NCBI RefSeq assembly: GCF_029590555.1
Contig: NZ_CP081001.1
Span: forward strand, 806,001-870,000
Length of the DNA: 64,000 bases
Direction: 5' to 3'
Source of the DNA: Sphingobium sp. V4
Lineage (GTDB): Bacteria > Pseudomonadota > Alphaproteobacteria > Sphingomonadales > Sphingomonadaceae
The notes under the pieces are model-generated. The model was not told the origin of the DNA. It did not search any database and was given only the letters and a program-made list of their open reading frames with translations. The position numbers were made by a program, and so were the translations under genes. Shown one piece after another: positions 1 to 64,000 of this stretch; positions within the stretch are counted from its first letter, which is position 1, and each line of letters starts with the position of its first letter.

Positions 1-229
1 CGAGCGGCGTCGGCGGCGGCAGGGTAATGGTGAAGAACTGTCCGGCGACGACCTTGGTCGATGCGCTGATCTTCACGGCCTGGGGGCCGTGCACCTGTCC
101 GTCGCCAATCAGAGTCTTGAGCCGTTCTCGCGAGAGATCGGGAAGCAGGTCCGCGAGCGCACGATCCAGGCGCAGCCCGTGCTGGGCGTCGCCGATAGCC
201 GCTTCGATGATGGAATCCCCCGGAACCAT
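1..229 (-). CDS. RluA/RluD-family pseudouridine synthase, N-terminal part (cut by window edge)
   Basis: Only the first 76 codons are present; the gene runs off the left end. The visible part is an S4 RNA-binding domain with the pattern LDRALADLLPDLSRERLK followed by LIGDGQV, typical of the start of RluA/RluC/RluD enzymes, which isomerise specific uridines in 23S rRNA. The catalytic domain is outside the window, so the target site cannot be assigned. ATG at 229 lies directly before the S4 domain. The gene is divergent from the JAMM peptidase gene, 17 bp away. Confidence 0.85.
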   Translation of the reverse strand, partial: MVPGDSIIEAAIGDAQHGLRLDRALADLLPDLSRERLKTLIGDGQVHGPQAVKISASTKVVAGQFFTITLPPPTPL

Positions 230-246
230 GGGGTAGGGATGTAGGA

Positions 247-648
247 ATGATGGTTGCGATATCAAGGGGGCTGCTGGAACAAATCGTGGCCCTGGGCAGG
301 TCGAGCCGGGATGAGGTGTGCGGCTTGCTGTTCGGTCGGGCGGGAACGATAGAGGGGTTCCAGCCGGCGGCCAATGTCGCGCCCGACCCGGCGCGGCATT
401 TCGAACTTGACCCGGCTATATTGATCGCAGCGCATCGGTCGGCCCGGACAGGTGGTCCTGCCATCGTCGGCCATTATCATTCGCACCCTTCGGGTGTCGC
501 CATTCCTTCGGTGACCGATGTCGCCTGCGCGTCGCCGGACGGCAGCCTCTGGCTGATCCTGGGCAGTGAAAAGGCCCGACTCTGGCGGGCTCGGCCGGGT
601 ACGATAGTTAATGTTCAATTTGTAGAGGTGATGCTCGACATAAGGTGA
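247..648 (+). CDS. JAMM/MPN+ metallopeptidase-like protein (Mov34/MPN/PAD-1, family M67)
   Basis: 133 aa, a single JAB1/MPN domain. The zinc-peptidase signature is complete: Glu23, His78 and His80 in HSHP, Ser88 and Asp91 (HxHP-x6-SxxD). Bacterial members of this family cleave ubiquitin-like or sulfur-carrier proteins from their C-termini, or act in cysteine biosynthesis, but no ThiS/MoaD-like partner is adjacent here. Two in-frame ATGs (247 and 250) stand in tandem; the ribosome site is weak (GTAGGA). It shares a very short divergent intergenic region with the pseudouridine synthase gene. Catalytic competence is seen in the sequence; the substrate is unknown. Confidence 0.85.
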   Translation: MMVAISRGLLEQIVALGRSSRDEVCGLLFGRAGTIEGFQPAANVAPDPARHFELDPAILIAAHRSARTGGPAIVGHYHSHPSGVAIPSVTDVACASPDGSLWLILGSEKARLWRARPGTIVNVQFVEVMLDIR

Positions 649-746
649 TCGAAAGGCGGCGAGCCGGGCTTGCATCGGGGGGCGCGGGGGCGCATTAGCC
701 GGATACAGCCTTCCTTTTCCCCCTTTAATTCGGCGATCCCATCCGC

Positions 747-1394
747 ATGAACAATCCGACCGACAGCATCGAATTTGCCAGCCTGCTCTGTTCGCGCCTG
801 TGCCATGACCTGCTGAGCCCAGTCGGCGCGCTCAATAATGGGCTTGAACTGATGGCGGACGAGAATGACCCGGAAATGCGCGAGCGTTGCCTGGAACTGC
901 TGGGTGACAGTGCGCGGACGTCGGCGAACAAGCTGAAATTCTTCCGCCTGGCTTTCGGCTCGGCGGGCGGCTTCGGCGATGCGGTGCCGCCGCATGAAGC
1001 GCGCGTCGCTATCGAGGGCATGTTCGCAGGCGCGGGTCGGGTGAAGGTCGGCTGGATCGTCGAGGAACAGATGCTCGGCAAGCTGCCCGCCAAGATATTG
1101 CTGAACCTGGCGCTGATCGCGGGCGACGCGCTGGTGCGCGGCGGCCAGCTGGACATCGGCGTCGAATGTCGGCCGGGCGTGACCGAGATCGTCGTTCGGG
1201 CCGAAGGGCCGAAGGTCGTGCTAGACCCGGATCTGCGTGCCGCGCTGGCGGGCACCTTGCCGATCGAGGGGCTGGCGTCGCGCACGGCGGCCGCCTGGAT
1301 GGTCCGGCAGCTGGTGGCGAGCGCGGGGGGCGACATCGTCCTGTCGCCGCCGGGTGAGCCGGTGCTGTTGTTCGGGGCGTCGATCCCGGGCTGA
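747..1394 (+). CDS. chpT: Histidine phosphotransferase ChpT
   Basis: 215 aa. The N-terminal helix carries LCHDLLSPVGALNNGLE with the phosphorylatable His20, followed by a degenerate histidine-kinase-like ATPase fold without ATP-binding motifs, as in Caulobacter ChpT. In alphaproteobacteria ChpT passes phosphate from the hybrid kinase CckA to CtrA and CpdR, controlling the cell cycle and, in sphingomonads, motility and related traits. ATG 747 is 12 bp after a pyrimidine-rich stretch with no strong Shine-Dalgarno. cckA and ctrA are not in this window. The motif and length fit make the assignment firm. Confidence 0.9.
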   Translation: MNNPTDSIEFASLLCSRLCHDLLSPVGALNNGLELMADENDPEMRERCLELLGDSARTSANKLKFFRLAFGSAGGFGDAVPPHEARVAIEGMFAGAGRVKVGWIVEEQMLGKLPAKILLNLALIAGDALVRGGQLDIGVECRPGVTEIVVRAEGPKVVLDPDLRAALAGTLPIEGLASRTAAAWMVRQLVASAGGDIVLSPPGEPVLLFGASIPG

Positions 1395-1476
1395 TCCTGC
1401 CGGATGGTGCGTCTGTCGCGCGGTCGGAAGAGCCGAGCGCCGTCGTTGCCGCGACACCCGTCGTAAGACTGACCTG

Positions 1477-2535
1477 TCAATGACCGGCTGACGCCTGCTC
1501 CATCTCGACTCCGATCGTGGCGACCACCTGCGCTGCGGGAAGTGCACGAGCGAGTGATACCCCCTGTCCGGCCCAATGCGCGCCATAACCGCTTTCGCCA
1601 TGCGTCCTCGCCAATTGGTTGAGCGCCTTTCCTGCATCATAGGCGATGGGATAATCGGGTGGAGGTCGTGCGGTGTCGGCACCCCAGCGGGTGAAGCGGT
1701 TGGCCAGGCAGCGGGCGGGGCGGCCGGAAATGGCGCGCGTCATGACCGTATGTGCGGTGGGGCTGAACAGTGCGGCCCGATAGGCGGCGTCGGCGCTGCT
1801 TTCCGGGCAGCCGATGAACGCCGTGCCGAGCTGCGCCGCAACTGCGCCGAGATCGAGCGCCGCACATACGCCTCGTCCGTCCATGATGCCGCCCGCTGCA
1901 ATGACCGGTAATCCCGCCTGCTCGACCAGCAGCCGAGTGAGCGCCATGACGCCCAGCCGGTCGTCCGGCGCATCGGGATCGAAGGTGCCGCGGTGGCCGC
2001 CAGCTTCGAATCCCTGCGCGACCAGCATGTCCACCCCTGCGGCGCGCGCCGCAAGCGCTTCGGCCAGGCTGGTGACGCTGGCGAGCAGGATGCAGCCGGC
2101 GGCCTTGAGTGTCGCGATCCGCCACGGCTGAGGCAGGCCGAAATGGAAGCTGACGACGGCGGGGCGGGTTGCGGTTAGCATGGCGAGCATCGCGTCGTCC
2201 TCCGCGAAGCTGCGATATATTTCACGCAACGATGCCGGCGAGTTGCCGCCGAACTGGCCGAAGAGCGGTTCGAGCGCGACCAGCCACTGCGCTTCAATAT
2301 CCGGTCGGGACCGTGCCGGAGAATGTACGAAAAGGTTGACGTTGAAAGGGCGGTCCGTGCGATCGCGGACTGCGGCGATCATCTCGCGTGCAGTCGCCGC
2401 ATCGACCGCGCCTACGGCGATGGAACCGAGGCCGCCGGCGTTGCTGACTGCGGCGGCCATGGCGGGCGTCGAAACACCCGCCATCGGCGCCTGGATGATT
2501 GGCCAGGAAAGGCCGAGCGAGTCGAGCGGGTTCAT
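1477..2535 (-). CDS. Nitronate monooxygenase / 2-nitropropane dioxygenase-like FMN enzyme
   Basis: 352 aa, a TIM-barrel FMN protein. The N-terminal QAPMAG (15-20), the GGH of the class I active site (His181) and the phosphate-binding AAGGI near 214 are all present. Family members oxidise propionate-3-nitronate or alkyl nitronates to carbonyls; some relatives are enoyl-ACP reductases (FabK) or trans-acting reductases, so the substrate is uncertain. It lies downstream of glnA but beyond a strong terminator, so it is probably transcribed separately. Confidence 0.85.
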   Translation of the reverse strand: MNPLDSLGLSWPIIQAPMAGVSTPAMAAAVSNAGGLGSIAVGAVDAATAREMIAAVRDRTDRPFNVNLFVHSPARSRPDIEAQWLVALEPLFGQFGGNSPASLREIYRSFAEDDAMLAMLTATRPAVVSFHFGLPQPWRIATLKAAGCILLASVTSLAEALAARAAGVDMLVAQGFEAGGHRGTFDPDAPDDRLGVMALTRLLVEQAGLPVIAAGGIMDGRGVCAALDLGAVAAQLGTAFIGCPESSADAAYRAALFSPTAHTVMTRAISGRPARCLANRFTRWGADTARPPPDYPIAYDAGKALNQLARTHGESGYGAHWAGQGVSLARALPAAQVVATIGVEMEQASAGH

Positions 2536-2584
2536 GGCGTCAATGTGGAACGTGCCGCCTGCCGCCGCAATCGCCTCTCCATGG

Positions 2585-2616
2585 AAAAAGGCCCGGCCGC
2601 TTGCGCGACCGGGCCT
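2585..2616 (-). terminator. Rho-independent terminator of glnA
   Basis: A perfect 8-bp stem AGGCCCGG/CCGGGCCT (2589-2596 with 2609-2616) and, on the minus strand, a following run of five T (complement of 2585-2589). It lies 25 bp after the glnA stop and separates glnBA from the nitronate monooxygenase gene. Confidence 0.85.
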
Positions 2617-2640
2617 CTTCCACAGCTCCCGAGAAAGGGT

Positions 2641-4053
2641 TCAGGCGCTGTAATACATGTCGAATTCGACCGGCGAAGGCGCCATTTCCCAGCGATACAC
2701 TTCGGGCCACTTCAGTTCGATATAGGCATCGATCTGATCCTTGGTGAAGACGTCGCCCTTCAGCAGGAACTCATAGTCGGCTTCGAGGCTGTTCAGGGCT
2801 TCACGCAGCGAACCGCAGACGGTCGGCACCTGGCTCAGCTCTTCGGGCGGCAGGTCGTAGAGATTCTTGTCCATCGCGGCGCCCGGATGGATCTTGTTCT
2901 CGATGCCGTCGAGGCCCGCCATCAGCAGCGCGGCGTAGCAGAGATAGGGGTTGGCCATCGCGTCCGGGAAGCGGAACTCCACGCGCTTCGCCTTGGCGCC
3001 CGCGCCGTAGGGAATACGGCAGGAAGCCGAGCGGTTGCGCGCCGAATAGGCCAGCAGAACGGGGGCTTCGAAGCCCGGCACCAGGCGCTTGTAGCTGTTG
3101 GTGGTCGGGTTGGTGAAGGCGTTCAGGGCCTTGGCGTGCTTGATGACGCCGCCGATGAAGTAGAGGCAGGTGTCCGACAGACCGGCATAGCCATCACCGG
3201 CGAAGAGCGGCTTGCCGCCTTCCCAGATCGACATGTGGGTGTGCATGCCCGAACCATTGTCCTGCGCGATCGGCTTCGGCATGAAGGTCGCGGTCTTGCC
3301 ATAGGCCTGGGCAACCATCTGCACGACATATTTGTAGATCTGCATACGGTCGGCGGTCTGGACCAGCGTGCCGAAGGTCAGGCCCAGTTCGTGCTGGGCA
3401 GCGGCGACTTCATGGTGATGCTTGTCGCAGGGCAGGCCCATTTCGAGCATGGTCGAAACCATTTCGGCGCGGATGTCGGTGCAGGGATCGACCGGAGCGA
3501 CGGGGAAATAGCCGCCCTTGGCGCGCGGGCGGTGGCCCAGGTTGCCGCCTTCATATTCCTTGCCGGTGTTGGTCGGCAGTTCGATGTCGTCGATCTTGAA
3601 GTAGCTCTGCGAATAGTCATTCTCGAAGCGCACATCGTCGAACATGAAGAATTCGGCTTCCGGACCGACGTAGATGGTGTCGCCAAAACCGGCCGACTTG
3701 ACGAAGGCCTCGGCGCGCTTCGCGCAGGAGCGCGGGTCGCGGCTGTAAAGTTCGCCGGTGTCGGGTTCGACAATGTCGCAGAAGATGATCAGCATCGGGG
3801 TGGCGCTGAACGGATCGACGTAAACGGCGTCGAGGTCGGGCTTGAGGATCATGTCCGATTCGTTGATCGCCTTCCAGCCTTCGATCGACGAACCGTCGAA
3901 CATCAGGCCCTGGGTCAGCTCATCTTCGCCAAGCACGCTGGAAACCATGGTCAGGTGCTGCCACTTGCCCTTGGGATCGGTGAAGCGGACATCGACCCAC
4001 TCGATCTCCTTTTCCTCGATCATCTTCAGGATGTCTTTTGGCGTGTTGGCCAT
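2641..4053 (-). CDS. glnA: Glutamine synthetase type I
   Basis: 470 aa, full length for the dodecameric GSI enzyme that makes glutamine from glutamate, ammonia and ATP in the cytoplasm. The beta-grasp N-domain (GKWQHLTM) and the active-site segments [21 protein letters not shown] and [10 protein letters not shown] are present. Tyr399 in NLYDLPPEE is the conserved adenylylation site, so control by GlnE is expected. It follows glnB by 90 bp with no terminator between, and ends at a strong hairpin, so glnB-glnA is one transcription unit. ATG 4053 gives the standard N-terminus MANTPKDIL. Confidence 0.97.
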
Positions 4054-4143
4054 GTGCTATTGCCCTTCTTTCAGAAATACCCCCCCGAAGGGGTTGTGGA
4101 TGCCAAAATGCCTGCCGATCGACGGACGACAGGAGAAAACGGA

Positions 4144-4611
<468 letters not shown>

Positions 4612-4663
4612 AATGGCGAATCGCTAGGACTGCTTTCGGCGATGCAGCAATCTTTGTCCATAT

Positions 4664-4711
4664 TGCCCGGAATCCGGGCAATTTCATGTCCAATTGCCTG
4701 TTTTTTGGGCA
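4664..4711. promoter_or_regulatory. Tandem TGCC-N9-GGCA palindromes, candidate NtrC enhancer sites
   Basis: Two 17-bp dyads with identical layout lie at 4664-4680 and 4695-4711. The first is embedded in a perfect 21-bp palindrome at 4662-4682. Their centres are 31 bp apart, about three helical turns, and lie roughly 85 and 120 bp upstream of the start expected from the sigma54-like promoter of glnBA. Both also fit GC-N11-GC, the skeleton of NtrC sites. The arrangement is seen; the protein is inferred. Confidence 0.55.
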
Positions 4712-4723
4712 GCGTTTTGAGGC

Positions 4724-5554
4724 TCAGGCGCCATAGGGTGGGCAGTCGAGGCCTGCCGGGCTTTTGGTGAAGATCTCACAGCCGGTTTCGGTGATTCCGA
4801 TGCTATGTTCGAACTGGGCGGAAAGCGTGCGGTCGCGCGTCACCGCCGTCCAGCCATCGTCCAGCATCTTCACGCCGGGCTTGCCGATGTTGATCATCGG
4901 TTCGATGGTGAAGAACATGCCGGGCTTCAGCTCGGGGCCAGTCCCGGGGCGGCCGATATGGACGACCTCAGGGCTGTCGTGGAAGACGCGGCCCAGGCCA
5001 TGACCGCAGAAATCGCGGACGACGCCATAGCGGTGCTTTTCCGCGTGGCGCTGTACGGCATGGCCGATGTCGCCCAGATGATTGCCGGGCTTCGCCTGCT
5101 CGATGCCCAGCATCAGGCATTCATAGGTGACTTCAACCAGCCGGCGCGCCTTGATCGAGGCTTCGCCGGCGATGTACATGCGGCTGGTGTCGCCGTGCCA
5201 GCCATCGACCTGCGGCGTCACGTCGATGTTGAGGATGTCACCATCCCTGAGTCTATAATCGCCCGGAATGCCGTGGCAGATGACATTGTTGAGGCTGATG
5301 CAGCAGCTGTGGGTATAGCCCCGATAGCCCAGCGTGGCGGGCACGCCGCCGCCCTCGAGCGTCATGCGGCGGACGATGTCGTCCAGTTCGCCGGTGGTCA
5401 CGCCGGGCACCACATGGGGCGCCAGCGCATCGAGGATTTCGGCGGCGAGGCGCCCGGCCTTGCGCATCCCGGCGAAACCGGTTTCGTCATACAGCTTGAT
5501 CGCGGTCGAGCGGGAGATCGGCGCATCCGCCGTCATCGTCATATATTCGGTCAT
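4724..5554 (-). CDS. map: Methionine aminopeptidase type I
   Basis: 276 aa from ATG 5554 (MTEYMTMTADAP). It removes the initiator methionine co-translationally. The metal-binding set of the pita-bread fold is visible: His94 (VICHGIPG), Asp111 (NIDVTP), Asp122 (HGDTSRM), the His in GHGLGRVFHDSP, the Glu in FFTIEPMI and the Glu in QFEHSIGIT. A start further upstream (5617) would add a non-conserved tail and run into the divergent CinA-type gene, so 5554 is preferred. Its 3' end faces the glnB control region. Confidence 0.95.
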   Translation of the reverse strand: MTEYMTMTADAPISRSTAIKLYDETGFAGMRKAGRLAAEILDALAPHVVPGVTTGELDDIVRRMTLEGGGVPATLGYRGYTHSCCISLNNVICHGIPGDYRLRDGDILNIDVTPQVDGWHGDTSRMYIAGEASIKARRLVEVTYECLMLGIEQAKPGNHLGDIGHAVQRHAEKHRYGVVRDFCGHGLGRVFHDSPEVVHIGRPGTGPELKPGMFFTIEPMINIGKPGVKMLDDGWTAVTRDRTLSAQFEHSIGITETGCEIFTKSPAGLDCPPYGA

Positions 5555-5633
5555 GATGCGATTATAGGCGCTTGGCGGGCATAATGCGAGAGGGACGCTA
5601 GGCATGGGCGGCGCCACGGGCTATGGACCCTGC

Positions 5634-6395
5634 ATGGCCGATCCGACCCGCACATGGACCGCAGCGCTGATCGTGATCGGCGACGAGATTCTCTCAGGCC
5701 GCACACAGGACAAGAATGTGTCGCAGATCGCGACCTGGCTGAATGTCCAGGGCATCCGGCTGCGCGAGGTGCGGGTCGTGGCCGATGACGAGGGGGCGAT
5801 CGTCGAAGCGGTGAACGCGTTACGGGCACGGAACGACTATCTCTTCACCACCGGCGGCATCGGGCCGACTCATGACGACATCACCGTCGATGCGATCGCG
5901 GCGGCGCTGGGCGTGGAGGTGGAAGTCCATGAGGGCGCAAGGTCGGTCCTGTCGGCCTATTATGCGACGCGTGGCGGGCTGACCGAAGCGCGGTTGCGCA
6001 TGGCGCGGGTGCCCGCGGGAGCCAGCCTGATCGAGAATCGAATGTCAGGGGCGCCGGGCATCCGCTACGGCAATATCTTCATCATGGCGGGCGTGCCCCA
6101 TATCACTGCGGGGATGCTGGAGAGCCTGACCGGCACGCTGGAGGGCGGATTGCCCCTGCTGTCGGCGACGATCGGCTGCTGGGTTGCGGAAAGCGAGATC
6201 GCAGATCTGCTCGCCGCCACCGAGCGCGCGCATGAAGGCTGCCAGATCGGTAGCTACCCCTTTTTCCGAGAAGGGCGCACCGGAGCGAATTTCGTGGTGC
6301 GTTCGACCAGCCAGGTCACGCTCGACGCCTGCGTCGCGGCGCTTTCCGCAGCGCTGGAACAGGGCGGATGGACAGTCTATCCGGGCGGGATCTGA
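5634..6395 (+). CDS. CinA N-terminal-type molybdopterin-binding domain protein
   Basis: 253 aa from ATG 5634 (alternative in-frame ATG 5604). The MoCF-BD/CinA domain is clear: VIGDEILSGRTQDKN near the start and TTGGIGPTHDDIT near residue 75. The C-terminal nicotinamide-nucleotide amidase (PncC) domain of full CinA is absent; after the MoCF domain there is only a short alpha/beta tail. Full-length CinA acts in competence/NAD salvage; single-domain proteins like this are common in alphaproteobacteria and lack a firm function. Divergent from map. Confidence 0.85.
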   Translation: MADPTRTWTAALIVIGDEILSGRTQDKNVSQIATWLNVQGIRLREVRVVADDEGAIVEAVNALRARNDYLFTTGGIGPTHDDITVDAIAAALGVEVEVHEGARSVLSAYYATRGGLTEARLRMARVPAGASLIENRMSGAPGIRYGNIFIMAGVPHITAGMLESLTGTLEGGLPLLSATIGCWVAESEIADLLAATERAHEGCQIGSYPFFREGRTGANFVVRSTSQVTLDACVAALSAALEQGGWTVYPGGI

Positions 6396-6401
6396 GGTCT
6401 G

Positions 6402-7118
6402 TCAGCGCGTTCGCGGCGTTGCGAGCGCTGACAGCACGCCACGCAGGGTACGCACCTCCAGATGGTTCCAGCCCGGCTTGGTCAGCAGGTTGCGCAACGT
6501 CCTTTTGGTCGCGGGCGCGCGGTCGGGCGGGAAGAAATAGCCGGCATTGTCCAGCAGCGTCTCGAACTGGACGATCATGCCCTCCAGTTCCACCTGCGGT
6601 GCCGGTTCGAGCAGGTCGGTGACGGTGGGCTGTTCCAACTGGGCCTGTTTCGACCATTCATAGGCGCACAGGATTACCGCCTGGGCGAGGTTGAGCGAAC
6701 CGAACTCCGGATTGATCGGCACGGTCAGGATCTTGCGCGCGAGCGCGACATCGTCGGTTTCCAGGCCCGATCGTTCGGGTCCGAAGACGAAGGCGCTGCG
6801 GCCTTGCGCCGCATGAATCTCACGCGCGGCCTCTTCGGGTGTGACCACTGGCTTGGTGACGCCGCGCTTGCGCACGGTGGTGGCATAGACATGGGCGCAG
6901 TCCGCTACGGCGTCGGCCAGCGTCGCATGGACCTGGGCGCCGTCCAGCACCACATCGGCCCCCGCAGCGGCCGGGCCGGCGTCGGGATTGGGCCAGCCGT
7001 CGCGGGGGGAAACGAGCCGCATCTCGGTCAAACCGAAATTCAGCATCGCGCGCGCGGCCTTGCCGATATTCTCGCCCAGTTGCGGGCGGACTAGGACGAT
7101 CACGGGGGGCTTGTTCAT
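6402..7118 (-). CDS. trmJ: tRNA/rRNA 2'-O-methyltransferase, TrmJ type (SpoU superfamily)
   Basis: 238 aa from ATG 7118 (an in-frame GTG at 7127 overlaps the nrdR stop as GTGA). SPOUT motifs are present: N-terminal VRPQLGENIGKAARAM, FGPERSGLE in the middle, and the SAM knot INPEFGSLNLAQAV. TrmJ methylates the ribose at position 32 of tRNAs. A GGGAG Shine-Dalgarno sits 8 nt before ATG 7118, which favours this start. It is last gene of the rpiB-glyA-nrdR-trmJ operon. Confidence 0.88.
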   Translation of the reverse strand: MNKPPVIVLVRPQLGENIGKAARAMLNFGLTEMRLVSPRDGWPNPDAGPAAAGADVVLDGAQVHATLADAVADCAHVYATTVRKRGVTKPVVTPEEAAREIHAAQGRSAFVFGPERSGLETDDVALARKILTVPINPEFGSLNLAQAVILCAYEWSKQAQLEQPTVTDLLEPAPQVELEGMIVQFETLLDNAGYFFPPDRAPATKRTLRNLLTKPGWNHLEVRTLRGVLSALATPRTR

Positions 7119-7123
7119 AGCGT

Positions 7124-7585
7124 TCACTCCCGCCCGACTTCCTTCACGGTTCCTGCAAATTCCTCGAAATCCCGCGCGTCGGTGAAGTCCTTGTAGACGC
7201 TGGCGAAGCGGATATAGGCTACGCTGTCGAGGCGCTTCAGCCCCTCCATCACCATTTCGCCGATGGCGCGGGCGGGGACCTCGCCATCGCCGCTGGTTTC
7301 CAGCTGGCGCTGGATGCCGGAGATCAGCTTTTCGATGCGGCTGGGATCAATCGGCCGCTTGCGGCAGGCGATGCCGATCGATCGGGCCAGCTTGTCGCGG
7401 TCGAAGGCTTCCTTGCGCCCCTCGCTCTTCACGACCCAGATGTCACGCAACTGGATACGCTCGAATGTGGTGAAGCGCGCCCCGCAGGCTTCGCACTGGC
7501 GGCGACGGCGGATGGCGGCACCATCCTCCGTCGGCCGGCTGTCCTTCACCTGACTGTCTTCATGGGCGCAGAAGGGGCAGCGCAA
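7124..7585 (-). CDS. nrdR: Transcriptional repressor NrdR (TTG start)
   Basis: 153 aa, standard length. The zinc ribbon uses Cys3, Cys6, Cys31 and Cys34 and is followed by the ATP-cone domain ([17 protein letters not shown]). NrdR represses ribonucleotide reductase genes in response to ATP/dATP. The conserved N-terminus MRCPFC requires the start to be TTG at 7585, with an AAGGG Shine-Dalgarno 9 nt upstream; no ATG is available. It lies 6 bp after glyA, a common alphaproteobacterial neighbour. Confidence 0.95.
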
Positions 7586-7591
7586 GCGGGC

Positions 7592-8911
7592 TTACCCTTC
7601 GTAGATGGGGAAGCGGGCGCAAAGCGCAGTGACGCGTTCGCGGACATTGGCTTCCACGGCGGCATCGCCATGTTCGCCCTTATCGCGCAAACCTTCCAGC
7701 ACGTCGGCGATCATGTCGCCGATCGCCTCGAACTCCGCCACGCCGAAGCCGCGGGTGGTGCCGGCGGGCGATCCGACGCGGATGCCGCTGGTCTTGGTCG
7801 GGGGCAGCGGGTCGCCCGGCACGCCATTCTTGTTGCAGGTGATGAAGCTACGCTCCAGCGCCTCGTCGGCATCCTTGCCCGAAATGCCGTAGGGGCGCAG
7901 GTCGATCAGCGCCAGATGGGTGTCGGTGCCGCCCGAGATCACGGCCAGGCCGCGCTGCTCCAGCTTGCTGGCAAGCGCCTTGGCATTGTTGACGATCGCC
8001 TGTGCGTAGGTCTTGAACTCGGGCTGGAGCGCCTCGCCGAAGGCCACCGCCTTGGCGGCGATGACGTGCATCAGCGGGCCGCCCTGAAGGCCGGGGAAGA
8101 TGGCCGAGTTGATCTTCTTCGCGATCGCCTCGTCATCCGTCATGATCATGCCGCCGCGCGGGCCGCGCAGGGTCTTGTGCGTGGTGGTGGTGACGACATG
8201 GGCGTGGCCGAAGGGCGAGGGGTGGGCACCGCCCGCCACCAGGCCCGCGAAATGCGCCATGTCGACCATCAACAGCGCGCCGACCTTGTCCGCGATCGCG
8301 CGGAAGCGGGCGAAGTCGATCTGGCGCGGGTAGGCGCTGCCGCCCGCAATGATGAGCTTGGGGCTACATTCGATCGCCTGCGCCTCGACCGCGTCATAGT
8401 CGATCAGGTGGGTGTCTTCGCGCACGCCATATTGCACGGCGTTGAACCATTTGCCGGACATGCTGGGCTTCGACCCATGGGTCAGGTGGCCGCCGGCATC
8501 CAGCGACAGGCCCATGATCGTCTCGCCGGGCTTGACCAGCGCCAGCATCACGCCGCCATTGGCCTGTGCGCCCGAGTGCGGCTGGACGTTGACGAAGTTG
8601 CAGCCGAACAGCTGCTTGGCGCGGTCGATGGCGAGCTGTTCGACGACGTCGGACGGAGCGCAGCCCTGATAATAGCGCTTGCCCGGATAGCCCTCGGCAT
8701 ATTTGTTGGTGAAGACGCTACCCTGCGCTTCCAGCACCGCCTTGGACACGATGTTTTCCGACGCGATCAGTTCGATCTGGTTCTGCTCGCGCTTCAGTTC
8801 CTGCTGGACGCCGCCGAACACGGCGGGATCCGCATCGGCCAGGCCGCGCGTGAAATAGCCTTCCGAACGGATGTCCGACAAAGCAGGCTGGGTCAGGGTG
8901 TCGGTGCTCAT
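7592..8911 (-). CDS. glyA: Serine hydroxymethyltransferase
   Basis: 439 aa from ATG 8911 ([13 protein letters not shown]). A PLP enzyme that interconverts serine and glycine and charges tetrahydrofolate with one-carbon units. The PLP-lysine motif [15 protein letters not shown] and the [14 protein letters not shown] segment are intact. It lies 11 bp downstream of rpiB and 6 bp upstream of nrdR. Longer in-frame extensions into rpiB are not supported. Confidence 0.97.
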
Positions 8912-8922
8912 CTCAAGTCCTT

Positions 8923-9360
8923 TCAGAGCGCGGGCTGGGATAGTTTCTCGACACGGCCGGCATGGCGACCGCCGCCGAACTCGGTGTTGATAAAGGCGGA
9001 GACGCACGCCTTGGCCATGTCCTCACCTGTCAGACGAGCGCCGAGCGCCAAGACATTGGCGTCGTTATGCTCGCGCGACAGCGCAGCCGACAGCGGTTCG
9101 CTTACCAGTGCACAGCGGCACGCCGGATTGCGGTTGACCGCGATCGAGATGCCGATGCCCGACCCGCAGAGCGCGATGCCGCGCTCGGCCGCGCCCGATG
9201 CGACGGCCGCCGCGAGCTTGTAACCAAAATCGGGGTAATCGACTCGGTCGGCGTTGGCCGGTCCCAGGTCGTCGACTTCATGCCCTTCCTCGCGCAGCCA
9301 TTGGGCGAGTTCCGCCTTCAGGTCGACGGCGGCATGATCGGATGCGATGGCGATTTTCAT
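8923..9360 (-). CDS. rpiB: Ribose-5-phosphate isomerase B
   Basis: 145 aa. The RpiB/LacAB fold starts [15 protein letters not shown] (Asp8, His9) and contains the catalytic Cys65 in [10 protein letters not shown] and [15 protein letters not shown]. It interconverts ribose-5-phosphate and ribulose-5-phosphate. First gene of the operon with glyA, nrdR and trmJ, linking pentose, one-carbon and deoxynucleotide metabolism. Confidence 0.95.
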
Positions 9361-9453
9361 GTGAGAAGCGTCCCTTCACCGGCAAGGGTGATTCGTTTCT
9401 GCGCGCCTCATAGGGGCAAGGAACGCCAATTGCCACAGTCCAGCTTGGTCCCT

Positions 9454-9657
9454 ATGGCATCCTGCATGGCTGGCACGATCTTATCCATCCTCATGCTCGC
9501 GGGCGCGCTGCTGACCGGCGGCGGCATTTACACGCTCCTGAAGAGGCGCGACCGGAAGCGCGGGGTGCTGATGATCCTTGCGGGGCTGGTGATGTTCGCC
9601 AATGTCGCCATTACCGCGATACCGGGGCCGGATCTGCCGGTGCTGGAACAGCGATAG
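9454..9657 (+). CDS. Small two-helix membrane protein of unknown function
   Basis: 67 aa. Two hydrophobic segments (about residues 5-28 and 38-56) are separated by a basic loop, LLKRRDRKRG, which would face the cytoplasm; the short C-terminus is polar. ATG 9454 or, four codons on, ATG 9466 could start it. Its 3' end overlaps the convergent HPP-CBS gene by 47 bp. Coding is supported by codon bias and membrane pattern only; no family recognised. Confidence 0.6.
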   Translation: MASCMAGTILSILMLAGALLTGGGIYTLLKRRDRKRGVLMILAGLVMFANVAITAIPGPDLPVLEQR

Positions 9658-10744
9658 GCCTCAGTGCCAGCGACGCGAGCAAGTCCGTCTGGGTGATAAG
9701 GCCCTGCAACCGATGGTCGGCATCGACCACGATGGCCGCGCGGCGGGTGCCGCTGCTCAGCGGGCCGATCAGGCGGGCTACCGGCGTGTCGGCATGGACC
9801 AGCAAGGGGCGGCGGGCGATGTCGCCGGCTTGCGCGCCCTCCTGGCCCAGATCGAGAGCGCCGATGATGCCCTGGACGCGCCCGGCATCGTCCAGCACGG
9901 GCAGCGAGAGAAGGCCGCGCTCCTGCATAAGGATGCGGACCTGTCCGATCGGCTCCTGCGCGGCGACATGGATCACGTCGCGCGACATGATTTCGGCGCA
10001 GGGCACCGTGCCGTGCAGCCGCTCGGCGGCGCGCAATTCGGCGTCGGCGAAAAGCTGGCGCAGGTCGGCCTCATCCACGTCCAGCGTGTCGCCGTAGTCC
10101 TGCATCGCATCGGCGAGATCCTGTCCCGACGGCCCAGCGCGCAGCATCGGTGCCGGGTCACTCGTGCCATGGGGCGCGGGCGTCCTGGGCGCGACATGGG
10201 GATAATTATGACCGGCCAGCCGGTGGAAGAGGATGGCGACGGTCAGCAGCAATAGTGTGTTCACGCCGACGGGCACCAGCGCGAACATATAGCTGCCCGC
10301 TGCGCCCTTCGCACCCAAGACGGCCGACAGGGCCACCGCGCCGCCGGGCGGGTGGAGGCAGCGCAGCAGCGACATGATTGCGATCGCCGCGCCAACCGCC
10401 AGCGCGGCGGCCAGCGTGGGGTCGGCGATGGCCTTGGCCACGGCGATGCCGACCAGGGCGGAAATGACATTGCCGCCAAGCACTGGCCACGGCTGGGCGA
10501 GGGGGCTGGCGGGCACGGCGAACAGCAACACGGCGGACGCGCCCATCGGCGCGACCAGCAGCGGGTGGGCAAGGCCATTGCCCAGCATCAGCCCGCAAAG
10601 CAGGCCGGTGATGGCGATGCCGCCGATCGCGCCGCTCGCGGCCTTCAGCCGATCGAGAAGGCCTGGGCCGGGCGGAGCAGGGACGAAGGCGCTGTAATAG
10701 CGGCTCCAGATCAGGCGGACGTCTTTTTCGGGGGCGTCGGACAT
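9611..10744 (-). CDS. HPP-family membrane protein with C-terminal CBS pair
   Basis: 377 aa from ATG 10744 (MSDAPEKDVRL). The N-terminal 200 residues hold an HPP integral membrane domain with LLVAPMGASAVLLFAVP and the namesake HPPGGAVALSAV near residue 140, predicted in 4-5 helices. The C-terminal 120 residues are two CBS motifs (CAEIMSRDVI and ARRPLLVHADTPVARL), which usually bind adenine nucleotides. HPP proteins have been linked to nitrite transport in plastids and cyanobacteria; no nitrite genes are nearby, so the substrate is open. Confidence 0.85.
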   Translation of the reverse strand: MSDAPEKDVRLIWSRYYSAFVPAPPGPGLLDRLKAASGAIGGIAITGLLCGLMLGNGLAHPLLVAPMGASAVLLFAVPASPLAQPWPVLGGNVISALVGIAVAKAIADPTLAAALAVGAAIAIMSLLRCLHPPGGAVALSAVLGAKGAAGSYMFALVPVGVNTLLLLTVAILFHRLAGHNYPHVAPRTPAPHGTSDPAPMLRAGPSGQDLADAMQDYGDTLDVDEADLRQLFADAELRAAERLHGTVPCAEIMSRDVIHVAAQEPIGQVRILMQERGLLSLPVLDDAGRVQGIIGALDLGQEGAQAGDIARRPLLVHADTPVARLIGPLSSGTRRAAIVVDADHRLQGLITQTDLLASLALRPIAVPAPADPAPVSR

Positions 10745-10811
10745 GGGTGCTGCGCTAACTGCGCGAACCCGCCCGGCCAAGCGCGAAAATCCTCGTCCCG
10801 TTCAAGCCGAC

Positions 10812-11555
10812 CTATCGCCCGGTCATCGCCCGCGCATTGGCCAGGAAAGTGCGACCGATGCGGATTTCGCCGCCGTCGGCCAGCGCGGCGAACCACACAC
10901 CGCTGCCATCGTGGCGCAACCGGGCGATATGATCGCGGCGGACGATGTGCGAGCGATGCAGCCGGACGAACTGCTGCGGATCGAGCCGCTCCTCCAGCGA
11001 ACTGATCGTCTGGTGCAGCAGATAGCTGTGCTGGCCGACATGCAGGCGCATATAGTCGCGCTCCGCCTCGATCCGGTCGATCTGGTCGGTGGCGATGCGG
11101 ATCAGTTCCGAACGGTGCGGCACCCAGAATTCCTCGGCCCATTCGGGCTGCGGTTCGCTGGAGACGGCGGCGGTGTCGGGCAACTGGTTGCGCAACGCGA
11201 CCTCCACCCGGTCGATCGCGCGGGTCAGCCGGTCGTGCGCGACGGGCTTGAGCATATAGTCGACCGCTGCCAGGTCGAATGCTTCGACCGCGAAGCCTTC
11301 GAAGGCGGTGACGAAGATCACAGCCGGGCGGATACCGAGCCGCCCCACGGCGCGCGCTACGCCGATGCCGTCGAGCAGCGGCATGGCGATGTCGAGCATG
11401 ACCAGATCGGGCTTCAGTCCCTCGATCAGGCGCAACGCCGCCTCGCCATCGGTGGCGGTGCCGACCAGCGCGATGCGTGGTTCGCGGGCGCAGAGCATCT
11501 GGAGGCGCTCGATCGCGAGCGGCTCGTCATCGACGATCATGGTGCGGATGGACAT
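10812..11555 (-). CDS. LytTR-family DNA-binding response regulator
   Basis: 247 aa. The receiver domain has the acidic pair Asp9-Asp10, phospho-acceptor Asp55 (VMLDIAMP) and Lys in MLKPV; the C-terminal 100 residues form a LytTR domain with YMRLHVGQHSYLLHQTIS and FVRLHRSHIV. Such regulators bind pairs of direct repeats about 21 bp apart. It lies 6 bp after the cognate histidine kinase gene, so the two form an operon. Target genes are unknown; a candidate repeat lies before the kinase gene. Confidence 0.93.
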   Translation of the reverse strand: MSIRTMIVDDEPLAIERLQMLCAREPRIALVGTATDGEAALRLIEGLKPDLVMLDIAMPLLDGIGVARAVGRLGIRPAVIFVTAFEGFAVEAFDLAAVDYMLKPVAHDRLTRAIDRVEVALRNQLPDTAAVSSEPQPEWAEEFWVPHRSELIRIATDQIDRIEAERDYMRLHVGQHSYLLHQTISSLEERLDPQQFVRLHRSHIVRRDHIARLRHDGSGVWFAALADGGEIRIGRTFLANARAMTGR

Positions 11556-11561
11556 GGGCGG

Positions 11562-12674
11562 TCAGCAACCCCGGCGGATGATGGGTAGGGTAAGGAGGAC
11601 GGAAAAGCCGCCCGCCTCGCGCGGACCATAAACGATGCGGCCCCGATCGCCAAAGCGCGCAGTGAGCCGGTCCCGCACATTGGCGAGGCCGATGCCGCTG
11701 CCGCGATCCGCCGCGCTTGGCGGGTTGGGTCCGTTGTCGGTGACGTTGATGTGCATCAGGTCGCCGTCCTCGCGCGCGGTGATGCGGATCTCCACCGGAC
11801 TGGACGTGCGGGAGACGCCATATTTGATCGCATTTTCCACCACCGGCTGAAGGATAAGGCCGGGGACGCAGGCGCTCAGCAAGGATGGCGGGATGTCGAT
11901 GACGGTGGTGAGCCGTTCGGGAAAGCGCACCGCCTCGATATCCAGATAGAGTTTCTGGAGATGCACTTCCTCTTCCAGCGGGACATCGTCCAGCGGATCG
12001 CCGGTCAGGCTGGTGCGGTAGAAGTTGGATAGCGACATGATCATCTGCTCGGCCTCGTCCGGGCGGTTGCGCATGACGAGCGTCGACAGCGAATTGAGCG
12101 TGTTGAACAGGAAATGCGGGTTCACCTGATAGCGCAGCGATCGTAGCTCGGCCTGCTGCGCCGCCTGCTCCAGCCGGGCGGCGCGACGCTCGGTGCTCCG
12201 CGCTTGGGCGGCGTAGGACAGCGCGAGATAGAGGCCGGCCCAGGCCGAAAGAAAGAAGAAGCGGCTGATCGCATCCTCGACGATGCTGATAAGCGCGTAA
12301 TTTTCCTCCGCCGCCTTTTTCTGCATGTCCGCGTCGGAAAAGAGGGTGACGGGATCATAGACATTGAACATGAAATAGTTGGCGCTCGCCATGGCGAGCG
12401 CGAAGGGGACGGCGAGCGAGAAGGCGGCGATCACCCGCACGCCGAGCGGTCGCTGGTCGAAGCGGCGCAGGACCAGGTAGAGAATCCAGGTGACGATGAT
12501 GCCGATGATCGCCACGACCATGCGCCGCGCCGCCAGTTCCATCTGGGCGTCGAACCCGATGACGACGGCGCGCAGGCTGACGATGAGCGTGTAGAACAGC
12601 CAGAAACCCAGGATGGAATAGAGCGCGATCGCGGGGGAGACGCCGCGTTCACCATCTTCGGAAGTCACTATCAT
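11562..12674 (-). CDS. LytS-type sensor histidine kinase (His_kinase/PF06580)
   Basis: 370 aa. Four hydrophobic segments (about 15-40, 50-70, 80-105, 135-155) form the sensor part without a recognisable ligand domain. The cytoplasmic part has the PF06580 phospho-acceptor segment RYQVNPHFLFNTLNSL (His187), then an HATPase_c domain with VENAIKYG and DNG, GSGIGLANVRDR. It should phosphorylate the LytTR regulator encoded 6 bp downstream. ATG 12674 is used. Confidence 0.92.
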   Translation of the reverse strand: MIVTSEDGERGVSPAIALYSILGFWLFYTLIVSLRAVVIGFDAQMELAARRMVVAIIGIIVTWILYLVLRRFDQRPLGVRVIAAFSLAVPFALAMASANYFMFNVYDPVTLFSDADMQKKAAEENYALISIVEDAISRFFFLSAWAGLYLALSYAAQARSTERRAARLEQAAQQAELRSLRYQVNPHFLFNTLNSLSTLVMRNRPDEAEQMIMSLSNFYRTSLTGDPLDDVPLEEEVHLQKLYLDIEAVRFPERLTTVIDIPPSLLSACVPGLILQPVVENAIKYGVSRTSSPVEIRITAREDGDLMHINVTDNGPNPPSAADRGSGIGLANVRDRLTARFGDRGRIVYGPREAGGFSVLLTLPIIRRGC

Positions 12675-12725
12675 GATTCCTGTCTAACCGCCTGCGCGGC
12701 GCTTGTCGCCCCGTCTGCCGGTAGC

Positions 12726-12755
12726 TGGTCGAACCGCTCCGCATGTTGGTCGAAC
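12726..12755. promoter_or_regulatory. Direct repeat with 21-bp period upstream of the LytS/LytTR operon
   Basis: TGGTCGAAC occurs at 12726-12734 and again at 12747-12755, with a 12-bp spacer. On the minus strand each half reads GTTCGACCA preceded by C/G. LytTR regulators bind two ~9-bp direct repeats with 12-13 bp between them and a GTT core, so the layout fits an autoregulatory site 50-80 bp before the kinase start. The match to the published core is partial. Confidence 0.45.
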
Positions 12756-12829
12756 GGCCAGGGCGGAACCGGCCTGACGTCCGTCCGTTGATCGGGTGCG
12801 CCATTTCCATGGCGTGGCAGGAGAGACCG

Positions 12830-13039
12830 ATGAACGACAAGACCGACATCCGCCCGCACAGCCGTGAGGAAGCCGGCGACGAACGGGAGACCGACCGGCA
12901 GGACCATGCCGTCAGCCGGGAGGAGAAGCTGGAAGAAGGTCTCAAGGATTCGATGGACGCATCCGACCCGCCATCGACGACCAAGCCGGGCGATCATGGC
13001 GATCCGGTGCCCTCGTCGGGCTACACGCCACGGGATTGA
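12830..13039 (+). CDS. Small hydrophilic protein with SDPPS motif
   Basis: 69 aa, almost entirely charged and polar, with no hydrophobic core; likely disordered. The core LKDSMDASDPPSTTKPG resembles the short conserved ESFPASDPPS-like motif found in many small proteobacterial proteins of unknown role. ATG 12830 has a CAGGAGAG Shine-Dalgarno 5-8 nt upstream. It is divergent from the histidine kinase gene. No function is known to me. Confidence 0.65.
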   Translation: MNDKTDIRPHSREEAGDERETDRQDHAVSREEKLEEGLKDSMDASDPPSTTKPGDHGDPVPSSGYTPRD

Positions 13040-13120
13040 TGGCTCCAGCGTGCAAATCATGCTAATTTGCCAAGGCGGAAGAGCGAAATGGCCGCCGCAC
13101 GAGAGAGGAGCGACACATCC

Positions 13121-13375
13121 ATGCCCACATCCTGCACCCCCGCCGTCGAACGCATCGCTCGCGTGCTTGCCGGGCGCCAGTTAAGCCTGAACGGCGAGGG
13201 CAGCGATCCCCATGCGGCCGGGGCCGTCGATGCGGCCTGGCGCAACCATGTGGACGACGCGTATGCCATCCTTCACACCTTGCGCGAACCTGATGCCCAG
13301 ATGGCGCAGGCCGGTGATGTCGCCGTATGGCGCAGCATGATCGGTGCTGTGCTCGACCGGCGAACCGGGGCGTAA
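13121..13375 (+). CDS. Hypothetical protein (84 aa)
   Basis: Begins MPTSCTPAVERIARVLAG after GAGAGGAG about 10 nt upstream; ATG 13088 in the same frame would add 11 poorly composed residues. The protein is predicted mainly helical with a conserved-looking central AAWRNHVDDAYAILHTLREPD. No known domain recognised. It sits in a run of four small rightward genes with gaps of 50-160 bp. Confidence 0.55.
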   Translation: MPTSCTPAVERIARVLAGRQLSLNGEGSDPHAAGAVDAAWRNHVDDAYAILHTLREPDAQMAQAGDVAVWRSMIGAVLDRRTGA

Positions 13376-13427
13376 GGGTTTCTCTAACCATTTCAGGGCA
13401 TCGGGATGCGGACCGGAGGTCCTCCCC

Positions 13428-13808
13428 ATGCCTAATGCCTATTACAGCATCCACTTCGATCACGACTTCGGCCTGATGGATGTCGCCTGGCATCGCTATT
13501 TTTCGGCAAAGGATGTCGGTCCCTATGCCGAGGCCTGCAAGGCTCGATTCGGGGCCGAAGGTTTCCAGCCCGGCTATTTGCTGCGCATGGACATGAGCGA
13601 CAGCGCGGTCCAGCCGCAAGACGCACTGGCCATGTTCCGCACGCATTTTGATGGATTTCCGCGCGCTCGCCGGATCGCCGTTGTCACGTCGAGCGCTATC
13701 GCCCGGTTGCAGGTCCGGCGCGAGATGACGCAGTCCTATCTCCGGATTTTCGACAGCACTGACGCCGCGTTGGCATGGCTGACGGAAGACAGGTGCGTCC
13801 CGGCCTGA
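13428..13808 (+). CDS. SpoIIAA/STAS-like hypothetical protein
   Basis: 126 aa. ATG 13428 follows a perfect GGAGGT Shine-Dalgarno with 7-nt spacing. The sequence has alternating strand/helix character resembling SpoIIAA-like/STAS folds: an N-terminal beta strand (YYSIHFDHDFGL), the hydrophobic strand GYLLRMDMSDS, RIAVVTSSAIARLQ, and a C-terminal helix STDAALAWL. The fold is a guess from pattern; no catalytic motif is visible. Confidence 0.6.
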   Translation: MPNAYYSIHFDHDFGLMDVAWHRYFSAKDVGPYAEACKARFGAEGFQPGYLLRMDMSDSAVQPQDALAMFRTHFDGFPRARRIAVVTSSAIARLQVRREMTQSYLRIFDSTDAALAWLTEDRCVPA

Positions 13809-13900
13809 TTTCTGTCATCATCCTGTCGCACAAAGGATGATTTTCATGTTGCGCTGCACAAAGAAATCTGGTCCGTTGTGAACGACGGTGGAACAGGCGC

Positions 13901-13916
13901 TTAAGCCTTCAGTAAC
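13901..13916 (+). promoter_or_regulatory. Near-match to a CtrA box (TTAA-N7-GTAAC)
   Basis: TTAA at 13901 is followed after exactly 7 bp by GTAAC and then CAT, one mismatch from the CtrA consensus TTAA-N7-TTAAC. It lies about 50 bp before the gene at 13967. Short degenerate motifs arise by chance, so this is weak. Confidence 0.25.
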
Positions 13917-13966
13917 CATGATGAGCGCATGTTCTGTCGCACGACTTGAAGTCGGAGGGCAAGGAT

Positions 13967-14515
13967 ATGGGCACGAGTGCAAGACCGGCGGATGGGGCTG
14001 TCACCCTGGCGGAGTTGCGTGAATTCGCAAGCTTCCCGTCCGCTACCCAACGCTATATCCGCAGATCGCTGGACATCGGGCTGCATCGCCGCGACGCGAT
14101 GAAGCTGTGGTCGCGCGACATGGTGGAGGAGGCCTCGATTCGGGCGCAGGCGCGGATTTACGGCCGGCTCGACGAGATCAAGGCGCGGGTGCCCGACGAC
14201 AGCGGCCTGGAGCAGGTGGAGCCGTTCATGGCGCCGCTCGTGACCATTTCCGCCTTCGACCTGGGGCAGGACCGTCTTGGCAGTTTCTCCGCCTATCGCT
14301 TCCTCTATGAACGCTTGCTGGGCGCCGGTGCGCGGCCTTGGTTGCCGGGCGCCTTCTGCGCGGCGGCGAGCCTGCCGCATCTCCATCCCGACAAGCGTCG
14401 CGCGCTGCTCCAATCGATCAGCGAGGCAGCGGCGACGGCGGTCGGCTGGTCCAACCGCGAGCCGACCTTCTATCCTGAATGGGTCGAGAAGGTCGACATG
14501 AGCAAGGCGAACTGA
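13967..14515 (+). CDS. Hypothetical protein (182 aa)
   Basis: ATG 13967 has a GGAGGG Shine-Dalgarno 8 nt upstream; a TTG at 13946 would extend it by 7 residues. The protein is soluble, without signal peptide. An N-terminal helix-rich region (LAELREFASFPSATQRYIRR) precedes a segment FDLGQDRLGSFSAYRFLYERL. No domain recognised. It is last of the four small genes and may carry a CtrA-like site upstream, but no function can be given. Confidence 0.65.
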   Translation: MGTSARPADGAVTLAELREFASFPSATQRYIRRSLDIGLHRRDAMKLWSRDMVEEASIRAQARIYGRLDEIKARVPDDSGLEQVEPFMAPLVTISAFDLGQDRLGSFSAYRFLYERLLGAGARPWLPGAFCAAASLPHLHPDKRRALLQSISEAAATAVGWSNREPTFYPEWVEKVDMSKAN

Positions 14516-14554
14516 ACCGCAAGCCCATTCTCCGCGGGGGAGGATGGCCGGCAA

Positions 14555-14592
14555 AAAGGGGCGCGATGGCATCAGGCCGATCGCGCCCCTTT
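14555..14592 (-). terminator. Strong hairpin with T-run (distal terminator of the COG2945 hydrolase gene)
   Basis: A perfect 13-bp stem (14555-14567 with 14580-14592, core GGGGCGCGAT) and a 12-nt loop, followed on the minus strand by five T. It could also act on rightward transcription from the 13967 gene, where only three T follow. Confidence 0.8.
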
Positions 14593-14618
14593 GCATGGGT
14601 GGGGCGGGCATGAAAAAC

Positions 14619-14642
14619 GGGGCTGCCCGGTCGGGCGGCCCC
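14619..14642 (-). terminator. Proximal terminator hairpin of the COG2945 hydrolase gene
   Basis: An 11-bp stem GGGGCTGCCCG/CGGGCGGCCCC with one G-T pair, followed on the minus strand by CCGTTTTTC. It lies 26 bp after the hydrolase stop; the gene thus has two terminators in series. Confidence 0.7.
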
Positions 14643-14667
14643 TTCATGACCCGCTCGAACTCACATT

Positions 14668-15324
14668 TCAGCGGATGGGCGAGTCGGGCGACAGGCGCAT
14701 GTCGAGATAATTGTCGACCGACTTCATCAGTTGATCGAGTTCATGCTCGAAGAAATGGTTTGCGCCCCGGATTTCGTCATGATGGATGGTGATGCCCTTC
14801 TGGGTGCGCAGCTTGTCGACCAGCTTCTGGACCGCGCTTGCCGTCACCACCTCGTCCGCCGTGCCCTGCACGATGATGCCCGACGAGGGGCAGGGGGCGA
14901 GGAAGGAGAAGTCATACATGTTGGCAGGCGGCGCGACCGAGATGAAGCCCCGGATTTCCGGGCGACGCATCAGCAACTGCATTCCGATCCATGCGCCAAA
15001 GGAGAAGCCGGCGATCCAGGTGGTCTGCGCTTCGGGATGGAAGCTCTGCACCCAATCGAGCGCGGCGGCGGCATCGCTGAGTTCGCCGATGCCATTGTCG
15101 AACGTGCCCTGGCTGCGACCTACGCCCCGGAAGTTGAAGCGCAGCACGGCAAAGCCCCGCTTCACGAAGGTCTTGTAGAGCGCCTGGGTGATGCGGTCGT
15201 TCATCGTGCCGCCGCCCTGCGGATGCGGGTGCAGGATCATGGCGACCGGCGCACGCGGGCGGGGCGGGGGGCTGAAACGGCCTTCGAGGCGGCCTTCGGG
15301 TCCGGGGAAAATGACGTCGGGCAT
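14668..15324 (-). CDS. Alpha/beta hydrolase, COG2945 type
   Basis: 218 aa from ATG 15324 (MPDVIFPGPEGRLEG). Alpha/beta hydrolase fold: oxyanion segment LHPHPQGGGTMNDR, strand FAVLRFNFRGVGRSQG, nucleophile elbow GFSFGAW with its Ser, and the late His in GANHFFEHEL. This small family is widespread in alphaproteobacteria but its substrate is unknown. It is divergent from the first cysteine desulfurase, an arrangement I associate with Fe-S gene neighbourhoods in this class. Confidence 0.88.
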   Translation of the reverse strand: MPDVIFPGPEGRLEGRFSPPPRPRAPVAMILHPHPQGGGTMNDRITQALYKTFVKRGFAVLRFNFRGVGRSQGTFDNGIGELSDAAAALDWVQSFHPEAQTTWIAGFSFGAWIGMQLLMRRPEIRGFISVAPPANMYDFSFLAPCPSSGIIVQGTADEVVTASAVQKLVDKLRTQKGITIHHDEIRGANHFFEHELDQLMKSVDNYLDMRLSPDSPIR

Positions 15325-15475
15325 GGCACCTGTTATGGTTCTGGGCCGCCCACTCCAGACGAGGAGGCAAGCGGCTAATGGGTCCGGATCGCGCGCGTCA
15401 TGCGATGCCTGGGGCAAGGCGCTGGCGCCGCGCGGCAATCCGCCTATATAGAAGCCGCCGCCATTTCCGCAATCA

Positions 15476-16552
15476 ATGAGTAATGCCCGCTTGGCCGCCG
15501 ACCGTCTTTATCTGGATCATGCCGCGACCACCCCGATGCTGCCCGCTGCGCGCGCGGCGATGGCGACGGCGATGGAGGATTGGGCCAACCCGTCCAGCCC
15601 CCATGCCGACGGCCGCGCCGCGCGCGCGGCGCTGGAGGAGGCGCGCGCCCGGATCGCCGTGGCGCTGGGCTGGAGCGGGCATGTGATCTTCACGTCCGGC
15701 GCGACCGAGGCGATCGCCATCGCGCTGACGCGGGTGAGGGCGGCGCGGGTCGTCACGTCGCCGGTCGAGCATGACGCCGTACTGCGCGTGACGAAGGGCG
15801 CCGATCGGCTGCCGGTAACGTCTGATGGGTGTGTCTGCCTGACTTCCGATCGGGTATTGCGATCGGACGAACGAATCCTTCTCGCCGTCCAGCACGTCAA
15901 TAACGAAACCGGCGTGATCCAGCCGCTCGACCGGATCGAGCGCGATGGGGCGATCCTGTTTGCCGATTGCGCCCAGAGCGCGGGCAAGCTGTCGCTGCCG
16001 GATGCCGACATGATCGCTGTCAGCGCCCACAAGTTCGGCGGCCCGCCCGGCATCGGCGCGCTGCTGATCCGCGACCTTGCCCTGATCGAGCCGAGCGGCG
16101 GTCAGGAGCAGGGCTATCGTCCGGGTACCGAAAATCTCCCCGCGATCCTTGCCATGGCCGCGGCGCTGGACTCGCGCGGCGACTGGCTGGCCAAGGCGGC
16201 GGAACTGCGCGCCCGGTTGGACGCGGGGATCGAGGCGGCGGGCGGCGTGATCGTCGCGCGGGACGCGCCGCGTATCCCCGCCATCGCCAGCTACCGGATG
16301 CCGGGCTTGTCCGCCCGCGCGCAACTGATCCAGTTCGATCTCAGGGGCATTTCGGTGTCGGCGGGCAGCGCCTGTTCGTCCGGATCGCTCAAGACCAGCC
16401 ATGTGCTGGGCGCAATGGGCTGGGACGAGGCGGCGGCGTCCGAAGTGGTGCGCGTGAGCTTCGGCCCGCAAACGTCCGACAGCGACATGGACAGTTTCCT
16501 CGCCGTCTGGACAGCCATGGCGGAAAGAGCGGCTGGACAGTTAAAGATATGA
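15476..16552 (+). CDS. Cysteine desulfurase (NifS/IscS-like), first of two
   Basis: 358 aa PLP enzyme that takes sulfur from cysteine for Fe-S clusters or thio-cofactors. It begins with LYLDHAATTPMLPAAR; the His of SPVEHDAV, PLP lysine in SAHKFGGPPG and persulfide cysteine in SAGSACSSGSLKTSH are present, so it looks active. Its stop overlaps the start of a second desulfurase by 4 bp (ATGA). No IscU or SufE/SufU scaffold is adjacent in the window. Confidence 0.93.
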   Translation: MSNARLAADRLYLDHAATTPMLPAARAAMATAMEDWANPSSPHADGRAARAALEEARARIAVALGWSGHVIFTSGATEAIAIALTRVRAARVVTSPVEHDAVLRVTKGADRLPVTSDGCVCLTSDRVLRSDERILLAVQHVNNETGVIQPLDRIERDGAILFADCAQSAGKLSLPDADMIAVSAHKFGGPPGIGALLIRDLALIEPSGGQEQGYRPGTENLPAILAMAAALDSRGDWLAKAAELRARLDAGIEAAGGVIVARDAPRIPAIASYRMPGLSARAQLIQFDLRGISVSAGSACSSGSLKTSHVLGAMGWDEAAASEVVRVSFGPQTSDSDMDSFLAVWTAMAERAAGQLKI

Positions 16553-17637
16553 TATATCTTGATTATCAGGCTACGACGCCGCTCGCGCCGGAGGCGTTTG
16601 ACGCGATGGTGCCGCTGCTGCGCGACCAGTTCGCCAATCCGCACAGCGCTCATCGCCCGGGTCGCGCCGCCGCCGCGCAGGTGGAGGTCGCGCGCGAGGA
16701 GATCGGCAAGCTGCTGCCCTCGGGGGGGCGAACCCTCTTCACCTCCGGCGCGACCGAGGCGCTCAACATCGCGATCCAGGGCGCGCCGGCGGGCGCCATC
16801 GTTACGATCGCGACCGAACATGCCGCCGTGCTCGACACGGCGGACGCCATGCGCCGGGCCGGCCGTGACGTGACCGTCCTGCCGGTCGGCCCGGACGGCA
16901 TCGTCGATCCGGACGCTGCACGGGAAGCAATCGTTCCAGGTGTCGCACTCGTTGTCGCGATGCTGGTCAACAACGAGATCGGCGTGATCCAGCCGGTCGA
17001 GATGCTGGCGACCATGGCGCATGAGGCTGGCGCGTTGTTCCTGTGCGATGCGGTGCAGGGCTATGGCCGGGTTCCGATCCCGCAGGGCTGCGACATGGTC
17101 GCGATCAGTGCACACAAGATTCACGGCCCCAAAGGCGTAGGTGCGCTCTGGCTGCGCGACGGGGTGAAGCCCGCGCCGCTCATTCATGGTGGCGGGCAGG
17201 AAGGGGGGCTGCGGTCCGGCACGCTCTCCCCGGCGCTCTGCGCGGGCTTCGGGGTCGCCGCGCGGCTGATGCGAGAGCGGGCGGACATGGATCGCGTGCA
17301 TGTCGAAAAGCTGGCGGCTGCGGCCCGCAGTCTGTTCGATGATTGGACGCTGAACGGTAGCATGGCGCAGCGCTACGCCGGCAATCTCAACCTGCGGCGC
17401 GAGGGCATTGATGGCGCGCGGCTGTTGTCCCATTGCCGCAATGTTGCTTTTTCGTTGGGAAGTGCTTGCGCAAGCGGGTCCGGGCGGCCTAGCCATGTGC
17501 TGCGCGCGCTGGGGCTGACGGATGGCCAGGCGCGCGGATCGGTTCGGATCGGCTTCGGCCGCTACACGACGCCGGCGGAACTGGAGAGGGCTGCAACAGT
17601 GTTGAATGAAGCGGCAGCCGCACAAGCGGCGCCGTGA
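16549..17637 (+). CDS. Cysteine desulfurase (NifS/IscS-like), second of two
   Basis: 362 aa starting MIYLDYQATTPLAPEA at ATG 16549, overlapping the previous gene by 4 bp. It has its own full active-site set: ATEHAAVL, PLP lysine in SAHKIHGPKG and cysteine in SLGSACASGSGRPSH. It is clearly a paralogue of the preceding gene but only moderately similar, so not a recent duplication. The 2Fe-2S ferredoxin follows 18 bp later, suggesting a sulfur/Fe-S operon. Confidence 0.93.
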   Translation: MIYLDYQATTPLAPEAFDAMVPLLRDQFANPHSAHRPGRAAAAQVEVAREEIGKLLPSGGRTLFTSGATEALNIAIQGAPAGAIVTIATEHAAVLDTADAMRRAGRDVTVLPVGPDGIVDPDAAREAIVPGVALVVAMLVNNEIGVIQPVEMLATMAHEAGALFLCDAVQGYGRVPIPQGCDMVAISAHKIHGPKGVGALWLRDGVKPAPLIHGGGQEGGLRSGTLSPALCAGFGVAARLMRERADMDRVHVEKLAAAARSLFDDWTLNGSMAQRYAGNLNLRREGIDGARLLSHCRNVAFSLGSACASGSGRPSHVLRALGLTDGQARGSVRIGFGRYTTPAELERAATVLNEAAAAQAAP

Positions 17638-17655
17638 CAAGGGAGCGTCGCACCA

Positions 17656-17991
17656 ATGACCAGGGTCACCTTTATCAGCGCTGACGGCGAGCGGCGGCAG
17701 GAGGTCGACGCGCCTGCCGGATCGCTGCTGCTGGACATTGCGCAGGCCGCCGGCCAGCCGCTGGAAGGAAGCTGCGAGGGACAGATGGCCTGCTCGACCT
17801 GCCATGTCATCGTCGATGCCGAGGATTTCGTCCGTCTGCCCCGCGCCAGCGAGGATGAGGAGGATATGCTCGACCTGGCCGCCGCCGCGACGCGCACCAG
17901 TCGCTTGTCCTGCCAGATAGTGCTGGACGCCGGAATGGAGCGACTGACCGTCCGCATCCCGAACGAATCCAATAATATGCAGGGCATGTGA
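17656..17991 (+). CDS. fdx: 2Fe-2S ferredoxin, adrenodoxin/ISC type
   Basis: 111 aa. The cluster ligands follow the adrenodoxin pattern C-x5-C-x2-C...C (CEGQMACSTCH and LSCQIV). Such ferredoxins supply electrons for Fe-S assembly or to cytochrome P450s. Position directly after two cysteine desulfurases supports the Fe-S role. ATG 17656 is preceded by GGGAGCG. A beta-lactamase gene follows almost without gap. Confidence 0.92.
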   Translation: MTRVTFISADGERRQEVDAPAGSLLLDIAQAAGQPLEGSCEGQMACSTCHVIVDAEDFVRLPRASEDEEDMLDLAAAATRTSRLSCQIVLDAGMERLTVRIPNESNNMQGM

Positions 17992-17999
17992 TCCGATCC

Positions 18000-18965
18000 A
18001 TGAAGAGGCTGACCCTTCTGGCCGCCCTGGCGCTGATCGCCGTTCCCGGTCAGGCTGCCGACCGGAAGAAGGCGCCCGCCAGAGAGCCGGTTCCGACTGG
18101 GCGGCTCGATTCACTGATGCCGGTCGCGCCGCGTTATCTGGTGCCGCAATCGGCGCTGACATCCCTTCGCAATCCCGCCGAGATCGAGAAGGAAACCGGC
18201 GGACGGCTGGGGGTCGCGCTGGTCGACAGGAGCGGGGCGCTGCTGCTTGGCTTCAACCGCGACGAGCGTTTCGCCCTCTGTTCGACCTTCAAGGGGCCGC
18301 TGGCCGCTGCCGTGCTTCTGGGCGCGGAAGCCGGCAAGTTCGGGCTGGAGGGGGAGATATCCTTCGGCAAGGACGATATTCTCGATTACGCCCCGGTCGT
18401 GAAGAAGAACCGCAAGCGCGGCCGCATGAGCATGGGCGAACTGGCGCAGGCGGCGGTGGAGGTGAGCGACAACAGCGCGGCCAATCTGTTGCTGCCGATG
18501 CTGGGCGGCCCGCCGGGCCTCACCGCCTTCATGCGCGCCCATGGCGACCGCGTGACCCGGCTCGACCGCAACGAGCCCGCTCTCAACGAGAATGCCGAGG
18601 GGGACGAGCGCGACACGACGTCTCCCGCAGCGATGGCGGGGCTGATGGGGCGGCTTTTCTTCCGGGACATGAAGCCGGAGAGCGTCGACAGGCTGCGCGC
18701 CTGGTTCAACGCGAGTAGCACCGGCGACCATCGCATCAAGGCGGGCCTGCCCGAAGGGTGGATGTCGGGTAGCAAGACCGGCACATGTGGCACCGCCTAT
18801 AATGACGTGGCGCTGGTCAAGTCTGCGGCGGGCGACGAATATATCCTGGCCATCTATCTGGACCGGCCCACGGTCGATGCGGGCAAGGCGGAGGCGGCCA
18901 TCGCCGAAACCGCGCGCGCGGCGCTCGATTTCGTCAGCAAGGCACAGAAGAGCGGGCTGGAGTAA
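18000..18965 (+). CDS. Class A beta-lactamase with Cys69/Cys238 signature
   Basis: 321 aa from ATG 18000 (GTG 17988 overlapping the fdx stop is an alternative). A Sec signal peptide (MKRLTLLAALALIAVPGQAA) targets the periplasm. All class A motifs are present: STFK (Ser70-Lys73, here 95-98), SDN130, the omega-loop RNEPALN with Glu166 and Asn170, and KTG234. Cys precedes the active serine (LCSTFKG) and another follows KTGT (KTGTCG), matching Cys69 and Cys238, whose disulfide is typical of class A carbapenemases. Spectrum is not provable from sequence. It hydrolyses beta-lactam rings by acyl-enzyme chemistry. Confidence 0.93.
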   Translation: MKRLTLLAALALIAVPGQAADRKKAPAREPVPTGRLDSLMPVAPRYLVPQSALTSLRNPAEIEKETGGRLGVALVDRSGALLLGFNRDERFALCSTFKGPLAAAVLLGAEAGKFGLEGEISFGKDDILDYAPVVKKNRKRGRMSMGELAQAAVEVSDNSAANLLLPMLGGPPGLTAFMRAHGDRVTRLDRNEPALNENAEGDERDTTSPAAMAGLMGRLFFRDMKPESVDRLRAWFNASSTGDHRIKAGLPEGWMSGSKTGTCGTAYNDVALVKSAAGDEYILAIYLDRPTVDAGKAEAAIAETARAALDFVSKAQKSGLE

Positions 18966-19009
18966 GCGGGCCGATCTCTCCCTGCCATGGTGGCGAGAAG
19001 GTGAACCCC

Positions 19010-19038
19010 TTGCCAAGCCCGCCTCACTTCGCCATATG
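19010..19038 (+). promoter_or_regulatory. Candidate sigma70-type promoter of ffs
   Basis: TTGCCA at 19010-19015, a 17-bp spacer and CATATG at 19033-19038, placing the start at about 19045, exactly where the SRP RNA helix begins. Confidence 0.5.
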
Positions 19039-19043
19039 CCGGC

Positions 19044-19137
19044 GCGGGAGTCGGGCGGGCGTGACCGTTGCGAACCTGGTCAGGTCCTGACGGAAGCAGC
19101 CACAGTGATTTCGTCACGGGTCGTTCCGGCTCCCACC
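19044..19137 (+). ncRNA. ffs: Signal recognition particle RNA, small bacterial (4.5S) type
   Basis: The conserved apical segment GGTCAGGTCC...GGAAGCAGCC is present at about 19058-19101. The ends pair: GGGAGTCGG (19046-19054) with CCGGCTCCC (19126-19134), with one G-U. Length about 94 nt fits the bacterial small SRP RNA, which binds Ffh for co-translational membrane targeting. It sits between the beta-lactamase gene and dnaX, a frequent bacterial location next to dnaX. Confidence 0.93.
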
Positions 19138-19191
19138 CTCCAGTCATCATCCATCTTCGACAATGGCCGTCCGAGCGGCTAGGACAGAGGC

Positions 19192-20805
19192 ATGTCCGAT
19201 TCCCCGCAGCCCTATCGCGTCCTCGCGCGCAAATATCGACCGCGCAGCTTTCATGAGCTGATCGGCCAGGACGCGATGGTCCAGACGCTGGGCAATGCGA
19301 TCAAGCGCGGGCGGCTGGCCCATGCCTTTCTGATGACGGGCGTGCGCGGGGTGGGCAAGACTTCCACCGCGCGACTGATTGCCAAGGCGCTCAATTGCAT
19401 AGGGCCGGACGGGCAGGGCGGTCCGACCATCGACCCCTGCGGCCTGTGCGAACCCTGCCTGGCGATCGCCGAAGGCCGCCATATCGACGTGGTGGAGATG
19501 GACGCCGCCAGCCATACCGGCGTTGACGACGTGCGCGAGATCATCGAGGCGGTGCGCTATGCCGCCGTGTCGGCGCGCTACAAGATCTACATCATCGACG
19601 AAGTCCACATGCTCTCCAAAAACGCCTTCAACGCGTTGCTGAAGACGCTGGAGGAGCCGCCCGCCCATGTAAAATTCCTGTTCGCCACGACCGAGGTTAA
19701 CAAGGTGCCGGTGACGGTGTTGTCGCGCTGCCAGCGCTTCGACCTGCGCAGAATCCCGGCCGAACTGCTGGCCGGCCATTTCGCCCATGTGGTGGAAGCG
19801 GAGAATGTGGCGGCCGAGCCCGATGCGCTGGCGCTGATCGCGCAGGCAGCGGAAGGTTCCGCCCGCGACGGCCTGTCCATATTGGACCAGGCGATTGCGC
19901 ACGCCGAGATGGGGGAAGGGGCGCCGCTCGTCACCGCCGCCCAGGTGCGCGACATGCTGGGCCTGTCCGATCGCGGGTCCGTGCGCCGCCTCCTCGGCCT
20001 GCTGCTGGAAGATGATACGGGCGCTCTGCTGGGCGCTGTCCGCGACCAATATGCGCTGGGCGTCGAGCCGCTGGCCCAGATGCGCGGTCTGCTGGAGTTG
20101 GTTCATGCCGTGACCCTGGTGAAGGCCGGGCGCGACATTGGCAGCCCCGGCCAGTCGGCCGAAGAACGTGAAGCCTTGTCGGATTGGGCGTCGCAGCTCG
20201 GTTTCGCGCCGCTGCATCGGCTCTGGCAATTGCTGCTCAAGGGGCATGACGAGGTAGCGAGCGCGATCCTGCCGATCGAAAGCTGCGAAATGGCGCTGCT
20301 GCGCGTCATGCACGCGGCGACCATGCCCGATCCGAGCGAGATTGCGCGGATGCTGCGCGAGGGCGGCCCGGTGGCGGCTCCGGCCGCAGCCAATGGTGCA
20401 TCCGCTGCGTCTTCGTCCGCGCCCGCGGCGCGCCTGCCAGCCACCTTTGTCGACCTGATCGAAGCCTTCTGGCAGCGGGGCAAGGGGCAACTGGCACAGG
20501 AACTTCATGATTGCGTGGGCGTCGTGCGCTATGCGCCGCCCCAGTTCGACTATCGCCCGACGTCGCAACTGCCCGCCGATTTCATGGCGCGCCTGCTGCC
20601 GGCGTTGCGCGAAGTCACCGGTACCCCTTGGCAGGTGGCGCAGAATGACGGGGCGGCCGAGCCGACCTTGCTGGAACAGGAGCAGCGCAAGGCGGCGGAC
20701 GCCCGCGCCGAGATATTGGAAACCCCGGTGGTCAAGGCGGCGATGGCCGCCTTCCCCGATGCCGAGCTGGATGACAGGCTCGAACAATGGAGTGCTGAAG
20801 CATGA
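19192..20805 (+). CDS. dnaX: DNA polymerase III subunits gamma/tau
   Basis: 537 aa. Clamp-loader AAA+ ATPase: YRPRSFHELIGQD at the start, Walker A GVRGVGKTSTA, zinc module C-GLCEPC, DEVHML Walker B and the SRC sensor (VLSRCQRFDLRRIP). The C-terminal 150 residues form the tau part that contacts the polymerase and DnaB. It follows ffs and overlaps ybaB by 4 bp. No obvious A-rich slippery site for a gamma frameshift was seen. Confidence 0.96.
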   Translation: MSDSPQPYRVLARKYRPRSFHELIGQDAMVQTLGNAIKRGRLAHAFLMTGVRGVGKTSTARLIAKALNCIGPDGQGGPTIDPCGLCEPCLAIAEGRHIDVVEMDAASHTGVDDVREIIEAVRYAAVSARYKIYIIDEVHMLSKNAFNALLKTLEEPPAHVKFLFATTEVNKVPVTVLSRCQRFDLRRIPAELLAGHFAHVVEAENVAAEPDALALIAQAAEGSARDGLSILDQAIAHAEMGEGAPLVTAAQVRDMLGLSDRGSVRRLLGLLLEDDTGALLGAVRDQYALGVEPLAQMRGLLELVHAVTLVKAGRDIGSPGQSAEEREALSDWASQLGFAPLHRLWQLLLKGHDEVASAILPIESCEMALLRVMHAATMPDPSEIARMLREGGPVAAPAAANGASAASSSAPAARLPATFVDLIEAFWQRGKGQLAQELHDCVGVVRYAPPQFDYRPTSQLPADFMARLLPALREVTGTPWQVAQNDGAAEPTLLEQEQRKAADARAEILETPVVKAAMAAFPDAELDDRLEQWSAEA

Positions 20806-21125
20806 AGGACTTGAACGAAATCCTGGGCATGGCGAGCCGTGTTCAGGAAGAATTGCAACGGGCGCAGGACAATCTCGACAAGCTGGAGGTCGAGGGTGCG
20901 GCCGGCGGTGGCCTGGTCAAGGTGCGCGCTTCGGCCAAGGGCCGGATCATGGGCGTAACGATCGACGAGAGCCTGCTCGCACCTTCGGAAAAGCAGATGC
21001 TGGAGGATCTGGTCGCCGCCGCGTTCAACGACGCCCGGAAGAAGGCTGATGAGGTGTCCAGCGCTGAAATGGGCAAGATGACCGCGGGCCTCCCGCTGCC
21101 TCCCGGCTTCAAGCTGCCTTTTTGA
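20802..21125 (+). CDS. ybaB: YbaB/EbfC-family nucleoid-associated protein
   Basis: 107 aa, standard for the family: MKDLNEILGMASRVQEELQ, then GGGLVKVRASAKGRIMGVTID and LPLPPGFKLPF at the end. A small dimeric DNA-binding protein; dnaX-ybaB(-recR) is a classic gene pair. Start overlaps the dnaX stop (ATGA). recR is not downstream here; lon follows instead. Confidence 0.93.
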   Translation: MKDLNEILGMASRVQEELQRAQDNLDKLEVEGAAGGGLVKVRASAKGRIMGVTIDESLLAPSEKQMLEDLVAAAFNDARKKADEVSSAEMGKMTAGLPLPPGFKLPF

Positions 21126-21186
21126 TCGGAAATGGCGGCTGTACGATCACTCGCGGTTCATTGTTGCTATGATATGACCAGTGCTG

Positions 21187-21213
21187 ATTGATTGACGCGA
21201 CGGGCATCCCCAT
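21187..21213 (+). promoter_or_regulatory. Candidate heat-shock (RpoH/sigma32) promoter of lon
   Basis: ATTGATT at 21187-21193, 14-bp spacer and CCCCAT at 21208-21213 followed by AAA; consensus CTTGAAA-N11-16-CCCCATNT. The -10 is perfect, the -35 keeps TTGA. lon starts 49 bp further on. Heat-shock control of lon is well known. Confidence 0.5.
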
Positions 21214-21261
21214 AAAGGCGATGAACGCATGGATGGGCTACAGGCTGGCCCCGGAGAGTGA

Positions 21262-23658
21262 ATGACTACGCAATATCCCCTTCTGCCGCTGCGCGACATC
21301 GTCGTCTTCCCGCAGATGATCGTCCCGCTCTTCGTGGGCCGCGACAAGAGCGTTGCGGCGCTCGAAGCAGCGATGGAAGGCAATAAGGAAATCTTCCTCG
21401 TCTCGCAGCTCGACCCTGCCGAGGATGATCCGGGCCGCGACTCGCTCTATGACACGGGCGTCGTCGCCGTCGTGCTCCAGCTGCTCAAGCTGCCCGACGG
21501 CACCGTCCGCGTGCTGGTGGAAGGCAAGCACCGCGGCCAGCTGCAACAGATGGATGCGCGCGAGACCTATCTCGTCGCCGATGTCGCGACGGTCGAGGAG
21601 ATCGTAGCCGAAGGGCCGGAGGCGGCTGCGCTGATGCGCTCGGTCGCCGAGCAGTTCGAGAATTACGCGAAGCTCAACAAGAAGCTGCCGGCCGAGACGC
21701 CGGTCCAGCTGCGCGAGATTGAGGATGCCGGGCGCCTGGCAGATGCCGTCGCTGCCAACATCAACGTGAAGGTCTCCGACAAGCAGTCGCTGCTGGTCGA
21801 GGCCGATCCGGTCAAGCGGCTGGAGATGGTCTTCGCCTTCATGGAGGGCGAACTGGGCGTACTCCAGGTCGAGAAGAAGATTCGCGGCCGCGTGAAGCGG
21901 CAGATGGAGAAGACCCAGCGCGAATATTATCTGAACGAGCAGCTGAAGGCGATCCAGCGCGAACTGGGCAATGGCGAGGGTGAGGAAGGCGATGAGCTTG
22001 CTGAACTGACCGAAAAGATCGCCAAGACCAAGCTGAGCAAGGAAGCACGGGCGAAAGCGACTGCGGAGCTGAAGAAGCTCAAGGGTATGCAGCCCATGTC
22101 GGCTGAAGCAACGGTCGTGCGCAACTATCTCGATGTGCTGCTCGGTTTGCCCTGGGGCAAGAAGGGCAAGGTCAAGACCGATCTCAAGAAGGCGCAGGCG
22201 ATCCTCGACGAGGATCATTTCGCGCTGGAGAAGGTCAAGGATCGGATCATCGAATATCTGGCCGTACAGGCGCGCACCAACAAGCTGAAGGGGCCGATCC
22301 TGTGCCTCGTCGGCCCTCCGGGCGTCGGCAAGACGTCATTGGGCCGCTCGATCGCCAAGGCGACCGGACGCGAGTTCGTGCGGCAGTCGCTGGGTGGCGT
22401 GCGGGACGAGGCCGAGATCCGCGGCCACCGCCGGACCTATATCGGCTCGCTGCCGGGCAAGATCGTGTCGAACCTGAAAAAGGCGGGGACGATGAACCCG
22501 CTCTTCCTGCTCGACGAGATCGACAAGCTGGGCCAGGATTTCCGGGGCGACCCCGCATCCGCGCTGCTCGAAGTGCTGGACCCCGAACAGAATAGCAAGT
22601 TCCAGGATCATTATCTGGAAATCGATGTCGATCTCTCGGACATCATGTTCGTAACGACGGCCAACTCCCTGAATTTGCCGCAGCCCTTGCTGGACCGCAT
22701 GGAGATCATCCGGCTCGAAGGCTATACCGAGGACGAGAAGGTCGAGATCGCCGAGCGGCATCTTCTGCCCAAGCAGATCGACGCCCACGGCCTCAAGGAC
22801 GGTGAAGTGACCGTGACCGAACCGGCGATCCGCGACCTAATCCGCTATTATACGCGGGAGGCTGGCGTTCGCACGCTGGAGCGCGAGATGGCGCGTCTCG
22901 CCCGCAAGGCGCTGCGCAAGATTCTGGAAGGCGAATATGACAAGGTCGTCATCACGCCCGAAAACCTGGCCGACTATGCCGGCGTGCGGAAGTTCCGCCA
23001 TGGCGTAGGCGAGGAGGAGCACCAGATTGGCGCGGTGACGGGCCTTGCCTGGACCGAGGTCGGCGGCGAACTGCTGACTATCGAGGCGGTCACGGTGCCC
23101 GGCAAGGGCGCGATCAAGACCACCGGCAAGCTCGGCGAAGTGATGACCGAATCGGTGCAGGCCGCTTTCTCCTATGTGCGGGCGCGATCGCCCGGCTATG
23201 GCATCAAGCCCAGCCTCTTCAACCGCAAGGACATCCATATCCATCTGCCCGAAGGCGCGGTGCCCAAGGACGGTCCTTCGGCCGGCATCGGCATGGTGAC
23301 GACGATCGTGTCGACCCTGACCGGCATCCCCGTCCACAAGGATGTGGCGATGACCGGCGAGGTGACCCTGCGCGGTCGCGTGCTGCCGATCGGCGGTCTC
23401 AAGGAAAAGCTGCTGGCGGCCCTGCGCGGCGGCATCAAGACAGTGCTGATCCCGCAAGAAAACGAGAAAGACCTAGCGGAAATTCCGGCCAACATCCGCG
23501 AGGGTCTGGAGATCGTTCCGGTGTCCCATGTGGATGAGGTGCTGGCCCGCGCGCTCGTCTCGAAACCGGAGGCGATCGCCTGGACCGAGGAGGATGACCT
23601 CGCCGCGCAGCCTTCGGCGCCTGCCGGCCGTGATAGCGATCCCACGCTTCGGCACTGA
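21262..23658 (+). CDS. lon: ATP-dependent protease Lon (La)
   Basis: 798 aa, full length LonA. N-terminal substrate domain ([15 protein letters not shown]), AAA+ module with Walker [12 protein letters not shown] and [10 protein letters not shown], and the C-terminal Ser-Lys peptidase with catalytic Ser in [11 protein letters not shown] and Lys in GLKEKLLAA. It degrades misfolded and regulatory proteins, in alphaproteobacteria including cell-cycle factors. GGAGAG precedes ATG 21262. It likely has its own heat-shock promoter. Confidence 0.97.
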
Positions 23659-23751
23659 TCTGGTATAAATGGCGGAACTCCTTGGCTTTGGGCTGATATG
23701 CGCGACACAGTGCAAAATTGGTTCAGAGCAGGGAGGTTCGTCGCTTTCCCT

Positions 23752-23780
23752 TTGACAGGCGCTTGAATCCGCGCCTTATT
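23752..23780 (+). promoter_or_regulatory. Promoter of hup
   Basis: A perfect -35 TTGACA (23752-23757), 17-bp spacer and CTTATT (23775-23780) as a weak -10; the start would be about 50 nt before the HU ATG. Confidence 0.55.
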
Positions 23781-23837
23781 GCCGCGCCTACGCCGCGATT
23801 CCTAAACTAACCAACAGCACAAGGGGGTTCCCAAGGC

Positions 23838-24110
23838 ATGAACAAGCAGGATCTGATCAGCGCGGTTGCTGAAAGCAGCGGCCTCAGCAAGAATGACGCG
23901 ACCAAGGCGGTCGAGGGCGTGTTCGACGCCATTACCGGCGCTCTGAAGAAGGGCGACGAAGTGCGCCTGGTCGGTTTCGGTACTTTCTCGGTTTCGCAGC
24001 GCAAGGCTTCCACCGGTCGCAATCCGCGTACCGGCGAAACGATGACCATCAAGGCTTCGGCCCAGCCGAAGTTCAAGGCTGGCAAGGGTCTGAAGGACTC
24101 GGTCAACTAA
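23838..24110 (+). CDS. hup: DNA-binding protein HU
   Basis: 90 aa, exact HU length. MNKQDLISAVAESSGLSKNDA, the beta-arm motif VGFGTFSVSQRKASTGRNPRTGE and the C-terminal PKFKAGKGLKDSVN are all standard. Histone-like DNA-bending protein. lon-hup is a common order in proteobacteria. A GCGTCTGC/GCAGACGC hairpin (24118-24138) follows the stop but without a T-run; the true terminator is the one at 24237. Confidence 0.97.
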   Translation: MNKQDLISAVAESSGLSKNDATKAVEGVFDAITGALKKGDEVRLVGFGTFSVSQRKASTGRNPRTGETMTIKASAQPKFKAGKGLKDSVN

Positions 24111-24236
24111 GGGTTTCGCGTCTGCCTCGCGCAGACGCTCGCTCTGACCAAATTACCGGCGTCGCGGTCGGAAGTTTTCAGGAGAGTGACGCGGCCTTGA
24201 GGGGATCACCCGACGGGCGCGGAGTGCCGAAAGGAA

Positions 24237-24272
24237 GGGGTGAAGGCGTCAGCGCGCCTTCGCCCCTTTTTT
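24237..24272 (+). terminator. Rho-independent terminator after hup
   Basis: A 12-bp stem (24237-24248 with 24255-24266, one G-T pair), 6-nt loop and six T. Strong rightward terminator between hup and rlpA. Confidence 0.88.
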
Positions 24273-24322
24273 CATGGCGCGCAGCCTCGACGCGCGGGCT
24301 AGGGGGCGATAGGGAAAGCGAT

Positions 24323-24883
24323 ATGCGCTTCTTGACCAGAATGGCATGGGCAGTCCCGGCTCTGGCGCTTGCGGCCTGTGCCGGGGGCGATTTCCGCCCC
24401 GTCAGCGACAGCCCCGTGCGGATCGGGCCGCCCTATACGGTGCGGGGCGTCACCTATGTGCCGACCGCCGATCCTGGCTATGACATGCTCGGCTACGCCA
24501 GCTGGTATGGTTCGGAATCGGGCAATCGCACCGCCAATGGCGAAAGGTTCCGGGCCAGGTGGATCACCGCCGCGCATGTCAGCCTGCCTTTGCCGAGCTA
24601 TGTCGAGGTGACGTCGCTGGAAACCGGGCGGACCATCCTGGTCCGGATCAATGATCGCGGCCCTTTTGCCGGGCGCGGACGGATCATCGACCTGTCGCGC
24701 GGGGCGGCGGAGCAACTGGGGATACGCGCGCTGGGCCATGCGGCGGTGCGGGTGCGGGTGGTCGATCCGGCGGAAAAGGATCGCGCCCGCTTGCGCAAGG
24801 GCAAGCCGGCGCGGGAGCGCCCCGGCCTTCCGGCGGGTGCGCTTGCCAATCTGCGCGCGCAGCTTCGGGATGCGGGGCGCTGA
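24323..24883 (+). CDS. rlpA: RlpA-like lipoprotein (septal-ring lytic transglycosylase family)
   Basis: 186 aa from ATG 24323. A lipoprotein signal ends in the lipobox LAAC (Cys19). The double-psi beta-barrel domain has YASWYGSESGNRTANGERF, PSYVEVTSLETGRTILVRINDRGPF and GRIIDLSRGAAEQLG, including the Glu/Asp residues of the RlpA active groove. The C-terminal SPOR domain of full RlpA is missing, so septal targeting would need another route. RlpA cleaves peptidoglycan lacking stem peptides. Confidence 0.88.
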   Translation: MRFLTRMAWAVPALALAACAGGDFRPVSDSPVRIGPPYTVRGVTYVPTADPGYDMLGYASWYGSESGNRTANGERFRARWITAAHVSLPLPSYVEVTSLETGRTILVRINDRGPFAGRGRIIDLSRGAAEQLGIRALGHAAVRVRVVDPAEKDRARLRKGKPARERPGLPAGALANLRAQLRDAGR

Positions 24884-24971
24884 CAGAAATTGCACGTCGG
24901 TGATTTTGTTCGCTTGACGGGTGGGGATGGGCCGCATATGTGGCCCTTCTCGCGGGGCCGATGGCCCCCAT

Positions 24972-25049
24972 GGCGATCGTAGCTCAGTTGGTTAGAGCGC
25001 TGGTTTGTGGTACCAGAGGTCGCGGGTTCGGATCCCGTCGATCGCCCCA
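24972..25049 (+). tRNA. tRNA-His (GTG anticodon)
   Basis: A complete cloverleaf. The anticodon arm CTGGT-TT-GTG-GT-ACCAG gives GTG. G at 24972 serves as the G-1 of tRNA-His, pairing with C73; the acceptor stem is GCGATCG/CGATCGC and CCA is encoded (25047-25049). The T arm contains TTCGGAT. It lies between rlpA and the TonB-dependent receptor terminator. Confidence 0.97.
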
Positions 25050-25127
25050 TTTTCTCCCTTGTATCGAGAAGATGACGCGCATGTGAGCGAAGGCTTGCAG
25101 GCGCGTTTCCCGTTCGTCGCGCCAACG

Positions 25128-25155
25128 AAAAAGGGCGCCCCTTGCGGGACGCCCT
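25128..25155 (-). terminator. Terminator of the TonB-dependent receptor gene
   Basis: A 10-bp stem AGGGCGCCCC/GGGACGCCCT with one mismatch and a 4-nt loop, followed on the minus strand by five T; 27 bp after the receptor stop. Confidence 0.8.
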
Positions 25156-25181
25156 CCGTCATTGCGCCATGGCGCAAGCGA

Positions 25182-27458
25182 TCAGAAGCCGGCTTTGATC
25201 ATGCCGCCGATGACACGCGGCTCGTTGATCATGCCGGTCAGATTGTTGAAATCGATCGCGCTGACCGCCCGGATCTGGTTGGTGATGTTGCGGGCGAAGG
25301 CCGCGACCTCATAGCCATGGTCAGACTTGTAGCCGATCTTGAGGCCGCCCTCGATCAGGGAGCGTCCCCGGAACTCGGCCGCCGAATAGAGGAAATAGTT
25401 CACGCTGCTGCGATAGGCCCAGTCAGTATAGGCGAACACTTCGCCCGTGCCCACGGGGATGCCGTAGCGCAGCGTTGCATTGGCGATATAGCGCGGCGCC
25501 TGGGGCAGGTCGTTGCCGTCCAGATAGCTGTAGGTCGTGCCGCCGTCGACGAAGGTGCGGCCCGTCGGCGTGCACATGCCCGACCCGCAGATCGCCACGA
25601 AAGCGGCATCGTCGCGAATTTCGGTGAAGTTGTAGCTGCCGCCCACGGTCAACGTCAGATTGGGGATCGGCTGAGCCTCGACATTCGCCTCGACGCCGTA
25701 GCCCACCGCCTTGTTGACGTTGATGAGGCGCGCCGAATTCCCGGCGCCGCCCACGGCCGTCAGTTGCAGGTCGTCCGTGTTCCAGTAATAGGCCGACAGG
25801 TCGAAGCGCAGGCTGTTGCCGATCGCGCCCTTGACGCCGCCCTCATAGGAGAGGGTCGTCTGCTTCCTGGCGACCGACGGCACGCTGAAGAAGGTAACGC
25901 GATCCTGGATCGCCGGACCCTGATAGCCGGTCGCGACGCGGGCATAAAGGTTGACGTCCGGACTGACCGCATAGGTGGCGCTGACGTCCCAGGACAGGTT
26001 CTTGCCGCGCGCGGTATTGCTGAGCGGCAGGTCGACGGCGATCAGTTGGCTGGCGATGCTGCTTGCGGCCAGCGCCGGGTCGAGCGTGATCGTGTCGCGC
26101 TTGTTGTCGCGAGAATAGCGCAGACCGCCGCGGAGCGTCAGCGCGGGCGTCACACGCGCCTCGCCGGACGCGAACAGGCCGATATTCTCGTTGGTGTTGT
26201 TGTGCAGGATATTGCTGACCCGCGCGCCTGCCAGATCATAGGCATATTCGCTGTACTTCAGGCGCTGATGGAAGAAATACGTGCCCGCCTGCAAACGGAT
26301 GCCGTTCATGTCATCGGTTGCGAAGCGGAATTCCTGGCTGAATTCCTCCGGCCGGGTAATGCCGCCGGTGTTGGAATCGAAGGTTCCGACGCCAAGGTTG
26401 CCGAAAGTGCAGCCGGTATAGGGATAGCAGCCGCCGCCATCGATATCCCCGGTGCTCTCGACCCGCGCCTTTTCAAAGCCTGTCGTGGAGAAGAAGGTGC
26501 CGACGCCGTCCAGATGGACCTGCATACGCAGATTGCCGCCGCCCTGCTTCATCGACTGGCTGGTATAGCCGTCCAGGTTCACATGATCCTTGTCGAAGCC
26601 GTCGACGAAATGATTGCTGCCCGGCTGGAAGATATTGGCGCGGAACACCCGGGGGCTGCCGTCGAGGTCACGATAATGGCCGCTCAGCACCGCCTTGAAG
26701 TCGCCCGATTCATAAGCGATCTGGAGGCGTCCGGCGATGTCGCGATAACCTTCCAGTTCCGCGTTGGCATTGCCGCCCTGATTGTCGTTCTTCACCCAGT
26801 CGTCGCGGCGCTGGAGCAGGCCGGACAGTCGGAAGCTGAGACCATCGGCGATCGGGCCGCTGATCGCGCCCTCCGCATTGACGGTATTGTAAGTTGCCCA
26901 GGACGCGCTCGCATAGCCGGTATAATGGTCGGTCGGCGCGGCCGAGGTCAGTTTGACCACGCCCGCCGGGGTATTGCGGCCGAACAGCGTGCCCTGTGGT
27001 CCGCGCAGCACTTCGACGCTGGCCAGGTCGAACACCGGAAAGCTTTTCAGCATCGGATTTTCCAGCGCGACATCGTCATAGACGACCGATACCGGCTGGG
27101 CCGCGTTCGGATCGAAATCGGTGTTGCCCAGACCGCGGATGTAGAAGCGCGGGAAGGTGCGGCCGAACGAGCTTTCGATCTGAAGGCTGGGCGTGCGCGC
27201 CGACAGGAAGCGGATGTCGAGGCCGCTGCTGTTGAGCGCGTCCAGCTTTTCGCCGCCGATCGCGGTGACGGCGACGGGCACGTCCTTGGCATTTTCCTCG
27301 CGGCGCGAAGCGGTTACGACGATTTCGCCGAGCCCCTGTTCGGCGGCCGCCGCAGGATCGGTCTGGGCATGAGCGGCGCCGATGGGCGCCAGGGCAGCGG
27401 CAAGCGAAATCGCAAGCGCGCCGCGCGATATGGTGGTGAAGATCGGCAATGATGACAT
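25182..27458 (-). CDS. TonB-dependent outer-membrane receptor
   Basis: 758 aa from ATG 27458. Signal peptide ends APIGAAHA; the TonB box region is EIVVTASRREENAKDVP, followed by the plug (FPRFYIRGLGNTDF, VEVLRGPQGTLFGRNTPAGVV) and a 22-strand barrel ending in Phe (MIKAGF). Sphingomonads carry dozens of such receptors for iron complexes, vitamins or carbohydrates. No neighbouring transporter or degradation gene reveals the ligand, and no siderophore-specific region or N-terminal FecA-like signalling extension is present. Confidence 0.93.
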   Translation of the reverse strand: MSSLPIFTTISRGALAISLAAALAPIGAAHAQTDPAAAAEQGLGEIVVTASRREENAKDVPVAVTAIGGEKLDALNSSGLDIRFLSARTPSLQIESSFGRTFPRFYIRGLGNTDFDPNAAQPVSVVYDDVALENPMLKSFPVFDLASVEVLRGPQGTLFGRNTPAGVVKLTSAAPTDHYTGYASASWATYNTVNAEGAISGPIADGLSFRLSGLLQRRDDWVKNDNQGGNANAELEGYRDIAGRLQIAYESGDFKAVLSGHYRDLDGSPRVFRANIFQPGSNHFVDGFDKDHVNLDGYTSQSMKQGGGNLRMQVHLDGVGTFFSTTGFEKARVESTGDIDGGGCYPYTGCTFGNLGVGTFDSNTGGITRPEEFSQEFRFATDDMNGIRLQAGTYFFHQRLKYSEYAYDLAGARVSNILHNNTNENIGLFASGEARVTPALTLRGGLRYSRDNKRDTITLDPALAASSIASQLIAVDLPLSNTARGKNLSWDVSATYAVSPDVNLYARVATGYQGPAIQDRVTFFSVPSVARKQTTLSYEGGVKGAIGNSLRFDLSAYYWNTDDLQLTAVGGAGNSARLINVNKAVGYGVEANVEAQPIPNLTLTVGGSYNFTEIRDDAAFVAICGSGMCTPTGRTFVDGGTTYSYLDGNDLPQAPRYIANATLRYGIPVGTGEVFAYTDWAYRSSVNYFLYSAAEFRGRSLIEGGLKIGYKSDHGYEVAAFARNITNQIRAVSAIDFNNLTGMINEPRVIGGMIKAGF

Positions 27459-27692
27459 GGTGAGGCCCCTTTTAACCCTGGCCTTGCATCCCGCTCCCTG
27501 CGGAGTCCCGTGTTCGGGTTGTGCGCGCGACGCTATGCGCGCTTGCTGCGGGGGGCAAGGAAGCACGACGCTAATCTGTCGCAAATATGCAACGATCCTG
27601 ACAGAAAGTGACATGTCGGCACCCGGTCCCCGGCCGGGAGGCCCGCCGTAAAAAGGCTTCGCAGCGCGCGTTCCGCCCTCTATATCCCCGCC

Positions 27693-28064
27693 ATGGACGA
27701 TGCGCGCGACAGGGGACTGACCCTCAATCCGAAATATGACCGCGACGGGCTGATCACGGCCGTCGTGACCGATGACGCCAGCGGCGACGTGTTGATGGTC
27801 GCGCATATGAATGCAAAGGCCCTGGCGCTGACGGTCGAGACGGGCCTCGCTCATTTCTGGTCGCGCAGCCGGCAGGCGTTGTGGAAGAAGGGCGAGACGT
27901 CCGGGCATATGCTCCAGGTGCGCGACCTTCGCATAGATTGCGATCAGGATGCGGTGTGGGTGAAGGCGGTGCCGGCCGGACCGACCTGCCACACCGGCGC
28001 GCGGTCCTGCTTCTTTCGCCGGGTCGGGCCGGAGGGTCTCAGCAGCGTCGATGCGGCGGACTAG
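27693..28064 (+). CDS. hisI: Phosphoribosyl-AMP cyclohydrolase
   Basis: 123 aa, monofunctional HisI without a HisE domain. Conserved [36 protein letters not shown], and zinc ligands in DCDQDAVWV and [13 protein letters not shown]. It opens the purine ring of PR-AMP in histidine biosynthesis. It stands alone, apart from other his genes, and its 3' end overlaps the next gene by 14 bp. Confidence 0.95.
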
Positions 28065-28581
28065 CCTGGCGCTCCTCATCCTGTTGGCGGCCTGCCAGCG
28101 ACCTCCGGAGCGCGGTGATGCCGGCCCGGATGGCGGGCGCGCGTCCGTCTCCGGCCTGGAGCGGGCGGCGATCGAGGCCGGCGCCATCGCCGACGCCAGC
28201 AGGATTTCGCCGGTGGGCCTGTTCCAGCGCGCCCATGAGGCCGGACGCGACTCGCTCTGCGTCATTCCCGGTCAGGACGGGCAGTTCCGCTTCGGGCTGG
28301 AAGCGGTGTTCGGCGAGGAGCCCAGTTGTCGTGGCCATGGCACCGCGCGCCGGACCGGTGACAAGCTGATCTTGAGCTTCAGGGGCGGGGACCGCTGCAT
28401 CATCGTCGCCCAATATGATGGCGATCAGGTTGCCTTGCCCGGTGTGGTCGACATGGCCTGCGCGGACCTGTGCGAAGGGCGCGGCTCGCTGGAAGGCGTC
28501 AGCTTCCCGCGCGTCGCCAATGACGCCGCCAGCGCCCTGCGAGCGCGCGATCGCGGCAACACGCCGCTCTGCGATAGCTAA
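28051..28581 (+). CDS. Hypothetical lipoprotein
   Basis: 176 aa. Signal with lipobox LLAACQR (Cys15). The mature part contains four to six cysteines ([33 protein letters not shown]), compatible with disulfides in the periplasm. It overlaps the hisI end by 14 bp and its own end overlaps the convergent YitT gene by 4 bp. No domain recognised. Confidence 0.75.
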
Positions 28582-29204
28582 TAGCCGATATAGCGGCCCG
28601 GGCGATGATTCACGACCAGTACGGCATTCATCGCGGCGGCTGACAGGATCGAAAGGCCGAACCGGTCGGGGCTGAGCAGCGGGAGCGATAGCAGCAGGAT
28701 GACCATGTCGCAGAGCATCTGCGTGCGCCCGGCATTCCAGCCGCGAGACTTTTGCAGGATCAACGCGACCACGCCGACGCCGCCAACGCCTGCGCCATGG
28801 CGGGCGATGGCAAGAATGCCGAACCCGATGATCGATCCGCCGAACAGGGCGGCGAAGAGCGGGCTGACGCTGGCGATCTGCATCGCCCAAGGCATGGCCA
28901 GCCCCAGTGCCATGATCGCGATGTTGGTGGCCAGCGTCTTGACGCCGAAGGCTGGTCCCATGGTCCTGCCCGCTACCAGGAAGAAGGGGATGTTGATGAG
29001 GATGAACAGCGCGGCGGGCGACCAGGCAATGATATAGGACAGGAGCAGCGCGATGCCGGCGATCCCGCCCGTCACCAGGCTTGCTTCCTTCAACAGCATG
29101 ATGCCCATGGCGATGAAGGCGCAGCCGATCGCGATGGCATAGCCATCCTCGGCCAGGCTGTGGGGACGGGCAGAGGGTGTCTGTGAAGGCACGACAGGAG
29201 GCAT
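28578..29204 (-). CDS. YitT-family membrane protein
   Basis: 208 aa with five to six hydrophobic segments. Family features: a first helix ending LLKEASLVTGGIAGIALLLSY and a glycine-rich GGSIIGFGILAIARHGAG. The C-terminal DUF2179 domain of longer YitT proteins is absent. Function is unknown; a transporter role is usually assumed. Confidence 0.82.
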   Translation of the reverse strand: MPPVVPSQTPSARPHSLAEDGYAIAIGCAFIAMGIMLLKEASLVTGGIAGIALLLSYIIAWSPAALFILINIPFFLVAGRTMGPAFGVKTLATNIAIMALGLAMPWAMQIASVSPLFAALFGGSIIGFGILAIARHGAGVGGVGVVALILQKSRGWNAGRTQMLCDMVILLLSLPLLSPDRFGLSILSAAAMNAVLVVNHRPGRYIGY

Positions 29205-29297
29205 TGGCGGAGTCCGTGAAGCGGGAACGCCCCGGCCATCCTCTTGTTATTTTGTTACGTGCGCTAATAACAACATTACGAGCTTCTGGAAAGAGGC

Positions 29298-30437
29298 TCA
29301 GCCCCCGGTATCGACCTGCGCCGGCCCGAAGGCGTCGATCGCCTGGAACAACCGGGTCAGCGCCTCGCGCTCCTCCGCGTCGATCTCCGGCCGCCACACT
29401 TCGAACAGCAGTACGACGCGCGTTTCGCCGCTGCGGTTCCAGGCTTCATGCTCGATGCTGTCGTCGAACAGCAGCATCTTGCCCTTGCGCCACGCCCTTG
29501 TTTCGGCGCCGACCCGCAGTGCGCAATCGTCCGGCGCCAGCAACGGCAGGTGGCAGATGAGGCGGGTATTGAGCAGCCCATGATGCGGCTGGATATGGGT
29601 GCCGGGCCTGAGCAACGACCAGAGCGCCATGGGAGAACGGCCGCCGATCACCGGTATCGGCGCATGGGCTAGCGCCGCCATCACCGATGGGCAGCGTCGG
29701 GCATTTTCCTCTACCGGCGCGCCGCCCTGCCAGAAATAGAGCGCCCCCCAGCTAGGATCGTCGCGCAGCGGATTATTGGGCGCGGGACGGCCGGCGGATG
29801 TCTGGACATAGGGGGCGAACTCGGCGTCCTGCGCGCGCACCGCCTCCAGTTCCCGGACGATGGCGTCGGTCATCGCTTCCATCGGGGCGACCCAGCCGAA
29901 CTCTTCCCGCTCGTAGAAGGCGCGCTGGGGCAGGCCGGGGAAATAGAACATGCTCGGTTGCTGGAGGTAGAGGTCGCGCTTGCCCAGCAGTAGATCGGTG
30001 GCGTGGGCGATCCGCGGCAGGGGCGGCAGGTCGCGGATCGCTGTGGTCAGGTGATCCTCGAACCGCCGGCTCGACTGGGCCAGGCTGGCCTGAGCCTGTC
30101 GCAGCAGGGGCTGAATCGGGGGCGGCGCGCCAGTCGCGGCGGCCTGCGCCAGGGCGGCGCGGAACCAGCTGATCGATCCCCGTTCGTCGCCACGGCGCAG
30201 CATGTTCTGGCCCATCGCGAGCAGCGCGGGGAGGTTGCGCATGTCGCCGTCGAGGATGCGCCGCAACGCGTCCGCTTCGCCGTCCAGATCGCCGCTGCGG
30301 TTGCACGCCTGTGCCAGCAGCATCGCCGGCGGGTCCGCCATCTCGCGCAAAGTCGCCAGCGCCACCGGCGCATCGCCGCGGCGCAGGGCAGCCACTGCCG
30401 CGTCGGCCAGCATCGTCTCTCTTGCCTGATCGTTCAT
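29298..30437 (-). CDS. Aspartyl/asparaginyl beta-hydroxylase-domain protein with N-terminal TPR-like repeats
   Basis: 379 aa. Residues 1-130 are alanine/leucine-rich helical repeats resembling TPR. The C-terminal ~200 residues form the AspH cupin: PMALWSLLRPGTHIQPHHG, LICHLPLL, and KMLLFDDSIEHEAWN with the two iron-binding histidines and an arginine (SGETRVVLLFE) for 2-oxoglutarate. Family members hydroxylate Asp/Asn in EGF-like domains, or modify lipids (LpxO). No transmembrane segment is evident, so this is a cytoplasmic oxygenase of unknown substrate. Confidence 0.88.
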   Translation of the reverse strand: MNDQARETMLADAAVAALRRGDAPVALATLREMADPPAMLLAQACNRSGDLDGEADALRRILDGDMRNLPALLAMGQNMLRRGDERGSISWFRAALAQAAATGAPPPIQPLLRQAQASLAQSSRRFEDHLTTAIRDLPPLPRIAHATDLLLGKRDLYLQQPSMFYFPGLPQRAFYEREEFGWVAPMEAMTDAIVRELEAVRAQDAEFAPYVQTSAGRPAPNNPLRDDPSWGALYFWQGGAPVEENARRCPSVMAALAHAPIPVIGGRSPMALWSLLRPGTHIQPHHGLLNTRLICHLPLLAPDDCALRVGAETRAWRKGKMLLFDDSIEHEAWNRSGETRVVLLFEVWRPEIDAEEREALTRLFQAIDAFGPAQVDTGG

Positions 30438-30477
30438 GCCCCTGCCTTATCCGGCGCCGCGGCGGCGCGAAAGCGGC

Positions 30478-31674
30478 TTATTCGGCGGCAGCGGGTATCA
30501 TGGCGCCGTTCCGCCGCTCCAGCGCAATGGCGAGGAGGAAGACGGCCAGCCCGCCCAGCGCCAGCGCGCTGCCGATCCAGCCGGTCGACACCAGCCCGTA
30601 GCCGGCAGCGATCGACAGGCCGCCCAACCATGGTCCGATCGCATTGGCGACATTGAAGGCGCTGTGATGGAGCGCGGCGGCGAGCGTCTGCGCGTCCCCG
30701 GCGACATCCATCAGTCGGGCCTGCAAGGGCGTGCCCAGGCCGCCGCCGATGCCGATCAGGAAGACGATCAGGCTGAGCGTCCAGATATTGCCGGCCATCA
30801 GCGGAAACAGGGCCAGCGACGCCGCGCTCCACAACAGCACGCCGATGACGGTGCGGCTCTGCGCGCGATCGGCCAGCCAGGCTGCGGCCAGATTGCCCAG
30901 CGTCATGCCGATGCCGAAGATGATGAGGATCAGCGGCACGTAGCTTTCGGGAACACGCGTCACTTCGATCATGGTCGAGGCGACATAGGTGTAGACGGCG
31001 AACATGCCGCCGAAGCCGATCGCGCCGGTCAGCAAGGTCAGCCAGACCTGCGACTTGCCCAGCGCGGTCAATTCGCGCATCGGGCTGGCCTTGGGATCGC
31101 CCGCATCGCGCGGCGCATAGAGTCCGACCAAAGTCACCGTCGCTACCGCCAGAGCGGCGACCACGAAAAAGCCCGATCGCCAGCCCAGCACCTGCCCCAT
31201 CCAGTTAGCCACCGGCACGCCCAGCACGGTGGCGACGGTCAGGCCGGACATGACCTTGGCCATCGCCAGCGTCCTCTTTTCGATCGGCACCAGGCTGGCG
31301 GCAACCAGCGCCGCGACGCCAAAATAGGCGCCATGCGGAACGCCGGACAGAAAACGGAACAACAGCATCCAGGAATAGCTGGGCGACAGTGCCGAAAGCG
31401 CATTGGCGACGGCGAACATCGCCATCAGGCCGATCAGCAGTGTCCGGCGCGGCAACCGCGCGGCGAAGGCGGCAATCACCGGCGCGCCCGCAACCACTCC
31501 CAGCGCATAGGCGCTGATCGCATGACCGGCGGTCGGCACGTCGATGCCCAGGTCACGCGCGAAGAAAGGCAGCAGGCTCATCGCCGCGAATTCGGTCGTG
31601 CCGATCGCGAAGGCGCCGACCGAGAGGGCGAACAGGACAAGCGCGGGATGCGCGTTCCGGGGCTGGACACCCAT
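30478..31674 (-). CDS. MFS transporter, AraJ/YdhP-like (DHA1 family)
   Basis: 398 aa with 12 predicted membrane helices. The N-terminus FALSVGAFAIGTTEFAAMSLLP and motif A-like LPRRTLLIG mark the DHA1/AraJ group of drug or sugar exporters. ATG 31674 is chosen because GGAG stands 6 nt upstream; ATG 31686 lacks a ribosome site. It is divergent from an EamA transporter, with a perfect 15-bp palindrome in between. Substrate unknown. Confidence 0.9.
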   Translation of the reverse strand: MGVQPRNAHPALVLFALSVGAFAIGTTEFAAMSLLPFFARDLGIDVPTAGHAISAYALGVVAGAPVIAAFAARLPRRTLLIGLMAMFAVANALSALSPSYSWMLLFRFLSGVPHGAYFGVAALVAASLVPIEKRTLAMAKVMSGLTVATVLGVPVANWMGQVLGWRSGFFVVAALAVATVTLVGLYAPRDAGDPKASPMRELTALGKSQVWLTLLTGAIGFGGMFAVYTYVASTMIEVTRVPESYVPLILIIFGIGMTLGNLAAAWLADRAQSRTVIGVLLWSAASLALFPLMAGNIWTLSLIVFLIGIGGGLGTPLQARLMDVAGDAQTLAAALHHSAFNVANAIGPWLGGLSIAAGYGLVSTGWIGSALALGGLAVFLLAIALERRNGAMIPAAAE

Positions 31675-31702
31675 GGCAAGCTCCATGCTGCAATGCAAAA
31701 TA

Positions 31703-31717
31703 TGCGGAAGTTCCGCA
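31703..31717. promoter_or_regulatory. Perfect palindrome upstream of the MFS gene, candidate operator
   Basis: TGCGGAAGTTCCGCA, two 7-bp arms around one base, located 29 bp before the MFS start in the divergent region with the EamA gene. Position and symmetry suggest a repressor site; no regulator gene is adjacent. Confidence 0.4.
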
Positions 31718-31840
31718 GATGGGCCGCATGACAACGTTGGTCAACCCTGCATTCGTATGAGATTCCTGCAAGTGCGTTCGCGCGCTATGCAACCGGAAGG
31801 GTTTCGCACTCGCGGGCGGATCGGCTATAGCGCTCCGATT

Positions 31841-32731
31841 ATGACAGGGGACGATGGCAACCGGGCGCGCGCCGCCGCGCTGGCGGGAACCGGAGCGGTG
31901 CTGCTCTCGCTCTTTTCGATGAGTCTGGGCGCTGCTTTTGCCAAGACATTGTTCCCGCTGGTCGGCGCCCATGGTGCCGCGGGGCTGCGCATCGGACTTG
32001 CCGCGATTCTGCTCTTGCTCTTTCGCCGTCCCTGGGGTCGGCCCATTCCCCGCGAAGCGCGCTGGCCGCTGATCGCTTATGGCGCCACTCTGGGTCTGAT
32101 GAACCTTCTGATCTATCAGGCTTTCGCGCGCATTCCACTGGGTATCGCCATCGCGATCGAAGTGACCGGCCCGCTGGCGATCGTCCTGTTCGGATCGCGC
32201 CGGCCTCGCGATTTTCTCTGGCTTGGCGCGGCAGTGACCGGGCTTCTGCTGTTGCTGCCCTTGCGAACAGATGCGCCGCTCGATCCGCTGGGTGTCGGCT
32301 TCGCCTGCGGCGCGGCGGTCTGCTGGGCTCTGTATATCCTGACCGGCAAGCGCGTCTCTGGGGCGCTGGGCGGCGACGCGGTCGCCTGGGGGATGCTGGT
32401 TGCCGCGATCCTCGTCATGCCGGTCGGCCTGGTCCATGCAGGCGCGGGGTTGCTTTCCCCCTGGGTGCTGATGGTCGCCCTCGCCGTCGCCCTGCTGTCG
32501 AGCGCCTTGCCCTATTCGCTGGAGATGGAGGCGATGCGCCGTTTGTCTGCGCCGGTATTCGGCCTGCTGTTGAGTTCGGCGCCGGCCGTGGGCGCGCTTG
32601 CGGGCTTCATCGTCCTGGGCGAGCGGCTGACGCCCTTGCAGTGGGCCGCTATCGTCTGCGTAATGGCTGCTTCGGCGGGCAGCGCTCTGACCGCCGGGCA
32701 CAAGCCGGTGATCGAGGATGCGCCGCAATAG
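31841..32731 (+). CDS. EamA/RhtA-like DMT-family transporter
   Basis: 296 aa from ATG 31841 with ten predicted helices in two EamA repeats. The segments GLRIGLAAILLLLF and FSRIPLG-like FARIPLGIAIAIEVTGPLA resemble RhtA, an exporter of threonine/homoserine. Substrate assignment is by general resemblance. Upstream in-frame extension into the MFS gene is a shadow. Confidence 0.88.
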   Translation: MTGDDGNRARAAALAGTGAVLLSLFSMSLGAAFAKTLFPLVGAHGAAGLRIGLAAILLLLFRRPWGRPIPREARWPLIAYGATLGLMNLLIYQAFARIPLGIAIAIEVTGPLAIVLFGSRRPRDFLWLGAAVTGLLLLLPLRTDAPLDPLGVGFACGAAVCWALYILTGKRVSGALGGDAVAWGMLVAAILVMPVGLVHAGAGLLSPWVLMVALAVALLSSALPYSLEMEAMRRLSAPVFGLLLSSAPAVGALAGFIVLGERLTPLQWAAIVCVMAASAGSALTAGHKPVIEDAPQ

Positions 32732-33307
32732 AGGTGCGGGCGGTTCGAGGCGGCTGGGCGACCGATCATGCTTGTATCGATAAGGATCTGATAGCCAAAT
32801 CCGGCCATGAAGCCACCTGCTCCGATGCCGGTGCGTCCGGTCTGTCAGTTTGCGGCGGGTAAGATATCCATTGCTTCTCAGGGCATGAATGTCAGTCATA
32901 TCGGCGCGATTTGGCGCATCTTCGATGTCGATGATTTGATGGCGACCCTCGAGGCCGCAACGACAAGGGCCACCTCAAAGACCGGCAAGCGGCGCGGCCA
33001 GCGCAGCGATGTAGGGTTCGTTATCGACGACAAGGGACGGCGCATCATCGACATTGACGATGGCAATTGCGGAAGTTCGGAACAAGCTACAGGAACGTAA
33101 GTCTGGCCGTGGTCATACCCCACATCTGCGGACATGGTTCGCGCAAAAGTGGAGGCGGGAACCATCGAGCTTGACGCGCATCATCAACCCTATTTCCAAG
33201 GCGAGACATTGGTGGCTTTCAACCGTAGAAATTGAGCGCAGGCTACACATAGCCGCACATGCCGGCCATTTTCTGGCTCACACGGGAGTAGCTAAGTAAT
33301 TGGAAAA
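32732..33307. other. 576-bp region without a confident gene; lower GC, next to tRNA-Arg
   Basis: Between the EamA gene and the 3' end of tRNA-Arg there is no recognisable family. By hand count 33061-33300 is about 53% GC, well below the flanking genes. Short frames exist on both strands (best: 32885-33100). A tRNA 3' end is the classic integration site, so this could be a scar of a lost element, but I found no direct repeat of the tRNA end and no integrase fragment. Confidence 0.5.
32885..33100 (+). CDS. Possible small hypothetical protein (71 aa)
   Basis: Frame starting MNVSHIGAIWRIFDVDDLM with a basic patch TSKTGKRRGQRS and an acidic C-terminal stretch; ATG 32807 would add 26 residues. Composition is plausible for a real protein but there is no Shine-Dalgarno and no recognisable family. 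It lies in the low-GC region beside tRNA-Arg. Confidence 0.25.
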   Translation: MNVSHIGAIWRIFDVDDLMATLEAATTRATSKTGKRRGQRSDVGFVIDDKGRRIIDIDDGNCGSSEQATGT

Positions 33308-33384
33308 TGGCGCACCCAAGAGGATTCGAACCTCTGGCCTTTGCCTTCGGAGGGCAACGCTCTATCCAGCTGAGCTATGGGTGC
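33308..33384 (-). tRNA. tRNA-Arg (CCG anticodon)
   Basis: On the minus strand the gene starts GCACCCATAGCTCAGCTGGA, has anticodon arm TTGCC-CT-CCG-AA-GGCAA, T arm with GGTTCGAATCC and ends GGGTGC-G-CCA with encoded CCA (33308-33310). The anticodon CCG decodes CGG arginine codons. Confidence 0.97.
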
Positions 33385-33438
33385 GTGACGCGGGTCAGAA
33401 GGGGCGGTTAGCAAAGTCCATCGGACTGCGCCAGCACC

Positions 33439-33457
33439 AAAATCATCTGACGATGAT
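33439..33457 (-). terminator. Weak terminator after the DUF6491 gene
   Basis: A 6-bp stem ATCATC/GATGAT with a 4-nt loop, followed on the minus strand by four T, directly after the stop at 33459. AT-rich stem, so moderate efficiency at best. Confidence 0.35.
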
Positions 33458-33458
33458 C

Positions 33459-33845
33459 TTATTTCGCAGCCTTTTCCATCGGCTGGAATTTGCCCAGCCC
33501 GCAACTGGCTCCGGGCTGCAAACCAGGGCCGGCGTTCCACAGGACCGTGATGATATCGACCGAACAGAGCTGGGACAGGCTGGTTCGGTAGGAAAAGCGC
33601 TTTTCGAAGCCCAGACTGGGGCAGCTGCTCGGCAGCGTGTTGCGATAGATTTTGCGGCTGTTCATGACGAAGTCGATCGTCCGGTCGTCGCGCACATTGG
33701 TGGACCGGATCGAGCGGATCGGGATGCAGTTGGTGGCTTCGCCCTTGGCTACATAGGGATCGGGCGCGTCCTTGGCGACGGCCGGCGCGACACTGAGGGT
33801 CAAGGCAACGCCCAAGGCCAGGCGGGCCGGGGTGCGGACAGACAT
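33459..33845 (-). CDS. Secreted DUF6491-like protein
   Basis: 128 aa from ATG 33845, with a strong GAGGAGAG Shine-Dalgarno. Signal peptide ends APAVAKDA. The mature domain has NCIPIRSIRSTNVRDDRTIDF, RNTLPSSCPSLGFEKRF, SQLCSVDIITV and GASCGLGKF, the pattern of the small periplasmic DUF6491 family with conserved cysteines. Function unknown. Confidence 0.78.
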   Translation of the reverse strand: MSVRTPARLALGVALTLSVAPAVAKDAPDPYVAKGEATNCIPIRSIRSTNVRDDRTIDFVMNSRKIYRNTLPSSCPSLGFEKRFSYRTSLSQLCSVDIITVLWNAGPGLQPGASCGLGKFQPMEKAAK

Positions 33846-33945
33846 GATTTCTCTCCTCATGATATGCCGACTCGACGACATGGAGCGCCAAATTCCGTAT
33901 CGTCCCTAACATGGTGCGGCTGAACCGGGCGATAACGGAGGGGCT

Positions 33946-34593
33946 TCAGGCCGTCTTGGGAGCGGGAGTCTTGGTCTTGTAGCGGCACAGGTCCGCAACG
34001 ATACAGCGCCAGCATTCGGGGCGGCGCGCCTTGCACACATAGCGGCCGTGCAGGATGAGCCAGTGATGGGCGTCGCGGCGGAACGGTCCCGGTACGCGCT
34101 TGTCCAGCTTCTGCTCGACGGTCAGCACCGTCTTGCCCGGCGCCAGACCGGTTCGGTTGCCGACGCGGAAGATATGGGTATCGACCGCGAACGCCTCCTG
34201 TCCGAAGGCGGTGTTGACCACGACATTGGCGGTCTTGCGCCCGACGCCGGGCAGGGTGGTCAGCGTGTCGCGATCCTGTGGTACCTCGCCGGCGAAATCC
34301 CGCACCAGTATCTCGGACAAGGCGATGACATTTTTCGCCTTTGCGTTGAACAGGCCGATCGTCTTGATGTGCTGCTTGAGGCCTTCTTCGCCCAGATCGA
34401 CCATCTGCTGCGGCGTTTCGACTTCCCGGAACAGCGCGCGCGTCGCCTTGTTGACGCCGACATCGGTGGCTTGCGCGGACAGCACGACCGCGACGAGCAA
34501 CTGATAGTCGTTGCCATATTCGAGCTCGGTGCGCGGGGCGGGGTTGGCCTCCGCCAGGCGGCTGAAAAAATCGAATATCTGGGCCTTGTTCAT
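33946..34593 (-). CDS. nth: Endonuclease III (DNA glycosylase/AP lyase)
   Basis: 215 aa from ATG 34593 (MNKAQIFDFF). The helix-hairpin-helix LPGVGRKTANVV carries the catalytic Lys, the Asp follows in FAVDTHIFRV, and the 4Fe-4S loop C-x6-C-x2-C-x5-C is complete near the end. It excises oxidised pyrimidines. Starts 5 bp after dapB; last gene of the leftward operon. Confidence 0.96.
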   Translation of the reverse strand: MNKAQIFDFFSRLAEANPAPRTELEYGNDYQLLVAVVLSAQATDVGVNKATRALFREVETPQQMVDLGEEGLKQHIKTIGLFNAKAKNVIALSEILVRDFAGEVPQDRDTLTTLPGVGRKTANVVVNTAFGQEAFAVDTHIFRVGNRTGLAPGKTVLTVEQKLDKRVPGPFRRDAHHWLILHGRYVCKARRPECWRCIVADLCRYKTKTPAPKTA

Positions 34594-34598
34594 GCGCG

Positions 34599-35363
34599 TC
34601 AGAGGCCCAGCACGCCCTTCATATCGTATCTGCCCGCGTCCTGAGCCGCCAGCCATTGTGCACCCTTGATCGCGCCACGGGCAAAAATAGTCCGGTTTTC
34701 CGCGCGATGGCCGAGTTCGATCCGTTCGCCTTCGGTCGCGAAGATCAACTGATGGTCGCCTGCGACGGATCCGCCGCGCAGCGCCGCAAAGCCGATCGCG
34801 CCCTTCGCGCGCGCGCCGGTGATGCCGTCGCGACCTCGCTCGCTCTTTTCGGAAAGGTTGATACCACGGCCGCGTGCTGCGGCTTCGCCCAGCAGCAGGG
34901 CCGTGCCTGACGGCGCGTCCACCTTGTGCCGGTGGTGCATTTCGACAATCTCGATGTCCCAGTCGTCGCCAAGGCCGGCTGCCGCCTTCTCCACGAGCGC
35001 CGCCAGCAAATTGACACCCAGCGATGTATTGCCGGTCTGGAGCACCGGAATGATCCTGGCCGCCTCGTCAATCAGCGCATGGTGAACCGGCTCCAGCCCC
35101 GTCGTGCCGACCAGGATAGGCTTCCGCGCCGCGATGCAGGCGTCGAGATGGGCGGAGAGCGCGCCCGGAACAGAGAAGTCGATGAGCACGTCGCTTGCTT
35201 GGGCGAGCGCCAGGGGATCGGCGGAGATGGCGACACCCGGCGCGATTTCGCCGCTTCCGTCACGACCCGTGCCGCCCGCTATACCCATGCCGGCGTCTGC
35301 CGCGACGCTTGCGATGGCTCGGCCCATGCGGCCGGCGGCTCCGAATATCCCGATGTTGGTCAT
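34599..35363 (-). CDS. dapB: 4-hydroxy-tetrahydrodipicolinate reductase
   Basis: 254 aa from ATG 35363 (MTNIGIFGAAGRMGRAI). N-terminal NAD(P)H Rossmann fold, VGTTGLEP, and the substrate motif EMHHRHKVDAPSGTAL with catalytic His/Lys. A diaminopimelate/lysine pathway enzyme feeding peptidoglycan. It lies 5 bp before nth and 78 bp after moaB. Confidence 0.96.
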   Translation of the reverse strand: MTNIGIFGAAGRMGRAIASVAADAGMGIAGGTGRDGSGEIAPGVAISADPLALAQASDVLIDFSVPGALSAHLDACIAARKPILVGTTGLEPVHHALIDEAARIIPVLQTGNTSLGVNLLAALVEKAAAGLGDDWDIEIVEMHHRHKVDAPSGTALLLGEAAARGRGINLSEKSERGRDGITGARAKGAIGFAALRGGSVAGDHQLIFATEGERIELGHRAENRTIFARGAIKGAQWLAAQDAGRYDMKGVLGL

Positions 35364-35441
35364 GATGCTGGCTATCCCAATATGATGGCGGGCGCGATGC
35401 CAGAGCAGCACGGCTTTGTCATCCCCGCAGGGGCGCAACCG

Positions 35442-35969
35442 TCAGCGTTCGGTGAGGCGCGGCATCAATTCGACGAAATTGCAGGGCCGGAAACGGCTGT
35501 CGAGCTGGGAAACGAGAATGCCGTCCCAAGCGTCCTTTACCGCGCCGGTCGAACCGGGCAGGGCGAAGATATAAGTGCCGCGCGCGACGCAGGCGGTGGC
35601 GCGGGACTGGATCGTCGACGTGCCGATGTTCTGATAGCTGAGCCAGCGGAACAGCTCGCCGAAACCGGGGATCTCCTTGTCCTGCACCTGGGCCAGCGCT
35701 TCGGGAGTCACGTCGCGGCCGGTCACGCCGGTGCCGCCGGTGGTCAGAATGACGTCGATCTGCGGATCGTCGATCCAGGCGTGCAGCTGGGCGACGATGG
35801 CGGGCTTGTCGTCTCTTTCGATATGGCGCGCGGCGAGAATATGACCCGCGCCTTCGAGCCGCTCGACCAGTGCATCACCGGAACGATCCTCGGCCAGGCC
35901 GCGCGTATCGGAAACGGTGAGGAGCGCGATCCGGACGGGAAGAAAGGTCCGGCTTTCATCGATGGGCAT
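35442..35969 (-). CDS. moaB: MoaB-type molybdopterin adenylyltransferase-like protein
   Basis: 175 aa from ATG 35969. MoCF domain with [29 protein letters not shown] and [15 protein letters not shown]. MoaB/MogA activates molybdopterin for molybdenum insertion, although E. coli MoaB itself is dispensable. Start and the slt stop share one base (TGATG). Confidence 0.9.
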
Positions 35970-37756
35970 CAGTCGGAGCCGCCACCCATGGAGGCGCGGC
36001 CGTCGGCCTTGCTCAGGCGCACCAGCTTCACGCCCTTTGCATTGGGAAAGGTCGGCCACAAGCCCTGTGCCATGCCGGTCAGGCAGTCCGCGCTGCCCTT
36101 TGCCTGGATCTGGTACATCCAGTAATTGCGCATGACGATGTTCACATAAGCGCGGGTTTCATAATAGGGCAGCGACTCCATGAAGAGCAGCGGGTCGCCC
36201 TTGTCCTTGACCTGGCTATTCCAGCGTTCGACAGGCAGTGGCCCGGCATTATAGGCCGCCATTACCTTGGGCAGCAGGCCGCCAGTGGCGCTCATGTCGC
36301 GCAAGGCCTCCAGATAGCGCTGGCCAAATTCCATGTTGGTCGACGGTACGAACAATTGCGCCGCCGACGCCAGGCCCATGTCGCTGCCGGTACCGGGGCG
36401 AACCTGCATCAGGCCGCGAGCACCCGCACTGCTGACGACATCGGTGCGGAAGCCCGATTCCTGAAGCGTATGGGCAAAGATCAGTGAAGGATCGACGCGC
36501 CAGCCGCCATCGGGCCGCCAGTCGGGCGCGGGGAAGCGGGCGAAACGGCCCGGCTGGGTTCCGGCCGGCCCGTTATGGGCGAGATAGAGTTGGGTCGCGG
36601 GCAGGTTGAGCGCGCTGGCGAGCCGCAGCAATGCGTCATATTGCTCGCTTCCACCGATCTTCGCCTGATAACGCAGAAGTTCGTCGGCCTTGCCATTTTC
36701 ACCGATCGCCGAGAGGGCGATGGCGGCGCGAGCATTGGGACTGTCCTTCAGCTTCTGCCATTCCAGCGCGCCGAAGCGGCTCGCCACGGGCGCGCCACCC
36801 AGCGGCAGCCCCAATGATTCCTTGGCGAGCAGGCCGTAGAAAGTCTCATCGGAACGCGCGGCAAGCTTCAGGTAATTCGAGACTTTGTCCGCTTCGCCGC
36901 AAACCATATAGGCCCGCGACGCCCAATAGGCGCCCGCCGAGCGCATGTCGGCATCCGTGGCCAACGCGGCGACATTGGCAAAGGCCGGCGCAGCCGCGCG
37001 GCAATCATTCTGGCGCCAGGATGCAAGTCCCGTCGTCCAATGCGCCTGGACCGTCCAGTCGCCTCCGGCTCGGGCGTCCAGCGCCCGGGCCGCCATTCGG
37101 CGGGCATTGGCGTCGTCATTTTCGATATAATAGGCCCAGGCGACGCGCTGGCGCACTTCGGTCAGGCCTTCGGGCGTCAGGCCCGCTTCGCCGGCGGCAA
37201 GCAGTCCTTCGGCACCGATCGGATCGTCATTCTTGACATAGGTCTGTATCTGCCCGGCCAGCGTCTGGGCGAGCACATCCGTCCTGGTGGCCGCGACATA
37301 TTGGCGACGCGGGGCCGAGCCTAGCCAGACCATCTTCTGGATCTGCGGCAGGCTGGGCAGCATCGTCGCGCCACGTTTCTGCGCGAGGCGGGACAACTGG
37401 TCGGCCTTGGGCAGCCAGGGCGCCCTGTTGACTAGGTCCAGCAGGTCGAACAGTTCGACCCTGGGCGAATTGCGGGCCAGATAGAGTTCGGCGAGCGCGA
37501 CGGAACGCATGGCATCCTGCGTGTCGAGCGTCTGGATCATCGCCCTGGCATCGGCCCATTTTTCCGCGCGCAGTGCAGCGAAGACGGCATTGTAGCGCGC
37601 CTTGTCGCCGTCGCTCAGGTCGAGCGGAGAGGCGTCTGACTTGAGGCTGGGCAGGGCCGGCAATGTTTCGGCGGTCTCGGCGGCGGCCTGGGTGACGGCA
37701 GCGGTTCCCATGGCCAGCATGGCCAGCATGGACAAGCGGGTCGCGGCACGAATCAC
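35969..37756 (-). CDS. slt: Soluble lytic murein transglycosylase (GTG start)
   Basis: 595 aa from GTG 37756, preceded by GAGGAAG. Signal peptide [17 protein letters not shown]. The long helical superhelix of Slt70 (U and L domains) is followed by the catalytic SLT domain: [10 protein letters not shown] with the catalytic Glu, [16 protein letters not shown] and [15 protein letters not shown]. It cleaves peptidoglycan in the periplasm to 1,6-anhydro products. The start overlaps the UDG-like stop by 4 bp (GTGA). It lies with dapB, both envelope-related. Confidence 0.93.
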
Positions 37757-38484
37757 GGACGGTCTTCCTCGATCAGGCTTTGCAGGGCGCGCCAGCATTC
37801 AGCCTTCGCCGCGGGCTGGTTGAGCAGCAGGCGCGGATGGAATGTGGCGACGGCGGGAAGGATGCCGCCATCATGATTAAAATTACGTAAACTATTCGTC
37901 GATGCCTGACCGTCTGTAGGCAATAATGCGCGTATCGTCCTGTCCCCCAGGAGCAGAAGCCGGCGAGGGCGGGCAAGATGGACATGGGTACGCATCCGCG
38001 CTGCGGCATTGGCCAGATCGGCCGCTTCCACCATGCCGCCGGGAGGGCGAGCAAAAAACAGAGAGGCGATATAGGTCCGCGAACGGTCCAGGCCGATCGC
38101 GCCGAGCATGGCGTCGAACAGTGCGCCGGCCCGGTCCACCAGCAAGGTGCCCGCATCAAGATCAGCGGGATCGGGCATGTCGGTAATGACCATCAACGGC
38201 GTGTCGGCGGCGCCGGCGGGATAGATGGGTCGCGACGGCCAGCGACGTTCGGGATGCCCCGATTCGGATTCCAGCCACAGATGAAAGGCTTGGAGGTCGC
38301 GGGCCTTGGCCTGCGGCGCGATGTCGGTCATCGGGGAAGGCTGGAACGTCGAAACGGCCGGAGGGGCAGGGCGCAGCCAATGATGCGGCACCTCCGCTAC
38401 GGCGCTCTCCACGCCGGCCAACTGCCACCACGCCATATAGGCGTCGGCGGCCAGTGCCGCATTGTCCTGCACTAATCCCCGCAT
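37753..38484 (-). CDS. Uracil-DNA glycosylase superfamily protein without Fe-S cysteines
   Basis: 243 aa from ATG 38484. The family 4/5-like fold is suggested by PLMVITDMPDPAD (motif 1 position), SLFFARPPGG and the C-terminal FHPRLLLNQP (motif 2 HPxxLL). Motif 1 is not the usual GEAPG, and only one cysteine is present, so the 4Fe-4S cluster of family-4 enzymes cannot form. It may be a divergent glycosylase or an inactive relative. First gene of the slt-moaB-dapB-nth operon. Confidence 0.78.
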   Translation of the reverse strand: MRGLVQDNAALAADAYMAWWQLAGVESAVAEVPHHWLRPAPPAVSTFQPSPMTDIAPQAKARDLQAFHLWLESESGHPERRWPSRPIYPAGAADTPLMVITDMPDPADLDAGTLLVDRAGALFDAMLGAIGLDRSRTYIASLFFARPPGGMVEAADLANAAARMRTHVHLARPRRLLLLGDRTIRALLPTDGQASTNSLRNFNHDGGILPAVATFHPRLLLNQPAAKAECWRALQSLIEEDRP

Positions 38485-38614
38485 CGCAAACAACTAGGGC
38501 CAGAGGTTGACGATCGGGTCAAGCTGCTTCATCGCCTTCGATGGCAAAGTGTTGGAGTAATGCGGCGGTTGGAAACACAGGGTGCAGCCTGCTGATCGCC
38601 AGGAGGAGGGATGA

Positions 38615-40267
38615 ATGAGCGAACGGGAATCGATGCCTTATGACATCGTTATTGTGGGTGGGGGACCGGCTGGGCTGTCGGCGGCGATCCGGCTGAAGCA
38701 GCTGGCCAACGAAGCCGGTCAGGAACTCGCGGTGTGTGTGTTGGAGAAGGGGTCGGAGATAGGCGCCCACATCCTGTCCGGCGCGGTGATCGATCCCAAG
38801 GCGCTGGATGAATTGCTGCCCGACTGGCGCGACATGGGCTGCTCGCTGGCAGACGTGCCCGTTACCGACAACCAGCATTGGTGGCTGACCAAGGGCGGCA
38901 AGATGTCCATGCCGCACATCGTGACGCCAGGCTGGATGCACAACAAGGGCACCTACACCGGGTCGCTGGGCAATCTGTGCCGCTGGCTGGCAGAGCAGGC
39001 CGAAGGGCTGGGCGTCGAAATCTTCCCCGGCTTTGCCGCTGCGGAAATCCTCTATAATGAGGACGGCAGCGTGAAGGGCGTGGCCACAGGCGACATGGGT
39101 ATTGGTCGCGATGGCGAGCGAAAGCCGGATTATCAGCCGGGTCTCGAACTCCATGCCAAATACACGTTTTTCGCCGAAGGCGCGCGCGGCCACCTGACCA
39201 AGATATTGAAGCGCCAGTTCGCGCTCGACGCGGATTGCGAGCCGCAGGTCTATGGCATCGGCATGAAGGAATTGTGGGACGTCGATCCTGCCAAGCACCA
39301 GCCAGGTCTGGTGATCCACAGTCAGGGCTGGCCGCTGACCGACGCCTATGGCGGCGGCTTTCTCTATCACCAGGCCAACGGGCAGGTTGCGCTCGGCTTC
39401 GTCGTCGGGCTGGGCTATCGCAACCCGCATCTTTATCCGTTCGAGGAATTTCAGCGCTGGAAGCAGCATCCGGAAATCCGCCGGTTCCTGGAAGGGGGGC
39501 GTCGCGTCTCCTACGGCGCGCGCGTCATCAACGAGGGCGGCTGGCAGTCCATCCCCAAGCTCGTATTCCCCGGTGGCGCCCTGATCGGTTGTTCGGCGGG
39601 CTTCGTGAACGTGCCGCGCATCAAGGGCACGCACACGGCGATGAAGTCGGGCATGTTGGCCGCCGAGGCGGCGTTCGAGGCGATTTTGGACGAACGCTCG
39701 CGCGACGTGCTGCATGATTATGAAGATCGGGTGCGTTCCAGTTGGATCGCGACCGAACTGCAACTGGTGAAGAATGCCGAGCCGCTGCTGGCGAAGTTCG
39801 GCAACACGATCGGCACCCTTCTGGCCGGCATCGACATGTGGATGCGGACGCTCAAGATCGGACTGCCCTTCACGATGAAGCACAAGCCCGATAACGAGAA
39901 GATCTGGCGCCAGGAACAGTGCGAGAAGATCGTCTATCCCAAGCCCGATGGCATAATCAGCTTCGATCGGTTGTCGTCGGTGTTCCTGTCGAACACCAAT
40001 CATGAGGAGGACCAGCCGGTCCATCTTCAGTTGAAGGACCCATCGATTCCGATCGGCTACAATCTTCCCCTTTATGACGAGCCGGCACAGCGTTACTGTC
40101 CTGCGGGCGTCTACGAAGTGGTGGGTCAGGATGAGGGCGAGCCCCGCTTCCAGATCAACGCGCAGAATTGCGTCCACTGCAAGACGTGCGACATCAAGGA
40201 TCCGACCCAGAATATCAACTGGGTCGTTCCGGAAGGCGGCGGAGGACCAAATTATCCCAATATGTAA
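38615..40267 (+). CDS. Electron-transfer flavoprotein-ubiquinone oxidoreductase
   Basis: 550 aa. FAD-binding motif IVGGGPAGLSAAIRLKQ at the start, VLEKGSEIGAHILSG, ubiquinone region in the middle and a C-terminal 4Fe-4S domain CPAGVYE...NCVHCKTCDIKDP. A membrane-associated enzyme that passes electrons from ETF (fatty and amino acid oxidation) to ubiquinone. Shine-Dalgarno AGGAGGAGGG overlaps an out-of-frame ATG at 38611; the correct start is 38615. It heads a rightward operon. Confidence 0.96.
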   Translation: MSERESMPYDIVIVGGGPAGLSAAIRLKQLANEAGQELAVCVLEKGSEIGAHILSGAVIDPKALDELLPDWRDMGCSLADVPVTDNQHWWLTKGGKMSMPHIVTPGWMHNKGTYTGSLGNLCRWLAEQAEGLGVEIFPGFAAAEILYNEDGSVKGVATGDMGIGRDGERKPDYQPGLELHAKYTFFAEGARGHLTKILKRQFALDADCEPQVYGIGMKELWDVDPAKHQPGLVIHSQGWPLTDAYGGGFLYHQANGQVALGFVVGLGYRNPHLYPFEEFQRWKQHPEIRRFLEGGRRVSYGARVINEGGWQSIPKLVFPGGALIGCSAGFVNVPRIKGTHTAMKSGMLAAEAAFEAILDERSRDVLHDYEDRVRSSWIATELQLVKNAEPLLAKFGNTIGTLLAGIDMWMRTLKIGLPFTMKHKPDNEKIWRQEQCEKIVYPKPDGIISFDRLSSVFLSNTNHEEDQPVHLQLKDPSIPIGYNLPLYDEPAQRYCPAGVYEVVGQDEGEPRFQINAQNCVHCKTCDIKDPTQNINWVVPEGGGGPNYPNM

Positions 40268-40286
40268 GCGCCTGATCCCGATCCTG

Positions 40287-41895
40287 ATGCTGACGATCCC
40301 GGCTGCGGCCGGGGCGTCGGTCGATCCCGGCAGCGCGCTGCACGCCTATGCGCGCGCGCGACTGGCCGACGGGAATGGCGCGCTTGGAAGCGCCGTGGCC
40401 AATTATCGCGCCGCACTCGCTCTCGATCCCGGCAGCGCGGAGATTGCGCGGCGCTCCTACGCCCAGGCGCTGGAGAGCGGGGATCAGGCGCTGGCGATGC
40501 GTTCGGCGGTCCTGCTCGACGCGCAGGGCATGTTGCCGCGCGACGGCGCCCTGTTGCGGATCAGTGATGCGCTGGTTCGGAAGGACTGGGTGGGCGCCCG
40601 GCTCTTGCTCGACCGGATCGTGGAAGAGGGCAATTTCGCCTTTCTCGCGCCGATCGTCCGTAGCTGGATCTCGCTGGGCGAGGGACATTATGCCGCGCCC
40701 GTCATTGAGGGCAAGGAGCAGTTCGCGACGCTCGCCCAGCGTTATCTGGATGAGCATATGGCGCTCCAGGCGATCGGGCGTGATGACCTCGCGGCAGCCT
40801 TGCCAGCGATCCGCCGGGCGATCGGTCTGCGCGTCAGCGACGGGGCGATGCTGCGCCTGGGTTTTGCACGCCAATTGGCGGCGCGGGGCGCAAAGGCGGA
40901 GGCACTGGCCCTGTTGCCCGCCGATGACGCGAATTTCGCATTGGCGCGGGCCGATATCGCGCGAGGCAAAGGCAGCAAGGGGCGAAAGGCGCTGTTGACC
41001 CCGGCTCAGGGCTTTGCGCGGCTTCTTACGCGGCTGGCTGCGGATATCGCTTCGGATGATGCCGGCCTCGTGCTGGCCGTGCGTCTCGCGCGCATTGCGA
41101 CATTTGCGGACCCGCACGACCCTGAAGCCCATATCGTTGCGGCCAGGCTGCTGACGGCCGCAGGCTATCCCGCCTTTGCGGCTCCCGAAGCCGCCAATGT
41201 TTCGGCCAGGGGCTGGTATGCCGGGCTGGCGCAGGCCGAACTGGTCGGTGCGATGGCGGGCACAGGGGACCGCGATGGCGCGATCACGCTCGCAAGGACG
41301 CTGGTCGCCGAGCCAGGGGCAGACCCAGAACGCCATGTCCGCCTCGGTCGCCTGCTGGCTGACGCGAGGGATTTCGCCGGGGCGGCAGCGGCGTTCAAGG
41401 CGGCGCAGGCCGGTTATCCGCAGGATTCCGTGCCGTGGACATTGCTCCTTTTCGAAGGCAGCGCGCTGGAGCAGGGCAAGCGTTGGGACGAGGCGCGGGT
41501 CGTGCTGGAACGCGCGGCCAGGATCGCTCCGCACGAGCCGGTTATCCTCAACTATCTGGGTTATGCGCAGATCGAGCGGCGGCAGAATGTCGAGCAGGCG
41601 CTCTTGCTGCTCAAGCGGGCGAGCGCGCTCAAGCCGCAGGACGCATCGATCACGGATTCGCTTGGCTGGGCGCAATTTGTGACCGGGGATGTGCGGGCGG
41701 CCGTGCCGGTGCTGGAGCGTGCGGCGGCGGGCGCGCCCGACGATCCGACGATCAACGAGCATCTGGGTGATGCGCTATGGACCGCCGGGCGACGTTATGA
41801 GGCGCGCTACGCCTGGAACGCTGCGGCCGTCTATGCCGAAGGGGATGTCGCGGCGCGGCTGGCGGCGAAAAGCGAGGAAGGATTGAAGCCCGAAT

Positions 41896-41909
<14 letters not shown>
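40287..41909 (+). CDS. TPR-repeat protein
   Basis: 540 aa from ATG 40287. Tetratricopeptide-type helix pairs run through the protein, clearest at ANYRAALALDPGSAEIA and in the C-terminal third (LNYLGYAQIERRQNVEQAL, ITDSLGWAQFVTGD, INEHLGDALWTAG). The first residues MLTIPAAAGA look like the end of a signal peptide; a basic N-terminus (KRLIPIL) lies just upstream but only rare start codons (CTG 40272, ATT 40251) would include it, the latter inside the ETF-QO end. Probably a periplasmic TPR protein. Stop overlaps ispE. Confidence 0.82.
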
Positions 41910-42773
<864 letters not shown>

Positions 42774-42777
<4 letters not shown>

Positions 42778-43490
42778 GCGAAGCCTTCACCCGGATCGAC
42801 GGCGGGGATCTGGACCTGCTGATCGTCGCCGATCATGCCTCAGCGCATGTGCCGGGCGACATCCACCTAGGCATCGGCCCGGCGCTGCTCGAGGCGCATA
42901 TTGCCATCGACATCGGCGTGGCGGAGGTCAGCGGACTGCTGGCGGCGCAACTGGGTTGCACGGCCATATTGGGCGCTGTGTCTCGGCTGGTGATCGACCT
43001 CAATCGCGAAGAGGACGCGCCGGGCCTGCTGCCGGTCATGAGTGACGGCCATGCCATTCCCGGCAATCGCGACGCCGACCTGCCGGAGCGCATGTTGCGT
43101 TTCCATCATCCTTATCATCATCAGCTCGGGCGGATATTGGATGAGATGACGTCGCCGTTCATCCTCTCCGTCCACAGCTTCACGCCGCGGCTGGCGAGCG
43201 ATCCGGAGCAGGAGCGCCCCTGGGACATCGGGATACTCTATAATCAGGACGATCGCGCGGCCCGGATCGCCATTCCGCTGCTGGAGGCGGCGGGGCTGAA
43301 GGTGGGCGACCAACTGCCCTATTCGGGACAGCTGCTCAACGCGACGATGAACCGTCATGCCGAGGCCAATGGCATTCCCTATCTGGGTATCGAGATGCGG
43401 CAGGATCTGGTGAGCGACGCTGCCGGACAGAGGCGCTTTGCAGAGATAATCGGGCCGATCGCGCTGGACTGTCGGAGCAGGCTGGCGTGA
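42774..43490 (+). CDS. N-formylglutamate amidohydrolase-family protein
   Basis: 238 aa from ATG 42774, overlapping ispE by 4 bp. VADHASAHVP, RLVIDLNREEDAPGLLPV and FILSVHSFTPRL match the family; metal-binding His and Asp are present. The family hydrolyses N-formylglutamate in histidine breakdown, but no hut genes are near, so the substrate may differ. Confidence 0.88.
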
Positions 43491-43861
43491 CGCGGGGCGT
43501 GATCGCGGCGGCCGCATTGCTGGCGCTGACCGGGTGCAACGGGGATGCGGCCAAGACGGGGAGTAATGGCTCTGCCGCACAGGCCGAAGCGCTGCCGGTC
43601 GATGACGGCAAGGCGGATTGCATCACCGGCGATGCGGAACAATGGGCGCGGGACTGCCTGATCGAGCGAAACGGCCATATCTTGACGATCCGCCATCCCG
43701 ATGGCGGCTTCCGTCGTTTCCGGTTGCTCGCTGACGGACGCGGGCTGGAAGCGGCCGATGGGGCGGAGCGGGCCAGTGTGCAGATCAGCGGACGGCGCCA
43801 GATCGAGGTGGCGACGGGCGGCGAGCGCTATCGCCTGCCCGCGCAGATTGCCGGGCAATGA
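43487..43861 (+). CDS. Small lipoprotein (GTG start)
   Basis: 124 aa from GTG 43487, overlapping the previous stop (GTGA). Lipobox LALTGC (Cys17). After a low-complexity linker a small beta-rich domain follows (ILTIRHPDGGFRRFRLLADG). No known family. Operon position between the amidohydrolase and nnrDE. Confidence 0.75.
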   Translation: MTRGVIAAAALLALTGCNGDAAKTGSNGSAAQAEALPVDDGKADCITGDAEQWARDCLIERNGHILTIRHPDGGFRRFRLLADGRGLEAADGAERASVQISGRRQIEVATGGERYRLPAQIAGQ

Positions 43862-45249
43862 CCGGCTGGGCGATCCTGACGGCGGCGCAGATGCGTGCAG
43901 CGGAACAGGCCGCCTTTGACGCCGGGGTCGACGAATATAGCCTGATGGAAACGGCGGGCGCGGCGGCGGCAGAAATCATCTGGCGAGCGGGGCACAGGCG
44001 CGACGCGCTGGTTCTGTGCGGGCCGGGCAATAATGGCGGCGATGGCTTCGTCATAGCGCGGTTGTTGCGGGCACGCGGCGTGGCTGTGCGGGTCGCGGCA
44101 TTGGGCGAAAGCTGGACGGTATCGAGCCAGCGGGCGCGCGCAGCCTGGGGTGGGCCGGTCGAGGATATGATGAGCGCCGCGCCGGCGACGCAACTGATCG
44201 ACGCGCTTTTCGGTACGGGGCTGACGCGTGGCCTGGACGCGACGGTTGCATCCCGTCTCTGCGCGCTGGCGGAGGCAGCCGTTCTGACCCATGCCGTAGA
44301 CCTGCCAAGCGGGGTGGAGACGGACAGCGGCGCGCTATTGTCGGCAGTGCCGATTTTCGGCATCTGTATAGCGCTGGGTGCATATAAGTCCGCGCATCTG
44401 CTGCATCCGGCGGCAGGGCGGATACAGCGCCTGATCCTGGCAGACATAGGCATTGCGGTGCCCGGCGTCATGCAGCGGCTTGCGCCACCGCTGCTGGAGG
44501 CGCCGGTCGCGCAGGCGCATAAATATAATCGAGGGCTGGTGGCCGTGGTCGGTGGCGGGATGGCCGGCGCGAGCCTGCTCGCCAGCATCGCCGCCGCGCA
44601 TTCAGGGGCCGGAACGGTGCGGCGTTTCGCCGCGGATCGGCCGGTGGCGGGACCGCACGCGATCGTCAGCCGGCAGACTGAACGGCCCGAGGCCATTGCC
44701 GATGCGCTGGCGGATGAGCGGATCAACGTCGTGCTGGTCGGGCCTGGCCTCGGCCTGGAGGCGGACGGACGAGCGCGGCTGGATGCCGCGCTGGATGCCG
44801 GTCATCCCATGGTGCTGGACGCCGACGCGCTGACCCTGTTGGGCGAGCAAGGCGCGCGCGCCATTCCGGCTGGTGCGATCCTGACCCCGCATGAAGGCGA
44901 GTTTCAGCGCTTGTTCGGCGACCTGCCCGGCAGCAAGATCGACCGTGCGCTCGCGGCAGCGCAGGCGTCGGGGGCGATCGTCGTCTACAAGGGCGCGGAC
45001 AGCGTGATCGCTGCGCCCGACGGGAGGGTGGCCGTGGCCAGCGGGGCATCGCCCTGGCTTTCGACCGCCGGAACCGGCGACGTGCTTGCGGGGCTGGCCG
45101 CCGGAAGGCTCGCCGTTACGGGTGATTCCTTTCGCGCGGCGTGCGAGGCGGTGTGGCTGCATGGCGATGCGGCGCGGCGGGCCGGGCCGGCCTTCGTCGC
45201 GGATGATTTGCTTGGAACGCTGCCAGCGGCTATCGCCGCGCGATTGTGA
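43858..45249 (+). CDS. nnr: Bifunctional NAD(P)H-hydrate epimerase / ADP-dependent dehydratase
   Basis: 463 aa. N-terminal YjeF_N epimerase (LCGPGNNGGDGFVIARLL) fused to the C-terminal ribokinase-like dehydratase (ILTPHEGEFQRLFGD, WLSTAGTGDVLAGLAAG). It repairs hydrated NADH/NADPH. ATG overlaps the lipoprotein stop by 4 bp. In alphaproteobacteria this gene often neighbours glnB-glnA, which is not the case here. Confidence 0.95.
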   Translation: MTGWAILTAAQMRAAEQAAFDAGVDEYSLMETAGAAAAEIIWRAGHRRDALVLCGPGNNGGDGFVIARLLRARGVAVRVAALGESWTVSSQRARAAWGGPVEDMMSAAPATQLIDALFGTGLTRGLDATVASRLCALAEAAVLTHAVDLPSGVETDSGALLSAVPIFGICIALGAYKSAHLLHPAAGRIQRLILADIGIAVPGVMQRLAPPLLEAPVAQAHKYNRGLVAVVGGGMAGASLLASIAAAHSGAGTVRRFAADRPVAGPHAIVSRQTERPEAIADALADERINVVLVGPGLGLEADGRARLDAALDAGHPMVLDADALTLLGEQGARAIPAGAILTPHEGEFQRLFGDLPGSKIDRALAAAQASGAIVVYKGADSVIAAPDGRVAVASGASPWLSTAGTGDVLAGLAAGRLAVTGDSFRAACEAVWLHGDAARRAGPAFVADDLLGTLPAAIAARL

Positions 45250-46451
45250 CCGACACCGAAACAGACATCATCATCCGCGTCGCCGCCAAGGGCGACGGCG
45301 TCACCGCCGATGGCCGGCACTTCCCTCTGACCGCGCCGGGCGATCGGGTCGCTCCCGATGGAAGTGTCGTCTTCGGTGTCCATCATGCGGTGCCGCCCTG
45401 CGACCATTTCCCGGCCTGCGGCGGTTGTCAGCTCCAGCATCTGGACGAGGCGAGCTATGCCGAATTCGTCACGGCGCGGGTGACAGGCGCGCTGGACGGG
45501 CAGGGCGTGACGCCGGGCGCGGTGCTGCCGGCCCATATTTCGCCGCCGATGACGCGGCGGCGCGCATCGCTGCGCGCGGCGCGGGCGGGCAGGCGGATCA
45601 CCATCGGCTTTGCGGAGGAGGGCAGCCACAAGCTGATAGACTTGCAGATGTGCGCGGTCCTCGATCCCAGGCTGTTCGGGCTGCTGCCGCCCTTGCGGGA
45701 ACTGCTCGGGCTGATCGTGCCGGACAAGCGGGCGGCGCATGTCCGCATGTCGCTGACTGATCAGGGTGTCGACCTGTTGCTGGAGGGCGTGAAAGTCGCG
45801 GGGCTGGCGGCGGATGAGGCGCTGGGCGATTTTGCGCGCGAGCATGGCCTGGCCAGGTTGGCCATCGACGAAGGCGACGGGCCGCAGACACGCTGGGAGC
45901 CGGAGGCGGTGACGGTCAGCTTCGGCGGGGTGCCGGTCAGCTTTCCGCCTTTCTCCTTCCTTCAGGCCACGCCGGATGGCGAGGCGGCGCTGGTCGGCGC
46001 AGTGCGCGATGCGCTACCGGAGACGGGTGCGGTCGCCGATCTCTTCTGCGGGCTTGGTACATTCGCTCTGGCATTGGGCGAGACGCGGCCGGTCTATGCG
46101 GCCGAGGGTGCGCGGGACGTCCTGTTGTCGCTCAAGCTCGGCGCGGCGCGGGCGCGGCGGCGGCTGGTGGCCGACCATCGCGACCTGTTCCGTCGACCGC
46201 TGACGCCGGAGGAATTGAACCGCTTTGCCGCCGTCGTGCTCGATCCACCGCGCGCGGGCGCGCGCGAACAAGTGCTGCAACTGGCGCAGTCGGCTGTGCC
46301 GCTGATCGCTTATGTGTCCTGCAATCCTGCCAGTTTTGCGCGGGATGCGGCGCATCTGGTGGCGGCGGGCTACGTCCTTGAGAGCGTCAAGCCGGTTGGC
46401 CAGTTCCGCTGGACCACTCATGTCGAACTGGTCGGCATCTTCCGGCGATAA
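45246..46451 (+). CDS. RumA/TrmA-like 5-methyluridine RNA methyltransferase (GTG start)
   Basis: 401 aa from GTG 45246 (overlap 4 bp). Fe-S ligands C-DHFPACGGC...MCAVLD near the N-terminus, SAM fold ADLFCGLGTFAL, catalytic Cys in YVSCNPASFARD and Glu near the end. It methylates a uridine in 23S rRNA or tRNA; the specific position cannot be read. The TRAM domain is short. Ends at a bidirectional hairpin. Confidence 0.9.
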   Translation: MTDTETDIIIRVAAKGDGVTADGRHFPLTAPGDRVAPDGSVVFGVHHAVPPCDHFPACGGCQLQHLDEASYAEFVTARVTGALDGQGVTPGAVLPAHISPPMTRRRASLRAARAGRRITIGFAEEGSHKLIDLQMCAVLDPRLFGLLPPLRELLGLIVPDKRAAHVRMSLTDQGVDLLLEGVKVAGLAADEALGDFAREHGLARLAIDEGDGPQTRWEPEAVTVSFGGVPVSFPPFSFLQATPDGEAALVGAVRDALPETGAVADLFCGLGTFALALGETRPVYAAEGARDVLLSLKLGAARARRRLVADHRDLFRRPLTPEELNRFAAVVLDPPRAGAREQVLQLAQSAVPLIAYVSCNPASFARDAAHLVAAGYVLESVKPVGQFRWTTHVELVGIFRR

Positions 46452-46485
46452 AAAATCCCTCGCCGCAAAGGAGGCGGCGAGGGAT
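46450..46485 (-). terminator. Terminator between the RumA-like gene and the decarboxylase gene
   Basis: A perfect 12-bp stem ATCCCTCGCCGC/GCGGCGAGGGAT (46455-46466 with 46474-46485) and a 7-nt loop, followed on the minus strand by six T. Main terminator of the leftward polyamine cluster; it overlaps the RumA-like stop and can also stop rightward transcripts. Confidence 0.88.
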
Positions 46486-46507
46486 GGAAATCATTTTGCG
46501 GGGCGGG

Positions 46508-47713
46508 TCAGCCCAGCTTGATGACGGTTGCGCGACGGCGCGGCTGGACGGTCTCGGCATAGAGGCTGGCCATCGGCTCATCCCCCACCTCGATCGTCGA
46601 TTCCGACGTGAAGCCGTTGAAACCGGTACGCATTGCCGCGCCATAGGCGCCGAGCATTCCGATTTCGATATAGTCGCCCGCCTTCACGTCCGCAGGAAGC
46701 ATGAAGGGGCCGACCATATGGTCCATGTCGTCGCAGGTCGGGCCGTAGAAGGAGAAGCCTTCCAGCTCTTCTTCGCTGTCATCCTCGCGCAGCAGGGCCA
46801 CGGGGAAGCGCCAGCCGATATGCGCGGCATCGAACAACGCGCCATAGGCGCCGTCGTTGATGTAGAGTTCGGTGCCGCGACGGCGCTCCACCCGCACGAT
46901 GATCGAGCTATATTCGGCCGACAGCGCGCGGCCGGGTTCACACCACAGTTCCGACGAATAGCTGACCGGCAGGCTTTCGAAGCCGCGATGGATCGCCTCG
47001 AAATAATTTTCGAGCGCCACCGGCTCCATGCCCGGATAGATGGAAGGGAAGCCGCCGCCGACATCGATGATGTCGACCGTGACCGCCGCATCGACGATCG
47101 CGGCGCGCACGCGCTCGATCGCATCACTATAGGCCTGCGGCGACATGGCCTGGCTTCCGACGTGGAAACAGATGCCCAGCGCATCGGCGGCCTGGCGGGT
47201 CGCCATCAGCAGTTCGCGGGTTTCGCCCAGTTCGACGCCGAACTTCGACGCGAGGCTGAGTTCCGAATGTTCGGATGACACGCGCAGGCGGACGCACAGT
47301 TCCAGATCGGTCGCATCGCCGGTCGCGCGCATGATCTTTTCCAGCTCGTCGATCGTGTCGAGCGAGAAGGTTCGCACGCCATGGACGTGGTAGGCTTCAG
47401 CGATCGCTTCCTCGGCCTTGACCGGGTGCATGAAGCAGAGCTTCGCCTTGTCGCCTGCGACATCGGCCAGCGTTTCGGCCACCAAGCGCACTTCAGCGAT
47501 CGAGGCCACATCGAAATGCGTGATGCCCGATGCAAAGAGCGTGCGGATCAGGTCGGGAGACGGATTCGCCTTGACCGCATAGAGCGATCGGCCCGGAAAC
47601 TTCTCAACGAAGAAACGGGCGGCCCGAGCCGCGGCTTCGGGACGAATCAGCGTTACCGGTGCTGCCGGTGTGAGGGCGGTCGCTACCCCCAGCGCGCTAT
47701 GATGCTTGTGCAA
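46508..47713 (-). CDS. Ornithine/lysine decarboxylase, alanine-racemase fold (TTG start)
   Basis: 401 aa. Fold-III PLP decarboxylase: Lys48 in LYAVKANPS binds PLP; DVGGGFPSIYPG and WCEPGRALSAEYSSI bind phosphate; the catalytic Cys is in GPTCDDMDH. This is the eukaryote-like ornithine decarboxylase of alphaproteobacteria, some members also using lysine. It produces putrescine for the upstream pair. The only usable start is TTG 47713 with GGAGG 9 nt upstream. A structured leader covers that site. It is last gene of the polyamine cluster, separated by 147 bp. Confidence 0.9.
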   Translation of the reverse strand: MHKHHSALGVATALTPAAPVTLIRPEAAARAARFFVEKFPGRSLYAVKANPSPDLIRTLFASGITHFDVASIAEVRLVAETLADVAGDKAKLCFMHPVKAEEAIAEAYHVHGVRTFSLDTIDELEKIMRATGDATDLELCVRLRVSSEHSELSLASKFGVELGETRELLMATRQAADALGICFHVGSQAMSPQAYSDAIERVRAAIVDAAVTVDIIDVGGGFPSIYPGMEPVALENYFEAIHRGFESLPVSYSSELWCEPGRALSAEYSSIIVRVERRRGTELYINDGAYGALFDAAHIGWRFPVALLREDDSEEELEGFSFYGPTCDDMDHMVGPFMLPADVKAGDYIEIGMLGAYGAAMRTGFNGFTSESTIEVGDEPMASLYAETVQPRRRATVIKLG

Positions 47714-47718
47714 CTCAA

Positions 47719-47824
47719 GGGACCTCCAGTGTAGTTCAGGGCGAAAAGCTGCCTTGCGGTGGAAGTCCCATGGGGCAGCGGACGGCCGATATATGCGGAG
47801 GGGTCCCCCCTGTAAAGCGCATAT
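47719..47824 (-). ncRNA. Structured leader of the decarboxylase mRNA (hairpin plus candidate pseudoknot; speF-leader-like)
   Basis: Reading the minus strand: a first hairpin pairs ATATGCG/CGCATAT (47818-47824 with 47791-47797) with an inner AGGGG/CCCCT stem. Downstream, GCTGCC (47779-47774) pairs with GGCAGC (47753-47748), and GGGACTTCCA (47769-47760) pairs over 10 bp, one G-U, with TGGAGGTCCC (47728-47719). The two helices interleave, forming an H-type pseudoknot, and the last strand contains the GGAGG ribosome-binding site of the TTG-start decarboxylase. Alphaproteobacterial odc genes are known to carry a conserved speF RNA element; identity with it is inferred. Confidence 0.6.
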
Positions 47825-47860
47825 GAAAATTTTGTTGCGCGGCCCGCTACGAAATGTGCG

Positions 47861-49033
47861 TTACGAGAGACGGGTCTTGAAATCGGTATAGGAAAAGGCC
47901 CGGATTTCCTTGAGTTCGTCGGTTTCCGAGTTCCATAACCAGATGGCGGGCAGGGGTACCCCATTGAATGTATTGGTCTTCACCATGGAATAGTGCGCCT
48001 GGTCGAGGAAGGCGATACGCGCGCCCGGTTCCGCGCCGCCGGGGACTCGATAGTCGCCGATGATGTCGCCCGCCAAGCAGGAGGGGCCACCGAGTCGAGT
48101 GACCGGTCCCTCTTCCGGCTCATGGAGCATGGCGGGGCGATAGGGCGCCTCGATCACGTCGGGCATGTGGCAGGTGGCGCTGATGTCGGTGATGGCGACG
48201 GGCATCCCGTTTTCGATCACGTCGAGGATTTCGCCCACCAAGATGCCAGCGTCGAGCGCCATTGCCTCGCCGGGTTCGATATAGAGGGCAAGACCGGTCT
48301 GCGCCTTGATCCTTGTCAGGAAGGCGATGAGATCGTCGATCTGGTAGTCGGCGCGGGTGACATGGTGGCCGCCGCCGAAGTTGAGCCATTTGAGGCCCGC
48401 GACATGAGGCATGATATGGCCCTCAATCGCCGCCCAGGTGCGTTCCAGCGGCAGGAAATCCTGCTCGCACAGATTATGGACATGCAGGCCGTCGACGCCC
48501 TCCAGATGTTCGGGGCGCAATTGGTCGACCGGGAAGCCCAAGCGGCTGTGCGGTTGCGACGGGTCATATTTAGGCACTTCCCCCTCCGGGTGGAGCGGGT
48601 TGAGGCGCAGGCCGATGTCGAAGTTCACACCGTCGCTGCGCGCTGCGTCGATGACGGGTTTGAGTCGCGCGATCTGGCCGGGGCTGTTGAAGATGACATG
48701 GTCTGATATTTTGAGGATTTCGGCCAGGTCGTCGGGCTTGTAGGCGGCGCAATAGGTCGCGACTTCGCCCTGATATTCCTCGCGCCCCAGGCGTGCTTCA
48801 TAGATGCCCGACGCGCAGACGCCGTCGAGATATTCCCCCAGCACGCCCCCAAGCGACCACATGGAAAAGGCCTTGAGCGCACCGAGCACCTTAACCCCTG
48901 CTCGGTCGCCGATGTCGCGCAGGACCGCAAGGTTCCGCCGCACCGCCGCCTCGTCCACCACGAAGGCGGGCGAGGGAACGCGGTAGAGGTCGAATCGGGC
49001 GAAGGCGGCAGGATCGCCGGCGCGGGTTTCCAT
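47861..49033 (-). CDS. nspC: Carboxyspermidine (carboxynorspermidine) decarboxylase
   Basis: 390 aa from ATG 49033. Alanine-racemase-fold PLP enzyme related to DAP decarboxylase: PSPAFVVDEAAVRRN at the N-terminus, PLP lysine in VLGALKAFS, GGGHHVTRADY, and the late LDQAHYSMVKT. With the adjacent dehydrogenase it makes spermidine (from putrescine) or norspermidine (from diaminopropane). In alphaproteobacteria the spermidine version is the established one. An inverted repeat separates it from the dehydrogenase gene. Confidence 0.92.
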   Translation of the reverse strand: METRAGDPAAFARFDLYRVPSPAFVVDEAAVRRNLAVLRDIGDRAGVKVLGALKAFSMWSLGGVLGEYLDGVCASGIYEARLGREEYQGEVATYCAAYKPDDLAEILKISDHVIFNSPGQIARLKPVIDAARSDGVNFDIGLRLNPLHPEGEVPKYDPSQPHSRLGFPVDQLRPEHLEGVDGLHVHNLCEQDFLPLERTWAAIEGHIMPHVAGLKWLNFGGGHHVTRADYQIDDLIAFLTRIKAQTGLALYIEPGEAMALDAGILVGEILDVIENGMPVAITDISATCHMPDVIEAPYRPAMLHEPEEGPVTRLGGPSCLAGDIIGDYRVPGGAEPGARIAFLDQAHYSMVKTNTFNGVPLPAIWLWNSETDELKEIRAFSYTDFKTRLS

Positions 49034-49046
49034 AACAACATACTCC

Positions 49047-49125
49047 GTCACCCCGGCAAAGGCCGGGGTCTCAGGCGAGAGGGCACGGCGTCGCCGCATG
49101 AGATCCCAGCCTTCGCTGGGGTGAC
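49047..49125. repeat. REP-like inverted repeat between the two polyamine genes
   Basis: Arms beginning GTCACCCCGGC and ending GGGGTGAC (49047-49073 with 49099-49125) match at 23 of 27 positions around a 25-bp spacer. Each arm is itself a small hairpin (CCCCGGC...GCCGGGG and CCCAGC...GCTGGG). This GTCACCCCGG-type element is a familiar dispersed intergenic repeat in alphaproteobacterial genomes. Confidence 0.75.
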
Positions 49126-49160
49126 GATCCCGCGCGGGATCGTCAGAGCGCGAGCGGCGC

Positions 49161-50390
49161 TTAAAAATCCAGCGGCGCGTCGAGTTCCTTCACCTGCCAG
49201 GGCAGGCCATGCTTGTTGAGCATGTCCATGAAGGGATCGGGATCGAACTGTTCGATATTGAACACGCCGCCTTCTCCATTTGCGCCCTTCCAGGCGCCCG
49301 TCAGCATCAGCGCGGCGCCGATCATCGCGGGCACGCCGGTGGTGTAGCTGACCGCCTGGTTGCCGGTTTCTGCATAGGCTTCCTCATGGTCGCAGACCTG
49401 GTAGACATAGACGGTCTTCTGCTGGCCGTCCTTTTCGCCGGTGGCGATGTCGCCGATATTGGTCTTGCCCTTGGTGGTCGAACCCAGGCTCGACGGTTCG
49501 GGCAGGACCGCTTTCAGGAACTGGAGCGGGATGATCTCCTGCCCGTTATAGATGACCGGGTCGATCCGGGTCATGCCGACATTCTGGAGCACTTCCAGAT
49601 GTTTGAGATAGGCGTCGCCGAAGGTCATCCAGAAGCGGATGCGCTTGATCTCGGGATAGAATTTGGCAAGCGACTCCAGTTCCTCATGATACATGAGGTA
49701 CATGTTCTTCGGTCCGACCTGATCGAAGTCGAATTCCTGCTTGTGGCTGAGCGCCGGGCCTTCGACCCATTGTCCATCGGCCCAGTGGCGCGACGGCGCG
49801 GTCACTTCGCGGATGTTGATTTCCGGGTTGAAGTTGGTGGCGAAATGCTGGCCATGGTCGCCGCCATTGCAATCGAGAATGTCGAGCGTGTCGATCCGGT
49901 CGAGCAGGTGCTTCTTGATGTAGCTGGCGAAAACGCTGGTGACGCCGGGGTCGAAGCCTGATCCGAGCAGCGCCATGATGCCGGCTTCCTTGAAGCGCTC
50001 CTGATAGGCCCATTGCCAGCTATATTCGAACTTCGCGGTGTCGCGCGGCTCGTAATTGGCGGTGTCGAGATAGTCGGTCCGGGTCGCGAGGCAGGCGTCC
50101 ATGATCGCCAGATCCTGATAGGGCAGGGCCAGGTTCACGACGAGCTTGGGCTGGATCTTCTCGATCAGCGCGATCGTCTCTGCGACATTGTCGGCATCGA
50201 CCTGCGCCACGTCGATGGTGACACCGGTGCGCGCCTTCACCGATTCGGCGACCTTCTCACAACTGACGATCCGGCGACTGGCGAGCGTGATATGGCTGAA
50301 AATATCCGGATTCATCGCCATCTTGTGGACCGCGACAGACCCGACGCCGCCTGCGCCGATGACCAGAACCTTGCTCAATTGCGTCTCCAT
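49161..50390 (-). CDS. Carboxyspermidine (carboxynorspermidine) dehydrogenase, saccharopine-dehydrogenase family
   Basis: 409 aa from ATG 50390 (METQLSKVLV). Rossmann motif VLVIGAGGVGSVAVHKMA and the saccharopine-dehydrogenase-like fold (NLALPYQDLAIMDACL, GSGFDPGVTSVFASY). It condenses putrescine with aspartate semialdehyde using NADPH; the product is decarboxylated by the downstream enzyme. The pairing with the nspC-type gene decides against lysine metabolism. Confidence 0.92.
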   Translation of the reverse strand: METQLSKVLVIGAGGVGSVAVHKMAMNPDIFSHITLASRRIVSCEKVAESVKARTGVTIDVAQVDADNVAETIALIEKIQPKLVVNLALPYQDLAIMDACLATRTDYLDTANYEPRDTAKFEYSWQWAYQERFKEAGIMALLGSGFDPGVTSVFASYIKKHLLDRIDTLDILDCNGGDHGQHFATNFNPEINIREVTAPSRHWADGQWVEGPALSHKQEFDFDQVGPKNMYLMYHEELESLAKFYPEIKRIRFWMTFGDAYLKHLEVLQNVGMTRIDPVIYNGQEIIPLQFLKAVLPEPSSLGSTTKGKTNIGDIATGEKDGQQKTVYVYQVCDHEEAYAETGNQAVSYTTGVPAMIGAALMLTGAWKGANGEGGVFNIEQFDPDPFMDMLNKHGLPWQVKELDAPLDF

Positions 50391-50575
50391 AAATCGACCG
50401 CGCGACCCCGCGCGAAAGCGCCCATATAGGGGCTGCCCGTGACAGCGCAAAGTCAGATGCGCGCGCAGCGCCTTGGCCCCTGTCTTTTGGGGCAGCCATG
50501 CATCCACGCGGCCGCCCGCGCGTAGTGGCGGTGTCCCCGGATCAGGGGATAGAGAATATCGGGAAGGAAGCCTCC

Positions 50576-51136
50576 ATGAAGAAGTCCCATCTGTCGTTGG
50601 CGCTGGCGAGCGCGCTGTTGACCGTCAGTGGCACGGCCTATGCCAATCATCATGAAAAGAACCCGATGGTGGGCGGCGCGGCGATGTACCCGACCAAGGA
50701 TATCGTCGACAACGCCGTCAATTCGAAAGACCACACGACGCTGGTTGCTGCGGTCAAGGCGGCAGGTCTGGTCGATACGCTGAAGGGCGCCGGTCCGTTC
50801 ACCGTCTTCGCGCCGACAAATGCCGCCTTCGCTAAGCTTCCGGCCGGAACGGTGGACACGCTGCTGAAGCCAGAGAACAAGGCGACCCTGACCGGCATCC
50901 TTACCTATCATGTGGTGCCCGGCAAGCTGAGCGCCGCCGACCTCATCGCACAGGCCAAGGCCGGCGGAGGCAAGGCGACGCTGACCACGGTGCAGGGAGA
51001 ACCGCTGACCGCCTGGGTCGAAGGATCGTCGGTCTATCTGCAGGATGCCAAGGGCGGAAAGTCAAAGGTCACGATCGCCGACGTCAACCAGTCGAACGGC
51101 GTGATCCATGTCATCGACACTGTGCTGATGCCCTGA
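50576..51136 (+). CDS. Secreted fasciclin (FAS1)-domain protein
   Basis: 186 aa from ATG 50576 with GGAAGG upstream. Signal peptide ends GTAYA. One FAS1 domain: [44 protein letters not shown] and [16 protein letters not shown]1 proteins mediate adhesion or matrix contacts; bacterial single-domain forms are periplasmic or secreted. A bidirectional terminator follows. Confidence 0.93.
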
Positions 51137-51157
51137 CCGTCGCTCGCTGACATGGAA

Positions 51158-51192
51158 GAAACGGCCGGTCGGGTAAGCGGGCCGGCCGTTTC
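51158..51192. terminator. Bidirectional terminator hairpin between the fasciclin and GFA genes
   Basis: A perfect 11-bp stem GAAACGGCCGG/CCGGCCGTTTC with a 13-nt loop; the A/T ends of the stem provide short U stretches on both strands for the convergent genes. Confidence 0.7.
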
Positions 51193-51197
51193 GCATG

Positions 51198-51545
51198 TCA
51201 GAAGCTGGCCCCATCGACCTTCGTGATCGTGAGCGCGTCGATGTCGACCGAGGGCACACAGCGGAGGTTGATGGCGCGCATCGGACCGTCGGGCGACTTG
51301 CCGAGGGCGAAAGCTTCCGTCCCGCAGGTCCTGCAGAACTGATGCGTGATATTGTGCCGGTAGAAAAGATAGTCGGTGAGATGATCCGCGCCGCTGTCCA
51401 GCGTAAACTGGTCGGCGGGGACGAAGGTCAGGACAAAGCCCTTGCGGCTGCAATGGGAGCAGTTGCAGGTCATGCCCTCGTCGGGAGCATTGGCCGCGAC
51501 GCTGAACGTGACGGCGCCGCAATGGCAGCTTCCTGTATAGACCAT
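51198..51545 (-). CDS. GFA/CENP-V-family zinc protein
   Basis: 115 aa. Zinc ligands in GSCHCGAVTF, CNCSHCSRKG and FCRTCGTEAF follow the GFA (glutathione-dependent formaldehyde-activating) pattern. Enzymatic activity of most members is unproven. It ends close to the shared terminator and lies 28 bp after the DNA ligase stop. Confidence 0.88.
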   Translation of the reverse strand: MVYTGSCHCGAVTFSVAANAPDEGMTCNCSHCSRKGFVLTFVPADQFTLDSGADHLTDYLFYRHNITHQFCRTCGTEAFALGKSPDGPMRAINLRCVPSVDIDALTITKVDGASF

Positions 51546-51572
51546 GTCCGTTCTCCTTTTGATCTTTATGCG

Positions 51573-53156
51573 TCAGCTCACCAGCTGCTTCAACCCCTCG
51601 ACCGTATCGGCCTCATGCGCGGGCTTGTCCTTGCGGATGCGGGCGATGCGGGGGAAGCGCATGGCGAGGCCTGATTTGTGGCGCTTGCTGTCGTGGATGC
51701 TGTCGAACGCAACTTCCAGCACGAGCGACTTTTCGACCTCCCGCACCGGGCCGAAGCGGTTGAGGGTGTTCTGGCGGACGAAGCGGTCGAGCCATTTGAG
51801 TTCCTCGTCGGTGAAGCCGCTATAGGCCTTGCCCACCGGCTGCAATTCGCCATCTTCGGTCCAGCAGCCGAACGTATAGTCCGAATAGAAGGAGGAGCGT
51901 TTGCCGTGGCCGCGCTGGGCGTACATCATGACGCAGTCGGCGGTCAGGGGGTCGCGTTTCCATTTATACCAGAGCGCCGCCTTGCGCCCGGCGACATAGG
52001 GGCTGTCACGGCGCTTGAGCATGACCCCCTCGATCGCGGCGTCGCGGGCGCCGGCGCGGATGTCGGCCAGAGCATCGAAATCCGGCGCGTCGATGATGGC
52101 GGAGAGATCGAAACGATCCGGCGGAAGCTGGGGCATATAGGCTTCGAGCCGGGCGCGCCGTTGGTGCCAGGGGAGGGCGCGCAGGTCGGTGTCGCGTTCG
52201 ATCAGCAGATCATAGAGGCGGACGAAGGCGGGATAGTCGTCCATCATCTTCGCGCTGACCGCCTTGCGGCCGAGCCTTTGTTGCAGGGCGTTGAAGCTGG
52301 CGGCTTCCCCGCCCTGAAACGCGCCCTTCACCAGCAGTTCGCCGTCCAGCACGGCATGGCCGGTGAAGGCCGCCGCGATCTCCGGGAAGCTGCCTGAAAT
52401 ATCGTCGCCCGCGCGGCTGTAGAGGCGGGTTTCGCCACCCGTACCGACGATCTGGATGCGGATGCCGTCCCATTTCCATTCGGCGGCATAGTCAGCGAGA
52501 TCGACGCTCTCGGCCTCCAGCGGGTGGGCGAGCATGAAGGGACGGAAATAGGGCGTGCCTTCCGGATCCGGCCGGCCGCTGCGCCCTTCGGCCCAGTCGA
52601 ACAGCGCGGCATAGGGCGGGGCGAGGGCATGCCAGACCTGTTCGACATCATCGACGTCAAGGCCGAAGCCCTGGGCGAAGCCGGTCTTGGCGAGGCGGGC
52701 GGAAATGCCCACCCGAAGCCCGCCGGTGGCGAGTTTCAGCAGCGCGAAGCGGCCCGAGGCGTCGAGATGGTCCATCATCTGCGCCAGCGCATCGGGTGCG
52801 GCGGCGCGGCTGACGCCGTGCAGGCGCTCGATCACGGCCGAGAGGCTGAGCGACCCGTCATCCAGTTCGGCGGGTTGGTCCTCTCTCTTCGGCCAGAGCA
52901 GGGCGACGGTTTCGGCAAGGTCGCCGACATAGTCGCGGCTCATTTCATAAAGGACCGGATCGGTGCGGGCGCGGATCATCTCGCCGATGGCGGAGGATTT
53001 GACGGCTTTGAGGTCGAGATTGCCGGTCAGCGCCGCCAGCGCCCAGCCCCGGTCGGGATCGGGCGCGTCGCGCATATAGGCGGCGATCAGGTCCAGCTTG
53101 CCGTTGCGCGAACGAGTGTAGACCAGGCCGTCGAGGAGTTGAGAGAAGGCGCGCAT
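51573..53156 (-). CDS. ATP-dependent DNA ligase (LigB/ligase-associated cluster type)
   Basis: 527 aa from ATG 53156 (GTG 53159 also in frame), with AGGTAGGTG upstream. N-terminal helical DNA-binding domain, nucleotidyl-transferase core with catalytic Lys in EWKWDGIR, LDGELLVKG, EGVMLKRRDSPYVAGRKAALWYKWKRDP, then an OB fold. Such ligases occur with a MBL exonuclease, Lhr-type helicase and PdeM phosphoesterase in a repair cluster; here only ligase and exonuclease are present. A perfect inverted repeat lies between the two genes. Confidence 0.93.
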   Translation of the reverse strand: MRAFSQLLDGLVYTRSRNGKLDLIAAYMRDAPDPDRGWALAALTGNLDLKAVKSSAIGEMIRARTDPVLYEMSRDYVGDLAETVALLWPKREDQPAELDDGSLSLSAVIERLHGVSRAAAPDALAQMMDHLDASGRFALLKLATGGLRVGISARLAKTGFAQGFGLDVDDVEQVWHALAPPYAALFDWAEGRSGRPDPEGTPYFRPFMLAHPLEAESVDLADYAAEWKWDGIRIQIVGTGGETRLYSRAGDDISGSFPEIAAAFTGHAVLDGELLVKGAFQGGEAASFNALQQRLGRKAVSAKMMDDYPAFVRLYDLLIERDTDLRALPWHQRRARLEAYMPQLPPDRFDLSAIIDAPDFDALADIRAGARDAAIEGVMLKRRDSPYVAGRKAALWYKWKRDPLTADCVMMYAQRGHGKRSSFYSDYTFGCWTEDGELQPVGKAYSGFTDEELKWLDRFVRQNTLNRFGPVREVEKSLVLEVAFDSIHDSKRHKSGLAMRFPRIARIRKDKPAHEADTVEGLKQLVS

Positions 53157-53164
53157 CACCTACC

Positions 53165-53240
53165 TCCGTTCGTTTCGAGCGCAGTCGAGAAACGCTGTAA
53201 CCGCCCTATCCGCTTCTCGACTGCGCTCGAAACGAACGGA
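53165..53240. repeat. Perfect 27-bp inverted repeat between ligase and exonuclease genes
   Basis: Arms 53165-53191 and 53214-53240 (first arm starts TCCGTTCGTTTCGAGCG) are exact reverse complements around a 22-bp spacer. The sequence type, TTCGTTTCGAGCGcAGTCGAGAA, is a typical dispersed intergenic palindrome of sphingomonads. It may form a transcript-stabilising or terminating hairpin. Confidence 0.8.
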
Positions 53241-53257
53241 TGCTGTGCGTTTGTCCA

Positions 53258-54250
53258 TCAGCCTTCATCCTCGTCTTCGCGCCCCACCAGCGCCAGCGCG
53301 CGGGCGCGGATCTGGTGGGTCATGCACCAGTGGAGCAGCGCCTCCTCGCGCCCATGGGTGATCCAGGTTTCGGCCGGCGCGACTTCGCGTATCGTGTCGG
53401 TCAATTCGTCCCAGTCGGCATGGTCGGAAATGACGAGGGGCAGTTCTACATTCTTCTGCCGCGCGCGCTGGCGCACCCGCATCCAGCCGGACGCCATCGC
53501 GGTGATGGGATCGGGCAGGCGGCGGCTCCAGCGATCGTTGAGCGCGGAGGGTGGGGAGACGACGATGTGGCCGCGCATCTCCTTTGCGGGCACGCCCGTC
53601 GCGGGACGCAGGTCGCCCAGTTCGACACCGAAGTCCGCATAGAGGGCGCACATCCGCTCCAGTGCGCCATGGATATAGATGGCATCATGATGACCGCGCG
53701 CCCTGAGTTCGCAGATCACCCGCTGCGCCTTGCCCAGCGCGTAGGCGCCGACCAGCACGCAGCGATCGGGGTGGGCATGGAGCGCGGCGAGCAGCCGGTC
53801 CATTTCGCTGCCGGTGTCGGGATGGCGGAAGACGGGGAGGCCGAAGGTCGCCTCCGTCACGAAGATGTCGCAGGGCACCGGCTCGAAGGGCAGGCAGGTG
53901 GGATCGGGCCGGCGTTTGTAATCGCCGGTCACGACCACCCGCTCGCCCGCATGTTCGAGCCATATCTGAGCAGACCCCAGCACATGGCCGGCGGGGACGT
54001 AGCGGATCGTTACCCCGCCCATCCGGATATCCTCGCCATAGCCCACCGCCGTGCCGCTGGCGGTGCCGTAGCGCAGTGCCATGATCGACAGCGTCTCGCG
54101 GGTCGCCCAGACATGGCCGTGGCCGCCGCGCGCATGATCGGCATGGCCGTGCGTCACCAGCGCCCGTTCCCGCGGCAGCGACGGATCGATCCACGCATCG
54201 GCGGGGCGGACATAGATGCCGGTCGGGTGGGGTTCGATCCAGTGGGCCAT
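53258..54250 (-). CDS. Ligase-associated DNA exonuclease, metallo-beta-lactamase fold
   Basis: 330 aa from ATG 54250 (ATG 54313 would add 21 residues and cover a Pho-box-like site). MBL/beta-CASP-like nuclease: THGHADHARGGH, YVPAGHVLGSAQ, VVVTGDYKRRPDPT, TEATFGLPVF and a C-terminal VISDHADWDEL with WITHG. It is related to Snm1/CPSF nucleases and is named for its constant linkage to the ATP-dependent ligase. Lhr and PdeM partners are not in the window. Confidence 0.9.
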   Translation of the reverse strand: MAHWIEPHPTGIYVRPADAWIDPSLPRERALVTHGHADHARGGHGHVWATRETLSIMALRYGTASGTAVGYGEDIRMGGVTIRYVPAGHVLGSAQIWLEHAGERVVVTGDYKRRPDPTCLPFEPVPCDIFVTEATFGLPVFRHPDTGSEMDRLLAALHAHPDRCVLVGAYALGKAQRVICELRARGHHDAIYIHGALERMCALYADFGVELGDLRPATGVPAKEMRGHIVVSPPSALNDRWSRRLPDPITAMASGWMRVRQRARQKNVELPLVISDHADWDELTDTIREVAPAETWITHGREEALLHWCMTHQIRARALALVGREDEDEG

Positions 54251-54306
54251 CGGCCATACAAGATGGGAGAGGGCGTCCCGGTTCCGCAAGGGCGTTTCCC
54301 AAAAGA

Positions 54307-54335
54307 CAGTCATCGCCCCGTAACCGGCAAGTCAT
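54307..54335 (+). promoter_or_regulatory. Pho-box-like array of three 7-mers with 11-bp period before btaA
   Basis: CAGTCAT (54307), CCGTAAC (54318) and AAGTCAT (54329) follow each other at exactly 11-bp spacing, against the PhoB half-site CTGTCAT with 4-bp spacers. Matches are 6, 4 and 5 of 7. The array lies 61 bp before the btaA start. PhoB control of btaAB is known in other alphaproteobacteria. Confidence 0.45.
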
Positions 54336-54395
54336 GCGGACGACATGCCATTGCCCTATCGGCCCCGGACCGACCCGGCAGCGAGGAGTGCAGCC

Positions 54396-55640
54396 ATGGC
54401 AGCCACAGCCGACCAGAATGGCCATCAGAAAATCACCGACGCGGTGCATCGCCATCGCCACCTGTCGAAGCAGGGCTTGCTGGAGCGCGCCTTCACCTTC
54501 GCCTTTCGCGGCCTGGTCTATGCGCAAATCTGGGAAGACCCGGCGGTGGACATGGAGGCGCTGGCGATCACGCCCGACAGCCATGTGGTGACGATCGCAT
54601 CGGGCGGCTGCAACGTCCTGTCCTACCCGACCGCCGATCCGGCGAAGATCACGGCGGTTGACCTCAACACCGCGCATATCGCGCTCAACAAGCTCAAGCT
54701 GGCGGCGGCGCGGACCTTGCCCGACCATGGCGCCTTCCACCGTTTCTTCGCGCAGGCGGACAGCAAGGAAAATGTCGCCGCCTATCGCGAGATCGTCGCG
54801 CCGCATCTGGACGAAGCGACGCGGCGCTACTGGGAAGGGCGCGACCTGATCGGGCGACGGCGCATCGGTGGTTTCGCACGCGGCATCTACAAGCATGGTC
54901 TGCTCGGCCGCTTCATCGGCGCGGCGCATCTGCTGGCGCGGGTGCATGGGGTGAACCCCAGGCGGATGCTGGATGCCCGGAGCATCGAGGAGCAGCGCAT
55001 GATCTTCGAGCGCGAACTGGCGCCGATCTTCGACAAGGGCTTCGTGCGCTGGCTGACCAGCCAGCCAGCCTCGCTGTTCGGCCTGGGCATCCCGCCGGCC
55101 CAGTTCGAGGCGCTGGCCGGGGACGAGCGGATGGACAATGTGCTCAAGGCCCGGCTGAAGAAGCTGGCCTGCGACTTCGACCTCAAGGACAATTATTTCG
55201 CGGTGCAGGCCTTTGGGCGGGGTTATGCCGCCAAAAACGGGCAAGCCGAGGGGCCGTTACCGCCCTATCTCCAGGCGGCGAACCATGATGCGGTGCGGAT
55301 GCGGGCAAGCCGTGTCGACGTGCGGCACATCAATTTCACCGATTTCCTCGCCGGCCAGCCGGCCGCCTCCTGCGACCGCTACATCCTGCTCGACGCGCAG
55401 GACTGGATGGACGACGAGCAGCTGAATGCGCTCTGGGCGCAGATCACGCGGACGGCCAGGCCGGGCGCGCGGGTGCTGTTCCGCACCGCCGGGGAGCCGA
55501 GCATATTGCCGGGCCGGGTGATCGACGAGGTGCTCAGCCGCTGGGATTACAGGGCCGAGGCGTCGCGCGATTATACTGCGCGCGACCGGTCCGCCATCTA
55601 TGGCGGGGTCCATCTCTATGTGCTGAAGGGCGAGCGATGA
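54396..55640 (+). CDS. btaA: SAM:diacylglycerol 3-amino-3-carboxypropyltransferase BtaA (DUF3419)
   Basis: 414 aa from ATG 54396 with GAGGAG 7 nt upstream. DUF3419 features: LVYAQIWEDPAVDMEAL, TIASGGCNVLSYPTADP (SAM-binding), VDLNTAHIALNKLKLAA, and YILLDAQDWM near the end. It transfers the 3-amino-3-carboxypropyl group of SAM to diacylglycerol, making diacylglyceryl-homoserine. The next gene, overlapping by 4 bp, is the cognate N-methyltransferase. Confidence 0.93.
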   Translation: MAATADQNGHQKITDAVHRHRHLSKQGLLERAFTFAFRGLVYAQIWEDPAVDMEALAITPDSHVVTIASGGCNVLSYPTADPAKITAVDLNTAHIALNKLKLAAARTLPDHGAFHRFFAQADSKENVAAYREIVAPHLDEATRRYWEGRDLIGRRRIGGFARGIYKHGLLGRFIGAAHLLARVHGVNPRRMLDARSIEEQRMIFERELAPIFDKGFVRWLTSQPASLFGLGIPPAQFEALAGDERMDNVLKARLKKLACDFDLKDNYFAVQAFGRGYAAKNGQAEGPLPPYLQAANHDAVRMRASRVDVRHINFTDFLAGQPAASCDRYILLDAQDWMDDEQLNALWAQITRTARPGARVLFRTAGEPSILPGRVIDEVLSRWDYRAEASRDYTARDRSAIYGGVHLYVLKGER

Positions 55641-56278
55641 GCCACGGCCAGTTGATGGACGGGGTCTATCGCTACCAGCGTCATATCTATGACCTGACCC
55701 GCAAATATTATCTGCTGGGGCGCGACGGACTGATCGCCGATCTCGATCCGCCGGCGGGCGGGGCTGTGCTGGAGATTGGCTGCGGCACCGGGCGCAACCT
55801 GATCGCGGTGGGCAAGGCTTGGCCCAACGCGCGGCTCTATGGCGTCGATATCAGCGAGACGATGCTGGAGACGGCGCGGGCTTCGGTGACGAAGGCGGGC
55901 ATGGGCGAACGGGTCGTACTGGCGCGGGGCGATGCCTGCGGTTTCGACGCGGCGGCGCTGTTTGGCCGGGCGCGGTTCGAGCGGGTCTTCATCAGCTATG
56001 CGCTGTCGATGATCCCGGAATGGGAGATGGCACTGGCGCAGGCTGCGCGTTGCGTCGCGCCGGGCGGTCGGCTGGAGATCGTCGATTTCGGCCAACAGGA
56101 CCGGTTGCCGGCACTGTGGCGCCGGGCGCTGTTCGGTTGGCTGGAACGTTTCCATGTGTCGCCGAGGCGCGACCTAAAGCCGGCAATCGAGCGGATCGCC
56201 CAGGACATGGGCGGCTTTCCGCACAGCCGGACGCTCTATCGCGGCTATGCGGTGAGGGGCGGCGTGATCCGCGTTTGA
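55637..56278 (+). CDS. btaB: Diacylglyceryl-homoserine N-methyltransferase BtaB
   Basis: 213 aa class I methyltransferase: MDGVYRYQRHIYDLTRKYYLLGRD at the N-terminus, SAM motif VLEIGCGTGRNL, GVDISETML and ISYALSMIPEW. It trimethylates diacylglyceryl-homoserine to the betaine lipid DGTS. Translationally coupled to btaA (ATGA). Convergent with hemA, 7 bp away. Confidence 0.92.
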   Translation: MSHGQLMDGVYRYQRHIYDLTRKYYLLGRDGLIADLDPPAGGAVLEIGCGTGRNLIAVGKAWPNARLYGVDISETMLETARASVTKAGMGERVVLARGDACGFDAAALFGRARFERVFISYALSMIPEWEMALAQAARCVAPGGRLEIVDFGQQDRLPALWRRALFGWLERFHVSPRRDLKPAIERIAQDMGGFPHSRTLYRGYAVRGGVIRV

Positions 56279-56285
56279 GCCGCCC

Positions 56286-57512
56286 CTAGGCCGCCTGACG
56301 TTCCGCCTTTTCCAGGTCCAGCCGGTCCCAGATTTCGACCAGCGCGGATACCAGGTCGCGCATCATCGCTTCGGTGTGGGCCGGTCCCGGCGTGAAGCGC
56401 AGGCGTTCGGTGCCGCGGGGAACGGTGGGGTAGTTGATAGGTTGCACATAGGCGCCATATTCGGCGAGCAATATGTCGCTGATCCGCTTGGCCTTGACCG
56501 GGTCGCCTACCATCAGCGGCACGATATGCGTGACGGAGTTCATGACCGGCAGGCCCGCTTCGGCCATCAGACGCTTCAGGAGCGCGGCAGAGGCCTGCTG
56601 GCCTTCGCGTTCCTCACTCGACCCCTTGAGGTGGCGCACGCTCGCCAGCACGCCCGCGACCAGCACGGGGGAGAGCGAGGTGGTAAAGATGAAGCCGGGC
56701 GCATAACTGCGGATTACGTCGATGATCATCTGGTCGGCGGCGATATAGCCACCCATGACGCCGAACGCCTTGCCCAGCGTGCCTTCGATGATGGTCAGGC
56801 GGCCGGCCACCTCGTCCCGTTCGGAGATGCCGCCGCCGCGCGCGCCATACATGCCCACGGCATGGACTTCGTCGAGATAGGTCAGTGCGTTATATTCATC
56901 GGCAAGGTCGCAGATTTCGGCGATCGGCGCGACGTCGCCGTCCATCGAATAGACGCTTTCGAAGGCGATCAGCTTGGGGGCCTCGGGGTCTTCGGCGGCG
57001 AGCAGTTCGCGCAGATGGTCGACGTCATTGTGGCGGAAGACGCGCTTCTCGCAACCCGAATTGCGTATGCCCGCGATCATCGAGGCATGGTTCAACTCGT
57101 CGGAAAAGATGATGCAGCCCGGCAGCAGCTTGGCGAGGGTGGAAAGGGTCGCCTCATTCGAGACATAGCCCGACGTGAAAAGCAGCGCCCCTTCCTTGCC
57201 GTGCAGGTCGGCGAGTTCTGCCTCCAGGTCGACATGATAATGGGTGTTGCCGCCGATATTGCGGGTGCCGCCCGAACCGGCGCCGACATCGTGCAGCGCT
57301 TCCTCCATGGCGGCGACGACCTTGGGATGCTGGCCCATGGCAAGATAGTCGTTGGAGCACCATACGGTGATCGGCTTGGGACCGTTATGGCCGTGAAAGC
57401 AGCGGGCGTTGGGATAGGAGCCGCGATTACGCAGGATATCGATGAACACCCGATAGCGGCCTTCCTCATGGAGGCGGTCGATCGCTTGCGAAAAGATATG
57501 TTTGTAGTTCAC
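56286..57512 (-). CDS. hemA: 5-aminolevulinate synthase (GTG start)
   Basis: 408 aa from GTG 57512 ([21 protein letters not shown]), the standard start for alphaproteobacterial ALAS; a longer frame to 57671 is not conserved. PLP lysine in [12 protein letters not shown], plus [15 protein letters not shown] and [12 protein letters not shown]. It condenses glycine and succinyl-CoA, the first step of heme synthesis by the C4 route. A tetO-like palindrome lies upstream. Confidence 0.96.
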
Positions 57513-57642
57513 TACGCCTGTCTTCCCGTTTCCTCGCGCGCTGTCTTTCGTCGCGGCGCCATCCTCTGCCTCTAGCGCCGCATTTACCTGCGCGGCCCTT
57601 CCATTACCAGCGATAACCGCTCGCAACGTTAGGGAGAAATAC

Positions 57643-57657
57643 CTATCACTGTGATAG
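57643..57657. promoter_or_regulatory. Perfect tetO-like palindrome upstream of hemA
   Basis: CTATCACTGTGATAG, two 7-bp arms around one base, about 130 bp before the hemA start. On the minus strand it overlaps a possible -10 (TATCAC) placed 16 bp after TTGTCC. It resembles TetR-family operators (CTATCA...TGATAG). No TetR-type gene is adjacent. Confidence 0.45.
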
Positions 57658-57706
57658 ACGCGCTTGGCCATTGGACAAATGGCCCATGCCTTTCAAAGCG
57701 GGTCGT

Positions 57707-58510
57707 TCAAAGCGCGTCGATGCGGTCGAGGCCATAGGCTGCGAGCGCCGGGCGAAGCGCGTCCACCCTCTGGTCCACGCGGGTGAAGACCGCGATGCCG
57801 GGCGCCGGAGTGTCGGGCCAGGGCTGGCCCTGCGTCAGAAAGCGGATGCGGCGGGCGATGCCATCGCCACCATGGACGAACCCCATGGGATGGGGCGCGG
57901 CGGCGGCCAGTTCCTGCTCCACCAGCGGAAAATGGGTGCAGGCGAGGACGACCATGTCCATCCGGTCGCCGCCCGGCTGCTCGATCAGGCCGGCGAGCGC
58001 GTCGCGGGCGACCTGCGGGTCGAGCGGCTCGCCGCGCAGCTTGGATTCGGCCAGTTGCACCAGCGCGGCGGAGCCGTGGCGCAGTACGGTGCAGTCCGCG
58101 CCATGTTCGGCGGCGAGGCGATCCACATAGGGCTGGCGCACGGTGGCGTCGGTGCCGAGCACGCCGAAGACGCGGCTTCTGGAGAGCAGGGCGGCGGGCT
58201 TGATCGCCGGGACGGTGCCGACCACGGGAATGTCGAGCGCGGCGCGGACATGCTGGAGCGCGATGGTCGAGGCGGTGTTGCAGGCGATGACGGCGAGGCG
58301 GGGCCGGTAGCGCTCGACCAGCCGTCCGAGCAGGGCGGGGACGCGCGCTGCGATCTCCGCCTCGCTCTTGGTGCCATAGGGAAAGCCGGCGCTGTCGGCG
58401 GCATAGACGATCGGCGCTGTCGGCAGCGCGGCCCTGGCGGGAGCGAGGATGGAAAGCCCGCCGACGCCGGAATCGAAGAAGAGGATGGGAGCGTCTGGTG
58501 CGACCGTCAT
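57707..58510 (-). CDS. murI: Glutamate racemase
   Basis: 267 aa from ATG 58510. Asp in FFDSGVGGLS and the two catalytic cysteines in IACNTAST and LACTHFPL are present. It supplies D-glutamate for peptidoglycan. Longer in-frame extensions upstream are not conserved. Faces hemA in the same direction with a 194-bp gap holding the hemA control region. Confidence 0.95.
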   Translation of the reverse strand: MTVAPDAPILFFDSGVGGLSILAPARAALPTAPIVYAADSAGFPYGTKSEAEIAARVPALLGRLVERYRPRLAVIACNTASTIALQHVRAALDIPVVGTVPAIKPAALLSRSRVFGVLGTDATVRQPYVDRLAAEHGADCTVLRHGSAALVQLAESKLRGEPLDPQVARDALAGLIEQPGGDRMDMVVLACTHFPLVEQELAAAAPHPMGFVHGGDGIARRIRFLTQGQPWPDTPAPGIAVFTRVDQRVDALRPALAAYGLDRIDAL

Positions 58511-58622
58511 GGCCGCTGTCTTGTCGGGCCGGGCGGCGCTGTCAAGGCGCTCGGCCCCGCCCGGGCTCCAGCCGACAGCGAGACAGGGCGAAGTCGACAA
58601 CGAAATGGACAGTTGTGAGCGT

Positions 58623-58652
58623 TTGTCACATTGATGATTCCAAGGACATAAT
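58623..58652 (+). promoter_or_regulatory. Candidate housekeeping promoter for plsY-dprA
   Basis: TTGTCA (58623-58628), 18-bp spacer and CATAAT (58647-58652), each 5 of 6 to consensus, 120 bp before plsY in the divergent murI/plsY region. Confidence 0.5.
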
Positions 58653-58773
58653 TGTGCCAAGAAGTGCATAAGAATCATTTATCGCCGGATGCTGCGGACG
58701 GGGTCGTTCATTCCGGCATTGCCCATGGCGTCCGCCACGCTATGGTCGCGCGCAACTTCTATCGGCTGACATC

Positions 58774-59388
58774 ATGACACCTCCCTGGCTTCTTCCCGCT
58801 TTCGTCCTGGTGCTGGGCTATCTGCTCGGTTCCGTCCCCTTCGGCCTGATCCTGACCCGCGTTACCGGCGCGGGCGACCTGCGGCAGATCGGATCGGGCA
58901 ATATCGGCGCGACCAATGTGCTGCGTACCGGACGCAAGGGGCTTGCCGCCGCGACCTTGCTGCTCGACCTGCTGAAGGGTGCGGCGGCGGTGCTGATCGG
59001 CGCGGCACTGGTCGATGGCGGCGGGCCGATGGCGGGGGCGATGGCGTTTATCGGCCATTGCTATCCGGTGTGGCTGCGCTTTGCCGGGGGCAAGGGCGTT
59101 GCGACGATGATGGGGGTGGTGACGGCGCTGCACTGGCCCGCCGGCTGCATCTTCGCCGCCGTGTGGCTGGGCGCGCTGTTCGGGACGAAATGGTCGTCGG
59201 TCGGGGGCATGGCGGCGGCGGTCAGCGCGCCGATCGCGATGTGGGCCTTCGGGAGGCTCGACCTGGTACCGGTGGCGCTGGCGCTCGCCCTGATCGTGCT
59301 GTGGCGGCACCGCGCCAATATCGCCCGGCTGATGAAGGGTGAGGAACCCAAGGTCGGCAAGTCCAAGTCGCCATCTTCCGCCGAATGA
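58774..59388 (+). CDS. plsY: Acyl-phosphate glycerol-3-phosphate acyltransferase
   Basis: 204 aa, five to six membrane helices. Motifs YLLGSVPFGLILTR, GSGNIGATNVLRTGRKG and FAGGKGVATMMG are the three PlsY signatures. It starts phospholipid synthesis at the inner membrane. Overlaps dprA by 4 bp. Confidence 0.95.
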   Translation: MTPPWLLPAFVLVLGYLLGSVPFGLILTRVTGAGDLRQIGSGNIGATNVLRTGRKGLAAATLLLDLLKGAAAVLIGAALVDGGGPMAGAMAFIGHCYPVWLRFAGGKGVATMMGVVTALHWPAGCIFAAVWLGALFGTKWSSVGGMAAAVSAPIAMWAFGRLDLVPVALALALIVLWRHRANIARLMKGEEPKVGKSKSPSSAE

Positions 59389-60467
59389 GCGAGCGGGAGC
59401 GGTTCGATCGGCTGCGGCTCATCCGCTCCCCCCGGATCGGTCCGGTCAGCTATCGGCAATTGCTCGCCCGGTTCGGGACGGCGGGGGAGGCGTTGCGCGC
59501 CATCCCTCATCTGGCCGAGCGCGGCGGTGGCCGGGCGAGCGTCGCCGATGCGGGTGCGGTGGAGCGGGAGATCGGCGCGACGCGGGCGCTGGGCGCGCGC
59601 TACCTGCTGATGGGCGATGCCGACTATCCCGCGTTGCTGGACCAGATGGAGGGCGCGCCGCCCGCGCTGATCGTGCGGGGCGATGTCGCTCTGGCCGGGC
59701 GGCCGTGCGTGGCGATGGTCGGCGCGCGCAATGCTTCGGCGGCGGCTTGCCGGTTCGCACGCGCCTTGGCGCAGGATCTGGGACAGCGCGGCGCGGTGGT
59801 GGTGTCGGGGCTGGCGCGCGGCATCGATACGGAGGCGCATCGCGGGTCGATCGACAGCGGGACGATCGGCGTCATCGCCAGCGGCATCGACATCGTCTTT
59901 CCGCCGGAGAACCGGGATTTGCAGGGGCAGGTGGCCGAAAGCGGCCTGCTCGTCACCGAACATCCGCCCGGCGTCCAGCCGCTGGCGCGGCATTTCCCGG
60001 CGCGCAACCGCATCATCGCTGGCCTGGCGCTGGGGACGGTGGTGGTCGAGGCCGCGCCCAAGTCCGGATCGCTCATCACCGCGCGACTGGCCGGTGAGGC
60101 AGGGCGCGAGGTGATGGCGGTGCCGGGATCGCCAATCGATCCGCGTGCGCAAGGGTGCAACAGCCTGATCCGCGAGGGCGCGACGCTGGTGCAGAATGGG
60201 GCCGACGTGATGGAGGCGATCGGCGGTTTCGATCCGCGCATGGTGCGACAGGGCAGTTTCGACTTTATCGGCGAGCCGGTGTCGAGCGACGTGGCGGAAC
60301 AGGATCGGGCGGCGGTCGTCGGGCTGCTGGGGCCGGCGCCGGTGCCGGTGGACGAGATCATCCGCCTGTCGGGCCTGTCGCCGGCCGTGGTGCAGACGGT
60401 ATTGCTGGAACTGGAGCTTGCCGACCGGCTGGCGCGCCATGCCGGCGGGAGGGTGGCCCAGTCGTGA
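59385..60467 (+). CDS. dprA: DNA-processing protein DprA
   Basis: 360 aa. Rossmann-like fold with VAMVGARNAS, VVSGLARGIDTEAHRGS, GIDIVFPPENR and HFPARNRIIAGLA; a C-terminal winged-helix (EIIRLSGLSPAVVQTVLLELEL). It loads RecA on incoming single-stranded DNA during transformation or recombination. plsY-dprA-topA is a conserved order in sphingomonads, here interrupted by a DUF1275 gene. Confidence 0.95.
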   Translation: MSERERFDRLRLIRSPRIGPVSYRQLLARFGTAGEALRAIPHLAERGGGRASVADAGAVEREIGATRALGARYLLMGDADYPALLDQMEGAPPALIVRGDVALAGRPCVAMVGARNASAAACRFARALAQDLGQRGAVVVSGLARGIDTEAHRGSIDSGTIGVIASGIDIVFPPENRDLQGQVAESGLLVTEHPPGVQPLARHFPARNRIIAGLALGTVVVEAAPKSGSLITARLAGEAGREVMAVPGSPIDPRAQGCNSLIREGATLVQNGADVMEAIGGFDPRMVRQGSFDFIGEPVSSDVAEQDRAAVVGLLGPAPVPVDEIIRLSGLSPAVVQTVLLELELADRLARHAGGRVAQS

Positions 60468-60483
60468 TCGCCGGGCAAAAGCC

Positions 60484-61128
60484 ATGATCCGGTTCGATCG
60501 TCACATGCGCTCCCTCGCCATCACCCTTGCCTTCCTGGCAGGCTATGTCGATGCGCTCGGCTTTCTCACGACCTCGGGCTTCTTCGTTTCGTTCATGAGC
60601 GGCAATTCGACGCGGCTGGCCGTCGGCATCGCGGGTGCGCGGAGCGATGCGATGGCGGCGGGCATCCTCATTCTCTGCTTCGTCGCCGGGGTCTGCGCCG
60701 GCGCGATCGTGGGCGCCGCTGCGGGCCGACGCCAAAGCGCGGCCATATTGCTGCTGGTGGCGGCGATGCTTGCCGCGGCCGCGCTGCTGATCCGGCATCC
60801 GCCGCTCTGGACGGCCGGGTTGCTGGCCCTGGCCATGGGCGCGGAAAACACCATATTCGAGAGGGAAGGCCAGGCACCGCTGGGGCTGACCTATATGACG
60901 GGCAGTCTGGTGCGGATCGGCCTGGGGCTGGCGGGCGTCGTGACCGGCAGGCGGCATCCCGGCTGGGGCGGCTATGCGCTTTTGTGGCTCGGCCTGGTCG
61001 CGGGGGCGGTGACGGGCGCGTCGCTGTTTCCGTTACTGCGTCAGGACGCAATGTGGATGGGGAGCGGCGCTGCGCTGCTGTTGGCGTTCCTGACGGAGTT
61101 GGCGCGTCGCGCGCAGCAGAACGCTTGA
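60484..61128 (+). CDS. YoaK/DUF1275-family membrane protein
   Basis: 214 aa from ATG 60484, six to seven hydrophobic segments. Family pattern FLAGYVDALGFLTTSGFFVSFMSGNSTRL near the N-terminus and TYMTGSLVRIG later. Function unknown. It is inserted between dprA and topA. Confidence 0.88.
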   Translation: MIRFDRHMRSLAITLAFLAGYVDALGFLTTSGFFVSFMSGNSTRLAVGIAGARSDAMAAGILILCFVAGVCAGAIVGAAAGRRQSAAILLLVAAMLAAAALLIRHPPLWTAGLLALAMGAENTIFEREGQAPLGLTYMTGSLVRIGLGLAGVVTGRRHPGWGGYALLWLGLVAGAVTGASLFPLLRQDAMWMGSGAALLLAFLTELARRAQQNA

Positions 61129-61192
61129 CGCCCTCCTCCACCCCCCTACACACTCGCGCGTATACGTGAGAGATTTCCAAATCGGGGCCTGA

Positions 61193-63766
61193 ATGCAGCT
61201 TGTCATCGTCGAATCGCCGGCCAAGGCGAAGACCATCGAGAAATATCTGGGTGGGGATTTTCACGTCCTCGCCAGCTATGGCCATATTCGCGACCTGCCG
61301 CCCAAGGACGGGTCGGTGGACCCCGATAACGGCTTTGCCATGTCGTGGGAAAATTATGGCGACAAGGGCAAGCAGTTGAAAGCCATCGCCGACGAGGCGA
61401 AGAAGGCGACGCGATTGATCCTGGCGACTGACCCTGATCGCGAAGGGGAGGCGATCAGCTGGCATGTGCAGGAGGTGCTGCGCGCCAAGAAGGCGCTGCC
61501 CCAGACGGTCGACCGGGTGACGTTCAACGCGATCACCAAGGCGGCGGTGCTGGACGCGATGGCCAAGCCGCGCGCGCTGGACGAGGATCTGATCGACGCC
61601 TATCGGGCGCGCCGGGCGCTCGACTATCTGGTGGGCTTCACTTTGTCGCCGGTGCTGTGGCGCAAACTGCCCGGCGCCAAGTCGGCTGGGCGCGTGCAGT
61701 CGGTCGCGCTGCGCCTGGTGGTGGAGCGCGAGCGCGAGATCGAAAGCTTCGTGCCGCAGGAATATTGGTCGGTCGCGGCCGAGATGGAGCAGGGCGGGCA
61801 GGGTTTCACCGCGCGGCTCGTCCGCTGGAAGGGCGAGAAGATCGACCGCCTGACCATCGGCAAGGAAGGCGACGCCATGGCCGCGAAGGCGGACGTCGAG
61901 GCCGGGCGCTTCACCGTCGACAAGGTCGAGACCAAGCCGGTCAGCCGCAATCCGCCCGCGCCGTTTACCACCTCGACGCTGCAACAGGAGGCCGCGCGCA
62001 AGCTGGGCTTTTCCGCCAGCCACACGATGCGGATCGCGCAGCAGCTGTATGAAGACGGCGCGATCACCTATATGCGTACCGACGGTGTGCAGATGGACGG
62101 CAGTGCCATTTCCGCCGCGCGCAAGGCGATCGCGGAGCGCTATGACGGCGGCTATCTGCCCGAAAAGCCGCGCCAGTATCAGACCAAGGCCAAGAATGCG
62201 CAGGAAGCGCACGAAGCGATCCGGCCGACCGAGTTCAGCCGCGACAAGGTGGGGTCGGGCGATCATGCGCGCCTCTACGACCTGATCTTCAAGCGGGCGC
62301 TGGCGAGCCAGATGGCGTCGGCACGGCTGGAGCGGACGGTGATCGATCTGGTCGACGGATCGGGCAGCCATATGCTGCGCGCGACCGGACAGGTGGTGAT
62401 CTTCCCCGGCTTTCTCGCCCTGTACGAGGAAGGTCGCGACGACAGCGACGATGATGATTCCAAGCTGCTGCCGCGCATGAGCGATGGCGATGCGCCGGCC
62501 AAGAAGAATGTCACGGCCGAACAGCATTTCACCCAGCCGCCGCCGCGCTTTTCGGAAGCGTCGCTGGTGAAGCGGCTGGAGGAACTGGGGATCGGGCGTC
62601 CGTCCACATACGCCTCGACGCTTCAGGTGCTCAAGGACCGCGACTATGTGCGGATCGAGAAGAACCGCTTTTTCGCGGAGGAAAGCGGACGGCTGGTGAC
62701 GGCCTTCCTCGAACGCTTCTTCGAGCGCTATGTGTCCTACGACTTCACGGCGGGACTTGAGGACGAACTGGACGAGATTTCCGGCGGCCGCGCCCAGTGG
62801 CAGGAAGTGCTGGAAGCCTTCTGGAAGGACTTCAAGCCCAAGACCGCAGAGGTGATGGAGCAAAAGCCGAGCGACATCACCGCAGCGCTCGACAAATTCC
62901 TGGAGCCGATGCTGTTCCCGCCCAAGGCCGACGGGAGCAATCCGCGCGCCTGTCCGTTGTGCGGCGACGGGCAGCTTTCCCTGCGCGGCGGGCGGTTCGG
63001 GGCGTTCATCGCCTGCTCCAACTATCCCGAATGCAAATATACCCGCAAGTTCGGCCAGCCGGGCGGCAAGGATGGCGAGGATACGGGTCCGGAGATATTG
63101 GGCCAGCATCCCGAGACGGGGCAGGACATCGTCAAGAAGTCCGGCCGCTTTGGCCCCTATATCGAGATGGGCGAGGGCAAGGAAGCCAAGCGCGGATCGA
63201 TCCCGCGCGACCTGCCCGATGGGGAGATGACCCTGGACTGGGCGGTGAAGCTGCTCAGCCTGCCGCGCGAGGTGGGGCTGCACCCGGAGACGGGGAAACC
63301 CATCGTCGCCAATATCGGGCGGTTCGGGCCTTATCTGCTGCATGACGGCAAATATGGGCGACTGTCGAGCACGGCCGAGATTTTCGAGGTCGGGATGAAC
63401 AGCGCGGTGGTGAAGCTGGCCGAGGCGGCGACGCGGGGCGGCCGTTCGTCGGGCGGGCGCGAGCCGCTCAAGGTGCTGGGCGCGCATCCGCGCACCGAGG
63501 CCGAGATCAAGCTGATGGAGGGCCGCTATGGCGCCTATGTCACCGACGGCACGACCAATGCGACGCTGCCCAAGACGGTCGACAAGGACCAGTTGACGCT
63601 GGAGGAAGCCGCCCAACTGATCGACGCCCGCGCGGCGGCGGCCCCGGCGAAGAAGGGCGCGAAGAAAAAGGCCGCGCCCAAGAAGGCGGCGGCCAAGAAG
63701 GATGGGGTGGCGAAGAAGCCCGCCGCGAAGAAGGCGCCCGCGAAGAAGAAGGCGGCGGCGGAGTAG
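61193..63766 (+). CDS. topA: DNA topoisomerase I
   Basis: 857 aa. Toprim domain VIVESPAKAKTIEKYLG and ATDPDREGEAISWH, active-site Tyr in ITYMRTDGVQMDG, YASTLQVLKDRDYV, one Cys4 zinc ribbon (CPLCGDG...CSNYPECKY) followed by zinc-less TopA repeats, and an Ala/Lys-rich tail (residues ~815-857) with many KKAAAK units that may bind DNA. It relaxes negative supercoils. Typical alphaproteobacterial length and tail. Confidence 0.96.
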   Translation: MQLVIVESPAKAKTIEKYLGGDFHVLASYGHIRDLPPKDGSVDPDNGFAMSWENYGDKGKQLKAIADEAKKATRLILATDPDREGEAISWHVQEVLRAKKALPQTVDRVTFNAITKAAVLDAMAKPRALDEDLIDAYRARRALDYLVGFTLSPVLWRKLPGAKSAGRVQSVALRLVVEREREIESFVPQEYWSVAAEMEQGGQGFTARLVRWKGEKIDRLTIGKEGDAMAAKADVEAGRFTVDKVETKPVSRNPPAPFTTSTLQQEAARKLGFSASHTMRIAQQLYEDGAITYMRTDGVQMDGSAISAARKAIAERYDGGYLPEKPRQYQTKAKNAQEAHEAIRPTEFSRDKVGSGDHARLYDLIFKRALASQMASARLERTVIDLVDGSGSHMLRATGQVVIFPGFLALYEEGRDDSDDDDSKLLPRMSDGDAPAKKNVTAEQHFTQPPPRFSEASLVKRLEELGIGRPSTYASTLQVLKDRDYVRIEKNRFFAEESGRLVTAFLERFFERYVSYDFTAGLEDELDEISGGRAQWQEVLEAFWKDFKPKTAEVMEQKPSDITAALDKFLEPMLFPPKADGSNPRACPLCGDGQLSLRGGRFGAFIACSNYPECKYTRKFGQPGGKDGEDTGPEILGQHPETGQDIVKKSGRFGPYIEMGEGKEAKRGSIPRDLPDGEMTLDWAVKLLSLPREVGLHPETGKPIVANIGRFGPYLLHDGKYGRLSSTAEIFEVGMNSAVVKLAEAATRGGRSSGGREPLKVLGAHPRTEAEIKLMEGRYGAYVTDGTTNATLPKTVDKDQLTLEEAAQLIDARAAAAPAKKGAKKKAAPKKAAAKKDGVAKKPAAKKAPAKKKAAAE

Positions 63767-63776
63767 CCGGCCGTCC

Positions 63777-63853
63777 GTTCGTCCTGAGCTTGTCGAAGGA
63801 CTCCCCTTTTCTTCAAAGAGAAGAACGGGGATTCGACAGGCTCAGCCGAGCGG
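63777..63853. repeat. Dispersed inverted repeat after topA
   Basis: An imperfect palindrome whose arms read GAGCTTGTCGAAGGACTCCCC and, in reverse complement, GAGCCTGTCGAATCCCC, with an inner TTCTTC/GAAGAA pairing. The GAGCTTGTCGAA/TTCGACAGGCTC motif is a widespread intergenic element in sphingomonads. It lies between convergent topA and era and could serve as a shared terminator. Confidence 0.75.
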
Positions 63854-63885
63854 GACGTTTGGTTCCGACCAGTTAGGGGGTTTCC

Positions 63886-64000
63886 CTACTCCACCCAGTC
63901 CAGGCCGATGTCGCGGTAGATGAAGCGGTCGTCTTCCCAGTCTTCCTTCACCTTGACGTGGAGGTAGAGGTGGACCTTGACGCCGAGAAGCTGGGCAAGC
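63886..64000 (-). CDS. era: GTPase Era, C-terminal end (cut by window edge)
   Basis: Only the last 37 codons are present. The sequence KVHLYLHVKVKEDWEDD followed by a Tyr-Arg-x-x-Gly-Leu-Asp ending is the terminal strand and tail of the Era KH domain, which binds the 3' end of 16S rRNA during ribosome assembly. It is convergent with topA. The GTPase domain lies outside the window. Confidence 0.85.
   Translation of the reverse strand, partial: LAQLLGVKVHLYLHVKVKEDWEDDRFIYRDIGLDWVE

Follow-up and report, generated by a model that had tools for sequence, protein, structure and literature searches.

An odc1 leader with a conserved pseudoknot and an overlapping 11-codon reading frame ahead of a Sphingobium decarboxylase gene

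Introduction

Compact pseudoknots are typical of translational riboswitches such as SAM-II and preQ1-II, and autogenous pseudoknots over the Shine-Dalgarno (SD) sequence exist for ribosomal proteins. Regulation through a nascent chain or a stalled ribosome is represented by SpeFL and TnaC.

The odc1 motif (uORF-25-1), reported in RNA Biol. in 2021 from 272 examples, precedes a decarboxylase gene in alphaproteobacteria and combines an extended stem that contains the ribosome-binding site (RBS), a pseudoknot, two UUG codons and an upstream open reading frame (uORF) of 11 residues (PMC8632094). According to the text of that paper, lacZ fusions made with an example from Sphingomonas echinoides demonstrated that both starts are used in Escherichia coli: the uORF start gave about 3 times the expression of the main start, both were higher in minimal medium, and either was largely eliminated by mutation of its own start codon (PMC8632094). 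In mutants M4-M6, altered at strictly conserved sites directly preceding the pseudoknot nucleotides, main-ORF expression was lost, and M4 and M5 had little effect on the uORF (PMC8632094). The published lacZ levels are modest and come from the surrogate host E. coli; the literature searched yielded no odc1 expression data from a sphingomonad, and no later odc1 paper was among the openly licensed ones listed.

The speF RNA (RF00518) is likewise a leader found in alphaproteobacteria ahead of a decarboxylase of the same superfamily. Its fold joins a stem, which may hold a four-stem junction, to a long bulged stem-loop with about 80 conserved nucleotides, and binding of six pathway compounds was not measurable in the experiments described (PMC1273637).

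Locus and identity of the leader

The window analyzed here is a stretch of 64,000 nucleotides from Sphingobium sp. V4, and all features described below lie on its minus strand. The decarboxylase gene (46508..47713), which starts with a UUG codon at 47713-47711 (UUG2), is of the ornithine/lysine decarboxylase type: lysine/ornithine decarboxylases are the top-scoring solved relatives of its product, none of the NCBIfam models reaches its cut-off, and the ornithine/lysine type of substrate is predicted from the gene context and the text of the odc1 paper. An identical protein occurs in Sphingobium sp. TCM1. Because the named carriers of the gene include Sphingobium, Novosphingobium, Sphingomonas and Sphingopyxis, we take the family of the window (f1) to be Sphingomonadaceae.

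As the preliminary description had it, a gap of 147 bp (47714-47860) separates the decarboxylase gene from the gene upstream, a carboxynorspermidine decarboxylase-like (nspC-like) gene at 47861..49033, whose start we picked within an ORF spanning 47861-49099 and whose TIGR01047 score of 372.9 bits does not reach the cut-off of 409.05. A carboxynorspermidine synthase-like gene is also among the neighbors, again under its NCBIfam cut-off. These genes point to the formation of spermidine-type polyamines via a carboxy intermediate, which suggests a range of ligand candidates wider than the compounds tried on speF. Read along the minus strand, the elements are, in order, TTTACA, 17 nt, TATATC, 8 nt, GCTGCC, GGGACTTCCA, CCGCAA, GGCAGC, a variable stretch, TGGAGGTCCC, TTG, AG and TTG. 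Beyond the decarboxylase gene, at 46448-46514, a match to NsiR1 below threshold (21.3 bits; cut-off 39) resembles a terminator hairpin.

The leader is the already known odc1 motif, as judged from the text and figure legends of the published description (PMC8632094). The RBS lies in the 3' shoulder of a stem (47769-47760 with 47728-47719), the 5' end forms a pseudoknot with the loop (47779-47774 with 47753-47748), two UUG codons stand two nucleotides apart, the uORF encodes the 11 residues MSCTSIIARWG, and the gene downstream is, by its sequence relatives, of the ornithine decarboxylase type. Nothing in the window departs from the description in that text. Relatives show features that the text either reports as not seen or does not cover. 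Their uORFs can be 9, 10 or 22 codons long or can stop at TAA or TGA, the two starts can be AUG/AUG or GUG/UUG, hairpins may be added within the loop or ahead of the SD sequence, and promoter-like hexamers keep a nearly constant spacing to the pseudoknot.

Samples and taxonomic range

Relatives of the decarboxylase occur in 58 of 61 near genomes at E <= 0.001, some only weakly, and in 379 of the 397 genomes of the family at E <= 1e-100. The comparisons below use 165 family loci with a readable start region, the window's own included, with three genomes (G061, G196 and G251) present twice. Left out were a locus at a contig end (L008), ten loci of other families that lack the start pattern, one other-family locus with a different arrangement (L110) and repeat fetches (L057-L059). 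Of 11 loci that belong to other families in the order, seven gave no tblastn match; their genomes were covered by the model search only.

When a covariance model built from the leader was run on 196 genomes of the order, with stricter filters that lose weak matches, it found one match in each of 111 genomes, all of them members of f1. Among the 20 listed of the 85 unmatched genomes, two belong to f1 (G114 and G134) and 18 to other families; from the listing order, the other 65 are taken to belong to other families as well. G114 is the source of locus L144, discussed below. In G134, both the decarboxylase gene and the leader are missing, and no relative of the decarboxylase was found at E <= 1e-60 in the four genomes of its genus (g96) that were tried (G134, G201, G254 and G330). 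Across 385 alphaproteobacterial genomes, the model matched all five f1 members and one of the 380 others (G629, locus L198; E = 6.5e-4); by eye, the printed stretch of the latter holds no such leader, and we took the match as chance. An exact-pattern search matched only three of the five family members among its 385 genomes.

Conservation and covariation of the pseudoknot

The leader can form two interleaved helices. Helix a (called the "pseudoknot" helix in the odc1 paper) joins GCTGCC (47774..47779) to GGCAGC (47748..47753) by six perfect base pairs. In helix b (named "P1" in the odc1 paper), the anti-SD strand GGGACTTCCA (47760..47769) faces TGGAGGTCCC (47719..47728) over 10 bp, one G-U included, and the latter strand covers the SD sequence GGAGG at 47727-47723. 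Together, they make an H-type pseudoknot ahead of the UUG-started decarboxylase gene. The linker CCGCAA (47754..47759), which precedes the 3' strand of helix a, is near-invariant; on our reading of the published text, the M4-M6 positions lie in it. The preliminary description had already placed the 6-bp and 10-bp helices here and noted that the second sequesters the GGAGG of a TTG-started gene; both helices are present at these positions and conserved, and helix a covaries.

The minimum-energy fold of the leader includes helix b, but its energy has a z-score of -1.73 and 14 of 200 shuffles fold equally well, so that fold energy alone is weak evidence for structure. Conservation and covariation among homologs, on the other hand, argue strongly for the pseudoknot. 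In an alignment of 43 leaders drawn from 92 non-redundant ones, helix a has 257 of its 258 cells paired, and three of its six pairs have changed on both sides (UA>AU, UA>CG and CG>UA), a count reached in 2 of 500 shuffles; none of the 500 has as high a covariation score. With the partner strand slid by 1-3 columns as a control, 18-52 per cent of cells are paired. The UA>AU change, labelled in three rows, falls in at least two places on a tree of 58 decarboxylases, and in locus L050 helix a is altered to GCAGCC/GGCTGC, a compensating change. Because one of our helix a placements maximized pairing, which biases its shuffle control, we relied on the other parsing and on the 43-leader alignment.

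Helix b covaries as well, though less. Of 140 distinct leaders, 135 could be parsed by motif; in these, pairs 1-9 form in 130-135 leaders and the terminal pair in 104, and pair 7 is UA in 94, UG in 32, CG in 7 and unpaired in 2. At pair 1, the four A-C cells include wrong pattern placements (L009 and L122, by eye). The helix stays paired although the SD strand varies from GGAGG (110 of 165 leaders) to GGGGG (55 of 165). The other five distinct leaders have a different 5' strand, and by eye a pairing with the SD sequence can be drawn in four of them (L061, L109, L132 and L142) and is doubtful in the fifth (L141). Covariation in both helices, which the preliminary description had named as a check on its proposal, is clear for helix a and fainter for helix b, and with the conservation it supports a conserved cis-regulatory RNA able to hide the SD sequence of the decarboxylase gene.

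Ten of the 165 leaders were not parsed: two are cut off (L006 and L171), six are unusual (L102, L107, L123, L128, L135 and L143), L148 carries a long insertion, and L144 has no recognizable core. Optional hairpins can be seen by eye at two places, as CCCC-N-GGGG within the helix a loop (L097, L102, L106, L123, L135 and L143) and as TGCCGCAAGGCA/TGTCTCACGACA-like hairpins right before the SD sequence (L040, L045, L046, L049, L051, L056, L066 and others).

An extension of the structured RNA into the coding region was considered and, for the first 12 codons, set aside. RNAalifold draws helices there; across its whole structure, helix a holds the only pair in which both sides have changed. A possible helix between GCTGCCCC and GGGGGTAGC of the gene fails in L050, where the change of helix a has no matching change at that site. 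The first decarboxylase codons are nearly invariant in nucleotides within the window's genus; in distant clades, the nucleotides of the first 12 codons change while the decoy stop described below stays, a pattern that two overlapping reading frames explain better than an RNA structure does.

Promoter and transcript start

The preliminary description had placed a double-stem hairpin at the 5' end of the leader (~47825-47790). The inverted repeat is present in the window, but it overlaps a promoter-like arrangement, with a -35 hexamer TTTACA (47811..47816), a 17-nt spacer and a -10 hexamer TATATC (47788..47793). These hexamers recur in relatives, where the inverted repeat, judged by eye, is often not kept; the repeat should therefore lie outside the RNA and is probably the promoter. 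A best-hexamer search, run without a shuffle control on 150 distinct upstream regions, chose TTTACA in 106, TATATC in 74 and TATATG in 28; the spacer is 17 nt in 104 and 16 nt in 36 (16-17 nt in 140), and the best -10 hexamer ends 6-10 nt ahead of helix a in 148. A strict consensus promoter scan of 47600-48000 found nothing; it demands T at the last -10 position, which here is C.

From this spacing, the transcript probably begins at the 5' end of helix a, with a predicted start at ~47779-47782. According to the preliminary description, a start downstream of 47780 would refute its proposal; the predicted start is borderline with respect to that position, yet it falls at the 5' end of helix a.

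A conserved overlapping reading frame

The most unusual part of the leader is a second start codon, UUG1 (47718-47716), which was absent from the preliminary description. It belongs to the sequence UUG AG UUG (47718-47711), in which two nucleotides separate the two UUG codons. UUG1 follows GGAGG by 4 nt and UUG2 by 9 nt, so that the two starts lie 5 nt apart and in different frames. UUG1 opens ORF1, here called the decoy (47683..47718), an out-of-frame ORF of 11 codons (MSCTSIIARWG) that overlaps the start of the decarboxylase gene and ends at TAG (47685-47683).

The decoy stop falls at codon 12 in 158 of the 165 loci (149 TAG, 5 TAA and 4 TGA). Exceptions are five loci from three genomes with 9 codons, one locus with 10 codons (the two lengths together account for six loci from four genomes) and L144 with 22; L144, the sole leader without a recognizable core, is also without the codon-12 stop. 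Under synonymous recoding of the decarboxylase, with per-locus codon usage plus a pooled prior, a codon-12 stop is expected in 6.0 per cent of cases on average, and among distinct N-termini it is found in 113 of 117 against 7.5 expected. A scan of named genomes, which overlaps the 165-locus set, gave 80 leaders, two of them cut off, and all 78 readable ones have an 11-codon decoy (60 TAG and 18 TGA). At all nine TAA or TGA loci of the main set, the next decarboxylase codon begins with A, a context in which the chance of a stop is 0.36-0.68, compared with 0.00-0.13 in other contexts; since that chance is already high, these loci and the 18 TGA leaders of the scan add little.

Among 109 distinct starts, decoy residues 4, 7, 8, 10 and 11 and the stop vary less than the decarboxylase protein alone predicts (none of 200 null sets is as low), and no constraint above the null was seen for residues 5, 6 and 9. 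This constraint may act on the peptide or on nucleotides at the RNA level; it is possible that the codon-12 stop and the decoy residues are also nucleotides under RNA-level constraint. Residues 9-11, beside the stop, differ widely among clades. An A at the start of decarboxylase codon 2 would place a decoy stop at codon 3, and that codon starts with C, T or G in all 165 loci, a weak test given that the null holds only 0.9 stops per 109 starts. Overall, the decoy frame is conserved past the constraint of the overlapping gene, and comparison among relatives demonstrates that it is kept by selection. Comparative support for the frame now exceeds that given in the text of the odc1 paper.

The start pair is UUG/UUG in 161 of the 165 loci, AUG/AUG in three (L086, L107 and L148) and GUG/UUG in one (L061). 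L086 and L107 are sisters on the decarboxylase tree (support 87/82), and the AUG/AUG pairs may represent a single event. In five loci (L064, L066, L068, L072 and L077), the decarboxylase carries an insertion of about 10-20 residues in the region after the decoy stop, and its DNA can, by eye, be folded into a local hairpin, for example CAAGGCTGTCAGCAGCCTTG in L068. Two other coding arrangements were rejected: a frameshift from ORF1 into the decarboxylase, as by eye no slippery sequence is kept at the end of ORF1, and an ORF starting with AUG at 47771, a codon that is AAG in many relatives and has no SD sequence seen before it.

Comparison with speF

The preliminary description had taken the leader for a member or relative of speF, an assignment that the searches contradict. 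No match was found by Rfam 15 in 47690-47900 (E <= 10) or in 10 relatives; annotation relying on Rfam would consequently be expected to miss odc1. The speF model found nothing in the window's own genome either; the control genomes of that search were also silent, and its positive control is a search of 385 alphaproteobacterial genomes drawn in the same manner as those above, in which RF00518 matched 14 genomes and none of the five f1 members, all of which the leader model matched. The two RNAs differ in sequence, size and fold, occur in different families of the class and do not cross-match, and the decarboxylases encoded at 12 fetched speF loci are only ~27-32 per cent identical to that of the window.

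Downstream of the RF00518 match and ahead of the decarboxylase start, several of these speF leaders (L199-L210) have a GCG(C/T)CTCCA-CGCG-like block that apparently lies outside the Rfam model. It is complementary to the SD sequence in some of them (GTCTCC/GGAGAC in L205 and L206) and not in all, so not consistently, and it may correspond to a conserved block left unassigned in the 2005 description of speF.

Discussion

We consider it likely that the odc1 leader spans about 70 nt, has its own promoter and uses a pseudoknot to gate an SD sequence shared by the decoy and decarboxylase starts. The H-type pseudoknot of helices a and b would hide the only SD sequence, and upon opening of helix b, 30S subunits would reach both UUG1 and UUG2 through it. 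Ribosomes that start at UUG1 would translate the 11-codon decoy, which ends inside the gene, and be lost to the decarboxylase; those at UUG2 would make the enzyme. Output would be set first by whether helix b is open and second by the split of ribosomes between the two starts. The selective loss of main-ORF expression on mutation suggests that the conserved pseudoknot nucleotides favor UUG2, and a signal from polyamine metabolism may shift either the opening of helix b or the split. A further step, which we regard as somewhat unlikely, is that an RNA conformation under metabolite control directs ribosomes into either the dead-end decoy or the decarboxylase, in which case regulation would act on start choice in addition to SD access.

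Such an arrangement resembles two known kinds of system in part. SAM-II and other small translational pseudoknot riboswitches also have an H-type pseudoknot able to cover the SD sequence; in odc1, however, two out-of-frame starts share that sequence. The enterobacterial speF gene, which encodes an ornithine decarboxylase, is likewise preceded by a short ORF, speFL, but speFL lies upstream and works by arrest, whereas the odc1 ORF starts 5 nt ahead of the main start and runs across it.

The pseudoknot could itself be the aptamer of a metabolite riboswitch, in which binding of spermidine, putrescine, ornithine or a carboxy-polyamine switches the SD sequence or the start choice. The preliminary description had likewise proposed that the leader senses a polyamine or a precursor. 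It is compact and associated with one pathway gene, its unpaired nucleotides are near-invariant (CCGCAA, and CC before helix b), and the odc1 authors propose a riboswitch as one possibility (PMC8632094). The text of their paper reports no ligand, however; the single match in each of 111 genomes offers no second target gene that would hint at one; and speF, a distinct RNA that precedes a gene of this kind, gave no measurable binding with six compounds (PMC1273637). We hold a riboswitch to be possible, with its chances somewhat below even.

Alternatively, helix b and start choice might be controlled not by a metabolite but by a protein, be it the decarboxylase itself, initiation factors or S1. 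The autogenous pseudoknots of ribosomal proteins offer a precedent, and the joint absence of gene and leader from G134 is consistent with such control, which we nevertheless think unlikely.

The decoy peptide could also act as the sensor, if UUG2 is blocked or promoted by the nascent chain or by a ribosome that stalls at the decoy stop. Its length is fixed in 158 of 165 loci, five of its residues are constrained beyond the decarboxylase frame, and the geometry suggests that a stall at codon 11-12 would make a ribosome overlap with one that initiates at UUG2. Unlike in known arrest peptides, however, residues 9-11 vary widely between clades, and in the published text M4 and M5 affect main-ORF expression and leave the uORF almost unaltered (PMC8632094); we judge a peptide sensor to be quite improbable. 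Membership of the leader in the speF family has next to no probability, given the negative model searches at the leader, in its genome and in relatives and the different build of the RNA, even though gene type and bacterial class are the same.

The decoy frame is hard to dismiss, with a codon-12 stop in 158 of 165 loci where 6 per cent would be expected. The natural variants found among the relatives, namely AUG/AUG start pairs, 9-codon decoys and a lineage without both core and stop, make the idea of start choice directly testable.
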